A DNA stretch of 64,000 nucleotides, taken from contig NZ_CADO01000016.1 of assembly GCF_000285275.1 (NCBI RefSeq), positions 1 through 64,000 on the forward strand, read 5' to 3'. The notes beneath the pieces were generated by a model. It saw only the letters and a program-made list of their open reading frames with translations, was not told where the DNA came from and ran no database searches. A program made the position numbers and the translations under genes. Positions 1-64,000 of the stretch are shown one piece after another; the first letter of the stretch is position 1; every line of letters begins with the position of its first letter. This DNA comes from Acetobacter pasteurianus subsp. pasteurianus LMG 1262 = NBRC 106471. GTDB lineage: Bacteria; Pseudomonadota; Alphaproteobacteria; Acetobacterales; Acetobacteraceae.

Positions 1-25
1 GAAGCCTCATGCTACGCCGAAACGC

Positions 26-286
26 TCATCCGTGAATTTCCAAAAGGGCTCTTACGCTGTCCAGCAGGCTGCCGCGGGCATTCTCTAAAGTACCACCATC
101 TTCAATAGTGACGCTTTGCATTGTGGAGAGATTTTGCACATCCCCCTGATCCGTCACACTCGATACGTTGCCAAGGTTTGTAAATGAGCCACCACTTTGA
201 ACGGTCACGCCTACAACTTTACCGCCAACTGTAAGTGATTCGCCACTTGAAACAATAACATCTGAAGAAACATTACTATCTGCCAC
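26..286 (-). CDS. Small glycine/serine-rich repeat protein resembling the start of an autotransporter-type adhesin
   Basis: This 86-residue protein starts with GTG, preceded at a good distance by GGGAG. A perfect TATAAT lies at 335-340 on the same strand, so it looks expressed. It is built of short units with the pattern V-x-S/D-G-G-x-(F/L)-x-N, for example VQSGGSFTN and IEDGGTLEN, which resemble the beta-helix repeats of AIDA-type autotransporter passengers. No signal peptide, membrane anchor or beta-barrel is present. It ends abruptly after RALLEIHG. The two other frames close within about 50 bases, so a single frameshift does not reopen a longer protein inside the window. It may be a truncated remnant or a small stand-alone protein; its function is unknown. 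It lies in AT-rich DNA next to a tRNA gene. Confidence 0.5.
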   Translation of the reverse strand: MADSNVSSDVIVSSGESLTVGGKVVGVTVQSGGSFTNLGNVSSVTDQGDVQNLSTMQSVTIEDGGTLENARGSLLDSVRALLEIHG

Positions 287-829
287 TATGAAATACTCCC
301 GTGCCTCTGCTTCTTCATAATCAGAGATCGTTAAATTATACTTAAAAACTTACTGCAAATCTGATCATGATCGGTGTGTTATTTATAAAAAAACGTTCAT
401 CACATTTAACGAATTTTTACCAGAAAATTTTAAGCATATCAGATCACTTAATTTGGATATATAAAGAACATACATAAATTAAATTTAAATAATTGAATAA
501 AATGCATTGATATTTATTTGAATTTCATATGATTTGAAAATTACAGAACACAAAAAATATAAGCTCCACCTAATCAAGGTAGATCCTATAGAAAAGCATT
601 AAAAAGCCAAAAAGCAGGTATACTACGCTTACCCTCCTCTAAAAATTTATTTGTTTTTTGCAATAATATTAAGAACAATCTTCCGAATGATCAGGAAAAA
701 CCATTACTACATTGCTATGCTACACGCACAATCATTACAATCTGCAGCATAGCGCTAAAGCAGTAGCTTTTAGACTTTCTGACCCAAAAATGCGCTGTAA
801 TATAAATTTAAGTGATGACATGCGCAGGA
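287..829. other. AT-rich stretch without a convincing gene, at a tRNA 3' end
   Basis: About 540 bases hold no supportable gene. The base composition is strikingly AT-rich, especially 290-700, compared with the GC-richer housekeeping DNA that begins at the tRNA. The stretch contains the promoter-like TATAAT (minus strand, 335-340), a GATCATGATC palindrome at 363-372, and an 8-bp inverted repeat at 714-753. It lies on the 3' side of tRNA-Ser, the side where tRNA-directed elements normally insert. I infer acquired DNA; no integrase is in view. Confidence 0.6.
714..753. repeat. Inverted repeat GCTATGCT / AGCATAGC
   Basis: The arms 714-721 and 746-753 are exact reverse complements separated by 24 bases. 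The repeat is about 75 bases beyond the 3' end of tRNA-Ser. There is no T-run, so it is not a canonical terminator. Its role is unknown; a recombination or regulatory site is possible. Confidence 0.4.
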
Positions 830-919
830 TGGCGGAGAGAGAGGGATTCGAACCCTCGGTACGCTTGCGCGCACAACGGTTTTCGAGACCGCCCCGTTCG
901 ACCGCTCCGGCATCTCTCC
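830..919 (-). tRNA. tRNA-Ser (anticodon CGA)
   Basis: The minus strand folds into a class II tRNA of 90 bases. The acceptor stem GGAGAGA pairs with TCTCTCC. The anticodon stem GCGGT/ACCGT encloses the loop CTCGAAA, giving anticodon CGA, which reads UCG serine codons. A long variable arm follows, as expected for tRNA-Ser, then the T loop GGTTCGAATCC. The discriminator is G and the terminal CCA is encoded (830-832). The AT-rich DNA starts directly at its 3' end. Confidence 0.95.
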
Positions 920-930
920 TATATCGCGGG

Positions 931-960
931 CTTATAGACACGCTTTTATAGCCCATGCAA
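931..960 (-). promoter_or_regulatory. Probable tRNA-Ser promoter
   Basis: On the minus strand a TTGCAT (955-960) and a TATAAG (931-936) are separated by 18 bases. The -10 box lies about 12 bases before the tRNA 5' end at 919, a normal distance for a tRNA with a short leader. It is divergent from the putative rplU promoter. Confidence 0.5.
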
Positions 961-982
961 GGGCATGCACCCTATATTTCTA

Positions 983-1011
983 TTGACGAGCCCTACCCTC
1001 ACCGCTTAAAA
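983..1011 (+). promoter_or_regulatory. Probable rplU-rpmA promoter
   Basis: TTGACG at 983-988 and TTAAAA at 1006-1011 are separated by exactly 17 bases. This is a good sigma-70-like arrangement about 130 bases before the rplU start. It would leave a 5' leader of roughly 120 bases. Confidence 0.5.
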
Positions 1012-1139
1012 AGCCGCCCTAATCCACACAGATGGAACCATGCTGCGCGCATTGTGCAGCCAAAGAAGAAAAAGCGACCAGAATTTTCGCCTGTATCTGA
1101 ATGGTGCCGCGAGAATCCAGAGATCGGAAGAGACAGTTT

Positions 1140-1454
1140 ATGTACGCAGTTATCCGCACCGGCGGCAAGCAGTACCGGGTTGAGCCCAACATGGTGCTGA
1201 AGGTTGAAAAGCTGGAAGTTGAAGCCGGCGCAACCGTTACATTTGATGAAGTTCTGGCCGTTGGCGGCGAAGGCAGCACCCAGATTGGCGCCCCCACCGT
1301 GGCTGGCGCAAAGGTAACGGCAACCGTTATCGCTCAGGACCGCCTCAAGAAGGTCATCATCTTCAAGAAGCGCCGTCGGCAGAATAGCCGCCGTAAAAAT
1401 GGTCACCGTCAGCCGGTTACCGTTCTGCGCATTCAGGAAATCAACGCAGCCTGA
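1140..1454 (+). CDS. rplU: 50S ribosomal protein L21
   Basis: This 104-residue protein of the large ribosomal subunit binds 23S rRNA near L20. It begins [17 protein letters not shown], the characteristic L21 N-terminus, and carries the basic segment [17 protein letters not shown] near its C-terminus. The length fits the family. The start at 1140 was chosen over the in-frame ATG at 1101 because the L21 N-terminus begins there and GGAAG sits a short way upstream. rpmA follows after 46 bases, the standard rplU-rpmA-obgE order. Confidence 0.97.
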
Positions 1455-1500
1455 ACCCATTAGGGATTCAGGTTGGTTAAGACCACGGAGGACTTAGGTC

Positions 1501-1770
1501 ATGGCACAAAAAAAAGCTGGCGGTTCATCCCGTAACGGGCGCGATAGCGCCGGACGCCGCCTTGGCGTCAAGAAATTTGGTGGCGAGCAGGTTATTGCTG
1601 GCAACATCATCGTGCGCCAGCGCGGCACGAAGGTGAAAGCTGGCGTAAACGTTGGTGTTGGCAAAGACCACACCCTGTTTGCACTGATTAACGGTAACGT
1701 TCGCTTCGAACGCCGTGCAGAAGGCCGCGTACACGTTTCTGTGGATGCGCTGCCTGCCGCTGCTGAATAA
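1501..1770 (+). CDS. rpmA: 50S ribosomal protein L27
   Basis: This 89-residue ribosomal protein sits at the peptidyl transferase centre. It begins [20 protein letters not shown] and continues [20 protein letters not shown], both hallmark L27 segments. The N-terminus is of the uncleaved type seen in proteobacteria, and the length is normal. GGAGG lies shortly upstream of the ATG. It is followed by an intrinsic terminator at 1822-1849 and then obgE. Confidence 0.97.
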
Positions 1771-1821
1771 GCAGTTCGGTTTTTCCACCGCACGTTTCCC
1801 GTGTGGCCGGAGCAGAAACAG

Positions 1822-1849
1822 GGGCCGGTCCTCAGGATCGGCCCTTTTT
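1822..1849 (+). terminator. Intrinsic terminator after rpmA
   Basis: Arms GGGCCGGTCC (1822-1831) and GGATCGGCCC (1835-1844) pair over ten bases with one G-T wobble and a three-base loop, followed by TTTTT. It lies between rpmA and obgE, so it probably reduces transcription into obgE relative to the ribosomal protein genes. Confidence 0.85.
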
Positions 1850-1865
1850 CGCGTTCTGGACTTGA

Positions 1866-2897
<1,032 letters not shown>

Positions 2898-2951
2898 ACA
2901 CTGAACTGCCCACAGGTCCCTCAAGCCCCTTTCCTTTTACGGAACTGATCC

Positions 2952-4079
2952 ATGACCGGATACACCAGCCCCTCCCTTACCAATGCCAAACGGCTTGTTG
3001 TTAAAATAGGTAGCGCGCTGGTGGTGGACCCAGAAAAACAGGCTCCTCGTCAGGAATGGCTGGCCAGTGTGGCGGCAGATATTGCGTATCTGCGCAAACA
3101 GGGCACGGCTGTTACTGTTGTATCTTCTGGCGCTATTGCACTTGCCCGGCACACATTGGGTTTGGCTGGTGGCGCGCTCCGTTTGGCAGAAAAACAGGCA
3201 GCCGCTGCTGTAGGGCAGATCAGTCTGGCGCAGGCATGGAGCAATGCCCTTTCGGCCCACGGCCTTATTGCCGCCCAGCTTCTGCTAACCCCGGAAGATA
3301 CAGAAGACCGCAAACGCTACCTGAATGCACGCGCAACGCTGAATACCCTGCTGGAAATGGGGTGTGTTCCCGTAATTAACGAGAACGATACCGTTGCCAC
3401 AGCCGAAATTCGTTTTGGCGATAATGACAGGCTGGCAGCCCGCGTTGCACAAATGACTGACTCGGACCAGCTTGTGCTGCTGTCTGATATCGATGGTCTC
3501 TACACGGCTGACCCACGCACAAACCCGGATGCACAGCATCTGCCCGTGATTGAAACCCTTACCCCGGAAATTGAAGCCATGGGGGGTGAGCCTCCTCCGG
3601 GTTATTCTTCTGGGGGTATGCGCACCAAGCTGTTGGCTGCGGGCATTGCTACACGCTCGGGCTGTGCCATGGCTATTGCCTTGGGTAAAACGCCCCACCC
3701 GCTCCGCTCTTTGCTGGAAGGTGGGCGCTGCTCATGGTTCTTGCCGCAAGATTGCGCCCATACAGCCCGTAAGCAGTGGATTGCAGGCAGCCTGACACCA
3801 GCAGGTGAAATTATGGTGGACGATGGTGCCGTAACCGCATTGCAACAGGGCAAATCTCTTTTACCCGCAGGCGTGCTAGGGGTAAAAGGTGATTTCTCTC
3901 AGGGTGATCTGGTAGAAATCATCAATACGGATGGCATCGTGCTGGCTCATGGGCTTGCCGCCTATGATGCAGATGATGCCCGGCGCATTGCAGGCCACCG
4001 CTCCACCGAGCTTACGGATATTTTGGGATGGCACGGACGGGACGAGATCATCCATCGTGATGATCTCGTCATGATCTAG
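2952..4079 (+). CDS. proB: Glutamate 5-kinase
   Basis: This enzyme phosphorylates glutamate to glutamyl-5-phosphate, the first step of proline synthesis. The 375-residue protein has an amino-acid-kinase domain starting LVVKIGSALVVDP, with INENDTVA and the substrate region FGDNDRLAARVA. A C-terminal PUA domain runs from about residue 285. The full two-domain length fits bacterial ProB. It follows obgE by 54 bases, a common arrangement. Its last codons form a perfect hairpin (4041-4070), and a convergent gene ends 3 bases downstream. Confidence 0.95.
   Translation: MTGYTSPSLTNAKRLVVKIGSALVVDPEKQAPRQEWLASVAADIAYLRKQGTAVTVVSSGAIALARHTLGLAGGALRLAEKQAAAAVGQISLAQAWSNALSAHGLIAAQLLLTPEDTEDRKRYLNARATLNTLLEMGCVPVINENDTVATAEIRFGDNDRLAARVAQMTDSDQLVLLSDIDGLYTADPRTNPDAQHLPVIETLTPEIEAMGGEPPPGYSSGGMRTKLLAAGIATRSGCAMAIALGKTPHPLRSLLEGGRCSWFLPQDCAHTARKQWIAGSLTPAGEIMVDDGAVTALQQGKSLLPAGVLGVKGDFSQGDLVEIINTDGIVLAHGLAAYDADDARRIAGHRSTELTDILGWHGRDEIIHRDDLVMI
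4041..4070. repeat. Perfect 12-bp hairpin inside the end of proB
   Basis: GACGAGATCATC (4041-4052) is the exact reverse complement of GATGATCTCGTC (4059-4070), with a six-base loop. It encodes proB residues near the C-terminus and sits where two convergent genes end 3 bases apart. There is no T-run on either strand, so a termination or RNA-stability role is only inferred. Confidence 0.6.
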
Positions 4080-4082
4080 AAC

Positions 4083-4736
4083 TTAATCGTTTGCCGGATT
4101 TTTTCTGGGCCAGTTCAGCACAGGTTCTGCTCGGCCAGTATGCTCATCAATACGCGGCATCTGAACAGATGGGTTAGCCCGCGGGGCCTCGTTTGAAAAA
4201 TCAGGCCGATACGGTGGCTGATTGGCATCTGGCGCACGCTGCCGACGCAATATTTCTGCGCCAGTTTCTGCTGGCGGGGCTTCTGGCTCATGCCACGGCA
4301 TGCGGCGCACCACCGGCTTTGCCGGGTCTGGCGCAAGAGGCGGTGCTGGTGGGGCTTCCTCTCGCGCTTCATACGCATCAGAAACCTTAGGCGTCCGCAG
4401 TTCGGGAAAAACGGGCACTGCACGAGGTGCCGCCGGAGGTTTTTCAACCTCCGGTGGACGCACCTCTTCCACCACCACACCAGATGATGTTCTGCCGTTT
4501 CGCTCTGCTGCAACAGACAAGGTAGGCTCCTGATACGCAGGAGCACCCCGTACGGCTTGCGCACGCAGTTCGGCCTGGATTTCTTCCAACTGGAGAGAAA
4601 TCTCGCCCAACCGGCCTTTCACCCCGAACACGGCAAAAGGCATCATCATAAAAGCAAGCCCGAACAACACGCCAAAAGCCAGAACCAGAAGCTGGCCCCA
4701 GACAGGCATCCAATCAGGAAAAGACAGAGACATCAT
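4083..4736 (-). CDS. Single-pass membrane protein with coiled coil and proline-rich tail, function unknown
   Basis: This 217-residue protein has a hydrophobic segment at about residues 10-37, a short predicted coiled coil (GRLGEISLQLEEIQAELRAQ, about 41-60), and then a long Pro/Ala/Glu-rich, probably disordered tail. I do not recognise a family. It lies 23 bases downstream of gapR on the same strand and is likely co-transcribed with it. Membrane topology suggests a cytoplasmic or periplasmic scaffold, but this is inference. Confidence 0.75.
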   Translation of the reverse strand: MMSLSFPDWMPVWGQLLVLAFGVLFGLAFMMMPFAVFGVKGRLGEISLQLEEIQAELRAQAVRGAPAYQEPTLSVAAERNGRTSSGVVVEEVRPPEVEKPPAAPRAVPVFPELRTPKVSDAYEAREEAPPAPPLAPDPAKPVVRRMPWHEPEAPPAETGAEILRRQRAPDANQPPYRPDFSNEAPRANPSVQMPRIDEHTGRAEPVLNWPRKNPAND

Positions 4737-4759
4737 GGGAAATAGACCCGACTAGCCTT

Positions 4760-5032
4760 TTACATACCCAATGCGCGACGGTAGATATCCAGCAGTGTTT
4801 CCTGCTCTTCCACTTCGGCCGGTTCCTGCTTCCGCAGACGGATGATCTGGCGGATAACCTTTACATCAAACCCGGCAGACTTTGCTTCTGTAAAGATATC
4901 CTTGATATCTCCAGCCAGAGCCTTGCGCTCTTCTTCCAGGCGCTCAACACGCTCAATAATGCTTCTCAGCCGATCTGCGGCAATACCGCCAACAGCTGCA
5001 TCTTCATCCCCGGAAATGCGTTCGCCATCCAT
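4760..5032 (-). CDS. gapR: GapR-type nucleoid-associated protein (DUF2312/UPF0335)
   Basis: This 90-residue protein closely matches the GapR/DUF2312 pattern. The helical core reads AADRLRSIIERVERLEEERK, followed by DIKDIFTEAKSAGFDVKVIR and IIRLRKQEPAE. In Caulobacter, GapR binds overtwisted AT-rich DNA ahead of replication forks and stimulates type II topoisomerases. The length is normal for the family. It shares a strand and probably a transcript with the membrane-protein gene at 4083-4736 and diverges from zwf. Confidence 0.9.
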   Translation of the reverse strand: MDGERISGDEDAAVGGIAADRLRSIIERVERLEEERKALAGDIKDIFTEAKSAGFDVKVIRQIIRLRKQEPAEVEEQETLLDIYRRALGM

Positions 5033-5289
5033 GGTTCGGCCTCCTCATTTATATACAAACACCCAACACTGCGCAGGCAGAACCTGCTAACATTGCCAGA
5101 TAGTGAAGCGCGGGCTTATCGCGCCACGTGTATGTGGTCAATGATGCAGCACATCAGAACCCCTTGCAAACACGCGGACGGCCTTCCATAAGCACTGCAC
5201 CTTGTTCCTGTTCCGGGCCTTTTGCCCGCAAACCACGACTTTTTTACGGCGGGCATCCCCCTCCGGCTGACCAGCGAGAACCCTGCACC

Positions 5290-6762
5290 ATGGCTCTTGT
5301 GAACCGCACGGAACCTTTTGACTTTGTCATCTTTGGCGCGACAGGTGATCTGACACGCCGAAAACTGCTGCCTGCTTTTTTGCGCCGCTTCCATGCCCGC
5401 GAATTTGATCAGGAAGCACGAATTATCTGCACGGCGAGATCTGAGCTCACCACCGAGCAATTTCGGAACCTATGCAGCGCCACCCTGCACGAATTTGCCC
5501 CTGACATTGCCAAAGATACAGAAACACTTAACCAGTTTCTGGGCCTTCTGACCTATGTGTATCTTGATGCCACGGAAGACGGCCCTCACTGGCAGGAGCT
5601 CAGCGCTACGCTCCCCGATGCAGAGCGCACGAGAGTTTTCTATTTTGCCACGGCTCCCGCGCTGTATTCCGCCATTTGTGCAGGACTTTCCCAGCATAAC
5701 CTGATCACGCAGCACACGCGGGTGGTGCTTGAAAAACCCATTGGCACAGACCTGCAATCTGCCAATGAAATCAATGAAGGTGTGGGCCGCTACTTCTCTG
5801 AAGATGCCATCTACCGGATTGACCACTATCTGGGCAAAGAAGGTGTGCAGAACATTCTGGCCTTACGCTTTGCCAACCCCGCGCTCGAACAATTGTGGTC
5901 TTCCGAAGCGATTGCCCATGTGCAGATTACCGCTGCAGAAACAGTAGGCGTGGGGGACCGTGGCTCCTATTACGATAAATCCGGCGCATTACGGGATATG
6001 GTGCAAAACCACCTTTTGCAGGTGTTGTGCATGGTCGCCATGGATGCACCAGCGTCCCTCCGCGCTGATGATTTGCGGAATGAAAAGCTGAAAGTGCTCA
6101 ACGCCCTGCGCCCCATGACACCAGATATGGTGCGTAAAAACGTTATCCGCGGGCAATACACCGCAGGCCGCGTAAAAGGAGAAGATGTTCCAGGTTATGT
6201 AGAAGACCTGAAAACGGGCCGCCCAAGTGATACCGAAACATTTGTGGCCATTCGGACAAAAATTCGTACGGCACGCTGGGGCAACACACCTTTTTATCTG
6301 CGCACAGGCAAACGGTTAGCTACAAAAACCACAGAAATTGTGATTCAGTTCCGCCCGCAGGTCTGGCCTATTTTCACCAACATGCCCTCTCCCGGCCGGT
6401 TGGTAATCCGCATTGCTCCGCACGAAGAACTCTCACTTGTTCTGGCGGCGCGAGACCCCGGTGCTGGTGGGTTTAGAGTGCGCAACGCCACGCTGCATAT
6501 GTCTTACGAAAACGAATTTGCCGTACAGTATCAGGATTCCTACGAGCGCTTGCTGCTAGACGCCGTGCGGGGAGACCCTGCCCTTTTCATCCGGCGAGAT
6601 GAAGTGGAGGCATCATGGAAATGGGTTGAACCTATTCTGGATTCATGGCGCTATGCCCTGACACCGCTAGAACCCTACCCTGCCGGAAGTTGGGGCCCTG
6701 CAACCACCCGTGCGCTTCTGGCACGCGATGGTGCCCTTTGGCACGAAGATATGCTGACATGA
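5290..6762 (+). CDS. zwf: Glucose-6-phosphate 1-dehydrogenase
   Basis: This enzyme oxidises glucose 6-phosphate to 6-phosphogluconolactone with NAD(P)+ and feeds the pentose phosphate pathway, a central route in acetic acid bacteria. The 490-residue protein has the cofactor motif GATGDLTRRK at 16-25, EKP at 148-150 and the active-site motif RIDHYLGKE at 176-184. The start at 5290 was preferred over an in-frame ATG at 5128 because the upstream 54 residues are not G6PD-like. A 7-bp inverted repeat (5223-5229 with 5249-5255) lies in the leader. The stop overlaps the next gene as ATGA. Confidence 0.95.
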   Translation: MALVNRTEPFDFVIFGATGDLTRRKLLPAFLRRFHAREFDQEARIICTARSELTTEQFRNLCSATLHEFAPDIAKDTETLNQFLGLLTYVYLDATEDGPHWQELSATLPDAERTRVFYFATAPALYSAICAGLSQHNLITQHTRVVLEKPIGTDLQSANEINEGVGRYFSEDAIYRIDHYLGKEGVQNILALRFANPALEQLWSSEAIAHVQITAAETVGVGDRGSYYDKSGALRDMVQNHLLQVLCMVAMDAPASLRADDLRNEKLKVLNALRPMTPDMVRKNVIRGQYTAGRVKGEDVPGYVEDLKTGRPSDTETFVAIRTKIRTARWGNTPFYLRTGKRLATKTTEIVIQFRPQVWPIFTNMPSPGRLVIRIAPHEELSLVLAARDPGAGGFRVRNATLHMSYENEFAVQYQDSYERLLLDAVRGDPALFIRRDEVEASWKWVEPILDSWRYALTPLEPYPAGSWGPATTRALLARDGALWHEDMLT

Positions 6763-7205
6763 ACACATCCTCGCCCAAAATGACTGGTCGCGGGCCATTT
6801 GCAAAACGCACTCTGCGCCAACACATCCTGCGCCGGCTGGCAATCGTTCTGCCTCTTTCCCTCATGATGATCCTGCTGGCCAAGACCGGCACGCTGGATC
6901 GGCTGGTGGATTCCTACACGTTCAAACCTGCAAGCTGGTTTGATGATACAGCCTTGGTGCGCCACCTGCGCCTGAAGGTCACCCATAATGGCATGACGCA
7001 TGATCGGCCGGATTGTCTGCTGTTTGTTGTAAATGGAAACGATGCCCCCACAGCATCACGCATTGATGTTATGGAAAAGCATTCCGGCACCTGCCCCGGC
7101 CCCAAAGATGATTTGCCTAAACTGTTCACTTTGCGCGTGGATAGGCTGAACCGGCTTGTGTATTCGGATCAGGGCTCACCGGGGGTATTTCATCCCATTC
7201 CGTAA
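6759..7205 (+). CDS. Small membrane-anchored protein downstream of zwf, function unknown
   Basis: This 148-residue protein overlaps the zwf stop codon by four bases (ATGA), so it is translationally coupled to zwf. It has a basic N-terminus, one hydrophobic segment at about residues 26-42 and a soluble C-terminal domain probably facing the periplasm, with two cysteines. I do not recognise a family. The coupling suggests co-expression with G6PD rather than a shared reaction. Confidence 0.75.
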   Translation: MNTSSPKMTGRGPFAKRTLRQHILRRLAIVLPLSLMMILLAKTGTLDRLVDSYTFKPASWFDDTALVRHLRLKVTHNGMTHDRPDCLLFVVNGNDAPTASRIDVMEKHSGTCPGPKDDLPKLFTLRVDRLNRLVYSDQGSPGVFHPIP

Positions 7206-7214
7206 TCGGCCTCA

Positions 7215-7230
7215 CCGGGTTTTTACCCGG
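7215..7230. terminator. Short convergent hairpin, possible terminator
   Basis: CCGGGT (7215-7220) and ACCCGG (7225-7230) form a 6-bp stem around TTTT. It lies between the ends of two convergent genes and overlaps the esterase stop codon. It lacks a downstream T-run, so it is a weak candidate. Confidence 0.35.
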
Positions 7231-8281
7231 CAAAGGCTTTCTTCAGTGCCTTGCCGCCAAACCGCAAGGCCGCCTTGCCATGCGGCATAAAGGCGTAAAA
7301 GTTCAGAAATGCATGTAGAGCACCGGGGTAACAGCGGTATATCACCTTAACCCCCGCCTTTTCCAACGCCTGCGCATAAGCTGTGCCTTCATCACGCATT
7401 GGGTCACATTCCGCCGTAATAATAACGGCTGGTGGCAAACCTTGCAGATCCGGATTTAAGCCTGGCGCAAAGCGTGGGTGCTGCCAGTGTTCAGGTTTTT
7501 GAATATACTGATCTCCATACCACTCCATTGAGCGGCGAGAGAGGAAATAGCCTTTTTCATACGTTCGATGAGATGGGAAAAGCTTCTCTCCATACAAAGA
7601 TGGATAATACAGCACCTGCATAACAGGTTGAGGCCCCAGCCCCGCGCGCCCGTCTTGCGCCAGAACCGCGGCCAAATTTCCGCCAGCACTATCTCCTGCC
7701 ACAGCAACCTTACCGCCCCAATAGCGGGCAGAAGCACCAGCCAGCCATTGCAGGGCTGCCTGACTGTCATCAATAGCTGCAGGGAATGGATGTTCTGGGG
7801 CCAAGCGATAATCGGGCAATAATACCGCCGCGCCAGAAGCTCGCGCCAAACGGCAGCATATCCCGTAATGGGAATTTAGCCCGCAATGTACAAACCCACC
7901 CCCATGCAAATACAGTAAAGCGCCCCTTACCCGCCCATAGGGAATAAAAAGGCGTGCCCGCATAGGCCCCGCAGCACCGGGAATGGATAAAGTAACCACC
8001 CTTCTTATCGGCACAGATGAAAGGCGTAGCGGAAAAGATGGTGTATCCATCGCCTTGCGCAACCGCACAAGAAACGCAGCCATTTCCTGCGCTGCGTTAT
8101 GAGGCCTGTCTGTTTCAGACTCATCTGCGCCCGCATGCTTCCGCTTAAGCTGCTCCTGCCATCTGATACAGCGCAGCAAAAGCCGAGATGGAAGATTGGG
8201 CCGTGCGGGCATAGAGTTTTGAGGCACATCAGAAAAATCAGACATAGCTACCTGATTACCGGCAATTTTCTGCATCGTCAT
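7223..8281 (-). CDS. Alpha/beta-hydrolase esterase of the hormone-sensitive-lipase type
   Basis: This 352-residue serine hydrolase has the oxyanion motif HGGG at 126-129 (YLHGGGFVHCG) and the nucleophile in GDSAGG at 196-201 (Ser198). The likely catalytic acid lies in ECDPMRDEG and the catalytic histidine in GALHAFL. These are the marks of the HSL/GDXG lipase-esterase family. Substrates cannot be told from sequence. The start may instead be the second ATG at 8275, which has better spacing from AAGG. It is divergent from rnpB. Confidence 0.9.
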   Translation of the reverse strand: MTMQKIAGNQVAMSDFSDVPQNSMPARPNLPSRLLLRCIRWQEQLKRKHAGADESETDRPHNAAQEMAAFLVRLRKAMDTPSFPLRLSSVPIRRVVTLSIPGAAGPMRARLFIPYGRVRGALLYLHGGGFVHCGLNSHYGICCRLARASGAAVLLPDYRLAPEHPFPAAIDDSQAALQWLAGASARYWGGKVAVAGDSAGGNLAAVLAQDGRAGLGPQPVMQVLYYPSLYGEKLFPSHRTYEKGYFLSRRSMEWYGDQYIQKPEHWQHPRFAPGLNPDLQGLPPAVIITAECDPMRDEGTAYAQALEKAGVKVIYRCYPGALHAFLNFYAFMPHGKAALRFGGKALKKAFAG

Positions 8282-8340
8282 GCCTTCATAACATCAGTTG
8301 CGGCTTGACCTGAACGCAAGCCCGACGCAGGGTGCGCTCC

Positions 8341-8766
<426 letters not shown>

Positions 8767-8810
8767 ACTCTCTTTCTTCTCAATCCACTCTGTTTTTTAC
8801 ACCAGAAATA

Positions 8811-8825
8811 GAACATAAAAAGAAC
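8811..8825. promoter_or_regulatory. LexA-type SOS box upstream of the division cluster
   Basis: GAAC (8811-8814), seven bases, then GAAC (8822-8825). This is the reverse complement of GTTC-N7-GTTC, the direct-repeat LexA operator established for alphaproteobacteria. It lies 45 bases after rnpB and about 235 bases before mraZ. It shares the A-rich spacer style of the box before recN at 30834. LexA binding is inferred. Confidence 0.5.
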
Positions 8826-8941
8826 AGAAAACGGCAATCTTTTGTTTGCCGCCACAAAATCAATACATTCGTGTCAGAAATCTTTTCTGCATGAATACTT
8901 AAATAATGGCGGTTTTCTGCTGTTTTTTCTGTCATTTTAAT

Positions 8942-8972
8942 TTGCGTCCCATAACATCCCATGCTATCCCAT
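8942..8972 (+). promoter_or_regulatory. mraZ promoter overlapped by three MraZ boxes
   Basis: TCCCAT occurs three times at exact 10-base steps (8947, 8957, 8967). On the minus strand these read ATGGGA, matching the repeated TGGG(A) sites bound by MraZ. A TTGCGT (8942-8947) and TATCCC (8965-8970), 17 bases apart, form a promoter within the same stretch. This fits autorepression by MraZ, as known in other bacteria. Confidence 0.75.
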
Positions 8973-9058
8973 ACCAGACCACAAGTGTGGTGAAGGCGGT
9001 TCTGTTCCCCGCTGAATTGCGAACGGAAAGGCTGTTTCTGCAAAGGCTTCTGACGTAC

Positions 9059-9544
9059 GTGGGCGTATTTCTCGGCACGCATGAAAATCGATTCGACGCC
9101 AAGGGGCGCATTTCGATTCCTGCCGGGTTCCGTTCAGTGCTCAAAACGCAGCAGACGGAAGGTGATGCGCTGATGATTCTCCGCCCCTCCCATACCCTGC
9201 CATGTGTTGAGGCATGGCCTGCCGTTGCTTTTGCACGCCTGACCGAACCGCTTGATCGGCTGGACATGTTTTCTGATGAACATGATGATCTGGCCGCCGC
9301 CCTCTATGCCGATGCCTACCCCATAGATCCCGACCGCGAAGGCCGTATTATTTTACCTGATTTTTTGCGTGAACATGCCGGGCTGACAGAAAGCCCAACG
9401 GCTGCCTTTATGGGTGTTGGCCGTATTTTTCAGATCTGGGAGCCTCAGGCCGCACAGCAGCGCCGGGCAGAAGCGCGGCAGCGTTCACGCCGTGTAAGTA
9501 TTCCGGCTGCAAATGGTGCAGAGCCAAAAGGGCGTAATGCATGA
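9059..9544 (+). CDS. mraZ: Transcriptional regulator MraZ
   Basis: A 161-residue, AbrB-fold DNA-binding protein and the first gene of the division cluster. It contains both MraZ repeats, [19 protein letters not shown] near the N-terminus and [19 protein letters not shown] later. The GTG at 9059 was chosen because it places the protein start just before the first conserved repeat; the in-frame ATG at 8906 would add about 50 unrelated residues and lie upstream of the promoter. It ends in a basic tail and overlaps rsmH by four bases. Three MraZ boxes upstream suggest self-regulation. Confidence 0.92.
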
Positions 9545-10548
9545 ACGCTCTTTCTTCCTTCTCGCACCCTGAAACAGCTCAGGGCCACATTCCGGTTATG
9601 TTGGCAGAAGTTCTGGAATACCTTCATCCCGCAGATGGTGAGCGTATTCTGGATTGCACCTTTGGTGGCGGTGGTTACAGCTCCGCCATTCTGAAAAGTG
9701 CTGATTGCAACGTATGGGGCATTGACCGCGACCCCGACGCCATTGCGCGTGGGCAGGTATTAAGCCGTACATTTCCTACAGCAGATGGCGGATCTCGCCT
9801 TCACCTGCTGCAAGGTAGTTTTGGCAATATGCAGGCGCTTGCAAGTGCAGCAGGTATCTCCACGTTTGATGGTATTGTGCTGGATCTGGGCGTTTCCTCC
9901 TTCCAGTTGGATGAAGCCGACCGTGGTTTTTCCTTCCGTATGGAAGGCCCGCTGGATATGCGCATGGAAAAATCCGGGCCATCAGCAGCAGATATCGTCA
10001 ACAAGGCGCCGGAAGCAGAGCTGGCAGATATTTTCCATTTTTATGGAGAAGAACGCCACGCACGCCGTCTTGCACGCGCCGTTGTAAATGCCCGTTCGGA
10101 AGCACCTTTCCAGACCACAACGCAACTGGCTGATCTTGTGCGTTCCGTTATCCCCAAAGATCGCTCCGGCATAGATTCCGCTACGCGCGCCTTTCAGGGC
10201 CTACGTATCGCAGTGAATGATGAGCTGGGTGAAATTGAACGCGGGCTTGAACAGGCGCTGGATATGCTGGCACCGGGTGGGCGGCTTGTTGTTGTTTCCT
10301 TCCATTCACTGGAAGACCGTATCGCCAAGCGTATGGTCCAGCATGCCACGGGCAAGGATAAAAGCTTTTCGCGCTATGACCCCCGTGCCGCCGGAACACC
10401 AGCGCCGGAGACGGACTTTGTGGCCCTTACGCACAAAGCCCGGCGGCCTAGCGATACTGAATGTAGCCATAATCCTCGCGCCAGAAGTGCACGGCTGCGC
10501 GCTGTCATGAAACGTGCATCAACCCCTGCTTCCGTAAAAAAGGGCTAA
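9541..10548 (+). CDS. rsmH: 16S rRNA (cytosine-1402 N4) methyltransferase
   Basis: This 335-residue SAM-dependent enzyme methylates C1402 of 16S rRNA in the decoding centre. It begins with [15 protein letters not shown], has the SAM-binding region [15 protein letters not shown] and the motifs [11 protein letters not shown] and DMRM. Near the C-terminus it has [14 protein letters not shown]. The length is typical. It overlaps mraZ by ATGA and is followed by ftsL after 4 bases, the standard dcw order. Confidence 0.97.
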
Positions 10549-10552
10549 GTCC

Positions 10553-11548
10553 ATGATCCCCCGTCCATTTACATGCTGCTGTGCGGTTCTGGCGATTGCA
10601 TCTGGCTTTTTCCTTTACACAAAGAAGCATCAGACCACCCTTCTCGATCAGCAGATTTCTCAGATCGTGAAGGAAACGGAGCACGTTCGCACGCAAACAT
10701 CTATTCTGCGCACAGAATGGGCTTTGGAAAACCAGCCTGAACGCCTTGCCCAGCTTGTAGCGCGGCATGAATCTGGTTTGCAGACCATGAACCCAACGCA
10801 GTTTGTGCGTATGGCTGATTTGGAAAACCATCTGCCTGCCGTTGTGAAAGATGCCCTGCCCCAAGCCCCGGCACTGGTTGCTGATAAATCAACCAATGTT
10901 GCGCCACCACCCGTTATGGCACCTCCTGCGCATACACCGGCCCCGGCTATTGTAGCCGATGCACGCCCTGCGCATGTAACGCCACCAGCCGCCATCCATC
11001 CAGTGCGCCCTGTGGCTGCACCGACTGTTGTGGCAGACGTGCCGCATATTGCCGCGGAACCCACCCCGCACCCACGCGCAACATCTGTGGCCGATGCGGC
11101 ATCTGTTCTGCGTGCACCAGTCGCACATCATGATCACCCTCATGCTGCACCTGAACCTGTAGCTGCACCGGTACGTGTTGCGCAGGTTGCCGACCCTGCA
11201 ACATCTGCCCGCCCTGTACACCATATGGCAGTTGAAGCACCACGCCCGCAGGTTGTTGCCTCTACCAACGTGGATGATGATGCGCCTGCCGCACCAGTTC
11301 GCCACAGCCTTACGCGCGCTGCATCTCCGGCTATCCGGCATGTCGCGCAAGTTTCGGATGATGATGCAGCGCCAATTCGGCACCCGCTTCCGGTTGCGGC
11401 AGCAAGCTGGCATGCCACGCGCCCTCATCGCGCATCTCCTGCGCCTTCCAGCTATATGGAAGCACGCGCTACTTCCGGCTATAGCAGCGGCTCTTTGCTC
11501 AGCCGTGGTGGTGATGCGCTGCCGGCTCCGGTTCCGGTTGCCAACTGA
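10553..11548 (+). CDS. ftsL: Cell division protein FtsL with a very long Ala/Pro/His-rich tail
   Basis: Position between rsmH and ftsI, an N-terminal membrane segment (about residues 6-22) and the following helical stretch (LLDQQISQIVKETEHVRTQT) identify it as the divisome protein FtsL. The helix continues to about residue 100. FtsL is normally some 85-130 residues, but this protein has 331. The remaining ~230 residues are low-complexity periplasmic sequence rich in Ala, Pro, His and Val with recurring blocks such as VAHHDHPHAAPEPVAAP. The tail is in frame and ends cleanly, so it is not a frameshift. AAGGG precedes the start. Confidence 0.82.
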   Translation: MIPRPFTCCCAVLAIASGFFLYTKKHQTTLLDQQISQIVKETEHVRTQTSILRTEWALENQPERLAQLVARHESGLQTMNPTQFVRMADLENHLPAVVKDALPQAPALVADKSTNVAPPPVMAPPAHTPAPAIVADARPAHVTPPAAIHPVRPVAAPTVVADVPHIAAEPTPHPRATSVADAASVLRAPVAHHDHPHAAPEPVAAPVRVAQVADPATSARPVHHMAVEAPRPQVVASTNVDDDAPAAPVRHSLTRAASPAIRHVAQVSDDDAAPIRHPLPVAAASWHATRPHRASPAPSSYMEARATSGYSSGSLLSRGGDALPAPVPVAN

Positions 11549-11580
11549 TTTTTTGTGGTTAAAGGCCTTTCTGACCTGAC

Positions 11581-13599
11581 ATGTCTGTCTCCCCCAATGA
11601 CCCCGACTCAACGCGCACAGTAGGTGTTACGGGGGACGATCTGCGCGCCCGCGCACATCGGGACCAAATGCATGTAAGGCTTTTGGGTGTTGCTGGCGGT
11701 TTTTGCCTGATTTTTGCCGTTGTCGCCATCAAGCTGAGTATTGCAACAGTCATTCGCCCCATGGCGCCGGAAAAGCGGCAAATTGCGCCGCAGGTTCCCG
11801 AAATCCCTAAAATTGACCCCAAGGGCAGCCTTGCTGGCGATTTCTCGCTACCGCAGGTGCATCGTGCTTCCATTGTGGACCGCAATGGGCAGACACTGGC
11901 ACTTTCCCTGCCTGTTGCGCAGGTATACGCCAACCCGCAAGAGCTGATTGACCCCAAGGATGTTGCACACAAACTTAAATCCATTCTGAAAGATCTGGAT
12001 GAGCAGGAAACCGCTGATCGCCTTTCCCGCCCCAAACAGTTTGTTTACATTGCGCGCAACATTTCCCCCCAGCAGGAACTGGCCATCAATAACCTTGGCA
12101 TTCCGGGCATCTATTTTGAACCGGGTGAACGGCGGCATTATCCGCTAGGCCGCATGGCCGCCCAGATTATGGGCACTGTTGATATTGACGATCACGGCGT
12201 GGCCGGGATTGAAAAGTATTTCGATAAACGCCTACTTTCTGATCGTCGCCCTCTTCACCTGTCTCTGGATATTCGTGTTCAGTCTGCAGTGCGTGAAGAA
12301 GTAGCAAATGCCATGCAGACCTTTCAGGCTATTGGGGCATGCGGCATTGTGATGGATGTGCGTACAGGCGAAATTATTGCGATGGTCAGCTTGCCTGACT
12401 TTGATGCCAATAATTTTGCCCATGCCACCAATGATGAGCGCTTTAACCGTGCGGTGACCGGTTTGTACGAACCCGGTTCCACCTTTAAACTGCAAACAAC
12501 GGCTATGGGGCTGGAAACAGGTACCATCCATATTTGGGACCGGTTTTCATCCGTACCTTTGCATATCGGGCGCTTTACCATCCGCGATATGAAAAGTGAC
12601 CATTTCTCTCCGTGGCTGACGTTGCCCGAAGTGATGGCTTATTCTTCCAACCCGGCAGCCGCACATATTGCGCTGGATGTTGGCGGCAAAAAACAGTCTG
12701 AATGGCTGCGGTCCATGGGGTTTTTCTCCCCCGTTCCGGTTGAACTGCCAGAAGCTGCACGCCCCTTGGTGCCTCATCAGTGGGGGATTGCCACGGTCAT
12801 GACAGTCGGGTTCGGGCATGGTGTGGCTGAGCCTCCATTGGCCATTGTGCGCGGCACTGCTGCCACGGTTAATGGCGGCATTCTGGTAACACCTACCCTG
12901 CTGGATAAGGAAGATCCGGCCAATGCCACAGCCAGCGCGCCCGGCATAAGCCCGCAATTTGCCAGCGGCATTCAAAACGCAGCGCTTGAGCAAAGCGTGG
13001 AAGATGACACCCCAAGTAGCGCAGCGGATGCCCCTGTTACGCCTGCTGGCCCACGTATTCTTTCTGAAAAAGTATCCAGCCTACTCCGTCGCCTGCTGCG
13101 GTTGGACGTTACCCACGGCACAGGGCGCACGGCGGAATCTCCAGGGTATTTTGTGGGGGGTAAAACCGGCACGGCAGAAAAGATTGGCCCACATGGTGGC
13201 TACCTGAAGCACGTAAACATCTCGGCTTTTACGGGCATCTTCCCCATGAACTCACCGCATTATGCCGTGTATGTCATGCTGGATAGCCCTAAACCCACAC
13301 CTCAAACCCACGGCTGGACCACTGCAGGCTGGAACGCAGCGCCTACTGTTTCCAAAATTGTTTCACGCATTGGCCCCATGCTCCAGATTTTCCCGGATAC
13401 AGAGCATGCTGAGCAGATTGATGCACAAATGGCTCTGCCCCTGCATCCTGCCGTGCCGCGTGGTGTAAGACCACTTGGGCCGGGGAATGATCCGGGAGAC
13501 CCGCGTAAGGCAGAAGCAGAGCACAAGGCAGAAAAAGAAGCCCTCAAACGCGCTATGGCAGAACGCAAGAAAGCAGCTGCGGAGGTTATGGACGAATGA
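11581..13599 (+). CDS. ftsI: Septal peptidoglycan transpeptidase (PBP3 type)
   Basis: This 672-residue class B penicillin-binding protein cross-links septal peptidoglycan. It has a membrane anchor at about 35-57, the dimerisation domain, and the transpeptidase motifs SxxK at 300-303 (EPGSTFKL), SSN at 355-357 and KTG at 528-530 (VGGKTGTAEK). Between SSN and KTG there is an insert of nearly 50 low-complexity residues (about 442-490) that is absent from ordinary FtsI. A charged Lys/Glu/Ala-rich tail of about 30 residues ends the protein. The stop overlaps murE by four bases. Confidence 0.95.
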   Translation: MSVSPNDPDSTRTVGVTGDDLRARAHRDQMHVRLLGVAGGFCLIFAVVAIKLSIATVIRPMAPEKRQIAPQVPEIPKIDPKGSLAGDFSLPQVHRASIVDRNGQTLALSLPVAQVYANPQELIDPKDVAHKLKSILKDLDEQETADRLSRPKQFVYIARNISPQQELAINNLGIPGIYFEPGERRHYPLGRMAAQIMGTVDIDDHGVAGIEKYFDKRLLSDRRPLHLSLDIRVQSAVREEVANAMQTFQAIGACGIVMDVRTGEIIAMVSLPDFDANNFAHATNDERFNRAVTGLYEPGSTFKLQTTAMGLETGTIHIWDRFSSVPLHIGRFTIRDMKSDHFSPWLTLPEVMAYSSNPAAAHIALDVGGKKQSEWLRSMGFFSPVPVELPEAARPLVPHQWGIATVMTVGFGHGVAEPPLAIVRGTAATVNGGILVTPTLLDKEDPANATASAPGISPQFASGIQNAALEQSVEDDTPSSAADAPVTPAGPRILSEKVSSLLRRLLRLDVTHGTGRTAESPGYFVGGKTGTAEKIGPHGGYLKHVNISAFTGIFPMNSPHYAVYVMLDSPKPTPQTHGWTTAGWNAAPTVSKIVSRIGPMLQIFPDTEHAEQIDAQMALPLHPAVPRGVRPLGPGNDPGDPRKAEAEHKAEKEALKRAMAERKKAAAEVMDE

Positions 13600-15065
13600 G
13601 CCTTCCCCTCTCCACCCTTCTTGCGGCTGTAGGGCTGCCTGCCCTGCCTGAAAACCCTGAAATTTCTGCCATTACAGCGGATAGTCGGCAGGTAAAACCG
13701 GGCACAATTTTTGCAGCTTTGCCGGGTGTTAAAACCGATGGCCGAGCCTTTATTGCAATGGCCGTGCAAAATGGTGCGGCTGCAGTGTTGGCTCCAACAG
13801 ATACGCAGTGGCCAACAGGTGTGCCCACCTGCCCGCTTATTCTGGCACCCAACCCGCGCCACGCGCTGGCGCTTATGGCGGCTGTTCTAGCAGGGCCTCA
13901 ACCACAGCATCTGGTGGCCATTACCGGCACAAATGGCAAGACCAGCACTGCGGATTTTATTCGCCAGATATGGGCATTACAGGGGTTTAAAGCTGCTGCC
14001 ATTGGCACACTTGGCCTGACCGGGGCGGAAGATACGTCCATTTCCTTCCCCGCGCTGACAACGCCAGACCCGGTTGCTCTTGCCAATGGGCTGGCTACAC
14101 TCACCCAAGCCGGGTTTAACCATGTTGCACTAGAAGCCTCATCACACGGATTGGAACAAGGGCGGCTGGACGGTTTGCACCTTGCAGCTGCGGGTTTTAC
14201 CAATCTGACGCGAGATCATCTGGATTATCATCTGACGATCGAAGCGTATCGCACAGCCAAACTGAAGCTGTTTGATACTCTTCTGCCAGAACAGGCCATT
14301 GCCGTAGCCAATGCCGATATGGATGCGCAAACGCTCCAGGCCATCCGCACAATTGCCGCCCGCCGAAACCTGCGGCTAAGGCTGGTTGGAGAACAGGGTA
14401 CAACATTACGCCTTGTGGCACACAACGCTCTTCCTGCCGGGCAGGAACTAACCATTGAACACAATGGCCACACCAGCACGGTTCCCCTCCCTATTCCGGG
14501 GCGCTTTCAGGCAGATAACGTATTACTGGCTGTAGCTCTTGCTGCGCAGGATGATGCTGAAATTGCAGATATTCTGCCCCTTCTGCCGCACCTCAAAGGG
14601 GTTCGGGGGCGGCTGGAACGTGCAACCGTTCTGCCCAACGGGGCCTGTGCGTATGTAGATTACGCCCACACGCCAGATGCGCTGGCACGGCTTTTGGCAT
14701 CTTTGCGCCCCCACGCACGCGGCAAGTTGGTTGTTGTTCTGGGTGCTGGGGGTGATCGTGATAGTGGCAAGCGCCCTCTTATGGGTCAGGAAGCCATTAA
14801 AGGTGCGGATATTGCCATTATTACAGATGACAACCCGCGCACAGAAAACCCAGCCTCCATTCGTGCAGAGATAAAAGCCGGTGCCCCGCAGGCGCTGGAA
14901 ATTGCAGATAGAAAACAAGCAATAGCAGAAGCTCTTTCCATGCTTAAAGCAGACGACGTACTGGTTGTGGCCGGCAAAGGCCACGAACAGGGACAGATTA
15001 TAGGCAATACCATTTTACCGTTTGATGATGCCGCCGTGCTACGCACACTGGCGGGCCATCCATGA
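13596..15065 (+). CDS. murE: UDP-MurNAc-tripeptide synthetase (meso-diaminopimelate adding)
   Basis: This 489-residue ligase adds the third amino acid to UDP-MurNAc-L-Ala-D-Glu. The ATP motif GTNGKTST starts at residue 111. The substrate-selecting motif DNPR is present (TDDNPRTENP), which in this family indicates meso-diaminopimelate rather than lysine. The C-terminal domain contains VVAGKGHEQGQ. Length is normal. It overlaps both ftsI and murF by four bases. Confidence 0.97.
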   Translation: MSLPLSTLLAAVGLPALPENPEISAITADSRQVKPGTIFAALPGVKTDGRAFIAMAVQNGAAAVLAPTDTQWPTGVPTCPLILAPNPRHALALMAAVLAGPQPQHLVAITGTNGKTSTADFIRQIWALQGFKAAAIGTLGLTGAEDTSISFPALTTPDPVALANGLATLTQAGFNHVALEASSHGLEQGRLDGLHLAAAGFTNLTRDHLDYHLTIEAYRTAKLKLFDTLLPEQAIAVANADMDAQTLQAIRTIAARRNLRLRLVGEQGTTLRLVAHNALPAGQELTIEHNGHTSTVPLPIPGRFQADNVLLAVALAAQDDAEIADILPLLPHLKGVRGRLERATVLPNGACAYVDYAHTPDALARLLASLRPHARGKLVVVLGAGGDRDSGKRPLMGQEAIKGADIAIITDDNPRTENPASIRAEIKAGAPQALEIADRKQAIAEALSMLKADDVLVVAGKGHEQGQIIGNTILPFDDAAVLRTLAGHP

Positions 15066-16447
15066 GCCTGTTGTGGACGCGGGAAGAACTGGAAACCGCA
15101 ACGGATGGAACGTTTTTAGGACATACCTCTGTTTCCGTTACCGGTATTTCCATTGATACGCGCACCCTTACCCCCGGAGACCTGTTTGTTGCCCTAAAAG
15201 GCGATAACAGTGACGGACACGCGCATATTGCCACAGCGCTTGAAAAAGGTGCTGCGGCCGTTTTGGCCCATTCAGCCGAAGGGTTCACAGACCCGCGTAT
15301 TCTGCTGGTGGCAGATACCATGCTGGGCCTTCAAAAACTGGCACAGGCCGCACGAGCACGTTTTAAGGGTAAAGTTGTTGCCGTAACCGGCAGCGTTGGC
15401 AAAACCACTACCAAGGAAATGCTGCGCCTTTGCTTGGCACCTTCTGGCCTGACACATGCGGCAGAGGCCTCCTACAACAACCATTGGGGTGTGCCACTCA
15501 CACTTGCGCGCCTACCACGAGAAGCTTCCTTCTGTATTAGTGAAATTGGCATGAACCATCCGGGGGAAATTCTTCCGCTTGCCAATATGGTACAGCCAGA
15601 TGTGGCGGTTATTACCACCATTGGTTCAGCACATCTGGGCCATATGGGCAGCTTGGATGCTATTGCAAAAGAAAAAGCTTCCATCATTACCGCACTGCCC
15701 AAGGGCGGAGTTGCCATTGTGCCGGATGATGCGCACGGCACGGAGTTTTTTACTGCTGAAGCGGAAAAAGCACAGGCTGTTTTGTGGACCTGTGGTGTGA
15801 ATCCTCAAAGCACAGCGCATCTAATCCATTTGCATACTGGTGCTGATGGCTCTCGCTTTGATGTTTCCATTCAGGGCAAAACATTCAACGTCCACCTTCC
15901 TGCCCCTGGCACACATCTGGCCCGCAATGCCGTTGCGGCACTGGCAGCCTGTGCCGCGCTTGGCGCAGATGTTGGCAAAGCTGCGAATGCACTGGCAGAT
16001 TTCCGCCCCGGTAAGGGCCGTGGTGCCCTCATCCAAATTGTTGGTGGGGCCATTACACTGCTGGATGAAAGCTATAATGCCTCGGCAGCTTCCATCCGGG
16101 CTGCATTGGATGTCTTGCGCCATATCCCCGCCACGCGCCGTATTGCCGTTCTGGGTGATATGCGTGAGCTAGGTGAATTTTCCATTTCCGAACATCAGGC
16201 GCTTGCTGCCCCGGCTGCCAGTGCTGCTGACCTCGTTTTTTGCTGCGGATCCTACATGAAAACCCTTTTTGATGCCCTTCCGCCCGCCAAACAGGGCGCA
16301 TGGGCAGAAAGTGCTGCCTTACTTGCTCCTCATGTCTGCGCGGCTTTGCGCAAGGGGGACGCCGTATTGGTGAAAGGCAGTTTAGGAAGCCGCATGCGGG
16401 ACGTTATTGCAGCACTCAACGCACTTCCCGCAGAGGAGTGTGCCTGA
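15062..16447 (+). CDS. murF: UDP-MurNAc-tripeptide--D-Ala-D-Ala ligase
   Basis: This 461-residue ligase attaches D-Ala-D-Ala to the UDP-MurNAc-tripeptide. The P-loop GSVGKTTT lies at 110-117, followed by the expected [11 protein letters not shown] and [10 protein letters not shown] segments and, later, [16 protein letters not shown]. It overlaps murE by four bases, and its TGA shares one base with the ATG of mraY. Confidence 0.97.
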
Positions 16448-17541
16448 TGCTATATATGCTGATTTCTCACGCTGCGCATGATGGACACATCACCATCCTC
16501 AACCTGCTGCGTTACATCACGTTCCGCGCGGGCTGTGCGTGCATGACGGCCCTTGGCATCAGCCTGCTTCTGGGTCGCCCGCTTATTAGAACGCTGCGCC
16601 GTATCCAGCGGGAAGGTCAGCCTATTCGCGCCGTTGGCCCCGAACGTCATATTCTGGAAAAAACCGGCACACCAACAATGGGTGGTGTGTTGATCTTGAT
16701 TTCTCTGGTGATCTCCATGCTGATTTGGGGAGATCTGGAAAACGGGTTTGTGTGGGCTGTTATGCTCACCACTCTGGGTTTTGGCGCCATTGGGTTTGCA
16801 GATGATTACCGCAAACTGGCCCGCCGCAACACAGATGGCCTTTCCAAACGTGCCAGACTTGGTGGTGAGTTTGGTATTTCGCTTATTTGCGGGTTGTGGC
16901 TGCAATATCTCATGCCACCAGAACTGGCAAACCATCTGGCTTTTCCGTTTGTAAAAGACCTTTTGCTGCCACTAGGTATTCTTTACCCCGTATTCGCCAT
17001 GATCGTGATTACCGGCTTTGGCAATGCGGTTAACTTTACAGATGGGCTGGATGGCTTGGCTATCGGGCCAGTTATTGTGGCCTCTTTGGTGTTTGCCATT
17101 CTCTCCTATCTGGTTGGCAACCACGTTTTTGCGGATTACCTGCAAATTCATGCTGTACCCGGCACGGGGGAACTGGCCGTATTCTGCGCTGCCCTTGTAG
17201 GCGCTGGCCTTGGATTTTTGTGGTTTAATGCCCCTCCGGCCTCGGTATTCATGGGGGATACGGGCTCTCTTTCCCTTGGTGGGGCGCTGGGTTCTCTGGC
17301 CGTTGCCATCAAGCATGAACTGGTGCTGTGCATTGTAGGCGGCCTATTTGTGGCAGAAACACTTTCTGTGGTTATTCAGGTGTTCTGGTACAAACGTACT
17401 GGTCGGCGTGTGTTCCTTATGGCCCCGTTCCACCACCATTTTGAGAAAAAAGGGTGGGCAGAACCCAAAATTGTCATCCGGTTCTGGATTGTCTCCATTG
17501 TTCTGGGGCTGTGTGGTCTGGCCACGCTGAAACTAAGATGA
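16447..17541 (+). CDS. mraY: Phospho-MurNAc-pentapeptide transferase (lipid I synthase)
   Basis: This 364-residue integral membrane enzyme transfers phospho-MurNAc-pentapeptide to undecaprenyl phosphate. Several hydrophobic helices alternate with the conserved cytoplasmic loops [27 protein letters not shown] and [10 protein letters not shown]. The start at 16447 begins a typical MraY N-terminus and is coupled to the murF stop; the longer frame upstream lies inside murF. It overlaps murD by four bases. Confidence 0.97.
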
Positions 17542-18953
17542 ACGGCTTTTCACCCTCCCTGTTTTCCGGGCAACGCTTTGCTGTTTTTGGCCTTGGCAAA
17601 AATGGCCTGCCAGCGGTGCTTATGCTGGCAAGCACAGGTGCCACCGTGCAGGTATGGGATGATGGTGAGGCCGGACGCAAAGGGCTAGCAGACGCACTTT
17701 CCACTCTTGCGCCAGATGTTGCGGCACGCATTGCGTGCAAGCCGTTTGAAAGCCTGAACGGGTTTGAAGCGCTTATTCTTTCACCCGGTATTCCGCACGT
17801 TTTACCCAAGCCGCACCCTATCGCCCTTATGGCCAAGGCTGCGGGTATTCCCATTCTTTCCGATGCGGAACTGCTTTATCGGGCTGTGCGCCAATCTGGC
17901 AGCAAGGCCCGTTTTGTAGGCATTACAGGCACCAACGGCAAATCCACCACCACCACTCTGCTGGCCCATATTCTGGCAGAAGCCAAACTGCCCGTAGCTG
18001 CTGGGGGCAACCTTGGGCCTGCTGCTCTGGCCCTGGCTTTGCTGCCAGATAACGGCGTATATGTGCTGGAAATGTCATCCTACATGCTGGAACGGCTGGA
18101 TACCCTGCACTTTGATGCCGCATGTTTGCTAAACCTGACACCAGATCATCTGGACCGTCATGCCGGTATGGATGGCTACGCCCAAGCCAAAAAGCGGGTA
18201 TTTACCGGCCAGACAGACAAGGATCTGGCCGTTATTGGCGTGGATGATACGTGGTGCCGCGCCATTGCCGCAGAACTGGAACATGGTCCTGGCAAATGTG
18301 AAACCATTTCCGGCACCAACCCTGCCTGCTCTTACTACGGCAAAGATGGTGCCATATGGCACCACAGCACACGCATAGCGCAAACCGGGCCTAGCCTTCC
18401 CGGCACCCACAATGCAGAAAATGCCGCCGCCGCTATTGCCATAGCGCGTTTTCTGGGTGTGCCAGATGCAACCATTGCGCAAGCTGTAGCCTCTTTTCCC
18501 GGCCTACCGCATCGGCAAAAGCTTGTGGCCTCCTGCAACGGGGTGGATTTTGTGGATGACAGCAAAGCCACAAATGCAGATGCAGCCTCTCGCGCCTTGG
18601 GGTGCTATGAAAAACTGGTGTGGATTGCAGGCGGCACGGCAAAAGAAGGCGGCATTGCCTCTCTCACGCCCTATTTCCCGCATATTGCACATACATTCCT
18701 GATTGGGCGGGATGCGCCGCTGCTTGCCCAAACACTAAAAGAACACAACGTGCCTTTTACAATGGCAGAAACACTAGAAAACGCCGTGCCTGCGGCTTAT
18801 ACGGAAGCACACCGTACGCATACGCCTGTTGTGCTGCTTTCACCCGCCTGCGCCAGTTTTGATCAGTTTTCTGGGTTTGAGGCACGTGGCCTGCGCTTTC
18901 AGGAACTGGCGGATGAGGTTTGCGCCCGGCATGCGGGCATGACAGAGCAGTGA
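17538..18953 (+). CDS. murD: UDP-MurNAc-L-alanine--D-glutamate ligase
   Basis: This 471-residue ligase adds D-glutamate to UDP-MurNAc-L-Ala. An N-terminal UDP-binding Rossmann domain ([11 protein letters not shown]) is followed by the ATP motif GTNGKST at 131-137. [20 protein letters not shown] and [12 protein letters not shown] are all conserved MurD segments. It is coupled to mraY by ATGA. Its stop is 7 bases before ftsW. Confidence 0.96.
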
Positions 18954-18960
18954 GAGACTG

Positions 18961-20124
18961 ATGGCCGGTTCTTCCCGCACCGATGATTCCCCGTTTGGCC
19001 GCTGGTGGCGGAATGTAGACCGGACAACTCTGATCTGCACCTTTATCCTTATTGGTTTTGGCTACATCCTTATGTTGGCCGCCAGCCCTGCTGTGGCTGT
19101 GCGTATTGGCGCATCGCGCAATATGTTCATTTTCAAGCAGGTACTGTTTCTAGGCATTGCGGGTGTGATTGTGGTGGGCATTTCCATGCTGTCCCGCAAG
19201 GCAGTGCTGCGCCTTTCCATGATAGGCGGGGTGCTGATGCTGGGGGCTACAGCGCTTACCCTTGTGCATGGCATAGAAATTAAGGGGGCACGGCGCTGGA
19301 TCGCCCTGCCCATGATGTCTCTCCAGCCATCCGAGTTTTTAAAGCCCTGCTTTGCCGTTGTTACGGGCTGGTTGCTCACACAGCGCCGCGTTTCACGTTA
19401 CTTCCCCGGTATGCTGATTGCCTTTGCCCTGTACGGGTTGATTGTGCTGCTGCTGAAATCTCAGCCAGACATTGGCATGCTTACGGTTATTACCGCCGTG
19501 TTTCTGGTGCAGCTTTTTGTAGATGGCCTCAACCTCATTCTGGTTGCATTCGGCTTTGGCTGCATGATTGCCGCCGGTATTGCTGCGTTCTTTATCTTCC
19601 CGCATGTGCGTTCGCGCGTTGAACGCTTTATGCACCCCGGCGTGGGAGATCATTACCAGATTGATACCGCCCTGCGTGCCTTTGGTAATGGTGGCCTACT
19701 GGGACGTGGCCCCGGTGAAGGCCGCGTGAAAGATCTGCTGCCAGATGCGCATGCAGACTTTGTATTTGCTGTGGCGGGAGAAGAATACGGAATGGTGGTG
19801 TGTATGCTCATCATCTGCGTATTTGGCGTGATTGTGGTGCGCACCCTGCTGCGGCTGATCCGTGAGGATGATCCGTTTGTTGTTATCGCTACATCCGGCT
19901 TGGTAACAGGCTTTGGCCTGCAAGCGTTTGTGAACATGGCTTCTTCCTTGCATCTTATCCCCACCAAGGGCATGACACTGCCATTCATTTCCTATGGTGG
20001 GTCTTCTGCCATGTCAGTTGCATTGGCTATTGGCATGGTGCTTGCTCTTACACGGCAACAGCAGGGGCGGCCCCTCGCTGGCAATGGTTTTGTAACCACA
20101 CTCAGACAATGGCGGTCAGCATGA
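18961..20124 (+). CDS. ftsW: Septal peptidoglycan glycosyltransferase FtsW
   Basis: This 387-residue SEDS-family polytopic membrane protein polymerises glycan strands at the septum with FtsI. SEDS signatures are visible: the loop KGARRWI followed by LQPSEFLKP, LKSQPDIGML, and the C-terminal FISYGGSSAMSVALAIG. About ten hydrophobic segments are present. GAGAG lies just before the start. It overlaps murG by four bases. Confidence 0.96.
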   Translation: MAGSSRTDDSPFGRWWRNVDRTTLICTFILIGFGYILMLAASPAVAVRIGASRNMFIFKQVLFLGIAGVIVVGISMLSRKAVLRLSMIGGVLMLGATALTLVHGIEIKGARRWIALPMMSLQPSEFLKPCFAVVTGWLLTQRRVSRYFPGMLIAFALYGLIVLLLKSQPDIGMLTVITAVFLVQLFVDGLNLILVAFGFGCMIAAGIAAFFIFPHVRSRVERFMHPGVGDHYQIDTALRAFGNGGLLGRGPGEGRVKDLLPDAHADFVFAVAGEEYGMVVCMLIICVFGVIVVRTLLRLIREDDPFVVIATSGLVTGFGLQAFVNMASSLHLIPTKGMTLPFISYGGSSAMSVALAIGMVLALTRQQQGRPLAGNGFVTTLRQWRSA

Positions 20125-21269
20125 GTTCACGTACTATCGTCATTGCCGCAGGCGGCACTGGCGGACACTTCTTCCCGGCTGAAGCTCTGGCAGATACATT
20201 GGCAGAACGCGGCCACCACCTTGTGCTCATGACAGATGGGCGTGCTGGCAAGCGTGAAAGCGGTGTGTTTGCCCGTGGCCCGCAATATGTTCTCAGCGGG
20301 GCTGGGGTGGCTGGGCGTGGGCCAATACGTGCCATTCGTGCAGGCCTTACCCTGTTGGCAAGCGCATGGAAGGCGCGTTCCATTCTCCAACAAATCAAAC
20401 CTGATGTTGTGGTGGGGTTTGGGGGCTATCCTTCCGTACCGCCTTTGTTGGGGGCACGGCTTATCGGGCGTGAGCACCCTGCCCTGATTATTCATGAAGG
20501 TAATGCCGTATTGGGTAAGGCCAATGCTGTGCTTTCCCGTTTTGCGGACGTTATTGCCACGTCTTTCCCCTCCGTTGCCAAACTGCCCATTGGTGCGCGT
20601 ACCGTGTTTACAGGTATGCCCGTGCGCCCCGCCATTGCCGCCCTTGCGGGTGAAGGATGGGTGCCGCCAACTGATCATATCAATCTGCTGGTATGGGGTG
20701 GCTCACTGGGCGCGCGCATTTTCTCTCAGGTTGTACCTGCGGCCATAGCCAAACTGCCGGAGGGCTTGCGCCAGCGTATTCGCATTACGCAACAGGCACG
20801 GCAAGATGATCTGGATGCCGTGCGTGCAGCCTATACCGAAATGGGTGTGCAGGCACGCGTTGAATCCTTCCTGCAGGATGTGCCCGAACTTCTAGCCTCC
20901 GCCCATCTGGTTATTGGCCGTGCTGGCGGATCTTCCGTGGCCGAAATTACAACGGCAGGCCGTCCATCCATTCTGGTGCCTTTGCCCATTGCCGCCAGCG
21001 ATGAGCAGACAGAAAACGCCCGCGCCATTACCAATGCTGGAGCAGGCTGGATGATCCGCCAGCCAGACTTCACCTCTGCGGCCCTTGCCAGCCGCCTGAA
21101 TGATCTTTTCACCGCGCCGGATGAACTGGCACAGGCAGCCCAAGCCGCTGCCACGCTTGCCCGCCCGGATGCAGCCCTCCGCCTGGCCGATATAGTAGAA
21201 GAATGCTTCACTCCTTCCCCTGCACCCGCCCATCCGACGACCTCCAACGAGACGGAGACACGCGCATGA
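20121..21269 (+). CDS. murG: UDP-GlcNAc:lipid I GlcNAc transferase
   Basis: This 382-residue GT28 enzyme converts lipid I to lipid II on the inner face of the membrane. The N-terminal glycine loop GGTGGH is at 11-16, with [15 protein letters not shown] and [11 protein letters not shown] after it. The donor-binding [11 protein letters not shown] region and a C-terminal [10 protein letters not shown]-like stretch ([14 protein letters not shown]) follow. The ATG at 20121 was preferred to the one at 20109 because it gives the ATGA coupling typical of this cluster and a normal MurG N-terminus. Confidence 0.95.
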
Positions 21270-22699
21270 GAGCCCTCCCCCTTTCCATCGGAACCATCCA
21301 TTTTGTCGGCATTGGCGGCATTGGCATGTCCGGCATTGCGGAGGTGCTGTGCCTGTTGGGCTATTCTGTTCAAGGGTCGGATATTGCAGAAAATGCCAAT
21401 GTAAAACGCCTGCGGGCTGCGGGTATTCCCGTAACCATTGGCCATAAGGCCGAAAATCTGGGTGATGCACAGGTAGTGGTTATTTCCACGGCTGTTAAGC
21501 GCGACAACCCGGAAGTTGTGGCCGCACGCGCCAAGCTGATTCCGGTTGTGCGCCGGGCAGAAATGCTGGCGGAACTCATGCGCCTGCGCTGGTCTGTTGC
21601 TGTGGGCGGCACGCACGGCAAAACCACCACCACCAGCCTTGTGGCTGCGGTGCTGGAAGCTGCCAAGCTGGACCCAACCGTGATTAACGGCGGCATTATT
21701 GAAGCCTACGGCACCAATACCCGCATGGGTAAGGGAGACTGGATGGTGGTTGAGGCAGATGAGAGCGATGGCTCCTTCCTGCGCCTGCCTTCCGTGATTT
21801 CCGTGGTGACCAACATGGACCCGGAACATCTGGATCACTGGGGCTCCCCCGAAGCCATGGAAGCTGCTTACGATCAGTTTGTCTCCAACGTGCCATTTTA
21901 CGGGTTTGCCGTGCTGTGTATCGATCACCCAGCCGTGCAGCAGATGATCCCGCGCCTGTCTGACCACCGGATTGTCACCTATGGGTTCTCACCGCAGGCC
22001 GATGTGCGCGCAGAAAAACTGATTACCGATAAACTGGGTGCCACGTTTGAAGTGACGCTAACAGACCGCGTAAGCCGCCGCACCCGCAAAGCTGGCCCCT
22101 TCCGCCTGCCCATGCTGGGCTCTCATAACGTGCAAAACGCTCTGGCCGCTATTGCTGTGGCAACGGAAATGGACATCAGCGATGATGTTATCCGTTCCGG
22201 TTTGGCCAGCTTCCGTGGTGTCAAACGCCGCTTTACCCGCACGGGGGAAGCCGGTGGCATTACGGTGATTGATGATTACGGCCATCACCCTGTTGAAATT
22301 GCAGCCGTGCTCAAAGCAGCCAGACAAGCTGGGGCCAACCACGTTATTGCCGTTATGCAGCCGCACCGCTATTCGCGCCTGAAAATCCTGTTCTCAGATT
22401 TCTGCGCCTGCATGAATGATGCAGATACCGTGATTGTGTCTGATGTTTACGCTGCGGGTGAAGACCCATTGCCCGATGCGAGCCGTGATAAGCTGATTGA
22501 AGGCCTGCGTGAACGTGGGCACCGCTCTGTGGTGCCGCTTTCCAGCCCAGACCATCTGGCAGAAATGATCAACGCCATTGCCAAGCCGGGTGATTACGTT
22601 GTGTGCCTTGGTGCAGGTACCATCACCAACTGGGCACAGGCTTTGCCTGCACAGCTTGCAGCCCTGCAGGCTGAAGATAAGAGTGGCAACGCGGCATGA
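21266..22699 (+). CDS. murC: UDP-N-acetylmuramate--L-alanine ligase
   Basis: This 477-residue ligase adds L-alanine to UDP-MurNAc. The N-terminal UDP-binding motif [12 protein letters not shown] is at about 15-26, the ATP motif GTHGKTT at 115-121. [10 protein letters not shown] and [11 protein letters not shown] are conserved MurC segments. The start at 21266 overlaps the murG stop as ATGA; the longer frame from 21203 lies inside murG. It overlaps murB by four bases. Confidence 0.97.
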
Positions 22700-23640
22700 A
22701 CAATCCGGCCTCCATGCAGGATATGGTCAAGCACGCCTTTGCCAATATGCGCGGAAGGCTGACACCACAGGCACCTCTTGGCCCACGCACATGGTTTCGG
22801 GTTGGTGGAGCAGCGGAATGGCTGTTTCAGCCTGCCGATGCCGAAGATCTGGCTGGTGTTCTGCAGCGTCTCTCCCCCGAACTGCCCATAACGGCTTTGG
22901 GGGCTTGCTCTAATGTCATCATCCGTGATGGTGGGTTGGAAGGCGTTGTTGTCCGTATGGCCCGTGGCTTTGCTGACATTACGGTAGAAGCTGACGGCAT
23001 TATAGCTGGCTGCGCCTGTCTGGATGCCACAGTGGCCGAACATGCTGCTCAGGCTGGGCTTTCTGGGCTGGAATTTCTGGCCGGCATTCCCGGCTCCATC
23101 GGCGGTGCCGTGCGTATGAACGCTGGCGCTTATGGCTCAGACATCGCCAATGTTCTGGATTGGGCCGAAATTATTACCCGTGATGGCAGCCTTATCCGGC
23201 TGGATAACGCTGCCCTGCGGTTTGGCTATCGTCGCTCCGGCCTGCCGGAAGGCGCATTTGTTATTCGCGCACGTTTGCGTGGCACACCTGCAAACCCGCA
23301 AGATGTTGCCAACCGCATTGCAGAAGTACGCGCTGCGCGTGAACTTTCTCAGCCTGTACGCGCACGCACGGGGGGCTCCACCTTCCGTAACCCGGATGCA
23401 GAAACATCTTCCCGCAAAGCGTGGGAACTGATTGATGCCGCAGGGTGCCGTGGGCTGCGCCGTGGAGATGCACAGGTGAGCGAAAAACACTGCAACTTCC
23501 TCATCAATCTGGGCAATGCCACAGCGGCAGACCTGGAAGGTTTGGGGGAAGACGTGCGCACACGTGTTGCCCAGAACTCCGGCGTTTCCCTGCACTGGGA
23601 AATCAAGCGACTAGGTAAGACGGAGGCATCTTCCCAATGA
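22696..23640 (+). CDS. murB: UDP-N-acetylenolpyruvoylglucosamine reductase
   Basis: This 314-residue FAD enzyme reduces enolpyruvyl-UDP-GlcNAc to UDP-MurNAc with NADPH. It shows [15 protein letters not shown], the FAD-binding [32 protein letters not shown], and near the C-terminus GGSTFRNPD and [13 protein letters not shown]. This is the shorter type II MurB form. It overlaps murC and ddl by four bases each. Confidence 0.96.
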
Positions 23641-24575
23641 ATGCACCAAAACGCGTAACCGTGCTGATGGGTGGCATGTCCTCCGAACGGGTGGTCAGCC
23701 TTTCATCCGGTCAAGGCGTGGCGGAAGCCCTGCGCAGCAAAGGGTATGATGTCTGCACGCTGGATGCTCAAGCTGATCTGGCCACGTTGGTTGAAGCGCT
23801 GAACACTCAAAAACCGGATGTGGTGTTTAACGCCCTGCATGGTCGTTTTGGTGAGGATGGCTGTATTCAGGGCATACTGGACTGGATGGGTATTCCCTAC
23901 ACCCATTCGGGCATTCGGGCCTCTGCCACTGCTATGGATAAAGCCGCTGCCCGCGCCATTTTTCAAACAGCCGGGCTGCCCGTGGCAGAAGGCATGGTGG
24001 TAGATATTGCCACCCTTGCTCATGCAGACCCCCTGCCTACACCTTACGTGGTGAAGCCGCTTAATGAAGGCTCTTCCGTTGGGGTTTCCATTGTGCGTAC
24101 GGGGTCCAACACACGCGCTGATATTGTTAAAAACTGGACTTACGGTCCGCAGGCACTTGTAGAAGCCTTTATTCCCGGCCGTGAAATTACCGTAGGTGTT
24201 ATGGGTGATCGGGCGCTCACCATTACGGATATTACCCCTACCGGCACCGGGCATGATTTTTACGACTATGATTCCAAATATCAGGTCGGCGGCTCTGCCC
24301 ATGTTCTGCCTGCACAAATTGATGCCGCCAGCGCCAAACTTGCTCTGGAAGTTGCCGTCAAAGCGCATCAGGCATTGGGGTGTTCTGGCGCATCGCGCTC
24401 TGACTTTCGGTTGGATGATACCAACCCGGATCAGCCACACCTTATTCTGCTGGAGGTCAACACGCAGCCGGGTATGACGGCCACATCCCTGCTGCCCGAA
24501 CAGGCCGCCTATTGTGGTATCAGCTACCCCGAACTTTGCGCGTGGTTGGTTGAACAGGCTACCTGCCGGCAATGA
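23637..24575 (+). CDS. ddl: D-alanine--D-alanine ligase
   Basis: This 312-residue ATP-grasp enzyme makes D-Ala-D-Ala for MurF. It begins with VTVLMGGMSSERVVSLSSG, has NALHGRFGEDGCIQGILD, the ATP-grasp lysine region VVKPLNEGSSVGVSIV, and the C-terminal metal site LEVNTQPGMT with SLLPEQAA. The length is normal. It overlaps murB and ftsQ by four bases each. Confidence 0.96.
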   Translation: MNAPKRVTVLMGGMSSERVVSLSSGQGVAEALRSKGYDVCTLDAQADLATLVEALNTQKPDVVFNALHGRFGEDGCIQGILDWMGIPYTHSGIRASATAMDKAAARAIFQTAGLPVAEGMVVDIATLAHADPLPTPYVVKPLNEGSSVGVSIVRTGSNTRADIVKNWTYGPQALVEAFIPGREITVGVMGDRALTITDITPTGTGHDFYDYDSKYQVGGSAHVLPAQIDAASAKLALEVAVKAHQALGCSGASRSDFRLDDTNPDQPHLILLEVNTQPGMTATSLLPEQAAYCGISYPELCAWLVEQATCRQ

Positions 24576-25534
24576 GGGTTCCCCCATCTCCTGCTGACAG
24601 GCCCTCTCGCATCGGGCTTTTTCTCAGGCGGCAAAAACGCCTGCTGCGTCCTATCGCCGGCCTGCTGTTTCTTGCCGGGCTGGGTAGTGCTGGATATGTC
24701 AGCCTGAAAATCCCTGCGGTGCAGGAACAACTGGCCCCTTTGCGGGATAAGTTGCTGGGCACCTCTACCCTGCGCGTCACCAGTATTCATATTGACGGTG
24801 CTCAGCTCACCAGTGAGCAAAGCATTCGTGATGCGTTGGGTGTGGAAGTCGGAGACCCTGTGCTGGACTTTAGTGTTTCCGATGCGCGGGAAAAGCTGGA
24901 TAATCTGCCGTTTGTTGACCACGTTACCATAGAACGCCATCTCTCTGGCGAAATTGACGTGCATATTACAGAACGCCTGCCCTATGCTGTCTGGCAGCAT
25001 CAAGGGCATTTTGAGCTGATAGACAAGCAAGGCAACCGCGTGCCAGACCAAGGCATGACAGGTAAGGATGCAGAGGCCTTTACCAAACTGCCATTGGTGG
25101 TCGGTGATGGCGCCAATACATCCGCAGCCAGCCTGATTGATATTCTGGCACAAGAACCAGATGTTAAAGCCCATGTTACGGCTGCTGTACGTGTAAGTGA
25201 CAGGCGGTGGAATCTGACATTACGCGATGGCGCGACTGTGCTGCTGCCAGAAGGCGAGGAAGCACCGGCCATTCATAGGCTGGCAAAAATCAACGCCACA
25301 ACGCGGCTGCTGGATCGGCCTGTGCTACTGATAGATATGCGTTTGCCTGACCGGTTAACCATCAAGGAAAAACCGCCTGCACCTCCCCCTCCATCGGAGG
25401 CAGGAAATACCACACAAGATACGTCAGCCCCTGCTCCGCACAAGGCTGACACGCCCAAACCGGTCTCGCATCCTGTGCATCCTGCATCTAAAGAAGCAAA
25501 AAAAGATAACCCGGAGGAAAACCCAGATGAGTGA
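24572..25534 (+). CDS. ftsQ: Cell division protein FtsQ
   Basis: This 320-residue divisome protein has a basic cytoplasmic N-terminus, one membrane segment at about 25-45 and a periplasmic POTRA domain (about 65-135, with VTSIHIDGAQLTSEQSIRDA). A beta domain follows with VTERLPYAVWQH-like sequence (ITERLPYAVWQ). The last ~55 residues are Pro/Lys/Ala-rich and probably disordered. It overlaps ddl by four bases and ftsA by eight. Confidence 0.93.
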   Translation: MRVPPSPADRPSRIGLFLRRQKRLLRPIAGLLFLAGLGSAGYVSLKIPAVQEQLAPLRDKLLGTSTLRVTSIHIDGAQLTSEQSIRDALGVEVGDPVLDFSVSDAREKLDNLPFVDHVTIERHLSGEIDVHITERLPYAVWQHQGHFELIDKQGNRVPDQGMTGKDAEAFTKLPLVVGDGANTSAASLIDILAQEPDVKAHVTAAVRVSDRRWNLTLRDGATVLLPEGEEAPAIHRLAKINATTRLLDRPVLLIDMRLPDRLTIKEKPPAPPPPSEAGNTTQDTSAPAPHKADTPKPVSHPVHPASKEAKKDNPEENPDE

Positions 25535-26963
25535 CCCCACGCGTTCACCCGCTTCCTCTGGATTCAGCCTTTCTGATCGGCTGCATAAAAAGCGCACAAC
25601 AGCAGCAACCGGTTCTTCCTTGCTGATGAGTGGCGGGGAAAGTTCCCTCCCCTTACCGCCCAGCGAGAAAAACAAGCGGCCACACACATGGCGCAACGGC
25701 TACACGGCGGTTTTGGATATTGGTTCTACCAAAATCACCTGCCTGATTGGCAAAGGTGAGCCCAACGGCAATTTGCGTGTGGTTGGTTACGGCTGGCGGC
25801 GTTCTGCCGGTGTGCGTAATGGCGCCATTACAGAACTGCAGGAAGCGGAAGCCGCCATTCGCGCTACCGTTGGGCAAGCCGAAACCATGGCAGAGCGTCC
25901 CATTGATAAGGTAGTGGTGAACCTTTCATGCGGGCATCCGGCCAGCCGTCTGTTTAACGTGCGCTGGCCCATTGGCGGACGTGTGGTTACAGAAGCAGAT
26001 ATCCGGCGCGTGGTTACGGAAGGGCGTATTCAGGCCACCGTTCAGGGGCGTGAAGTTATTCATACGCTGCCCATAGATTTTACCGTGGATGACACAGAAG
26101 GTGTTTCAGACCCACGGGGCCATCTGTGCGAAACGCTGAAGGCACGCCTGCACATTATAGATGCAGCCACAACAGCACTGATGAATCTGGAAACCGTACT
26201 CAGCCGTGCAGAACTAAAAATGGAAGCGTTGGTTTCCTCCCCTCTCGCATCTGGCCTTTCCGTGCTGGATGCGGATGAGCGAGACCTCGGCACCACCGTA
26301 GTGGATATGGGGGGTGGCACCACATCTCTGGCTGTGTTTGGTGAAGGACAAATTCTGCATACGGCGCAGATTGGTGTGGGCGGGCTGCATGTTACGCGTG
26401 ATATTGCCCGCGGCCTCAGCACCTCTTTGGAAAATGCCGAACGCCTGAAAACCTTTTACGGCAGTGCCGATCTGGCATCCGATGTGGAAGACGAAATTCT
26501 CACCGTTGAACTTTTGGGCAACGATGTACCGCATTTTGAGCAGGTTTCTCGCGCGCAGCTCGGCCATATCATCCGCCCACGTGTGGAAGAAACGCTGGAA
26601 CTGGTGCGTGAAAAACTGGATGGCGCAGGCCTTGGCACAGCAGCCAGTGGGCGCATTGTGTTAACTGGCGGTGCATCCTTGCTGGATGGCATTCGCCCCA
26701 TGGCAGAGCGCATACTTGGCATGCCAGTAAGTTCCGGCCGCCCATCTGGAGCAGGTTTTACGCGCTCTGTGCGCCTTGGTCGGCCCAAGCATATTATTGG
26801 TTTGCCTGAAAATACTGCTGCGGCCGCAGGCTTTGCAACTGCTGCCGGGTTGCTGTGCTGGGCAGCCAGCGCAGAACGTCCTTTTGGTGACGTAGAGTTT
26901 CGGGAAGCAGCCCCTACCGGTTTTTTACAAAAACTCGTCGCTTTTATTCGAGAGAGGGTTTGA
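25527..26963 (+). CDS. ftsA: Cell division protein FtsA
   Basis: This 478-residue actin-like protein anchors FtsZ to the membrane. The ATPase core begins at about residue 59 (GYTAVLDIGSTKITCLIGK), has the phosphate-2 loop TTVVDMGGGTTSLAVF, the adenosine motif LTGGASLLDG, and ends with an amphipathic membrane-targeting helix (FLQKLVAFIRERV). About 50 Ser/Pro-rich residues precede the core. The start at 25527 has the strong site GGAGGA, so the extension seems genuine. It overlaps ftsQ by eight bases. Confidence 0.95.
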   Translation: MSDPTRSPASSGFSLSDRLHKKRTTAATGSSLLMSGGESSLPLPPSEKNKRPHTWRNGYTAVLDIGSTKITCLIGKGEPNGNLRVVGYGWRRSAGVRNGAITELQEAEAAIRATVGQAETMAERPIDKVVVNLSCGHPASRLFNVRWPIGGRVVTEADIRRVVTEGRIQATVQGREVIHTLPIDFTVDDTEGVSDPRGHLCETLKARLHIIDAATTALMNLETVLSRAELKMEALVSSPLASGLSVLDADERDLGTTVVDMGGGTTSLAVFGEGQILHTAQIGVGGLHVTRDIARGLSTSLENAERLKTFYGSADLASDVEDEILTVELLGNDVPHFEQVSRAQLGHIIRPRVEETLELVREKLDGAGLGTAASGRIVLTGGASLLDGIRPMAERILGMPVSSGRPSGAGFTRSVRLGRPKHIIGLPENTAAAAGFATAAGLLCWAASAERPFGDVEFREAAPTGFLQKLVAFIRERV

Positions 26964-27049
26964 TTTAGCTAACAAATTCTTGGTAATCTGAGCGTAATCT
27001 TATTTCTCTAAGCATATACCGGTAAGCTGCAGCCGTTCGGGAGACACAC

Positions 27050-28564
27050 ATGACACTCAACCTGACCGTTCCACCCCAAACACATGCTGATTTTTCCCCA
27101 AAAATCACAGTCATTGGTGTTGGCGGTGGGGGAACGAACGCAGTTGACAACATGATTGCGTCCAACCTGCAGGGTGTTGACTTTGTTGTTGCCAACACAG
27201 ATGCCCAGAGCCTTGAAAAAAGTCTGGCAGATAGCCGAATCCAGCTTGGCCCACACCTCACCCACGGCTTGGGTGCCGGCGCAAAGCCAGAAGTAGGCCG
27301 CGCTGCGGCAGAAGAAGCTGCAGATGAAATTGCCCGGTATCTAGATGGCGCTCACATGGTTTTTATCACCACCGGCATGGGTGGTGGTACGGGCACAGGG
27401 GCAGCCCCTGTTATCGCCCGCATGGCGCGTGAGCGGAATATTCTGACCATCGGCGTTGTCAGTAAGCCTTTCGCTTACGAAGGCAAACGCCGCGGGCGCG
27501 TTGCAGATGAAGGGATCAAGGAACTTCAGCAGTATGTTGATACGCTGATTGTTATTCCCAACCAGAACCTTTTCCGTATTGCCAACGAACGCACCACCCT
27601 GCGCGAAGCCTATCAACTGGCTGACCAAGTGCTCAACATGGGCGTGCGCGGCGTAACCGACCTGATGATGGACCGCGGTTACGTTAATCTGGATTTTGCC
27701 GATATCCGCAGCGTTATGGCTGAAATGGGCAAGGCCATGATGGGTACGGGTGAAGGTGAAGGTGAAAACCGCGCCGTAGAAGCTGCCGAAGCCGCTATTT
27801 CCAACCCGCTGCTTGAAGACACCTGCATGTCCACCGCAAAGGGCCTGCTGGTGAACGTAACCGGTGGCGAAGACATGACCTTCTTTGAAGCAGAAGAAGC
27901 GTTTAACCGCGTCTGCCGCGAAGTGCCTGAAGATGCGAACATGATCTTCGGGACCGTTATTGATGAAAAGATGAGCGGTCGTATCCGTGTCTCCGTGGTG
28001 GCCACGGGCATTGATATGCCTTCCGATTCGGCAGATCGCCCCCATCTGGTAGCGGTTGAAGGTGAAGCTCAGGCCGAACAGCCACAGGCTGCTGTTGGTG
28101 GTGCCGCGGCACCCGTTCCTGCTGCTGCCCCTGTTCCGCCCACAACAACGCAGGCTGCTCCTTCCGCGCAGGCCACGGCTGCACCCCAGCATGCTCAGGT
28201 TTTTCAGCCTGCTGGCGCCAATAATGTTTCTGCACCACCTGCGCATACGGTGCCGGTGCAGGCCGCTCCTGCTGCCGCACCTAGCCAGCCTCAGCAGTTG
28301 CGCCCGGCTGTATCCCCTCGCGCTGGTCTGTTTACAGAAACACCACGCCAACCTTCAGCTGCTCCCCAGCAGCAGGAAGCCCCAGCACACCGTAGCCTTT
28401 TTGGCCGCGTAACCGGTGCGTTCCGTCGCAATGGAGCAGATGCAACCCGGCAGGAACCAAACGCTCAGTCACGCCCCACCATCAGCCAGGCTGATCAGGG
28501 ATCTGGCCTGCGTTCTGGTGAAGGGGATTCCGGTCTGGAAATTCCAACCTTCCTGCGCCGTTAA
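27050..28564 (+). CDS. ftsZ: Cell division GTPase FtsZ
   Basis: This 504-residue tubulin-like GTPase forms the division ring. It has the GTP-binding loop [12 protein letters not shown] (24-35), the tubulin signature GGGTGTG at 111-117, and [12 protein letters not shown]. After about residue 325 comes a ~150-residue linker rich in Ala, Pro and Gln, then the conserved C-terminal peptide LEIPTFLRR that binds FtsA. The linker is long, as in other alphaproteobacteria. CGGGAG precedes the start. The 86-base gap after ftsA probably holds an extra promoter, but none is obvious. Confidence 0.98.
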
Positions 28565-28586
28565 TTTTTTACACTTTACTCTATAG

Positions 28587-28619
28587 ATGCGTCGCCTTTC
28601 ACAAGGCGGCGCATTTTTT
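28587..28619 (+). terminator. Strong intrinsic terminator after ftsZ
   Basis: ATGCGTCGCCTT (28587-28598) pairs with AAGGCGGCGCAT (28603-28614), twelve positions with one mismatch and a four-base loop, followed by TTTTT. It closes the dcw cluster and separates ftsZ from lpxC. Confidence 0.93.
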
Positions 28620-28717
28620 ATGTAATAGATGGCAATAATCGTTGACTGGCTTCAACCAGAAACAGGCTTTAGCGTTGTCATAACTTTCTATCTACGCAAG
28701 CATAGGATGCACAGATA

Positions 28718-29698
28718 ATGGACGGTCTGCTAAGGGAGCCACTCCTGTATTCCGATATTGTAGAAAGCCCAGCATCTTTTATGCGTTCTGTAAGGAAAAC
28801 TCCGTCCGCTTTGCAGCACACCCTTCGCCATGCCATTTCATGCACCGGCACGGGGCTGCATACGGGGCAATCCATTCGGATGAGCTTGCATCCTGCTCCT
28901 GCCGGGCATGGTATTGTGTTCCAGCGCACAGATCTGCCCAACGCGGCCCCTATTACTGCGCATTACGATAATGTTGTGGAAACACGGCTGAGCACCGTTT
29001 TGGGTGAGGCCCAACGCCCAGAAAACCGCGTGGCTACGGTTGAGCATCTTATGGCAGCCTTGAACGGCTGCGGCGTAGATAACGTGCTTGTTTTGATTGA
29101 CGGCCCAGAAACTCCGGTTTTTGATGGCTCCGCCGCCGATTTTGTATTTCTGCTGGATTGTGCCGGGCGGAAAGCACAGGATGCGCCACGCCGTTTTATT
29201 GAAGTCTGCAAACCCATTCGCATTTGCCATAATGATTCATGGGCCGAGCTTCACCCTACAGCAGGCCACCACCTCCATCTTTCCCTGAGTATTGATTTTC
29301 CGGCAAAAGCCATTGGCCAGCAAAGCTATAGCGCCGAGCTTACGCCGTGGTCTTTCCGCCATGAGCTGGCAAATAGCCGCACCTTCACCCTTAAAGCAGA
29401 AATTGAAGCCCTTCATCGTGCCGGGCTGGCACGTGGTGGTTCGCTCGATAATGCCATTGTGGTGGATGATGACCATATTCTAAACCCCTCTGGCCTTCGC
29501 AAGCCGGATGAATTCATTCGCCATAAAGTTATGGATGCGGTGGGGGATCTCTACCTTGCCGGTGGTGTATTGTTGGGTGAGTTCCGTGGCCACAGGTCTG
29601 GCCATGCATTGAACAATCAGGTTCTGCGGGCTCTTTTTGCAGATCAGAATGCGTGGCGCGATATCATCACATCCCTGCCCGCAGCGTCTGCTGCCTGA
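28718..29698 (+). CDS. lpxC: UDP-3-O-acyl-N-acetylglucosamine deacetylase
   Basis: This 326-residue zinc enzyme performs the committed step of lipid A synthesis. TGLHTGQ marks the N-terminal fold. The zinc ligands are His110 (VEHLMAAL), His269 and Asp273 (HKVMDAVGD), and the catalytic His296 lies in HRSGHALNN. The length is a little above average because of about 25 extra N-terminal residues; the in-frame ATG at 28781 is a possible alternative start, though AGGA supports the first. It follows the ftsZ terminator, the usual place. Confidence 0.95.
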   Translation: MDGLLREPLLYSDIVESPASFMRSVRKTPSALQHTLRHAISCTGTGLHTGQSIRMSLHPAPAGHGIVFQRTDLPNAAPITAHYDNVVETRLSTVLGEAQRPENRVATVEHLMAALNGCGVDNVLVLIDGPETPVFDGSAADFVFLLDCAGRKAQDAPRRFIEVCKPIRICHNDSWAELHPTAGHHLHLSLSIDFPAKAIGQQSYSAELTPWSFRHELANSRTFTLKAEIEALHRAGLARGGSLDNAIVVDDDHILNPSGLRKPDEFIRHKVMDAVGDLYLAGGVLLGEFRGHRSGHALNNQVLRALFADQNAWRDIITSLPAASAA

Positions 29699-29794
29699 TG
29701 CCTTTTTGGCGCAATAACGAATCAATAGCTGTTTCATTGCTTTTCTTGCGCAGTGGGCATGCTATAAGATGCCGTCTCTAAATGAAGAGCCGGT

Positions 29795-30832
29795 ATGTCT
29801 GATATTTGCATTAAACCACAGTTGCTTCGCCACGTTCTGCCCCGCGTGCTTTCAGTTGCCCTGCTGACGAGCTTGGCAGGCTGTGGCTTGTTTAATGAAA
29901 ACAAGAAGCTTCCGCCGGCTCCCAAAATTGCTGCGCCTGAAACGCTTTATAATAACGGCATTGATGCCCTGCGTACCAGGCGCTACGCCCTTGCGGCTTC
30001 AGAGTTTGAAACGCTTCAGCAGAATTATCCCTATTCTGGTTACATCGCGAACGCCCAGCTTATGGAAGGCTACGCGTATTACCTGAAAGGGAAATACCCA
30101 CAAGCCGTGCAGCAGCTTAACCGCTTTATTAGCCTGCACCCCACCAGTTCGGATTCAGCTTACGCCTATTACCTGCGCGCATTGTGCTTTTATGAGCAGA
30201 TTGCAGACGTACAGCGTGATCAGCAAGGCACCGCAGAATCCATGGATGCGCTGGAAGAAGTGATTACTCGCTTTCCGCAGTCCAAATACGCACGTGATGC
30301 GCAGCTGAAGATTGACCTTTGCCGAGATCATCTGGCCGGTAAGGAAATGCTGGTTGGCCGCTATTATCAGCGTGAAAAAAACTACGAAGGTGCGATCAAC
30401 CGTTACCAGCGTGTGGTGCAGGATTTCCAGACCACCAACCACGTGCCCGAAGCCTTGGAGCGCATGGTGGAAGTGTATCTGGATCTGGGCCTAACGGATC
30501 AGGCGCGTAAATCTGCCATTGTGCTGGGTTACAATTACCCCGGCAGCAAATGGTATCGTTATGCTTATGATAACCTCCACCGTTATCATTTGCTGACAGA
30601 TAAGTTCCCTATTCCCGGTAAAATTGTTTCTGCATCTGACATGCCAAAAGATGCAGAACCCGGAACGGCTGGCGCCAAAAAAGGCACAGCTATGGAACCA
30701 GATGCTCTGGCAACAGATACGCGGAATGAAAACACGCAGCCACAGGCCATGCCTATCAAGGCAGCACCTGTGACGCCCGTAAAAGCTGAACCTACGGCTC
30801 CGGCTGATTCTGCAAGCTCACCAGCAAAATAA
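29795..30832 (+). CDS. bamD: Outer membrane assembly lipoprotein BamD
   Basis: This 345-residue lipoprotein is part of the BAM complex. A lipobox LAGC places the lipidated cysteine at residue 30. TPR-like helical repeats follow from about residue 50, including YNNGIDALRTRRYALAASEF and AQLMEGYAYYLKGKYPQAV. The last ~80 residues are a Pro/Ala/Lys-rich tail not found in the shorter BamD proteins. An extended -10 (TGCTATAAG, about 29760-29768) lies shortly upstream. recN follows. Confidence 0.93.
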   Translation: MSDICIKPQLLRHVLPRVLSVALLTSLAGCGLFNENKKLPPAPKIAAPETLYNNGIDALRTRRYALAASEFETLQQNYPYSGYIANAQLMEGYAYYLKGKYPQAVQQLNRFISLHPTSSDSAYAYYLRALCFYEQIADVQRDQQGTAESMDALEEVITRFPQSKYARDAQLKIDLCRDHLAGKEMLVGRYYQREKNYEGAINRYQRVVQDFQTTNHVPEALERMVEVYLDLGLTDQARKSAIVLGYNYPGSKWYRYAYDNLHRYHLLTDKFPIPGKIVSASDMPKDAEPGTAGAKKGTAMEPDALATDTRNENTQPQAMPIKAAPVTPVKAEPTAPADSASSPAK

Positions 30833-30833
30833 A

Positions 30834-30848
30834 GAACATATAAAGAAC
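30834..30848. promoter_or_regulatory. LexA-type SOS box upstream of recN
   Basis: GAAC (30834-30837), seven bases, GAAC (30845-30848), equal to GTTC-N7-GTTC on the minus strand, the alphaproteobacterial LexA operator. It sits between bamD and recN, and recN is a classic SOS gene, which supports the call. It is about 140 bases before the recN start. Confidence 0.65.
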
Positions 30849-30989
30849 ATTTTTCTGGCAGCTTGTGCCTGAAATGAGTATTGTGCGTTTGCCGCCCCCT
30901 GCGGGCGGGGCAAGCAGGAAGCTATGGGCTTTTGTGTTTTGCCGTCTTTCCTGTCATTTGGGCGCAAGCCCGGAAAACCGGATGCCATT

Positions 30990-34803
<3,814 letters not shown>

Positions 34804-34822
34804 CAGGGCGTTGCACACGTTT

Positions 34823-34842
34823 TTTTGTATTCTGATACAAAA
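34823..34842. repeat. Palindrome TTTTGTAT / ATACAAAA in the ligA-ppdK gap
   Basis: Two exact 8-base arms (34823-34830 and 34835-34842) flank TCTG, 20 bases after the ligA stop and about 185 bases before ppdK. A T-run precedes rather than follows the stem, so on the plus strand it is not a canonical terminator. It could be an operator. The rest of the 223-base gap has a weak GC-rich hairpin near 34970 and nothing else evident. Confidence 0.4.
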
Positions 34843-35026
34843 GAGAGATTGCTCGCCCAGCAAAACTGCGCCATGCTACCTCTCAACGAAGGGATGGATT
34901 ACCAAAGTCGTCCAAAACCAAGAATAAAAATAGCACGCAGGCCAGCCTATCGCCCCGTTATCTCCTTTTCCTCCCCTCGGTCGGGGCTTTTGGCTTTACT
35001 GTATGCAGGAATGAAGTGAACGGCAC

Positions 35027-37681
35027 ATGACCAAGTGGATCTACAGTTTCGGCGCAGGCCAGAGCGAAGGCAACGCCGGGATGCGCAATCTCCTCGGCGG
35101 TAAGGGAGCCAATCTGGCAGAAATGGCCAATATCGGCCTGCCCGTCCCCCCCGGATTTACCATTACCACTGAAGTCTGCACGGCGTTCTACGAAAACGGA
35201 CGGAAATACCCGGCTGAGCTGGAATCCCAGCTTGAAGAAGCCATGGGCCTGCGCTTTGGCGATGCCAATGCCCCCCTGCTTGTTTCTGTCCGTTCTGGCG
35301 CACGTGTTTCCATGCCCGGCATGATGGATACAGTTCTCAACCTGGGGCTGAATGACAGCACCGTTGAAGGACTTGTAAAATCATCAGGCGATGCCCGGTT
35401 TGCATGGGATAGCTACCGCCGCTTCATTCAGATGTACGGCTCTGTTGTGCTGGGTGTTGCCCACCACCGCTTTGAAGATCTGCTTGAGCAGATCAAGCGT
35501 GCCATCGGCAAGGAAGACGATACGTCTCTGAGTGCTGAAGAATGGCAGGAAGTCGTTAAAGGCTACAAACAGATTGTTCTGCAGGAAACCGGCACCGCCT
35601 TTCCTGAAAGCCCGAAAGAACAGCTTTGGGGCGCCATTGGAGCCGTGTTTGGTTCATGGATGAACCCACGCGCCAACACCTACCGCAAGCTGCACGATAT
35701 TCCGGCAAGCTGGGGCACGGCTGTTAACGTGCAGTCGATGGTGTTCGGCAACATGGGTGATGATTGCGCCACCGGCGTCTGCTTTACGCGTGATCCTTCC
35801 ACCGGTGAAAACATTTTCTACGGTGAATACCTGATCAACGCGCAGGGTGAAGACGTTGTGGCCGGTATCCGCACACCGCAGCCCATGGCGGCATCTCGTG
35901 CGGCTGAAGGTCAGGTGCCTATGGAAAAGGCCCTGCCTAACGCGTATCAGGAACTGCTGAAAGTGCGCGATCTGCTGGAACGCCACTACCGCGATATGCA
36001 GGACATTGAGTTTACGGTGCAGGCCAACAAGCTGTACCTGCTCCAGACTCGTTCGGGCAAACGCACAGCCGCAGCCGCCCTGCGCATTGCCATTGATATG
36101 GCCAAGGAAAACCTGATCACGCAGGAAGAAGCCGTTAACCGCGTGCCGCCTGCATCTCTCGATCAGCTCCTGCATCCTGTGCTGGACCCCAAGGCAGAAC
36201 GTCAGCTTCTTACACGTGGCCTGCCCGCTTCTCCGGGTGCGGCAACGGGCGTGATCGCGTTCTCTGCCGAGGACGTGGAAGACCGCGCTGCCAAGGGTGA
36301 AGATGTTATTCTGGTGCGTGTTGAAACCTCTCCAGAAGACGTGCACGGCATGCACGCTGCCCGCGGTGTGCTGACAACCCGTGGCGGCATGACATCCCAC
36401 GCCGCTGTGGTGGCCCGTGGCATGGGCCGCGTGTGCGTGGCCGGTGCTGGCAGCATTGCTGTGGATTACAAAGCCCAGACCATGAAAGTGGACGGTCACA
36501 CACTCAAAGCGGGTGACTGGCTGACGCTGGATGGTGGCACGGGCGCTGTTTACAAAGGCCGTGTTCCCACCATTCCGCCAACACTCTCTGGTGACTTTGC
36601 AACCCTTATGGGGTGGGCAGATTCCATCCGTCGCCTTGGTGTGCGCGCTAATGCTGAAACGCCAGAAGATGCGGCAACAGCCCGCCGCTTTGGTGCAGAA
36701 GGTATTGGCCTGTGCCGTACAGAGCACATGTTCTTCGGCCCGGATCGGATTGGCCATGTGCGCCAGATGATCATGGCGGATGACAAAGCCACACGCGCCA
36801 AAGCCATTAACGCGCTTCTGCCCTTCCAGCGGAGTGACTTTACAGAACTGTTCCGCATTATGGCGGGGCTGCCTGTTACCATCCGTCTGCTTGATCCACC
36901 GCTGCACGAATTCCTGCCGCATGGTGAAGCAGAACTGGAAGAAGTTGCCAAAGCACTTGGGCAGGATGTTGAAACCCTACGTGCTCGTCGCTCTGCACTA
37001 TCTGAAGCCAACCCAATGCTGGGCCATCGTGGTTGCCGTCTGGGTATTACATACCCGGAAATCTACGCCATGCAGGTGCGTGCCATTGCAGAAGCGGCCC
37101 TTGATATCGCCAAGGAAACAGGCAAGCCTGTTGCTCCGGAAATCATGATCCCGCTGATTGGCACAAAAGCAGAGCTGGATCTGGTGCGTAAAACCTGTGA
37201 AACCGCCATTGCTGACGTTCTTTCTGAACGCAAAGCTGAGCTGTCTTACAAAATCGGCACCATGATTGAGCTGCCACGCGCAGCCATTACGGCAGACCAG
37301 ATTGCACAGAGCGCAGACTTCTTCTCCTTCGGCACAAACGATCTGACACAGACCACCCTTGGACTTTCCCGCGATGATGCTGGCTCCTTCCTGCCAGAAT
37401 ACGTGGAAAAAGGGCTGCTGCCGCAGGACCCGTTTGTTTCGATCGACCGTGAAGGCGTTGGCGCACTGGTGCGTATGGGTGTTGAAAAAGGCCGTGCAAC
37501 CAAGCCTGATATCAAACTGGGTATCTGTGGTGAACACGGGGGCGATCCGCTTTCCATCTCCTTCTTTGAAGAAGTTGGGCTGGATTACGTCTCCTGCTCC
37601 CCCTTCCGGGTGCCCGTTGCCAGATTGGCCGCAGCACAGGCCGCACTGGCTGCTAAAAACAACAAGGCCGTAAAAGCCTGA
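35027..37681 (+). CDS. ppdK: Pyruvate phosphate dikinase
   Basis: This 884-residue enzyme interconverts pyruvate, ATP and phosphate with PEP, AMP and pyrophosphate. In acetic acid bacteria it supports gluconeogenesis from lactate or pyruvate. The N-terminal ATP-grasp domain includes GGKGANLAEM and VRSGARVSMPGMMDT. The phosphohistidine domain has GGMTSHAAVVARGMG with catalytic His458 and the regulatory Thr456 two residues before it. The C-terminal PEP domain shows GIGLCRTEHMFF and FGTNDLTQTTLG. Length and motifs are normal. The regulator gene follows directly. Confidence 0.97.
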   Translation: MTKWIYSFGAGQSEGNAGMRNLLGGKGANLAEMANIGLPVPPGFTITTEVCTAFYENGRKYPAELESQLEEAMGLRFGDANAPLLVSVRSGARVSMPGMMDTVLNLGLNDSTVEGLVKSSGDARFAWDSYRRFIQMYGSVVLGVAHHRFEDLLEQIKRAIGKEDDTSLSAEEWQEVVKGYKQIVLQETGTAFPESPKEQLWGAIGAVFGSWMNPRANTYRKLHDIPASWGTAVNVQSMVFGNMGDDCATGVCFTRDPSTGENIFYGEYLINAQGEDVVAGIRTPQPMAASRAAEGQVPMEKALPNAYQELLKVRDLLERHYRDMQDIEFTVQANKLYLLQTRSGKRTAAAALRIAIDMAKENLITQEEAVNRVPPASLDQLLHPVLDPKAERQLLTRGLPASPGAATGVIAFSAEDVEDRAAKGEDVILVRVETSPEDVHGMHAARGVLTTRGGMTSHAAVVARGMGRVCVAGAGSIAVDYKAQTMKVDGHTLKAGDWLTLDGGTGAVYKGRVPTIPPTLSGDFATLMGWADSIRRLGVRANAETPEDAATARRFGAEGIGLCRTEHMFFGPDRIGHVRQMIMADDKATRAKAINALLPFQRSDFTELFRIMAGLPVTIRLLDPPLHEFLPHGEAELEEVAKALGQDVETLRARRSALSEANPMLGHRGCRLGITYPEIYAMQVRAIAEAALDIAKETGKPVAPEIMIPLIGTKAELDLVRKTCETAIADVLSERKAELSYKIGTMIELPRAAITADQIAQSADFFSFGTNDLTQTTLGLSRDDAGSFLPEYVEKGLLPQDPFVSIDREGVGALVRMGVEKGRATKPDIKLGICGEHGGDPLSISFFEEVGLDYVSCSPFRVPVARLAAAQAALAAKNNKAVKA

Positions 37682-37690
37682 ACAAAAAGG

Positions 37691-37720
37691 TGGCCGCCTC
37701 TCACCGAGGCGGCCATTTTT
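37691..37720 (+). terminator. Intrinsic terminator between ppdK and ppsR
   Basis: TGGCCGCCTC (37691-37700) pairs perfectly with GAGGCGGCCA (37706-37715) around TCACC, followed by TTTTT. It ends only 11 bases before the ppsR start codon, which limits how ppsR can be expressed. Confidence 0.92.
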
Positions 37721-37731
37721 GAATCCAGATC

Positions 37732-38556
37732 ATGCAAAAAAAAATCACGCTCCACCTTGTCTCCGAAGCAACGGGCCAGACACTGGATTCTGTTGCCCGC
37801 GCCTGTATTGCGCAGTTTCCCAATACTGAGGTGCATCTGCGCCACTGGAACCTTATTCGCACACAGCTTCAGCTCCGTCGGGTTTTGCGGCATATCGCGC
37901 TGGACCGTGGGCCAGTTATGTCTTCGCTGACAGACCCGACCTTGCAGGCTGATATGGAAGCAGGCTGTGCAAGCCTACAGGTGCGGCTGTTGGATGTGCT
38001 GGATAACGCCCTGCACTTTCTGACCGAAGAAACAGGCGAGGAAGCGACACTTCATCCGGGTGGCCAGTACATCATGGATGAAAACTATTATCAGCGCATT
38101 GAGGCCATGCATTATGTACTGGCGCATGATGATGGGCAGGAAACCAAAGGCCTGAATGAAGCTGATGTTATTCTTATTGGTGTTTCGCGCGTCTCCAAAA
38201 CACCCACCTGCTTTTATTTGGCAAACCGAGGCCTAAAGGCTGCCAATGTTCCCTTGGTTATGGGCATTGAACCGCCACAGGATTTATTCACAACCGACAA
38301 ACCCGTTATTGGGCTGACAATAGATCCGGAACGCCTGATTGAAATTCGCCGTAACCGTCTGTCTCAGATGGTGCCATCCAAAGCCAAGATCGATCCGGTA
38401 GCAGATTACGCCTATATTGATTTGGAAAAGGTGCAGGAAGAACTGCACTGGGCACGCCGCTTATGCCGCCGCCATAACTGGCCGGTTATTGATGTCACCC
38501 GCCGGTCTATTGAAGAAACATCCGCCGCTATTCTGGATCTGATTTCCGCCGGGTAA
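37732..38556 (+). CDS. ppsR: Pyruvate phosphate dikinase regulatory protein (bifunctional kinase/phosphorylase)
   Basis: This 274-residue DUF299 protein is expected to inactivate PpdK by ADP-dependent phosphorylation of the threonine near its catalytic histidine, and to reverse this by Pi-dependent phosphorolysis. The P-loop GVSRVSKT is at 150-157, preceded by ADVILI. DYAYIDLEKVQEE and the C-terminal WPVIDVTRRSIEETSA are family segments. Its place next to ppdK, not ppsA, indicates the dikinase is its target. No Shine-Dalgarno sequence precedes the ATG and a terminator ends 11 bases upstream. Confidence 0.93.
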   Translation: MQKKITLHLVSEATGQTLDSVARACIAQFPNTEVHLRHWNLIRTQLQLRRVLRHIALDRGPVMSSLTDPTLQADMEAGCASLQVRLLDVLDNALHFLTEETGEEATLHPGGQYIMDENYYQRIEAMHYVLAHDDGQETKGLNEADVILIGVSRVSKTPTCFYLANRGLKAANVPLVMGIEPPQDLFTTDKPVIGLTIDPERLIEIRRNRLSQMVPSKAKIDPVADYAYIDLEKVQEELHWARRLCRRHNWPVIDVTRRSIEETSAAILDLISAG

Positions 38557-38561
38557 ACAAC

Positions 38562-38599
38562 ACCTTCTTCTTTCTGATATGCCCCAGAAAGAAGAAGGT
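38562..38599. terminator. Long convergent hairpin, probable bidirectional terminator
   Basis: ACCTTCTTCTTTCTG (38562-38576) is the exact reverse complement of CAGAAAGAAGAAGGT (38585-38599), a 15-bp stem with an eight-base loop. It lies in the 51-base gap between convergent genes. The following sequence is only moderately T-rich on either side. Confidence 0.7.
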
Positions 38600-38607
38600 A
38601 GCCCGTT

Positions 38608-38991
38608 TTAGTCAGTCATTTCCGCTGGGGTCAGGTGCTGGATGCGTATCGCCTGCCCTTGTGCGTTATAATAAATAATGCTGCTTCCACGCCGCTGCGC
38701 GTAACCATCTGGCCTGCCATCCTGTGTCCAGAACAACAGCCGGTTGGCATCTGGCTGTTCCTGTATTTTATCACCCTCTGGTTTGTAGCGATATTTGCTA
38801 AAATCCTTATGAGCACGTGGCAGTGGCGGTTTGGTTGCCAATTTGTGCATGTCTGCCGGGCGATGCGTTTCCGCATCATCGTCATCACCCAGCCCTTCTT
38901 CTGCCATGGCAGAAGGCATATTCAGAACAGGCAGAGCAACCGCGCAAATACCTGCCATAACCAACCACTTCTTACGCAACACAGGCATCAT
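38608..38991 (-). CDS. Small secreted protein, function unknown
   Basis: This 127-residue protein has a Sec signal peptide (basic start MMPVLRKKW, hydrophobic core, likely cleavage after PSAMA). The mature part is short and charged, with DDDDAE early and an ending of GSSIIYYNAQGQAIRIQHL. I do not recognise the family. The start at 38991 was chosen because GGAAAG lies a few bases upstream and the signal peptide begins there; the frame extends further upstream to 39078 without signal-like sequence. It is convergent with ppsR. Confidence 0.75.
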   Translation of the reverse strand: MMPVLRKKWLVMAGICAVALPVLNMPSAMAEEGLGDDDDAETHRPADMHKLATKPPLPRAHKDFSKYRYKPEGDKIQEQPDANRLLFWTQDGRPDGYAQRRGSSIIYYNAQGQAIRIQHLTPAEMTD

Positions 38992-39056
38992 GCTGCTGCT
39001 TTCCTTTTTCTGCTCCACTGCTGACAGATACATGGTCTGGCAGCAGCGAAAGGTCA

Positions 39057-39078
39057 TTGTTCCCATATATTGGAACAA
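39057..39078. promoter_or_regulatory. Inverted repeat TTGTTCC-N8-GGAACAA, candidate operator
   Basis: Exact 7-base arms at 39057-39063 and 39072-39078 flank an AT-rich centre CATATATT. It lies in the gap between the divergent genes at 38991 and 39239. The symmetry and AT-rich core are typical of dimeric repressor sites, but the binder is unknown. It does not match the GTTC-N7-GTTC LexA pattern. Confidence 0.45.
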
Positions 39079-39238
39079 AACGATCCTACACCCAACAGAG
39101 CAAGCCCGTTTTTCACCATCCTGTCATGCCCTTTTACCAAAGAAACATCCTTAATAAGGCCATAACAGCGATATTCTGCGTATATATCCACCAGAATACA
39201 TGTTTGCGGGGCTTTAGGCAGGCTGTATCATTCAGCGC

Positions 39239-39838
39239 ATGACCGAAACGCTTCTCAGCCCCTTTACTCTGGAACGGGATATTAAAAAAAGCCGCTTTCT
39301 CGCCAGTGCCACACCTATAAACAGCATAGAAGAGGCCGAAGCTTTTATCAGCCGTATTGCTGCGGCGGGACCAGATGCCACACATCATTGCTGGGCATGG
39401 CAATTTGGCCCACACTGCCGCTGCCATGATGCCGGAGAGCCATCGGGCACTGCCGGGCGGCCAATTTTACAGGTTGTTGTTGCACAAAAGCTTGATCGGG
39501 TTGCCATTGTGGTGTCGCGCTGGTTTGGCGGCATCAAGCTTGGAGCTGGCGGCCTTGTGCGCGCTTATGCAGGCACTGCCGCAGAATGTTTGCGCGAAGC
39601 CCCTAAAGAACCGCTGATAGACCGTATCAAGCTAAGCTTTCATTGCCCGTTTTCACTTATCGGGCTGTTACAGTCTCGCCTGCCTGAGTGGGGTGTTGAG
39701 GCTGATACGCCGGACTTTGATGCTCTGGGCGCCCAGTTCGTTCTTACACTGCCCGCAGAATGGCAGGAAGACATCACCCAACGCATCACAGACCTGACAA
39801 ATGGTCAGGCCCAGATACGCGTGGTGGAAGACAATTAA
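39239..39838 (+). CDS. YigZ/IMPACT family protein (UPF0029)
   Basis: This 199-residue protein matches the YigZ family through KKSRFLA, HHCWAWQ, DAGEPSGTAGRPIL and VVVSRWFGGIKLGAGGLVRAY. It has the N-terminal UPF0029 domain and a C-terminal ferredoxin-like domain. The family is related to the eukaryotic translation regulator IMPACT; the bacterial role is not settled. Its stop overlaps the stop of the convergent gene by four bases. Confidence 0.92.
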   Translation: MTETLLSPFTLERDIKKSRFLASATPINSIEEAEAFISRIAAAGPDATHHCWAWQFGPHCRCHDAGEPSGTAGRPILQVVVAQKLDRVAIVVSRWFGGIKLGAGGLVRAYAGTAAECLREAPKEPLIDRIKLSFHCPFSLIGLLQSRLPEWGVEADTPDFDALGAQFVLTLPAEWQEDITQRITDLTNGQAQIRVVEDN

Positions 39839-40239
39839 CGCGGGATAACCCATCCGTTACCGGTAGAATCCCCAACCTGCCCAGAACCAAACGGCCCGCT
39901 GCTTTGATAGGCAGAACCGTATTTGGAAATATCGGAGCCGGTTACCGAGTCACGGTGCACCTTGGCCAGATGATCTGGATCTGCACCATGTTGAAAATCC
40001 ATGGACGGTGCATCCTGATACCCTGGCGGCAGATTGCGATGCCCATGCACTGTCTTCTTTTCAGAAGACTGGCTCTGCTGGCCATTGGAATCGAGGCTGC
40101 CAGAACCTTCAGCAAACGAAACATTATCATCAGGCATCAGGGCCGGATCTGCATAAGCCGCAGAAATACCAGCCATAAGGCCAAAACCAACACATATGCC
40201 CGAAAGCACCGTTACAAACGGTTTACGCAGCTGCGCCAT
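39835..40239 (-). CDS. Small secreted protein, function unknown
   Basis: This 134-residue protein has a clear Sec signal peptide with likely cleavage after SAAYA. The mature part is Ser/Gly/Gln-rich and apparently disordered, ending GSGQVGDSTGNGWVIPR. I do not recognise the family. It overlaps the convergent YigZ gene by four bases. It shows no similarity to the other small secreted protein at 38608-38991 beyond size. Confidence 0.7.
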   Translation of the reverse strand: MAQLRKPFVTVLSGICVGFGLMAGISAAYADPALMPDDNVSFAEGSGSLDSNGQQSQSSEKKTVHGHRNLPPGYQDAPSMDFQHGADPDHLAKVHRDSVTGSDISKYGSAYQSSGPFGSGQVGDSTGNGWVIPR

Positions 40240-40398
40240 TGCGCGTTACCCCGCGAAAAAATGAAAATTTACCCTGCCCGAAAAACCGTTCCAGCCGGGC
40301 TGTGCTGGTGCTATATTGCACCAACGTGGCAAAATGCCAAACCAAACGGCCATATGTCCGCCATACATTAACGGCAGGCGCGCGCGTTTGGCATAAAG

Positions 40399-40497
40399 AT
40401 GAAATTTGCCTATTGCCGCTGTTTTAGACATAAAGGCTTCCCCTTGGCATCCGTACGCGGGTGCAAGGTGCTTTATGTCTCTTTATTCAACCTTTGA
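40399..40497 (+). CDS. Possible aromatic-rich leader peptide upstream of DAHP synthase
   Basis: A 32-codon ORF begins MKFAYCRCFRHKGF and contains four Phe and two Tyr codons. It ends 33 bases before the DAHP synthase start. Most of it lies inside the long hairpin at 40426-40480. Only a weak AAAG precedes the ATG. Leader peptides rich in the end-product amino acids are known to control aromatic pathway genes by attenuation. Whether this ORF is translated is unproven. Confidence 0.35.
   Translation: MKFAYCRCFRHKGFPLASVRGCKVLYVSLFNL
40426..40480 (+). promoter_or_regulatory. Long two-part hairpin in the DAHP synthase leader
   Basis: AGACATAAAG (40426-40435) pairs exactly with CTTTATGTCT (40471-40480). 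Inside, CCTT (40442-40445) pairs with AAGG (40465-40468) and GCATCCG (40447-40453) with CGGGTGC (40458-40464) around a TACG loop. In total about 21 base pairs form one extended stem. There is no strong T-run after it. A role in attenuation or mRNA stability is inferred. Confidence 0.5.
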
Positions 40498-40530
40498 CCT
40501 GACCACCCTTAAACTGACAGGAACCGCGTT

Positions 40531-41910
40531 ATGAGTGCAACGCTCACCCAGCCCAACCCGACGTCTGCGACCTGGATGCCGGATAGCTGGCGTTCGTTTC
40601 CCGTAAAGCAGATTCCCAGTTATCCGGATCAGGCCGCGCTTAAAACGGTTGAAGACCGGCTGAGTTCCTATCCGCCGCTGGTGTTTGCCGGGGAAGTGCG
40701 CACCCTGCGCAACCATCTGGCTCAGGCCGCTACCGGGCAGGCTTTTGTGCTGCAGGGCGGCGCATGTGCTGAAAGCTTTGGTGAATTCAAGGCCAACATC
40801 GTGCGTGATACCTTCCGCGTGCTGTTGCAGATGGCCGTGGTGCTGACATTTGGCGCCAAGGTGCCGGTTGTTAAAATTGGCCGCATGGCTGGCCAGTTCG
40901 CCAAGCCGCGCTCTTCCGATACGGAAACCGTAAATGGCGTAACCCTGCCATCTTACCGGGGTGACATCATCAACGGTTCAGACTTCACGCCTGAATCCCG
41001 CATTCCGGATCCTGCACGGATGGAAACCGGCTACTTCCAGTCCACCGGTATCCAGAACCTGCTGCGTGCGTTCTCGCACGGTGGGTATGCCAACCTGCAT
41101 CAGGTTCACCGCTGGAATCTGGGCTTTGTGGAGCGTTCTCCCCTTTCCAACCGTTACCGCGTAATGGCGGAACGCATTGGGGAAACGCTGGCATTCATGC
41201 AGGCCTGTGGGCTGAACGCCGCATCTGCCCCGCAGATTGATGAAACAGAGTTCTACACCTCTCACGAAGCGCTGCTGCTGCCTTATGAGCAGGCTCTGAC
41301 ACGCATCGACTCGACATCTGGTGAATGGTACGACTGCTCTGCCCACTTTGTGTGGATTGGGGATCGGACCCGCCAGCCCGATGGCGCACATGTGGAGTTC
41401 CTGCGTGGTGTGCGCAACCCTATCGGCATTAAGGTTGGCCCCACCACCAGCGTGGAAGACATTAAAAAGCTGGCAGAAATTCTGAACCCGAAAAACGAAG
41501 CCGGGCGTATTACGCTTATCTCTCGTATGGGTGCGGATAAGATTACAGAAAAACTGCCCCCACTTATGCGGGCCGTAAAAGCAACCGGGCAGACTGTAAC
41601 GTGGCTGACAGACCCGATGCACGGCAACACCACATCCACGCAGCAGAAAATCAAAACCCGCTCCTTCGATTCCATCGTGAAGGAAGTGAAAGGGTTCTTC
41701 GCTGTCTGTGCAGCAGAAAACGTGCCTGCTGGTGGCGTGCATCTGGAAATGACGGGCCAGAACGTAACAGAATGCGTAGGTGGTGCGCATTGCCTGACAG
41801 AAGAAGATCTGGGCAACCGTTACGAAACCTTCTGTGACCCGCGCCTGAATGCCGAACAGTCCTTGGAACTGGCCTTCCTGATTGCGGAAGAACTCAAAAG
41901 CGAACGCTAA
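40531..41910 (+). CDS. 3-deoxy-7-phosphoheptulonate synthase, class II
   Basis: This 459-residue enzyme condenses PEP and erythrose 4-phosphate, the first step of the shikimate pathway. It is of the class II (plant/mycobacterial) type: it begins with [17 protein letters not shown] and has [40 protein letters not shown] and [20 protein letters not shown]. The length is normal. The 291-base gap upstream contains a possible leader peptide and a long hairpin. GACAGGAAC precedes the ATG. Regulation by aromatic amino acids is likely but unproven. Confidence 0.95.
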
Positions 41911-41931
41911 GGCAAACACGCTTTTATGAAC

Positions 41932-41990
41932 TCAGCCTGAACATTCAGGCTGATCACAGAACCGGGGGGTGGGGTTTACCTTGCCCCCCG
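41932..41990 (+). terminator. Two hairpins after DAHP synthase, possible terminator
   Basis: TCAGCCTG/CAGGCTGA (41932-41939 with 41946-41953) and CGGGGGG/CCCCCCG (41963-41969 with 41984-41990) form two stems between the DAHP synthase and pncB genes. The second is followed by TTGTT. The weak T-run makes termination uncertain. Confidence 0.45.
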
Positions 41991-42038
41991 TTGTTCCCAT
42001 CATCCCTGCAGCCCCAATGGCAGAAAGAGCAGATCAGG

Positions 42039-43238
42039 ATGACGCATCCCTTCTCCAAACCTTCAGCAGGCGTCTGTTCCGCCCGCACAGCAGCACCGCT
42101 TTCCGATGCGGAAATTCGTGCGCGCACAGATTCCTACTTTAATCGTACCCGCCAGATTGTAAGCCGGTTTGGAGATTGTGAGGTTACATACGCCTTCTTT
42201 ATCCGCCGTCCGGTTATCTCTGCTCCGGGTCTGATGCTGGAATGGCTTAAAAACGTTATGGCCCAGCGCCAAGCACCCTACACCGTAGATGTGGTGCACC
42301 CCGAAGGTGAATGGGTGGGTGCTGGTGAGCCGCTGGTTTACGTAACAGGCTCCTTTACCCATTTGGCCGATCTGGAAACACTGCTGCTACAAAAACTCGG
42401 TAGCCCATGTGTTGCGGCCCATCGCGCTTACCAGATGGCACTTTCCCTACCCCATACCCGCTTTTTGGCTATGGATGCCCGCCATTGCGCTGGGTATGAA
42501 ATGCAGGAGCTTATGGCGTATGCGGCCTCGGTTGGGGGGCGTGAGGCGCAAGAAAACGGGGCTATCGGGTTTGTAGGTACGGCAAATGATGCCGTAGCAC
42601 CATTTTTTGGGGGCACTCATGGCGCAGGCACCATGCCTCATGCCTTAATTGGCTATGCAGGCTCTACCGTGCGTGCGGCTGAAATGTTCCATGCGGAATT
42701 CCCGCATACCGACCTTGTGGTGCTGGTTGATTACTTTGGGCAGGAAATTACAGACGCACTGGCCGTTTGCAATCGCTTCCCCAAACTGGCGGCAGAAGGC
42801 AAGCTGGCTGTCAGGCTGGATACGCATGGCGGCCGCTTTATGCAGGGGCTGAACCCGCAGGAATCCTATGCGGTGGTCAACCGTCATGCGCCTGAGGCAC
42901 TGCGCCGTTATCGGTCTGATAAAGAACTGCGCTATCTGATTGGCACAGGTGTGTCTGCCGCAGCCATCTGGAAGATGCGTGAAGAACTGGACCATGCAGG
43001 CTTTCCGCACGTTAAAATTATTGCCTCATCTGGCTTCGGCGTGACCAAATGCGCCTGTATGGCAGATGCACACGCCCCTATTGATGTTGTTGGCACAGGC
43101 TCCTTTATTCCTGAACTGTGGAACGAAACCTATGCCACAGCCGATATTGTCTCCTACAACGGCGTTGAACGGGTAAAAATCGGGCGGGAATTCCTTCTTC
43201 CCTCCTTCCGCAAAACCACCAAAGGCGAACAGGCATGA
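42039..43238 (+). CDS. pncB: Nicotinate phosphoribosyltransferase
   Basis: This 399-residue enzyme makes nicotinate mononucleotide from nicotinate and PRPP in NAD salvage. It shows DSYFNRTRQIVSRFGDCEVTY-like N-terminal sequence, GYEMQELMAYAASVGGREAQ, GTMPHALIGYAG, and VVLVDYFGQE with RLDTHGGRF. The start at 42039 was preferred to 41991 because homologous sequence begins there. It overlaps the next gene by four bases. pncA, the preceding step of salvage, lies 1.8 kb downstream on the same strand. Confidence 0.9.
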   Translation: MTHPFSKPSAGVCSARTAAPLSDAEIRARTDSYFNRTRQIVSRFGDCEVTYAFFIRRPVISAPGLMLEWLKNVMAQRQAPYTVDVVHPEGEWVGAGEPLVYVTGSFTHLADLETLLLQKLGSPCVAAHRAYQMALSLPHTRFLAMDARHCAGYEMQELMAYAASVGGREAQENGAIGFVGTANDAVAPFFGGTHGAGTMPHALIGYAGSTVRAAEMFHAEFPHTDLVVLVDYFGQEITDALAVCNRFPKLAAEGKLAVRLDTHGGRFMQGLNPQESYAVVNRHAPEALRRYRSDKELRYLIGTGVSAAAIWKMREELDHAGFPHVKIIASSGFGVTKCACMADAHAPIDVVGTGSFIPELWNETYATADIVSYNGVERVKIGREFLLPSFRKTTKGEQA

Positions 43239-43654
43239 CCGAAAAAACCGATACCGAAGACAAAACATGGAAAGTTCGCATTCTGGATCTTTCTGGCGGT
43301 GCGGAAGATAACATTGTGGAAGATGTTGGCGTTTTTCATGATCTGGCCCACGCCAACGCATTTGCCCGCGCCTATGTGCGCGACAGTGTAGAACGCTGCC
43401 GCACCCCCGGTGCCAGCGCCAAAGATGTGCTGACAACGTGGTTCAGCTTTGGTGAAGATGCCGTTGTGCTGGATGCAGGTGAAGATGGCTGGCATTCTGC
43501 CAACGAGCTGGATGATTTTACTGCCCACCGCGCAACACCAATGGAACGAGACTGGCGTGCGCTGGATCCGCGCCGACTGGTGGAAGATAATGAAGACCTG
43601 ACAGACCTTTACGGCACGCCAGACGATGCCGATAATGGTGGCCACCAGCACTAA
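43235..43654 (+). CDS. Small acidic protein between pncB and gltX, function unknown
   Basis: This 139-residue, strongly acidic protein overlaps pncB by four bases and is followed by gltX after 56 bases. It has no signal peptide or membrane segment, so it is cytoplasmic. A region KVRILDLSGGAEDNIVED is followed by a helical stretch HDLAHANAFARAYVRDSVE. I do not recognise a family. A short hairpin CACAGC-ATAAC-GCTGTG (43655-43671) overlaps its end region. Confidence 0.75.
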   Translation: MTEKTDTEDKTWKVRILDLSGGAEDNIVEDVGVFHDLAHANAFARAYVRDSVERCRTPGASAKDVLTTWFSFGEDAVVLDAGEDGWHSANELDDFTAHRATPMERDWRALDPRRLVEDNEDLTDLYGTPDDADNGGHQH

Positions 43655-43710
43655 CACAGCATAACGCTGTGGCTGGCCTTTCCTGTTCATTCGCGCCATA
43701 AGCTTCTGTC

Positions 43711-45039
43711 ATGAAACTCCGTTTTGCTCCCAGCCCTACCGGCCTCCTGCATGTTGGCAATGCCCGTCAGGCACTTGCCAATGCCCTTTACGCCCGCCGC
43801 CACGGTGGCCAATTCCAACTTCGTATTGATGATACGGACATCGGCCGCTCCCGCGAGGAGCTGGTGGAAGCTATCCAGAAAGATCTGCACTGGATGGGCA
43901 TTCAGTGGGATGAAACCTTCCGGCAGACAGAACGGCTGGACCGCTACGCTGCAGCTATTGAGAAGCTGAAGGCTTCTGGACACCTTTACCCCTGCTTTGA
44001 AAGTGAACAGGAACTGGCCGCCAAGCGCGAAACACAGATCCGCCAGCGCCGCGCCCCGGTTTATGACCGCGCCATGCTGAAAATGACCCCCCAGCAGCGC
44101 GCACAGGCAGAAGCAAATGGTAAAGTGCCTTACTGGCGCTTTAAGCTCTCCAACACCACCGTGCGTTGGCGCGATATGGTAATGGGCGATTGCCAGGTTA
44201 AGCTTCCTTCTGTTTCAGACCCCGTTCTGGTGCGCACAGATGGCACGGTGCTGTACACACTGGCCTCTGTTGTGGATGATCTGGAAACAGGCATTACCCA
44301 CATTATCCGTGGGGAAGACCATGTGACCAACACGGGCGTACAGATTGATATTGCCCAAGCCCTTGGCGCACATCCTGACCATTTCCGTTTTGCTCATCTG
44401 CCGCTGCTGCTTGATGAAAACGGTGGCAAGCTTTCCAAACGGTTTGATGCGTGTTCCCTGCGCACATTCCGGCAGGACGGCATAGAAGCAACGGCGCTGA
44501 TCTCCTACCTTGCGCGCCTTGGTTCTTCGGATGATCCGGTGCTGCTTCCGTTTGATGAACAGGCCAAGATATACGATATCTCCCACATCTCCCGCTCTGC
44601 AGCACGGTTTGATACCCGCCAGCTTCTGGCCATGAACCATAAGCTGCTGGCCCAGACACCCTATGCAGATGTGGCTGACAGATTGCCTAAAGGCGCAACA
44701 GAAGCCTTCTGGCTGGCTATTCGTGGGAATATCGAACTGCTTTCAGAAGCACGCCTGTGGCATAATGTAACGGATGGAGACATCATTCCCCCCGTGCAGG
44801 AAGGTGAAGATGACTTCCTGAAAGAAGCCGCCAGCCTGTTGCCGCCTGAACCATGGGATGAAACCACATGGAAGGCATGGACAACCGCTGTGCGTGAAAA
44901 AACGGGCCGTTCTGGCAAAGCCCTGTTTCACCCCCTCCGTTTGGCTCTGACAGGGGAAGAACAAGGTCCGGAACTGCGTGACCTTCTGCCGTTAATTGGC
45001 CGCTCCCGCGTCTTGGCCCGGCTGCTTCCTTCTGCATAA
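43711..45039 (+). CDS. gltX: Glutamyl-tRNA synthetase
   Basis: This 442-residue class I synthetase charges tRNA with glutamate. The ATP-binding HIGH-type motif appears as HVGN (14-17, in FAPSPTGLLHVGNARQA) and the second motif as KLSKR at 240-244. The protein fits the shorter GluRS form common in alphaproteobacteria, many of which carry two copies. Which tRNA (Glu or Gln) it prefers cannot be told. It lies among NAD salvage genes, with pncA 12 bases downstream. Confidence 0.92.
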   Translation: MKLRFAPSPTGLLHVGNARQALANALYARRHGGQFQLRIDDTDIGRSREELVEAIQKDLHWMGIQWDETFRQTERLDRYAAAIEKLKASGHLYPCFESEQELAAKRETQIRQRRAPVYDRAMLKMTPQQRAQAEANGKVPYWRFKLSNTTVRWRDMVMGDCQVKLPSVSDPVLVRTDGTVLYTLASVVDDLETGITHIIRGEDHVTNTGVQIDIAQALGAHPDHFRFAHLPLLLDENGGKLSKRFDACSLRTFRQDGIEATALISYLARLGSSDDPVLLPFDEQAKIYDISHISRSAARFDTRQLLAMNHKLLAQTPYADVADRLPKGATEAFWLAIRGNIELLSEARLWHNVTDGDIIPPVQEGEDDFLKEAASLLPPEPWDETTWKAWTTAVREKTGRSGKALFHPLRLALTGEEQGPELRDLLPLIGRSRVLARLLPSA

Positions 45040-45051
45040 AGAGTAACACAC

Positions 45052-45681
45052 ATGCCACTGCAATCCGCGCCTTTCCCTCCTGCCTTTATACCGGGCAAAA
45101 CGGATGCGCTGATTGTAGTGGATGTGCAGAACGATTTTCTGCCAGATGGCGCCCTGCCTGTGCCCAAAGGCCATGCCATTGTGCCTGTTATCAACAGATT
45201 GGCACATTTACCGTTTGGGTTGATCGTGACCTCGCAGGACTGGCACCCAGCCGATCATGTTTCTTTCAAAACCACTCATCAGAACGGTCTGTGGCCTCCG
45301 CATTGTGTAGCCAATACACACGGCGCGGACTTTCCCCAAGATTTACACCTGCCTGAACGTACCCTGCACCTGTTTAAAGGCGCACAATCCGATCAGGACA
45401 GCTACTCTGCTTTCGGGGCCCAAACACTGTCGGGCCAGTCGCTTGATGCTGTTTTAAAACAGCATGGCATCACACATGTTTTTGTGTGTGGCTTGGCATT
45501 GGAATACTGCGTGCAGGCCACAGCACTAGATGCGCAAAAAGCCGAATATACAACCGTGCTTCTTACAGATGCCACCCAAGGGCTAGAGGCTGACCCTACC
45601 CCCACTTTGACGGTCTGTCAGGCAAAAGGCATTTTGCTGTATTCTGGTTTACAATTACACATACCTTCTCCAACACGCTGA
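45052..45681 (+). CDS. pncA: Nicotinamidase
   Basis: This 209-residue hydrolase converts nicotinamide to nicotinate. The catalytic triad is Asp24 (VVDVQNDF), Lys110 (LFKGAQ) and Cys153 (LALEYCVQATA). The metal site is DWHPADH (Asp63, His65, His69). Length is normal. It is 12 bases after gltX and probably in one transcript with it. Its product, nicotinate, is the substrate of PncB encoded upstream. Confidence 0.95.
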   Translation: MPLQSAPFPPAFIPGKTDALIVVDVQNDFLPDGALPVPKGHAIVPVINRLAHLPFGLIVTSQDWHPADHVSFKTTHQNGLWPPHCVANTHGADFPQDLHLPERTLHLFKGAQSDQDSYSAFGAQTLSGQSLDAVLKQHGITHVFVCGLALEYCVQATALDAQKAEYTTVLLTDATQGLEADPTPTLTVCQAKGILLYSGLQLHIPSPTR

Positions 45682-45715
45682 ATTCATACCCTACGCAAAC
45701 CAGCCAGAGGTTTTT

Positions 45716-47020
45716 ATGCGTAACAGTCTTTCTCGCCGTCGTTTTGGTCTTTGCTGTGCTGGTATGGGCATTTCTGCTCTGGCTGGGCCACCCGTTGTTG
45801 CACGTGCAACATCTATTCCCGAACTGATGGAACGCGAACCGCCCATGCTGGAAACCCTTAAATGGGCACCGCATGTGCATAAGGCCATTCAGAACGTTAT
45901 CAACGCCAATGGGCAATATTCCTCCACCTATAATCCGCAGCGCCGGCCCTACGTGGTGGTGGACTGGAACAACACAGCTATTGTCGGCGATGTGCAGGAA
46001 ACGCTGTTCCTTTACATGTTGGAACACTTCAGTTTTCTGATGCGTGCGGATGAATTCAGGCACCTTATCCACGTGCATGCATTTGCGCATCCCTTGCCTG
46101 CCCCATTTGTTAATATGGCCGGGCAACCTGTTTCCTTCCCGGTGCTGGTGGATGATCTGATAGAGGATTACCGTGCTCTTGCCGCTCGTTATGGGCACAT
46201 GCCGTACCCGCTCCCACGGGATGTGTTGGCAAAAGATATCACTCTGCAAGCTTTTCGGGCCAGAATGGCCTTTTGCCAACAAGCTGTTGCCGCACTGCAT
46301 GGGCCAGAAGCGGCACAACGCTGGATGATACGGCTGGTAGCAGGGCAGACAGCAGCAGATGTTATCGCCCTTAGCCGTGCCGCTAACGAATGGTGCCTTG
46401 GGGCTTCCATAACCACACAAACTTGGGAATGCCCGGCGGAACGCCCCGGCAAGGCGGGCCCGGTATCTGCCAAAGTTGTACAGGCCCTGCGCCTTACGCC
46501 AGAAATGGCCAACCTGTTCCAGATCTTGCAAGAACACGGGATAGACCCGGTTATCTGCACCTCCGGCATGGAGGATATTACGGCACTTTTCGCCACATCG
46601 GCAGAATATGGATACAACCTGCCGCGTGAGCACGTTTTTGGCGCACGTTTGGCCGAGCGTAAGAAAATCCTACTTTCTACCGAGGTCGCACGTTATCCCT
46701 TCCCTGCAGATGCTGGCAAAACAGCCATTATTCACAAATACTTTGTCGCAAAACGGCAGATGCCCCCGCTCATGATTTTTGCGGGAGAAGATTGCTCGGC
46801 GCATATGCTGGAAGCTTTTCCCGACAGCAAGCTGAACTGTCTGATAAACCGCAAACAATCTGCCCCCATGCAGAAGTTTTTGCAAAAGGCCGCACAATCT
46901 GCCTCAGACACCGCGCCCCGTCAGTTTTACCTGCAAGGGCGTGATGAAAACACAGGGGAATGGCTACCAGAAGAAGGCAGTATCCTATTGGGGGAAACCA
47001 ATCCTTCCCTCCCCACCTGA
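45716..47020 (+). CDS. Tat-exported HAD-superfamily-like protein with degenerate active site
   Basis: This 434-residue protein has a twin-arginine signal (SRRRFGLCCAGMG, likely cleavage after VVARA). The mature part resembles secreted HAD phosphatases of the phosphorylcholine phosphatase type. Motif I reads VVVDWNNT (Asp83 kept, second Asp replaced by Asn85), motif II ICTSGM, a motif III lysine in GKTAIIHK, and motif IV GEDCSAHMLEAF. The changed acidic residues could alter metal binding, so activity is uncertain. It follows pncA after 34 bases and may be co-transcribed. It is convergent with the copper ATPase. Confidence 0.65.
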   Translation: MRNSLSRRRFGLCCAGMGISALAGPPVVARATSIPELMEREPPMLETLKWAPHVHKAIQNVINANGQYSSTYNPQRRPYVVVDWNNTAIVGDVQETLFLYMLEHFSFLMRADEFRHLIHVHAFAHPLPAPFVNMAGQPVSFPVLVDDLIEDYRALAARYGHMPYPLPRDVLAKDITLQAFRARMAFCQQAVAALHGPEAAQRWMIRLVAGQTAADVIALSRAANEWCLGASITTQTWECPAERPGKAGPVSAKVVQALRLTPEMANLFQILQEHGIDPVICTSGMEDITALFATSAEYGYNLPREHVFGARLAERKKILLSTEVARYPFPADAGKTAIIHKYFVAKRQMPPLMIFAGEDCSAHMLEAFPDSKLNCLINRKQSAPMQKFLQKAAQSASDTAPRQFYLQGRDENTGEWLPEEGSILLGETNPSLPT

Positions 47021-47025
47021 TATTC

Positions 47026-49398
47026 TTAGGATTTGGGCTTCCACCGGTTCAGCAACAGGGAATTGCTGACAACAGAAACCGAACTCATTGCCATGGCGGC
47101 CCCTGCCAGAACCGGGTCCAGTTTACCAAGGGCAGCCAAAGGCAAACCAAGAATATTGTAAATAAAAGCAAAAAACAGGTTCTGCCATATTTTGGAAACC
47201 GTGGCGCGTGAGAGAGAAAGCGCATCCACCAAGGCCATCAGGTTGCTGCGCATCAGCACAACGTCTGCCGTTTCCAAGGCAATATCTGCCCCGGCACCTA
47301 TGGCAAAACCAACATCGGCAGAGGCAAGAGCCGGGGCATCATTAATGCCATCGCCCACCATGCCAACGCACTTGCCCTGCTCTTTCAGTTTACGAATTTC
47401 AGCCGCTTTGCCATCTGGCAGCACGCCGGCAATAACTGTTTTTATGCCCACCTTCTGGGCCACGGCCTGCGCAACACGGGCGTTATCCCCCGTAAGCATC
47501 ACCACATCCAAACCCTGCTGCTGCAGGGTGGCCACTGCTTCTTGCGCTTCTGGGCGGATCTGATCGGCCAGCGCAAACCACGCCAGAACCGTTTGCCCCT
47601 GCGCTACGCCCACAACTGTACGCCCCTGCTGCTGCCAGCTTTGGGTGAGGTCATGATCTATCGTGCAGCCAAGAGTGGCCAGATATGCAGGAGAACCCAA
47701 CGCAATAGGGTGCCCCTGATATTCCGCCCTAACACCCTGCCCCGGCACAGCCTGAAAGCCAGATATCTCCGCCGCCGTAACATCCTGCACACATGCATAA
47801 TTCACAACAGCACGCGCTAACGGATGTTCGGATTGGCTTTCCAGTGCATATGCCAAGGCCAGTGCATCTTGCGCAGAAACATGCTCTGCCTCCTGAACAT
47901 CCACAACGGCAGGTTGCCCTTGGGTTAAGGTGCCTGTTTTATCCACCACAAGCGTTGTGAGCTTGCGTGTCTGTTCCAGTGCATCTGCATTACGGAACAA
48001 GATACCCGCGCGTGCGCCCAGCCCCGTGCCCACCATAATGGCAGTGGGTGTCGCCAACCCCAGAGAGCACGGGCAGGCAATGACCAGCACGGAAATGGCG
48101 TTAACGAGGCTTTGGTCCCACACACCTGTTAGCAACCAGCCTGTAGCAAATGTCAGCACAGCCAGCGCAAGCACAACCGGCACAAAAACAGATGCCACTT
48201 TATCTGCCAGCCGCTGCACAGTGGCTTTGCTGCCCTGTGCCTGCTCTACCATATGCACAATGCCTGCCAGAACTGTCTGGCTACCAATGCCGGTTACCTT
48301 GGCACGCAGGGCACCTGTCTGGTTTAAGGTGCCTGCAAACACGTTAGCACCGGCCTGCTTGGCAACAGGCACACTCTCACCCGTCAGCATGGCCTCGTTC
48401 ACATCCGATGCGCCAGAAAGCACAACGCCATCTACCGGAATACTCTCACCGGGGCGTACCAGAAACACGTTGCCCACTTGTAGTTGTTCTACGGGTTCAT
48501 CCGTTATCTGCCCTGCGCGTTCAACATGCGCTGTCCTGGGCTGAAGCCGCAGCAGGCTTTCCATACCGGCGCCTGCGCGCGCCTTGGCACGGGCCTCCAA
48601 CAAACGGCCCAGCAATACCAGCGTAATGACCAGTGCGCTGGCCTCAAAATAAACAGGCTGATCTAGCCCGAACAGCACCACAACCGCGCTGAAGCCATAG
48701 GCAATGCTGGTGCCCAAAACCACCAGCACATCCATGGTGGCTGCACCGCTACGTAATGCGTGCCATGCCCCCGCATAAAAAGAGCGGCCACACCAAAACT
48801 GCACCACAGTAGCCAAAACAAGCTGCACCCATAGCGGCAACATAACCGCATGGTGTGCGCCTGCCATCATGCCCACCATTTCCAGCAGAAATGGCAGGCT
48901 TAAAACCGCAGCCAGCACAAAGCCCGTAAGTGCCGTGCGCCATTCCTTCTGCCGCTGATGTTTGACTTCTTCCGCTGTTTTCTGTTGGAAGACAGTCGCG
49001 CCATATCCGGCTTTTTCTACCGCTGCTATCAACGCCTGCGCGGTGACGATGCCGGGCACAAAGGTAACGTGTGCACGTTCGGTCGCCAGATTAACGTTTG
49101 CATGCACGGATGGCAGGGCGTTCAGCACCTTTTCCACCCGTCCGGCACAGCCTGCGCAAGAAAGCCCTGTCAGAGCCAGATCCACGCTAGATGTCTGTGC
49201 CCCAAACCCGGCTTTGGTAACGGCGTCCAATATATCCGTTACGTTGCTTGCACCTGCCCCCAGATCAACCTGTGCCTTGGCCGTTGCAAAATTAACGGAG
49301 GCCTGCACCCCCTCCAGCCTGTTCAGCACTTTTTCCAGCCGGGTAGCGCATGCGGCGCAGGACATCCCTTCTACCGGGAAACTGATTGTCTGGCTCAT
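47026..49398 (-). CDS. copA: Copper-translocating P1B-type ATPase
   Basis: This 790-residue inner membrane pump exports Cu(I). Two N-terminal metal-binding domains have [10 protein letters not shown] (CxxC at 14-17) and [10 protein letters not shown] (81-84). The actuator loop TGES is at 339-342, the membrane metal site CPC at 442-444, and the phosphorylated Asp486 in [17 protein letters not shown] closes the hinge. The CPC motif indicates monovalent copper or silver. It is divergent from the rest of the copper cluster across a gap holding a perfect palindrome. Confidence 0.95.
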
Positions 49399-49463
49399 TC
49401 ACCCTACTCCGCCTGTAACTGCTACGCCTACGCACCGCACCAAAACGCCACTATGATACGCCT

Positions 49464-49478
49464 TCCTGCTTTGCAGGA
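49464..49478. promoter_or_regulatory. Perfect palindrome TCCTGC-TTT-GCAGGA, candidate copper operator
   Basis: Exact 6-base arms around TTT lie in the 123-base gap between the divergent copA and His-rich-protein genes. The position is suited to control both promoters. Copper regulators of the MerR (CueR) and other families bind such dyads, but no regulator gene is in the window and the sequence does not decide the family. Confidence 0.5.
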
Positions 49479-49521
49479 CATTTTCTTGCTCTCATATACA
49501 CATTGCAGATATGGTGGCGAG

Positions 49522-49947
49522 ATGATGGATCGCATCCTGCCTTTCAGAAAAATTCTGAGCGGCCTGCTTTTTGTAGCAGTGCTGGTGGGCCTGCATGCGC
49601 TTTTACCGGGTAAGGTATTTGCATCTGCCCACGCCATGACGAACTGGCACACAGGCGTACAATCTGCCGAGTGCCATTCTCATGGCTCCATGAACATGCC
49701 GATGGAACATCATGCCGCACCCGCACATGCTGCCCATTGTGCACTGCAAAACCATACACACCATCATCAACAGCATTGTTGCCAACCTGACTGCTTTGCA
49801 TCCGGGCTTTCTGCGCTTCTGCCTTACACGCCTGCGCATGAAGCCGCGTGGCAAATGCCAGCGCACCGGTTGCGCAGGAATGTTCTCTTTCTGCCAGATT
49901 ACACAGCAGATCCCCTACTAAGACCACCCAAACTGCATAACGCCTGA
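49522..49947 (+). CDS. His/Cys-rich small secreted or membrane-anchored protein of the copper cluster
   Basis: This 141-residue protein has one N-terminal hydrophobic segment (about 11-34), probably a signal or anchor. A metal-binding-like region follows, including HHAAPAHAAHCALQNHTHHHQQ and the paired cysteines in HCCQPDC. It resembles the small His-rich proteins (DUF2946-like) found in copper operons, though I hold this loosely. GGTGGCGAG precedes the start. It lies between copA (divergent) and the multicopper oxidase; a periplasmic copper-handling role is inferred. Confidence 0.7.
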   Translation: MMDRILPFRKILSGLLFVAVLVGLHALLPGKVFASAHAMTNWHTGVQSAECHSHGSMNMPMEHHAAPAHAAHCALQNHTHHHQQHCCQPDCFASGLSALLPYTPAHEAAWQMPAHRLRRNVLFLPDYTADPLLRPPKLHNA

Positions 49948-50021
49948 TTTTTCGTACGCTTTAATCAGTCGGTCTGCGCGTTCTTATATGCGTGCAGCAT
50001 GATGCAGAATGGACAATACCC

Positions 50022-51737
50022 ATGCATATTCCCCCTGTTTTGAAAGGGAGAAATGTGTCTCGTCGGCAGTTTATAACTGGCGGCAGCGCATTGGCGGCCC
50101 TGTATGCCCTTAAGCCACCCAAACAGGTTTTTGCTTCTACCCACACATCCGGAATTGTGCCCCAAAACGCTAGCAACACGTTTGATCTGACAATCGGCTG
50201 GGCAAATGTAAATATTCTGGACAAACCGCAGCGCGTGCCCACCATGAATGGTGGCGTGCCCGGCCCCATCCTGCGGTGGCGTGAAGGCGATGATTTACGC
50301 CTGAACATCCATAATACATTGGACGAAACAACTTCCATCCACTGGCATGGCATCCGGTGCCCAGCACATATGGATGGCGTACCGGGGCTAAGCTTTGCCG
50401 GAATTGAACCCGGCGCACGCTTTACCTATCGCTTTCCTGTAAAACAGAGTGGCACATACTGGTATCACAGCCACTCCAACATGCAGGAAGCCATGGGGCT
50501 GTATGGGGCCATTGTGATTGACCCCAAGGAGCCAGACCCTAATAGTTATGACCGGGATTACGTCATCCTGCTTTCAGATTGGTCTGATGTGGCGCCCCAT
50601 ACCATCATCAACAAGCTGAAGTTTCAGGATGACTACTATAATTTCCGGCAACGTACGGCTGTTTCTTTCTTTCATGATGCCAAGAAATCCGGCGTATGGC
50701 CGACACTAAAAGACCGCATGCAGTGGGCTGGCATGAACATGTCCGCCACGGATATTTCAGACGTAAGCGGCATTATCTACACGTATCTGATGAACGGCTG
50801 CGCCCCCGCTGCCAACTGGACTGGTATTTTTAAACCCGGTGAACGCATCAGGCTGCGGTTTATCAATGCCTCCGCCATGACCTTTTATGATATCCGCATT
50901 CCCGGCCTCCAAATGGATATCATTCAGGCAGATGGAAATAATGTTGAACCCGTGCGGGTAGATGAATTCCGCATTGGGGTGGCTGAAACGTATGATTGCA
51001 TTGTGCAGCCCCAAGGCGATCAGGCTTACACCATTTTTGCCCAAAGTGAGGACAGAACCGGCTACGCCCGCGGCACACTTGCCCCTCATTCCGGCATGAG
51101 CGCACCAGTTCCCCCCATGGATGAACGGCCCGTACGCACTATGGTGGATATGGGCATGGCCATGCACGGAGGGCACGATATGGGTGGCATGAAGATGCAC
51201 GATATGCCCATGCACTCGGCCCCCAAAGCACATGCCCCGCCTTTGAATGTAGAAAACCAGAACCGTGCCGCCATGCCGATCAATCGTCTGGCTGACCCCG
51301 GTGATGGCTTACAAAACAACGGCCGACGGGTTCTGACATATGCAGACCTGCGCGCCACTCACCCAGCCACAGATCAACGCCCACCATCGCGCGAGATCAC
51401 GTTGCACCTTACCGGCAACATGGAACGTTATATCTGGGGGTTTGATGGCAAAAAGTTCTCGGAAGCCGAACCTATCCCACTGCGTTTGGATGAACGGGTA
51501 CGCTTTACCCTGATAAATGACACCATGATGGAACACCCCATCCATCTGCATGGTTTGTGGAGTGAGCTGGAAAACGGGAACGGTCTGTATAACCCGATAA
51601 AACACACCATTATTGTGCAACCAGGCGGAAAGCTGAGCTATCTGGTTTCTGCCGATACACCGGGTTTATGGGCTTTTCACTGCCACCTGCTTTACCACAT
51701 GGATTTAGGCATGTTCCGCACGGTGGTGGTGTCATGA
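50022..51737 (+). CDS. Copper-resistance multicopper oxidase (CopA/PcoA type)
   Basis: This 571-residue periplasmic oxidase probably detoxifies Cu(I) by oxidation. A Tat signal SRRQF (13-17) starts it. The copper ligand motifs are HWHGI, YHSHS, HPIHLHG and HCHLLYHMDLGMF in the usual order. A Met/His-rich stretch near residue 380 (MGMAMHGGHDMGGMKM) is typical of copper-resistance oxidases. The ATG at 50022 starts the Tat peptide well; an in-frame ATG at 49992 would add ten residues. It overlaps copB by four bases. The name CopA for this family must not be confused with the ATPase. Confidence 0.93.
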   Translation: MHIPPVLKGRNVSRRQFITGGSALAALYALKPPKQVFASTHTSGIVPQNASNTFDLTIGWANVNILDKPQRVPTMNGGVPGPILRWREGDDLRLNIHNTLDETTSIHWHGIRCPAHMDGVPGLSFAGIEPGARFTYRFPVKQSGTYWYHSHSNMQEAMGLYGAIVIDPKEPDPNSYDRDYVILLSDWSDVAPHTIINKLKFQDDYYNFRQRTAVSFFHDAKKSGVWPTLKDRMQWAGMNMSATDISDVSGIIYTYLMNGCAPAANWTGIFKPGERIRLRFINASAMTFYDIRIPGLQMDIIQADGNNVEPVRVDEFRIGVAETYDCIVQPQGDQAYTIFAQSEDRTGYARGTLAPHSGMSAPVPPMDERPVRTMVDMGMAMHGGHDMGGMKMHDMPMHSAPKAHAPPLNVENQNRAAMPINRLADPGDGLQNNGRRVLTYADLRATHPATDQRPPSREITLHLTGNMERYIWGFDGKKFSEAEPIPLRLDERVRFTLINDTMMEHPIHLHGLWSELENGNGLYNPIKHTIIVQPGGKLSYLVSADTPGLWAFHCHLLYHMDLGMFRTVVVS

Positions 51738-52729
51738 AAACATGTTTGTACCACCCATATATTTCTCGTTTTTTACTTTTGGGCGTGTCCGCTCTGCTTA
51801 TGGCATCTGTGGTTACGCAGCAGGCCAAAGCGGCCTCCATGAACCATGCAGCTATGGAAGGCATGGATGATATGGATATGGGCGACATGGACATGCCAGC
51901 CTCAAAACCTAAACCCCAGCAAAGCTCAAAACCGGCGCAACATTCTGGGCACACCATCTTACCCAACAAAAGCACTACGGCGGGTACTTCTGCCTACCCA
52001 CCCGTAACGCCCAGTGCCCAGTGGCCTGCAACGCCGCCACCTGTGCCTAAATTACATTACGTGCAGCACATCCATCCGGTTATGGACCACAACACATATT
52101 TCCATGCTCTTTTGGAACAGTTTGAAGGCCGATACACGCCGGGCAACAGCCTGTTTAGGTATTCTGGCCAAGCGTGGTTTGGCACAGATTACAACAAGTT
52201 CTGGGTGAAGTCTGAAGGCTTACTGGATGGCCATCGTCGTTTTTCAGATGGTGATCATGAATTCTTTTATGACCGAGCCATTTCCACCTATTTTGATGTG
52301 CAGGCTGGCATTCGGCTTGATGTAGATAGCGGCCCTACCCGCGCATGGGGTGCCGTAGGCGTACAAGGATTGGCGCTTTACTTTTTTGATGTGTCTGCCA
52401 CAGCTTATTTCAACAACACTGGCGTAGCAGGCAAACTGGAAGGCTCTTACGACTTCCTGATAACCAACCGCCTGATTTTACAGCCACAAGCCGAACTGAA
52501 TTTCTATTCTCATGCAGACCCGGAACGTGGTGTCAGCCGGGGTTTTTCAGACATAGATGCAGGTTTACGCCTGCGTTATGAGTTCAAACGCCAGATTGCC
52601 CCTTATATTGCCGTAACCTATGCCGGGCATTACGGCAGCACCACCAGCGTAGCCAGAAATAACACACGCATGGCAGAAAATGGGCCAGAGGATTTACGTT
52701 TTACCTTTGGTATTCGCTCATGGTTTTAA
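51734..52729 (+). CDS. copB: Copper-resistance outer membrane protein CopB
   Basis: This 331-residue protein has a signal peptide, then a Met/Asp-rich copper-binding-like stretch (MEGMDDMDMGDMDM), a Pro/Ser linker, and a CopB/PcoB beta-barrel domain with YRYSGQAWFGTD-like sequence (FRYSGQAWFGTDYNKFWVK) and LRLRYEFKRQIAPYI. The family works with the multicopper oxidase in copper resistance. Overlap by ATGA shows translational coupling with it. A bidirectional terminator follows. Confidence 0.93.
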   Translation: MKTCLYHPYISRFLLLGVSALLMASVVTQQAKAASMNHAAMEGMDDMDMGDMDMPASKPKPQQSSKPAQHSGHTILPNKSTTAGTSAYPPVTPSAQWPATPPPVPKLHYVQHIHPVMDHNTYFHALLEQFEGRYTPGNSLFRYSGQAWFGTDYNKFWVKSEGLLDGHRRFSDGDHEFFYDRAISTYFDVQAGIRLDVDSGPTRAWGAVGVQGLALYFFDVSATAYFNNTGVAGKLEGSYDFLITNRLILQPQAELNFYSHADPERGVSRGFSDIDAGLRLRYEFKRQIAPYIAVTYAGHYGSTTSVARNNTRMAENGPEDLRFTFGIRSWF

Positions 52730-52751
52730 CCTGACGATAACCCCAGAACAG

Positions 52752-52788
52752 AAAAAGCCCTGCCACACATTTGGTGGCAGGGCTTTTT
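52752..52788. terminator. Bidirectional intrinsic terminator between copB and ilvC
   Basis: AGCCCTGCCAC (52756-52766) pairs perfectly with GTGGCAGGGCT (52774-52784). AAAAA precedes and TTTTT follows, so the structure can terminate both the copper operon and the convergent ilvC. Confidence 0.95.
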
Positions 52789-52812
52789 GCTACGGCTAAC
52801 GCCAGAACTGAA

Positions 52813-54410
<1,598 letters not shown>

Positions 54411-54477
54411 TGTCAGTGTATCCTGAAATCAGACTGGAAGAAGAAAGAAACCTCTTGAGGAAAAACCCCAACCGGCC

Positions 54478-56292
54478 TCAGACCAGCATCTGCCCTTCTT
54501 TGGTAATCTTGGCTCCGCTTTCTCCCTGCTCTGGCCCCAAAATCATTTCATTATGGGCAGCACCAGAGGGAATCATGGGGAAGCAGTTTTCACCTTCCGC
54601 CACGCAGATATCCACAATCACCGGTCCATTATGCGCCAGTGCCTGCCGGATGGTATCATCCAACTGGCTCAACTGCGTCACCCTCATGCCCGTGCCGTGG
54701 AAGCTTTCTGCCAGCTTTACAAAATCTGGCAGCGCATCGCTGTAGCTTTCAGAATACCGAGAACCATGTAGCAATTCCTGCCACTGGCGCACCATGCCCA
54801 TGTAGTGGTTGTTGATGATGAAGATTTTTACCGGCAAGCGATACTGCGCAATGGTGCCCAGTTCCTGAATGTTCATCAGGGTGGAAGCTTCACCGGCAAT
54901 ATCCATCACCAATGCATCGGGATGCGCAATCTGCGCGCCAACGGCTGCTGGCAAGCCATAGCCCATGGTGCCCAGACCACCAGATGTGAGCCAGCGATTG
55001 GGATGATCAAACTGGAAGAACTGCGCAGCCCACATCTGATGCTGCCCAACTTCGGTTGAAACATAGGTATCCCGCCCGGTTTCACGCGCCAGTTCGTAAA
55101 TACGGCGAATAGCCTGCTGGGGCTTGATAACTGCATCAGGTGCCTGATCCTGCGTAAAGCGCAAGCAATCCAGCGCACGCCACGCATCAATCCGGCTCCA
55201 CCATTCAGCCAGTTCTGCCTGATGGGTATAGGCGGGTTCTTTTTCCCATTCCTCAATCATCATGGCGATGGTTTCACCCACATCACCAATAATGGCTTCA
55301 TCTACGTGGATGATCTTGTTGATCTGGGCCGGATCAATATCCGCATGGATTTTGAAGGATGTTGGAGAAAACGCATCCACACGCCCGGTCACACGGTCAT
55401 CAAACCGGCTGCCCAGTGCAATCAGCACATCGCAATCATGCGTGGCCAGATTAGCTTCGTAGGTGCCGTGCATCCCCAACATGCCCAGAAACTGGGAATC
55501 GGTGCCCGGATAAGCCCCAAGGCCCATCAGCGTAGAAGTGATGGGAAAGCCCGTCATCTTCACCAGCTTGCGCAGGGCCTCACTGGCCTGCGGACCAGAA
55601 TTGATAATGCCGCCACCTGTGTAAAACAGTGGGCGCTTGGCATTTTTCATGGCCTTTACGGCACGGGCCACAGCATCCTTATCTGGCTTGGCCTGCGTTC
55701 TTTCCGTACGCGGAGCAATCTCTTTTGCATCCATGTAAGGCGCATCACCCACGGTGATGTTTTTAGGTAGATCAATCAGCACCGGACCGGGGCGGCCAGA
55801 ACGTGCAATGGCAAAAGCCTCGTGCACTGTTGGCGCCAGATCTTCGGGCTTGCGCACCAGATAATTGTATTTGGTAACAGGCCGCGTAATGCCGGTGGTA
55901 TCTGCTTCCTGAAACGCATCATAGCCGATCAGGCTTGTTGGCACCTGCCCGGACAGACACACCAGCGGGATGGAATCCATCATGGCGTCCAGCAAGCCGG
56001 TTACGGCGTTTGTGGCACCCGGACCGCTGGTGACCAGCACAACCCCTACCTTGCCGGTAGAACGCGCATAAGCCTCTGCGGCATGAACAGCCGCCTGCTC
56101 GTGCCTTACCAGCACGTGGCGAATCTGGTTTTGCTTAAACAGGGCATCATAAATGGGCAGGACCGCCCCGCCCGGATATCCGAAAATAACTTCCACACCC
56201 TGCTCAGCCAGCGCGCGCATAAGGACTTCCGCACCAGAAAGAGCTGGTGTGTTCCGTGCGTCTGATGGTGCCGAAGCAGCTTGAAGTGTCAT
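54478..56292 (-). CDS. ilvB: Acetolactate synthase large subunit
   Basis: This 604-residue ThDP enzyme makes acetolactate or acetohydroxybutyrate. It has FGYPGGAVLPIYDAL, the catalytic-glutamate region VRHEQAAVHAAEAYAR, VTSGPGATNAVTGLLDA, and FAD-binding sequence. In the ThDP motif the usual GD(G/A)S is GEAS (MDIAGEASTLMNIQ), so residue 468 is Glu (codon GAA) instead of the metal-binding Asp. The start at 56292 has GAGAGG upstream; the frame extends 12 codons further. ilvN follows, confirming the assignment. Confidence 0.94.
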   Translation of the reverse strand: MTLQAASAPSDARNTPALSGAEVLMRALAEQGVEVIFGYPGGAVLPIYDALFKQNQIRHVLVRHEQAAVHAAEAYARSTGKVGVVLVTSGPGATNAVTGLLDAMMDSIPLVCLSGQVPTSLIGYDAFQEADTTGITRPVTKYNYLVRKPEDLAPTVHEAFAIARSGRPGPVLIDLPKNITVGDAPYMDAKEIAPRTERTQAKPDKDAVARAVKAMKNAKRPLFYTGGGIINSGPQASEALRKLVKMTGFPITSTLMGLGAYPGTDSQFLGMLGMHGTYEANLATHDCDVLIALGSRFDDRVTGRVDAFSPTSFKIHADIDPAQINKIIHVDEAIIGDVGETIAMMIEEWEKEPAYTHQAELAEWWSRIDAWRALDCLRFTQDQAPDAVIKPQQAIRRIYELARETGRDTYVSTEVGQHQMWAAQFFQFDHPNRWLTSGGLGTMGYGLPAAVGAQIAHPDALVMDIAGEASTLMNIQELGTIAQYRLPVKIFIINNHYMGMVRQWQELLHGSRYSESYSDALPDFVKLAESFHGTGMRVTQLSQLDDTIRQALAHNGPVIVDICVAEGENCFPMIPSGAAHNEMILGPEQGESGAKITKEGQMLV

Positions 56293-56342
56293 GTCATCCT
56301 CTCTTCCCGGAAATGGGACAGGCGGCATCTTTAGGCCTCGAA

Positions 56343-57356
56343 TCAGGCAGCGTCAATCCCGGAGAGAACGAAAGATACAATTTCTTCGTATTTTCTTTCC
56401 GAAAATTGCGCAAAATCAGAAAAAGATGCATCAACTGTGCATTCCAAGCCCTTTTTTGCCAAACTGTGGTGCGCAAACCACGTTGCCTGCCGCTTTGTAT
56501 AGCGCCCTGTGGCCTGCACTGCGCGTTGCGTGGCTTCTTGCTCCGTTATCTCTCCACGCAGCATGGCAGAAAGTTCTGGCACACCATGCGCACGCATGGC
56601 TGGCAGGGAGGTATCCAGTTTTCGGGCAAGCAACGCCTGCACCTCCGCCAAGGCACCATTGCGCAGCATGTTCTCAAATCTTGCGGCAATGCGTGCCCGT
56701 AGTTCCGCACGTTCAGGATTTAGGCGAACAGCAACAAACCGGCAGGCAGCAGGCGGCAAGCCGGGCTGTTTGTGCCACCATGTCAGCCCATGCCCTGTGC
56801 CACGCCAAACTTCCCACGCGCGTGAAATACGTTGGGAATCCACGGGCCTCAGGCGGCTGGCTGTTTCAGGGTCCACTTCCATCAGTCGGGCGTGCAAAGC
56901 AGGTGCGCCATACAGCGCCACACTCTGACGGGCTTCCTGCCGCGCCTCTTCCCCAGTATCCGGAATAATGGCCAAGCCATTTGTAAGGGCGTGCAAATAC
57001 ATGCCGGTGCCGCCGCATAAAATGGGCAAACGGTTTTGCGCCCATGCCTGCTGCATGCACGCCAAAGCCTGCTCTCGCCACCATGCCACACTGCCTTTTT
57101 CTTCCGCTGGCAACACACCATACAGCCGGTGTGGCGCAAGCTGTTCGTCCTCCGCACTGGGGCGGGCCGTTAAAATATGGAGGTCCTTATAAACCTGCAT
57201 AGAATCGGCATTGATAATCTCGCCGTTCAATCTGCGGGCCAATGCCAGTGCCAAAGCGGATTTACCGGAACAGGTTGGCCCGGCCACAATAAGTGCTGCG
57301 GGCAGGTTGGCGGAAGCATCCGCAAGTCTGCCCATATGGTGTTCTGCTTGCCTCAT
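56343..57356 (-). CDS. miaA: tRNA dimethylallyltransferase
   Basis: This 337-residue enzyme prenylates A37 of tRNAs reading UNN codons. The P-loop GPTCSGKS is close to the N-terminus, followed by NADSMQVYKDLHILT and GGTGMYLHALTNGL. RPVDSQRISRAWEVW and the C-terminal YTKRQATWF complete the family pattern. ATG at 57356 was preferred to the GTG at 57377 because AGGA lies at a good distance. It is divergent from serB (30 bases) and ends 50 bases before ilvB on the same strand, so the two may be co-transcribed. Confidence 0.94.
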   Translation of the reverse strand: MRQAEHHMGRLADASANLPAALIVAGPTCSGKSALALALARRLNGEIINADSMQVYKDLHILTARPSAEDEQLAPHRLYGVLPAEEKGSVAWWREQALACMQQAWAQNRLPILCGGTGMYLHALTNGLAIIPDTGEEARQEARQSVALYGAPALHARLMEVDPETASRLRPVDSQRISRAWEVWRGTGHGLTWWHKQPGLPPAACRFVAVRLNPERAELRARIAARFENMLRNGALAEVQALLARKLDTSLPAMRAHGVPELSAMLRGEITEQEATQRAVQATGRYTKRQATWFAHHSLAKKGLECTVDASFSDFAQFSERKYEEIVSFVLSGIDAA

Positions 57357-57386
57357 GCCTGCATTCCTGCCACACACCCCTTTGCC

Positions 57387-58277
57387 ATGACGAGCCTTGT
57401 TCTGACCCTTGTTGCCCAGCGTGAGGCAACCACCCTTGATAGCGCCACCATTGCACTGGTGCGCGACATTCTTGCCACCAATGCAGAAGCCACTGTGCTT
57501 TCAGCAGGGGAAGCTGTTGATATTCCTTGCCCGGAAAATGCAGCCAGCAAACTGCCCGCCGTGCGGGAAGCGCTGAACACCCTGCCCATAGATACGGTGC
57601 TGACACATACAGCCGCGCGCCGCAAAAAGCTGCTGGTTTCCGATATGGACAGCACCATTGTTGCCAATGAAACATTGGATGATGTGGCAACCCATGCCGG
57701 TATTGGTGAAAAAATAGCTGCCATTACCGCACGCTCCATGAATGGTGAGCTGGATTTTGCGACATCCCTACGTGAACGCGTGGCCCTGTTAAAGGGACTC
57801 CCGGCCTCCCTGCTTGAAAAAGCGTGGAAAGACGTCAAACTCAACTCTGGCGGGCGTGAACTGGTGCAGACCATGCATGCCCACGGTGCTTACACGGCGC
57901 TGGTTTCTGGTGGTTTTACCTATTTTACCTCCAAGGTGGCCGCACTGTGCGGGTTTGATGAAAACCATGCCAACACGCTCCTTTTTGATGCAGAAGATTG
58001 CCTGACAGGCGCAACCGGCCAGCCTATTCTGGGCCCAGATGCAAAGCTGAGCCTGCTGGAAAAGCTGACAGCTACGCACAACCTGCCCACAGAAGCCACG
58101 CTGGCTATTGGTGATGGGGCGAATGATCTGCCCATGCTGCGCAAGGCTGGTTTAGGTATGGCATTTTATGCCAAGCCGGTTGTGCGCAAGGAAATTGCAG
58201 CCCAGATCAACCATACATCCCTGCGCACGGCTCTGTTTGCGCAAGGGTATCCTGCTTCTGCATTTATCAGGGACTAA
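57387..58277 (+). CDS. serB: Phosphoserine phosphatase
   Basis: This 296-residue HAD enzyme performs the last step of serine synthesis. Motif I is DMDST with nucleophile Asp86 and acid Asp88, followed by ANETLDDVA. Motif II is ALVSGGFTYFTS, and motif IV GDGANDLPML. An N-terminal ACT-like extension of about 75 residues is typical of SerB. The start at 57387 was chosen over 57177, which lies inside divergent miaA. Confidence 0.95.
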   Translation: MTSLVLTLVAQREATTLDSATIALVRDILATNAEATVLSAGEAVDIPCPENAASKLPAVREALNTLPIDTVLTHTAARRKKLLVSDMDSTIVANETLDDVATHAGIGEKIAAITARSMNGELDFATSLRERVALLKGLPASLLEKAWKDVKLNSGGRELVQTMHAHGAYTALVSGGFTYFTSKVAALCGFDENHANTLLFDAEDCLTGATGQPILGPDAKLSLLEKLTATHNLPTEATLAIGDGANDLPMLRKAGLGMAFYAKPVVRKEIAAQINHTSLRTALFAQGYPASAFIRD

Positions 58278-58314
58278 ACAATTAGATTTGGCATGACGGC
58301 GTAAGGAAAAGATT

Positions 58315-58509
58315 ATGCAGTTTGATCCGCGTGATATTTCAACTTACCCCATCGTCCGTACAATCTGCGTGATTGTTGGGTGTGGGCTGGTAGCTTACTG
58401 CTTTGTCTTTTACCTTAACCTGCCGCCAGATACGCCAGAACACGTTATGCGCCATGTTGCCGCACTTATTGTGGGCACGCTTATCCTGCTTGGATCTATC
58501 TGGATTTGA
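58315..58509 (+). CDS. Small two-helix membrane protein, function unknown
   Basis: This 64-residue protein has two hydrophobic segments (about 14-34 and 46-63) separated by a short polar loop with PPDTPEHVMRH. A good AAGGAAAAG precedes the ATG. It follows serB by 37 bases. I do not recognise the family. Confidence 0.7.
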   Translation: MQFDPRDISTYPIVRTICVIVGCGLVAYCFVFYLNLPPDTPEHVMRHVAALIVGTLILLGSIWI

Positions 58510-58532
58510 AATGCGTGGCACAAATGGCGCGG

Positions 58533-59564
58533 TTAAAAACCAAGCCGTTTGTGCAGTTCCGCAATAATGTAGGGCGTATCATCCAACGGCAAAGCCAACC
58601 ACGGGGCCGGAAGGCGGGTTTCTGCATCTTCCAGCACATGCACACGCCCGGCTAGTTCCAGTTCTTCTATAAAATCGCTAATCCGGCGAGAACGGCCCGG
58701 TAGTGGGTAAATTGTAACTGGCGCACACCCTGCGACCGCCTCGGATATCATTGATACACTGTCTATCGTGACAATCAGATTATCTGCACAAGCAATAAGT
58801 CCTTCATAAGGGTTTTCCCCTTCCCCATTCCAGACATGGCCACCCGCTTTTTCTACAATATCTGTCAGCACCCTCATGGCTGCCGGGCTTGTCCGCCGGG
58901 AGGGCGTAACAACCAGGCTGCCCCCCTCCGCCTTGAGTGTTTCCACCAAAACTTGCCCAAGGCGATGGGCTTCCGCCTCTCCAAAATGGAAGCGACCGTT
59001 GGAGCCTCCAACCAAGGCAGCAATAAGTGGGCGTGGCAGTTCCGCAAATTGCGGCTTCCATTGCGCGCGTGCCTGTTCCAAGGCTTCGGGCGTAAGCCCG
59101 TGCAACGCTGTGCGGCCCAGCAACACATTTGGGCCCGCAATATCATCGTGCCGGCAGGCAACAATCAGATCAAACCGAGACAGATTTTTCCGAGGATTTT
59201 GTATTTGCACTACAGGTCGGTGTGATCCGCGCAAACCAGCGCCAACTTCTCCACCTTTCCCGCCAACGCTCACCACAACAGAGGATTGTGCAAAAGCAGG
59301 ATTTTCTTCCAGATCTGCCCCATCACTTCCGCGTAAAAAGGGCTTACCAATCCAGCGCGGCCCACGCAGCATAATACGGGCCAGTTTACTGGGGCATATA
59401 GGGTGAAAAGTGCCATTCCACCCTGCACGCGCTACAAGCCCCAAAGCTTGCGAGCGCATGCCAGCAAAATCTTCCCCCACAACAAAGGCAGCAACGCCCG
59501 CCTGCGTTCCGCAAGACGACATATTTGAACCCTCTGGGGTTCCGGCGTAATCTGCACGCGCCAT
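58533..59564 (-). CDS. ELM1/GtrOC1 family protein (DUF1022)
   Basis: This 343-residue protein belongs to the family named after plant mitochondrial fission factor ELM1, which is widespread in alphaproteobacteria; the bacterial role is unknown but the fold suggests a GT-B nucleotide-sugar-binding protein. Conserved sequence includes VQIQNPRKNLSRFDLIV, HDDIAGPNVLLGRTALH, ALVGGSNGRFHFG and TIDSVSMISEA. GAGGA precedes the ATG. It is divergent from the helicase gene. Confidence 0.88.
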   Translation of the reverse strand: MARADYAGTPEGSNMSSCGTQAGVAAFVVGEDFAGMRSQALGLVARAGWNGTFHPICPSKLARIMLRGPRWIGKPFLRGSDGADLEENPAFAQSSVVVSVGGKGGEVGAGLRGSHRPVVQIQNPRKNLSRFDLIVACRHDDIAGPNVLLGRTALHGLTPEALEQARAQWKPQFAELPRPLIAALVGGSNGRFHFGEAEAHRLGQVLVETLKAEGGSLVVTPSRRTSPAAMRVLTDIVEKAGGHVWNGEGENPYEGLIACADNLIVTIDSVSMISEAVAGCAPVTIYPLPGRSRRISDFIEELELAGRVHVLEDAETRLPAPWLALPLDDTPYIIAELHKRLGF

Positions 59565-59693
59565 GATGCGTTATTCCTCTGTTGCGCAAGGGAGAGTGCT
59601 GAAAAGCGCCCCCGTGTCTTTCTCTCCTTGCCGCTGGAACGGAAAGCGTGCAAGGCGTGTTTGCGCATTCCAGATAAGGAGAAAGGCGACACA

Positions 59694-60896
59694 ATGTCCG
59701 GCAGTTTCCATGATCTGGGCCTAGATCCAGCATTATGCGCATATGCGCAGCAGGCGGGCATGGCTGCCCCTACTCCAGTGCAACAGGCTGCTATTCCTGC
59801 CATTTTGGATGGCAGAGATGTATTGGTGCGCGCCCCCACGGGCACCGGCAAAACGGCTGCCTATGCTTTGCCGCTTAGCCAGAAGCTGCTGAAATCTCGC
59901 AAGCCACGCTTTGTGCTGGTGCTTGTGCCCACGCGTGAACTGGTTTTGCAGGTGGAAAAAGTTTTTCGCACCTGTTTGGGCGAAAGCAAAAAAGGGCAGA
60001 AGCAAACCCCGGTTACTCTCGTGCCGCTATTTGGCGGATCGGACCGCGCAGAGCAGGAGCATTTTCTTGCACAAGCAACAGGCCGCCGCATTCTGATTGC
60101 AACACCCGGACGTCTGCTGGATTTTGTTTCCAACCGAATTTGCGATCTTTCAGAATGCGGATATCTGGTTCTGGATGAAGGAGACCGTCTGTTTTCTCCC
60201 GAATTTCAGGAAGATACGGAAACACTGCTCTCTTATCTGCCGTCCATGCGGCAAACACTGGTGCTTTCTGCTACCCAACCCGAAAGCCTGAAAAGCACGC
60301 TTTTGAACCTGCTGCATAAGCCGGTTGAAATCAGCATTGAACAAGCCCCTCAAAAGCGCGGGCCTATCCGCCAGGCTGCGTTGTTTTTAGATCCCACTCA
60401 GAAGCCGGGCTTCATTAAGGAATTTTTCAGCCGCGCGCCTAAAATGCGCAGCATTGTGTTTGTGCGCACAAAAGCAGAGGCAGATCAGCTTGCCGCTCTG
60501 CTTAAAAAAGCCCGACTTGCTGCCGCCCCTTTGCATGGGGATATTGCGCAGGATAAACGCACCAGCACAGTTGCCAGCTTTGAATCCGGGCGGCTCTTTA
60601 TTCTTGTTGCTACAGATGTTGCAGCGCGTGGGCTGGATGTGCCTTCTGTAAAGCAGGTTATCAATTACGATGTGCCGGATCAGCCAGAAACCTATTTGCA
60701 CCGCATCGGGCGCACAGGCCGTGGCGGAGAAAAAGGATCCGCTCTTACGCTTTGCACAATGGATGATCGCCAAAGCCTGCGGCAAATTGAAGTTGGCGCA
60801 CACGTAAAACTACGGATCATCGGTGCCGAGCAGGCCCTTCCCGCACCTAGCCAGCCTCAAACTGCCTCACGCCGTTCAAAATCTGTTCGGCCATAA
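59694..60896 (+). CDS. DEAD-box-family RNA helicase with DEGD motif
   Basis: This 400-residue ATP-dependent RNA helicase has the Q motif (PTPVQ), motif I APTGTGKT (47-54), PTRELVLQ, TPGRLLD, motif II DEGD (161-164), SAT (192-194), ATDVAARGLD and HRIGRTGRGG. Motif II has Gly in place of the third residue Ala of DEAD. A strong AAGGAG precedes the start at 59694. The short basic C-terminal tail overlaps the convergent glycosyltransferase gene by 50 bases. The subfamily is not clear. Confidence 0.92.
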   Translation: MSGSFHDLGLDPALCAYAQQAGMAAPTPVQQAAIPAILDGRDVLVRAPTGTGKTAAYALPLSQKLLKSRKPRFVLVLVPTRELVLQVEKVFRTCLGESKKGQKQTPVTLVPLFGGSDRAEQEHFLAQATGRRILIATPGRLLDFVSNRICDLSECGYLVLDEGDRLFSPEFQEDTETLLSYLPSMRQTLVLSATQPESLKSTLLNLLHKPVEISIEQAPQKRGPIRQAALFLDPTQKPGFIKEFFSRAPKMRSIVFVRTKAEADQLAALLKKARLAAAPLHGDIAQDKRTSTVASFESGRLFILVATDVAARGLDVPSVKQVINYDVPDQPETYLHRIGRTGRGGEKGSALTLCTMDDRQSLRQIEVGAHVKLRIIGAEQALPAPSQPQTASRRSKSVRP

Positions 60897-61956
60897 TCTG
60901 CCATGCCTGCTCTGCCTCCCGCTTACCTTGTGTATTCGGTGTGGCGGCAGGCTTATCTTTTACAAATGCTGTAAGTGTTGCCGCAATATTTTGGGCTTCT
61001 GGCTTGCAGAACACCACATTGGGCTGCCCGGCAAACTGTTCTGCCAGACCACTTACATCTGTTGAAATCACCCAACGCCCGGCAGCAAGGGCTGCTGCCC
61101 CTACACCACTTTGCGTTGCCTCCCTGTAAGGCAGTACCAGCGCATCTGCCCATGCTAGAAGCTGGCTGACTTTTGTTTCTGGCACCCATCTGTTTTCAAT
61201 CTGCACATTAGGTAAAGCTGCCAGTTGATCCAGCTCTGCACTATGCGGCCCTTTACCTGCAACACGGCAGATATAATCAGTATGCTCACCCATGGCTGTA
61301 AGAGCTTGAGCCAGCAGATCCAACCCTTTGTAAGACAGTAATCTGCCAAAAAAGAGCAGTCGAACTGGACCTTTATGCGCAAAAGGTGCACTTGGCTGCC
61401 CCTCTGGCGCAACAAACGCAAATGGTGGATGAAAAGCCACCAGCGCACGCCGCCCACGCATACACCATTGTTTCTCAAGCTGGGCAGCTACATGACGGCT
61501 TAATGTAACCGGAATATCAGCAGACCAGACCAGCAAACGCTGCAAAAACATCTGCCCAACAAAACCATCGCCAGGATGTGCTGCCGCATCATGCACCAAC
61601 ACCACAACGGGCACGCCAGCTTTACGCAACGCCGCAACCATAATCAGATCAAGCGGCCCCGGCATGGCGCATATGGCAACATCTGGATGCACAGCGCGCA
61701 ACATACGGCCTAATGCATGCAACATATACGGGGCTTGCAGCAAGCGCGTAAAAAAGCTGGAAAGACTTGTATATGTTCGCACCGGCACATCGTTATGAAG
61801 ATCAGGCTCAGCCTGTAGCACTTCTGCCCCAGATGAGAGGGAAAGAACTGCGGATGTGTTTGGTAACGTATTCAGGGCTTTGGCAAGTTCCGCAGCAATG
61901 CGCGGGCCGGCCCCCTTGCGCCCCCACTGCCAGACAAATACCCGTATGCCACTCAA
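60847..61956 (-). CDS. GT4-type glycosyltransferase
   Basis: This 369-residue GT-B glycosyltransferase has the C-terminal GT4 donor-binding pattern: RLLFFGRLLSYKGLDLLAQAL, then WVPETKVSQLLAWADALVLPYREATQSGVGAAALAAGRWV. No signal peptide or membrane segment is present. It lies 15 bases downstream of another GT4 gene on the same strand, so the pair probably forms an operon for a surface polysaccharide. Donor and acceptor sugars are unknown. Its 3' end overlaps the helicase gene by 50 bases. Confidence 0.88.
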   Translation of the reverse strand: MSGIRVFVWQWGRKGAGPRIAAELAKALNTLPNTSAVLSLSSGAEVLQAEPDLHNDVPVRTYTSLSSFFTRLLQAPYMLHALGRMLRAVHPDVAICAMPGPLDLIMVAALRKAGVPVVVLVHDAAAHPGDGFVGQMFLQRLLVWSADIPVTLSRHVAAQLEKQWCMRGRRALVAFHPPFAFVAPEGQPSAPFAHKGPVRLLFFGRLLSYKGLDLLAQALTAMGEHTDYICRVAGKGPHSAELDQLAALPNVQIENRWVPETKVSQLLAWADALVLPYREATQSGVGAAALAAGRWVISTDVSGLAEQFAGQPNVVFCKPEAQNIAATLTAFVKDKPAATPNTQGKREAEQAWQIMAEQILNGVRQFEAG

Positions 61957-61971
61957 ACCACTTTTCCTAAT

Positions 61972-63180
61972 CTACTTCTGCAACGCAGCTACGGCGTTCA
62001 GTAAAGGCGTTGGCCCAAAGGCCCGCAATGCTGCCTTGCCAGCAGCCTGCCCAAGCTGGCGGCGCTTGTTGGCATCATCTGCAAGGGTTTGCAATGCTTC
62101 TACTGCGCACCCTATATCTGCCTCTGCCCACACAGCTTGAGGCACCTGATACACGCCTCGCGTATCTGTGGCTGTTACAAGTTTGTAAGAAATTGGCCAA
62201 CCACAGTCTGATGTTAGAAATTCTGATGTAGCAGACCAGTCTGTGGCGATAACAGGGCGTTCCAGCAACATGGCTTCTGCTGGCACCAGTCCAAACCCTT
62301 CGCTCCGGTGCAGGGAAAGCACAATATCTGCCTGCTGCGTCATGGCGTACACATCTGGCATTGGCAGCATACGGCTTTCAAAGCGAATGTTCTGTGCGCC
62401 ACCTGCCGCATCCTTCAGGCGCTGCATATCTGCCGCATAATGGTCCGAACCAGATATTTTCATTACCAACAGACGGTCTTTTCTATCTCCAAACGCCTGC
62501 CGAAACGCCGCTATAGCGGCCAAGGGATTCTTGCGCTCAAAACTGGATGCAAGACTAAAGGAGACCAGCACCACCACTCCATCCTCAGGCCACCCAAAAG
62601 CCTGCCGATCCAATTTAGAAGGCTGCGGAGGCACACACGCCAACGGATAAGGCACAACCTTGACCCGGCCGGGCATAAGAGGTTCCAGCGCGCGTGCGCT
62701 AAAGTGCGAAGGTGTCCAGATTTCATGCACGCATGGCACGCCAGCCTGCCACTCTGGCGAAATAACCGGTAGCTCCCACACCCAATAGCCTACAATAAGC
62801 CGCCCCAACACATGCTTGCGGCCCAGGCGCAAAAGAGCTGCTGGCGTTTGTGGTGCATTTACATGCAGCACCAAAGCCGCTTTTGGATCTACAAAAACAG
62901 AATCCAGCCCCTCTTTCCCTTGCGATTGTAGAAGACCAGCCTCTACCCCTTTTGCACTTACGCCTTGAGAAAGCAGACCACGCAAAAGTAATCTGGCCCC
63001 TTCACCCAAGCCGGAACCTCGGCCGAGTTCTCCTCCAATAATCACGTTTGCATCAGCTACAGGCGTAGGGCTGGCTGCTTTGGGGGCAAGCAAAGCAGTG
63101 GCCTTGGCCAACAAACGCCGCCTTTGAGCTACAGGAAACAAACGCCACAAGTGATGGAGAGGATGAAGGGAAGATGTCAC
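61972..63180 (-). CDS. GT4-type glycosyltransferase
   Basis: This 402-residue glycosyltransferase has the GT4 fold; its C-terminal half contains VLVSFSLASSFERKNPLAAI, DIVLSLHRSEGFGLVPAEAM and LERPVIATDWSATSEFL, the expected donor-sugar region with the E-x7-E-type motif. The N-terminal half includes WVWELPVISPEWQAGVPCVHEIWTPS-like sequence found in mannosyltransferases of this group. It is upstream of and probably co-transcribed with the gene at 60847-61956. The substrate is not predictable. Confidence 0.88.
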   Translation of the reverse strand: MTSSLHPLHHLWRLFPVAQRRRLLAKATALLAPKAASPTPVADANVIIGGELGRGSGLGEGARLLLRGLLSQGVSAKGVEAGLLQSQGKEGLDSVFVDPKAALVLHVNAPQTPAALLRLGRKHVLGRLIVGYWVWELPVISPEWQAGVPCVHEIWTPSHFSARALEPLMPGRVKVVPYPLACVPPQPSKLDRQAFGWPEDGVVVLVSFSLASSFERKNPLAAIAAFRQAFGDRKDRLLVMKISGSDHYAADMQRLKDAAGGAQNIRFESRMLPMPDVYAMTQQADIVLSLHRSEGFGLVPAEAMLLERPVIATDWSATSEFLTSDCGWPISYKLVTATDTRGVYQVPQAVWAEADIGCAVEALQTLADDANKRRQLGQAAGKAALRAFGPTPLLNAVAALQK

Positions 63181-63249
63181 TCGTACTGTCCGTCACCTGA
63201 AAATAAGAAGAAAGTTGAGACAAAGCAGGGATTGCAGGCCCGCACAACC

Positions 63250-63275
63250 CACCGCATACTTTTGCCCATGCGGTG
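63250..63275. repeat. Hairpin CACCGCAT / ATGCGGTG in the divergent gap
   Basis: Exact 8-base arms (63250-63257 and 63268-63275) flank a ten-base loop in the 164-base gap between the glycosyltransferase operon and the divergent hydrolase gene. No T-run is close. It might be a leader structure or an operator. Confidence 0.4.
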
Positions 63276-63344
63276 CTGTTCCTTCCTTCATTCCCCCATA
63301 CACGCCGAAATACCCTTGCCAGCGCGGTATCTGGAGAGGGGATT

Positions 63345-64000
63345 ATGAGTTGCGCATCCAAGCGGCATGTACGCCCTGAGAGTGCTTTTCGGTTTCGGGC
63401 TGTTTCTGCCTTGCTGCCGCCATCTCCACCCTCTTTACCTGCTGTGCGTATTGAATACCCACCACCAGATATCAGCCCATGGATTGCAGGAAACTGCGGT
63501 ATTCAAGGTGTGCATCATTTTGAAAGCCGCCGCCCCGGCCCGCATGTGGCCGTTACAGCCCTTATGCATGGTAACGAATATGCCGGAGCCTACGCTCTGC
63601 AACAGCTTCTTATGCAACCATTGCGCCCGTTACATGGAAGATTGAGCCTGATTTTTCTTAATCTGGCGGCTTACAAAACCTTTAACCCTGCCCGCCCCAC
63701 ATTATCCCGCTTTGTAGAAGAAGATATGAACCGGTTATGGCGGCCTGAGCTAATTGCTTCGGCGCACACATCGGTTGAAATGCAACGTGTGCGTGAAGTG
63801 CTGCCTGTGCTGGAAACAGTAGATATTCTTTTGGATATCCACACCATGCTATGGCCCGCACAACCTCTTTTCCTCTGTAGCATGACGGAAAACAGCCGAG
63901 ATCTTGCTTACTGTGTATCCGGCGCACAAACCCACCCTCCTGCTGTGATTCAGGATGGTGGGCATGGGGATGGATTAAGGCTTATTGATTATACGCGCTT
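63345..64000 (+). CDS. Succinylglutamate desuccinylase/aspartoacylase-type zinc hydrolase, cut by window end
   Basis: The ATG at 63345, preceded by GGAGAGGGG, opens a frame that runs to the window end without a stop; 218 residues are visible. The zinc-binding motif HGNEYAGA (His-x-x-Glu), EEDMNRLWRP (matching the family's DLNR element) and DIHT (third zinc ligand) identify a member of the M14-like AstE/AspA superfamily, which cleaves acyl-amino acids. The C-terminal part is missing, so the substrate is unknown. It is divergent from the glycosyltransferases. Confidence 0.85.
   Translation, partial: MSCASKRHVRPESAFRFRAVSALLPPSPPSLPAVRIEYPPPDISPWIAGNCGIQGVHHFESRRPGPHVAVTALMHGNEYAGAYALQQLLMQPLRPLHGRLSLIFLNLAAYKTFNPARPTLSRFVEEDMNRLWRPELIASAHTSVEMQRVREVLPVLETVDILLDIHTMLWPAQPLFLCSMTENSRDLAYCVSGAQTHPPAVIQDGGHGDGLRLIDYTR

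Follow-up and report, generated by a model that had tools for sequence, protein, structure and literature searches.

Does the SOS response act on the division and cell wall (dcw) cluster of Acetobacter through an operator at the head of the cluster? The question arises from a GAAC-N7-GAAC direct repeat in the window, the 64,000-nucleotide stretch of Acetobacter pasteurianus DNA analysed here. A sequence-only reading had described a perfect copy of this pattern between rnpB and mraZ and had likened it to the box before recN. A pattern search of the window bears out both descriptions: the repeat, GAACATAAAAAGAAC, is present on the + strand, 41 bp past the end of rnpB and 248 bp ahead of the GTG at 9059 that we assigned as the mraZ start, and 14 of its 15 bases are shared with the recN box (Table 1). 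Behind mraZ, the genes rsmH, an FtsI/PBP-type transpeptidase gene, murE, murF, mraY, murD, an ftsW-like gene, murG, murC, murB, ddl, an ftsQ-like gene, ftsA, ftsZ and lpxC follow in the same direction, the FtsI, FtsW and FtsQ matches being below curated cut-offs.

Table 1. Features of the rnpB-dcw region and the recN comparison site, in positions of the window.
Feature	Position	Strand	Basis or remark
rnpB, RNase P RNA class A	8342-8769	+	RF00010, 327.3 bits; upstream, co-directional
Probable LexA box GAACATAAAAAGAAC	8811-8825	+	Exact pattern; lexA-box matrix; position kept in relatives
T-rich block with short hairpin, terminator-like	8905-8931	+	Conserved in part of Acetobacter
Candidate main dcw promoter	8942-8970	+	-35 TTGCGT 8942-8947, -10 TATCCC 8965-8970, spacer 17; alignment
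MraZ-type operator	8948-8972	.	Three CCCAT at 10-bp spacing (8948, 8958, 8968); highly conserved block
mraZ, first dcw gene	9059-9544	+	PF02381; GTG start assigned in this analysis
Rest of dcw cluster, rsmH to ftsZ and lpxC	9541-29698	+	Family matches
recN LexA box, comparison site	30834-30848	+	Exact pattern and matrix; next gene is RecN (TIGR00634)

The pattern by itself means little. The window holds five exact GAAC-N7-GAAC sites where 1.03 are expected, and the 2.98-Mb genome holds 67 compared with 55 for the reversed control, a bare 8-base count so near its control that only comparison can decide. Scored with a matrix built solely from 55 lexA boxes of alphaproteobacterial lexA loci, the lexA, recN and mraZ boxes of the host genome reach 24.5, 20.8 and 17.8, respectively. 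With the lexA-box matrix, two sites in the window score at least 12 bits, that of recN first and that of mraZ second, whereas 20 block shuffles of the window gave a mean of 0.6 and a maximum of 5 such sites and none reached the mraZ score. When all exact sites in the genome are ranked with a matrix from 27 lexA boxes, five score at least 16: those of lexA, recN, mraZ, an IF-2B-family gene and a small ORF. Two of these five best sites, at 8811-8825 and 30834-30848, stand 22 kb apart and flank the mraZ-bamD stretch. The strong LexA-like box GAACGTATTTAGAAC is found 28 bp before the IF-2B-family ORF (PF01008), possibly mtnA (L409:2959-2973; G000:C136:47975), and the LexA-like box GAACAAATACAGAAC precedes an ORF of ~81 residues with no Pfam or NCBIfam match (L016:1501-1515; G000:C75:66764). 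The host genome encodes LexA itself (TIGR00498, 182.3 bits, over the cut-off). Within 400 bp upstream of its recA and uvrA genes the matrix finds no clear LexA box (best scores ~0 and 5.6, respectively), and the host SOS regulon may therefore be small. A search for similar DNA in plasmids found none.

The direct repeat and the spacing of the window site are identical to those of the alphaproteobacterial LexA operator, reported as GTTC-N7-GTTC (PMC3323433, PMC13384398). Moreover, the reverse complement of GAACATAAAAAGAAC fits the core TGTTC-N6-TGTTC of the experimental Caulobacter LexA consensus, given as (T/A)TGTTC-N6-TGTTC (PMC13384398). At the outer T/A the window site has a C. The position flanks the core of a consensus established in a different order; the Acetobacter recN box does have the T/A, and we do not treat the position as defining for Acetobacter. 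As a positive control, the exact pattern is found before lexA in 55 of 60 lexA loci, compared with 0-2 for control motifs. In an alignment of 60 mraZ boxes, conservation takes the form of two AGAACAWA units 11 bp apart and is hardly seen elsewhere from -40 to +74.

Conservation of the site was examined at the level of the class. A class-wide draw gave 208 genomes with an mraZ match, and 130 of these were examined; here as in the family sample described below, the selection passed over a number of genomes from families or genera already represented and over those at the weak end of the match lists. GAAC-N7-GAAC lies within 500 bp before mraZ, on either strand, in 50 of the 130 genomes. Control spacers of N3, N4, N5, N6, N8, N9, N10, N11 and N12 are found in 2, 3, 0, 4, 7, 1, 0, 2 and 3 of them, and the reversed motif in 2. 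The stricter TGTTC-N6-TGTTC precedes mraZ in 40 of 130 genomes, compared with 0-2 in controls. The 50 box genomes carry 37 family labels, the box reads as GAAC in 37 of them and as GTTC in 13, and the median distance between box and mraZ is 286 bp.

The presence of the box is linked to that of LexA. A LexA match over the curated cut-off is found in 99 of the 130 class genomes, and the box is found in 49 of these 99 and in only 1 of the 31 others (Fisher p 1.05e-6, with genomes counted as independent whatever their ancestry or size). The single box genome without a LexA match (G239) is a fragmented assembly, and its congener G153 has LexA. In both G239 and G153 (L222, L237) three tandem GTTC half-sites at 11-bp spacing are found before mraZ, making two overlapping LexA boxes. 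With the matrix at a 99% null threshold, a site is found in 35 of 99 LexA-bearing genomes and 1 of 31 others (p 1.8e-4, genomes again counted as independent), and at a 95% null threshold in 51 of 99 and 2 of 31. Half of the LexA-bearing class genomes are without an exact box before mraZ.

Among 70 named mraZ loci, GAAC-N7-GAAC precedes mraZ in 49, made up of 33 of 36 from Acetobacter, all eight from Asaia and Swaminathania, Lichenicoccus, and 7 of 7 from MAGs that are more distant and carry the labels Rhodospirillaceae, Alphaproteobacteria or Proteobacteria. The 21 named loci without an exact box include Gluconacetobacter, Novacetimonas, Tanticharoenia, Roseomonas MAGs, Endobacter and Acidiphilium. 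Some of these loci retain a degenerate copy at a similar place, as three from Novacetimonas do with GAACAAAACATAAAC at -263 or -264; in the Roseomonas MAGs tested, the matrix finds no degenerate copy at a similar place. The box lies 246-250 bp before mraZ in the main Acetobacter group, although much of the intervening sequence is poorly conserved, and 215-227 bp before mraZ in another Acetobacter group. In the Acetobacteraceae family sample, for which 68 of 137 mraZ matches were examined and two regions extended less than 500 bp upstream, 15 of the 68 mraZ upstream regions have the exact box and 53 are without it. Two genomes of the same genus (G038 and G039; only 1.5 and 1.7 Mb, yet 96 and 99% complete) gave no mraZ match. 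The sequence-only reading had proposed looking for the box before mraZ in other Acetobacteraceae, and the box proves to be kept far beyond that family. Its interpretation of the site stands to this extent: judged from sequence comparison, 8811-8825 is very probably a LexA operator, conserved at its place.

The box differs from the known alphaproteobacterial LexA operator in its presumed target, the dcw head and not a repair gene, and it lies 116 bp before the -35 of what we take as a candidate main dcw promoter. This promoter was assigned by alignment. TTGAC(G/T)-N17/18-TATCCC overlaps the CCCAT block in a number of relatives; in the promoter scan of the window, another pair outscored TTGCGT-N17-TATCCC. 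Within the 200 bp ahead of mraZ, CCCA-N6-CCCA is present in 107 of 130 class regions and 65 of 68 family regions, compared with 12 of 130 for the N5/N7 control. MraZ binds repeats of this type; the block is read as an MraZ operator and 8942-8970 as a candidate for the MraZ-controlled main promoter of the cluster. The spacing between the LexA box and this promoter varies between genera.

LexA proteins are mostly repressors of the promoter at their operator. With the candidate main promoter located elsewhere, the box is most simply read as marking another promoter, a distal one at about -250, with a transcript that heads for mraZ. Bound LexA would repress this promoter, near the box and ~250 bp before mraZ, and RecA-driven cleavage of LexA upon DNA damage would release a transcript towards or into mraZ-ftsZ. 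The SOS transcript would add to the steady output of the MraZ-controlled promoter, and it might serve to tune how much wall precursor and division protein is supplied during the time that septation is blocked by separate inhibitors. That the SOS response is wired to the dcw head through this box, in Acetobacter and in many other alphaproteobacteria, strikes us as a claim for and against which the case is evenly balanced; that LexA does so by repressing a distal transcript that reads into the cluster is plausible, if a little short of an even chance. In most other species, Caulobacter included, transcription is reported to start within 70 nt of mraZ (PMC5089854), a finding unfavourable to a distal promoter that is active without stress. 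Under LexA repression, however, such a promoter would give no transcript until the cells are stressed, and the reported mraZ-proximal starts are no test of SOS.

A different use of LexA at this place would be the control of a short leader RNA that starts near the box, is terminated at 8905-8931 and reads through into mraZ only rarely. Such an RNA would resemble UpsM of R. sphaeroides, where a promoter 268 nt before mraZ is reported both to drive the dcw cluster and to yield this sRNA (PMC5089854). The layout proposed for Acetobacter is the same, and the UpsM start, ~270 nt before mraZ, is near the position of the box in relatives; in the Acetobacter window there is a closer candidate promoter, at 8942-8970, and LexA is nowhere mentioned in the UpsM paper. 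In the window strain, RNA from 8827-8935 folds far better than its shuffles (z -4.6, 0 of 200), and a strong fold is found in a few relatives, five near relatives being too similar for a pairing test. Over 50 relatives, however, the mean fold z is just -0.77, and a conserved structured leader RNA, strong in the window, was rejected as weak overall. The T-rich block, kept in part of Acetobacter, is present in 29 of 37 sequences, 23 of the 29 having a hairpin at least as stable as -4 kcal/mol, but it is missing in 8 and may simply end rnpB. An enrichment of terminators between box and mraZ was likewise rejected, terminator-like signals being about as frequent as in shuffles (16 of 65 regions with a box, 16.4 in shuffles). 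The box regions thus differ from the UpsM leader in showing neither conserved RNA structure nor terminator enrichment, and we consider a LexA-controlled leader RNA unlikely. An Rfam search of 40 upstream loci returned RNase P RNA as the sole match. A small ORF between box and mraZ was also discarded as a candidate, none being common to relatives; in one Acetobacter group an ORF of 24 codons directly follows the box.

LexA might also act at the box with no promoter there: it could be a roadblock that stops transcription reading on from rnpB, or it could stimulate or impede the main promoter from afar. At least 42 of 65 box regions have rnpB upstream in the same direction (40 by its 3'-end pattern and two more by Rfam), which makes mraZ the natural target of the box in those regions; in the rest of the 65, rnpB is not seen within 500 bp. 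The promoter searches are consistent with such action and count against a distal promoter at the box, within the limits of a scan that is weak for this class: promoter scores around the box are not above those of shuffles (mean z 0.15 over 65 regions including the window), a scan of 8300-9100 found no promoter, and in 60 aligned boxes no promoter elements are evident at a fixed distance from it. In two small genomes the box lies just 103-123 bp before mraZ. Against these points stand the variable spacing to the promoter and the general habit of LexA of repressing at promoters, and we hold a roadblock or an action at a distance to be rather improbable.

It is much less probable still that the protein binding the box is not LexA but another regulator with GAAC repeats 11 bp apart as its site. 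The inner spacer of the mraZ boxes (GAACAWAMRAGAAC) does differ somewhat from that of the lexA boxes (many GAACYAAANTAGAAC), but a nearly identical box stands before recN, which is of a known SOS gene type, the mraZ box follows the presence of LexA across the class, and the Caulobacter consensus fits (PMC13384398). A chance match in AT-rich intergenic DNA, against which the sequence-only reading had cautioned, is highly improbable: the caution holds for the bare pattern, whose genome count is near its control, but not after a class-wide comparison in which the motif is enriched against spacer and reversal controls, conservation is limited to the motif, and the box keeps the same place in nearly all Acetobacter loci.

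What did not stand is the view that a LexA site where the dcw cluster starts would be unusual, there being precedents. In E. coli, LexA is reported to repress the 5' region of the dcw cluster through three SOS boxes (PMC3265435); in our search of positions 89100-90200 of E. coli MG1655, no exact CTGT-N8-ACAG was found, and six sites with at most two mismatches were found where 4.1 are expected. In Gram-positive gut bacteria, mraZ has been proposed as an SOS gene, and LexA is reported to bind an mraZ-associated site in vitro by EMSA (PMC3998124). In these systems too, LexA is linked to a division-cluster head or to mraZ, whereas the motifs and lineages differ from those of Acetobacter. SulA and SidA (PMC4211646) also link SOS to division, but as separate small proteins; here it is the operon that carries the box. 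A Caulobacter SOS study defined 47 SOS genes, and mraZ is absent by name from its main text (PMC12700426). Our literature search did not find a LexA-mraZ link in Alphaproteobacteria, an earlier notice in the classic regulon papers being possible. Links between LexA and the dcw cluster have been reported from other lineages; the alphaproteobacterial version, whose box lies farther from mraZ than the MraZ operator and which roughly half of the sampled LexA-bearing genomes carry, is new as far as our searches reach.

Dedicated inhibitors, SulA and SidA among them, are the usual explanation of why division stops during the SOS response. The finding of the box before mraZ in about half of the sampled LexA-bearing genomes points to the division and wall operon itself as a member of the SOS regulon across much of the class. 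We tentatively propose, as a view that we think somewhat less likely to be right than wrong, that LexA control of the dcw head is an old, class-wide alphaproteobacterial feature, exerted via a distal LexA-repressed transcript apart from the MraZ promoter, and that the link, which is reported with other LexA motifs in E. coli and Gram-positives, was kept or regained at each change of the LexA operator. If true, the SOS response would act on division both by inhibitors and at the division operon itself, and DNA damage would be tied to the supply of wall precursors and FtsZ.
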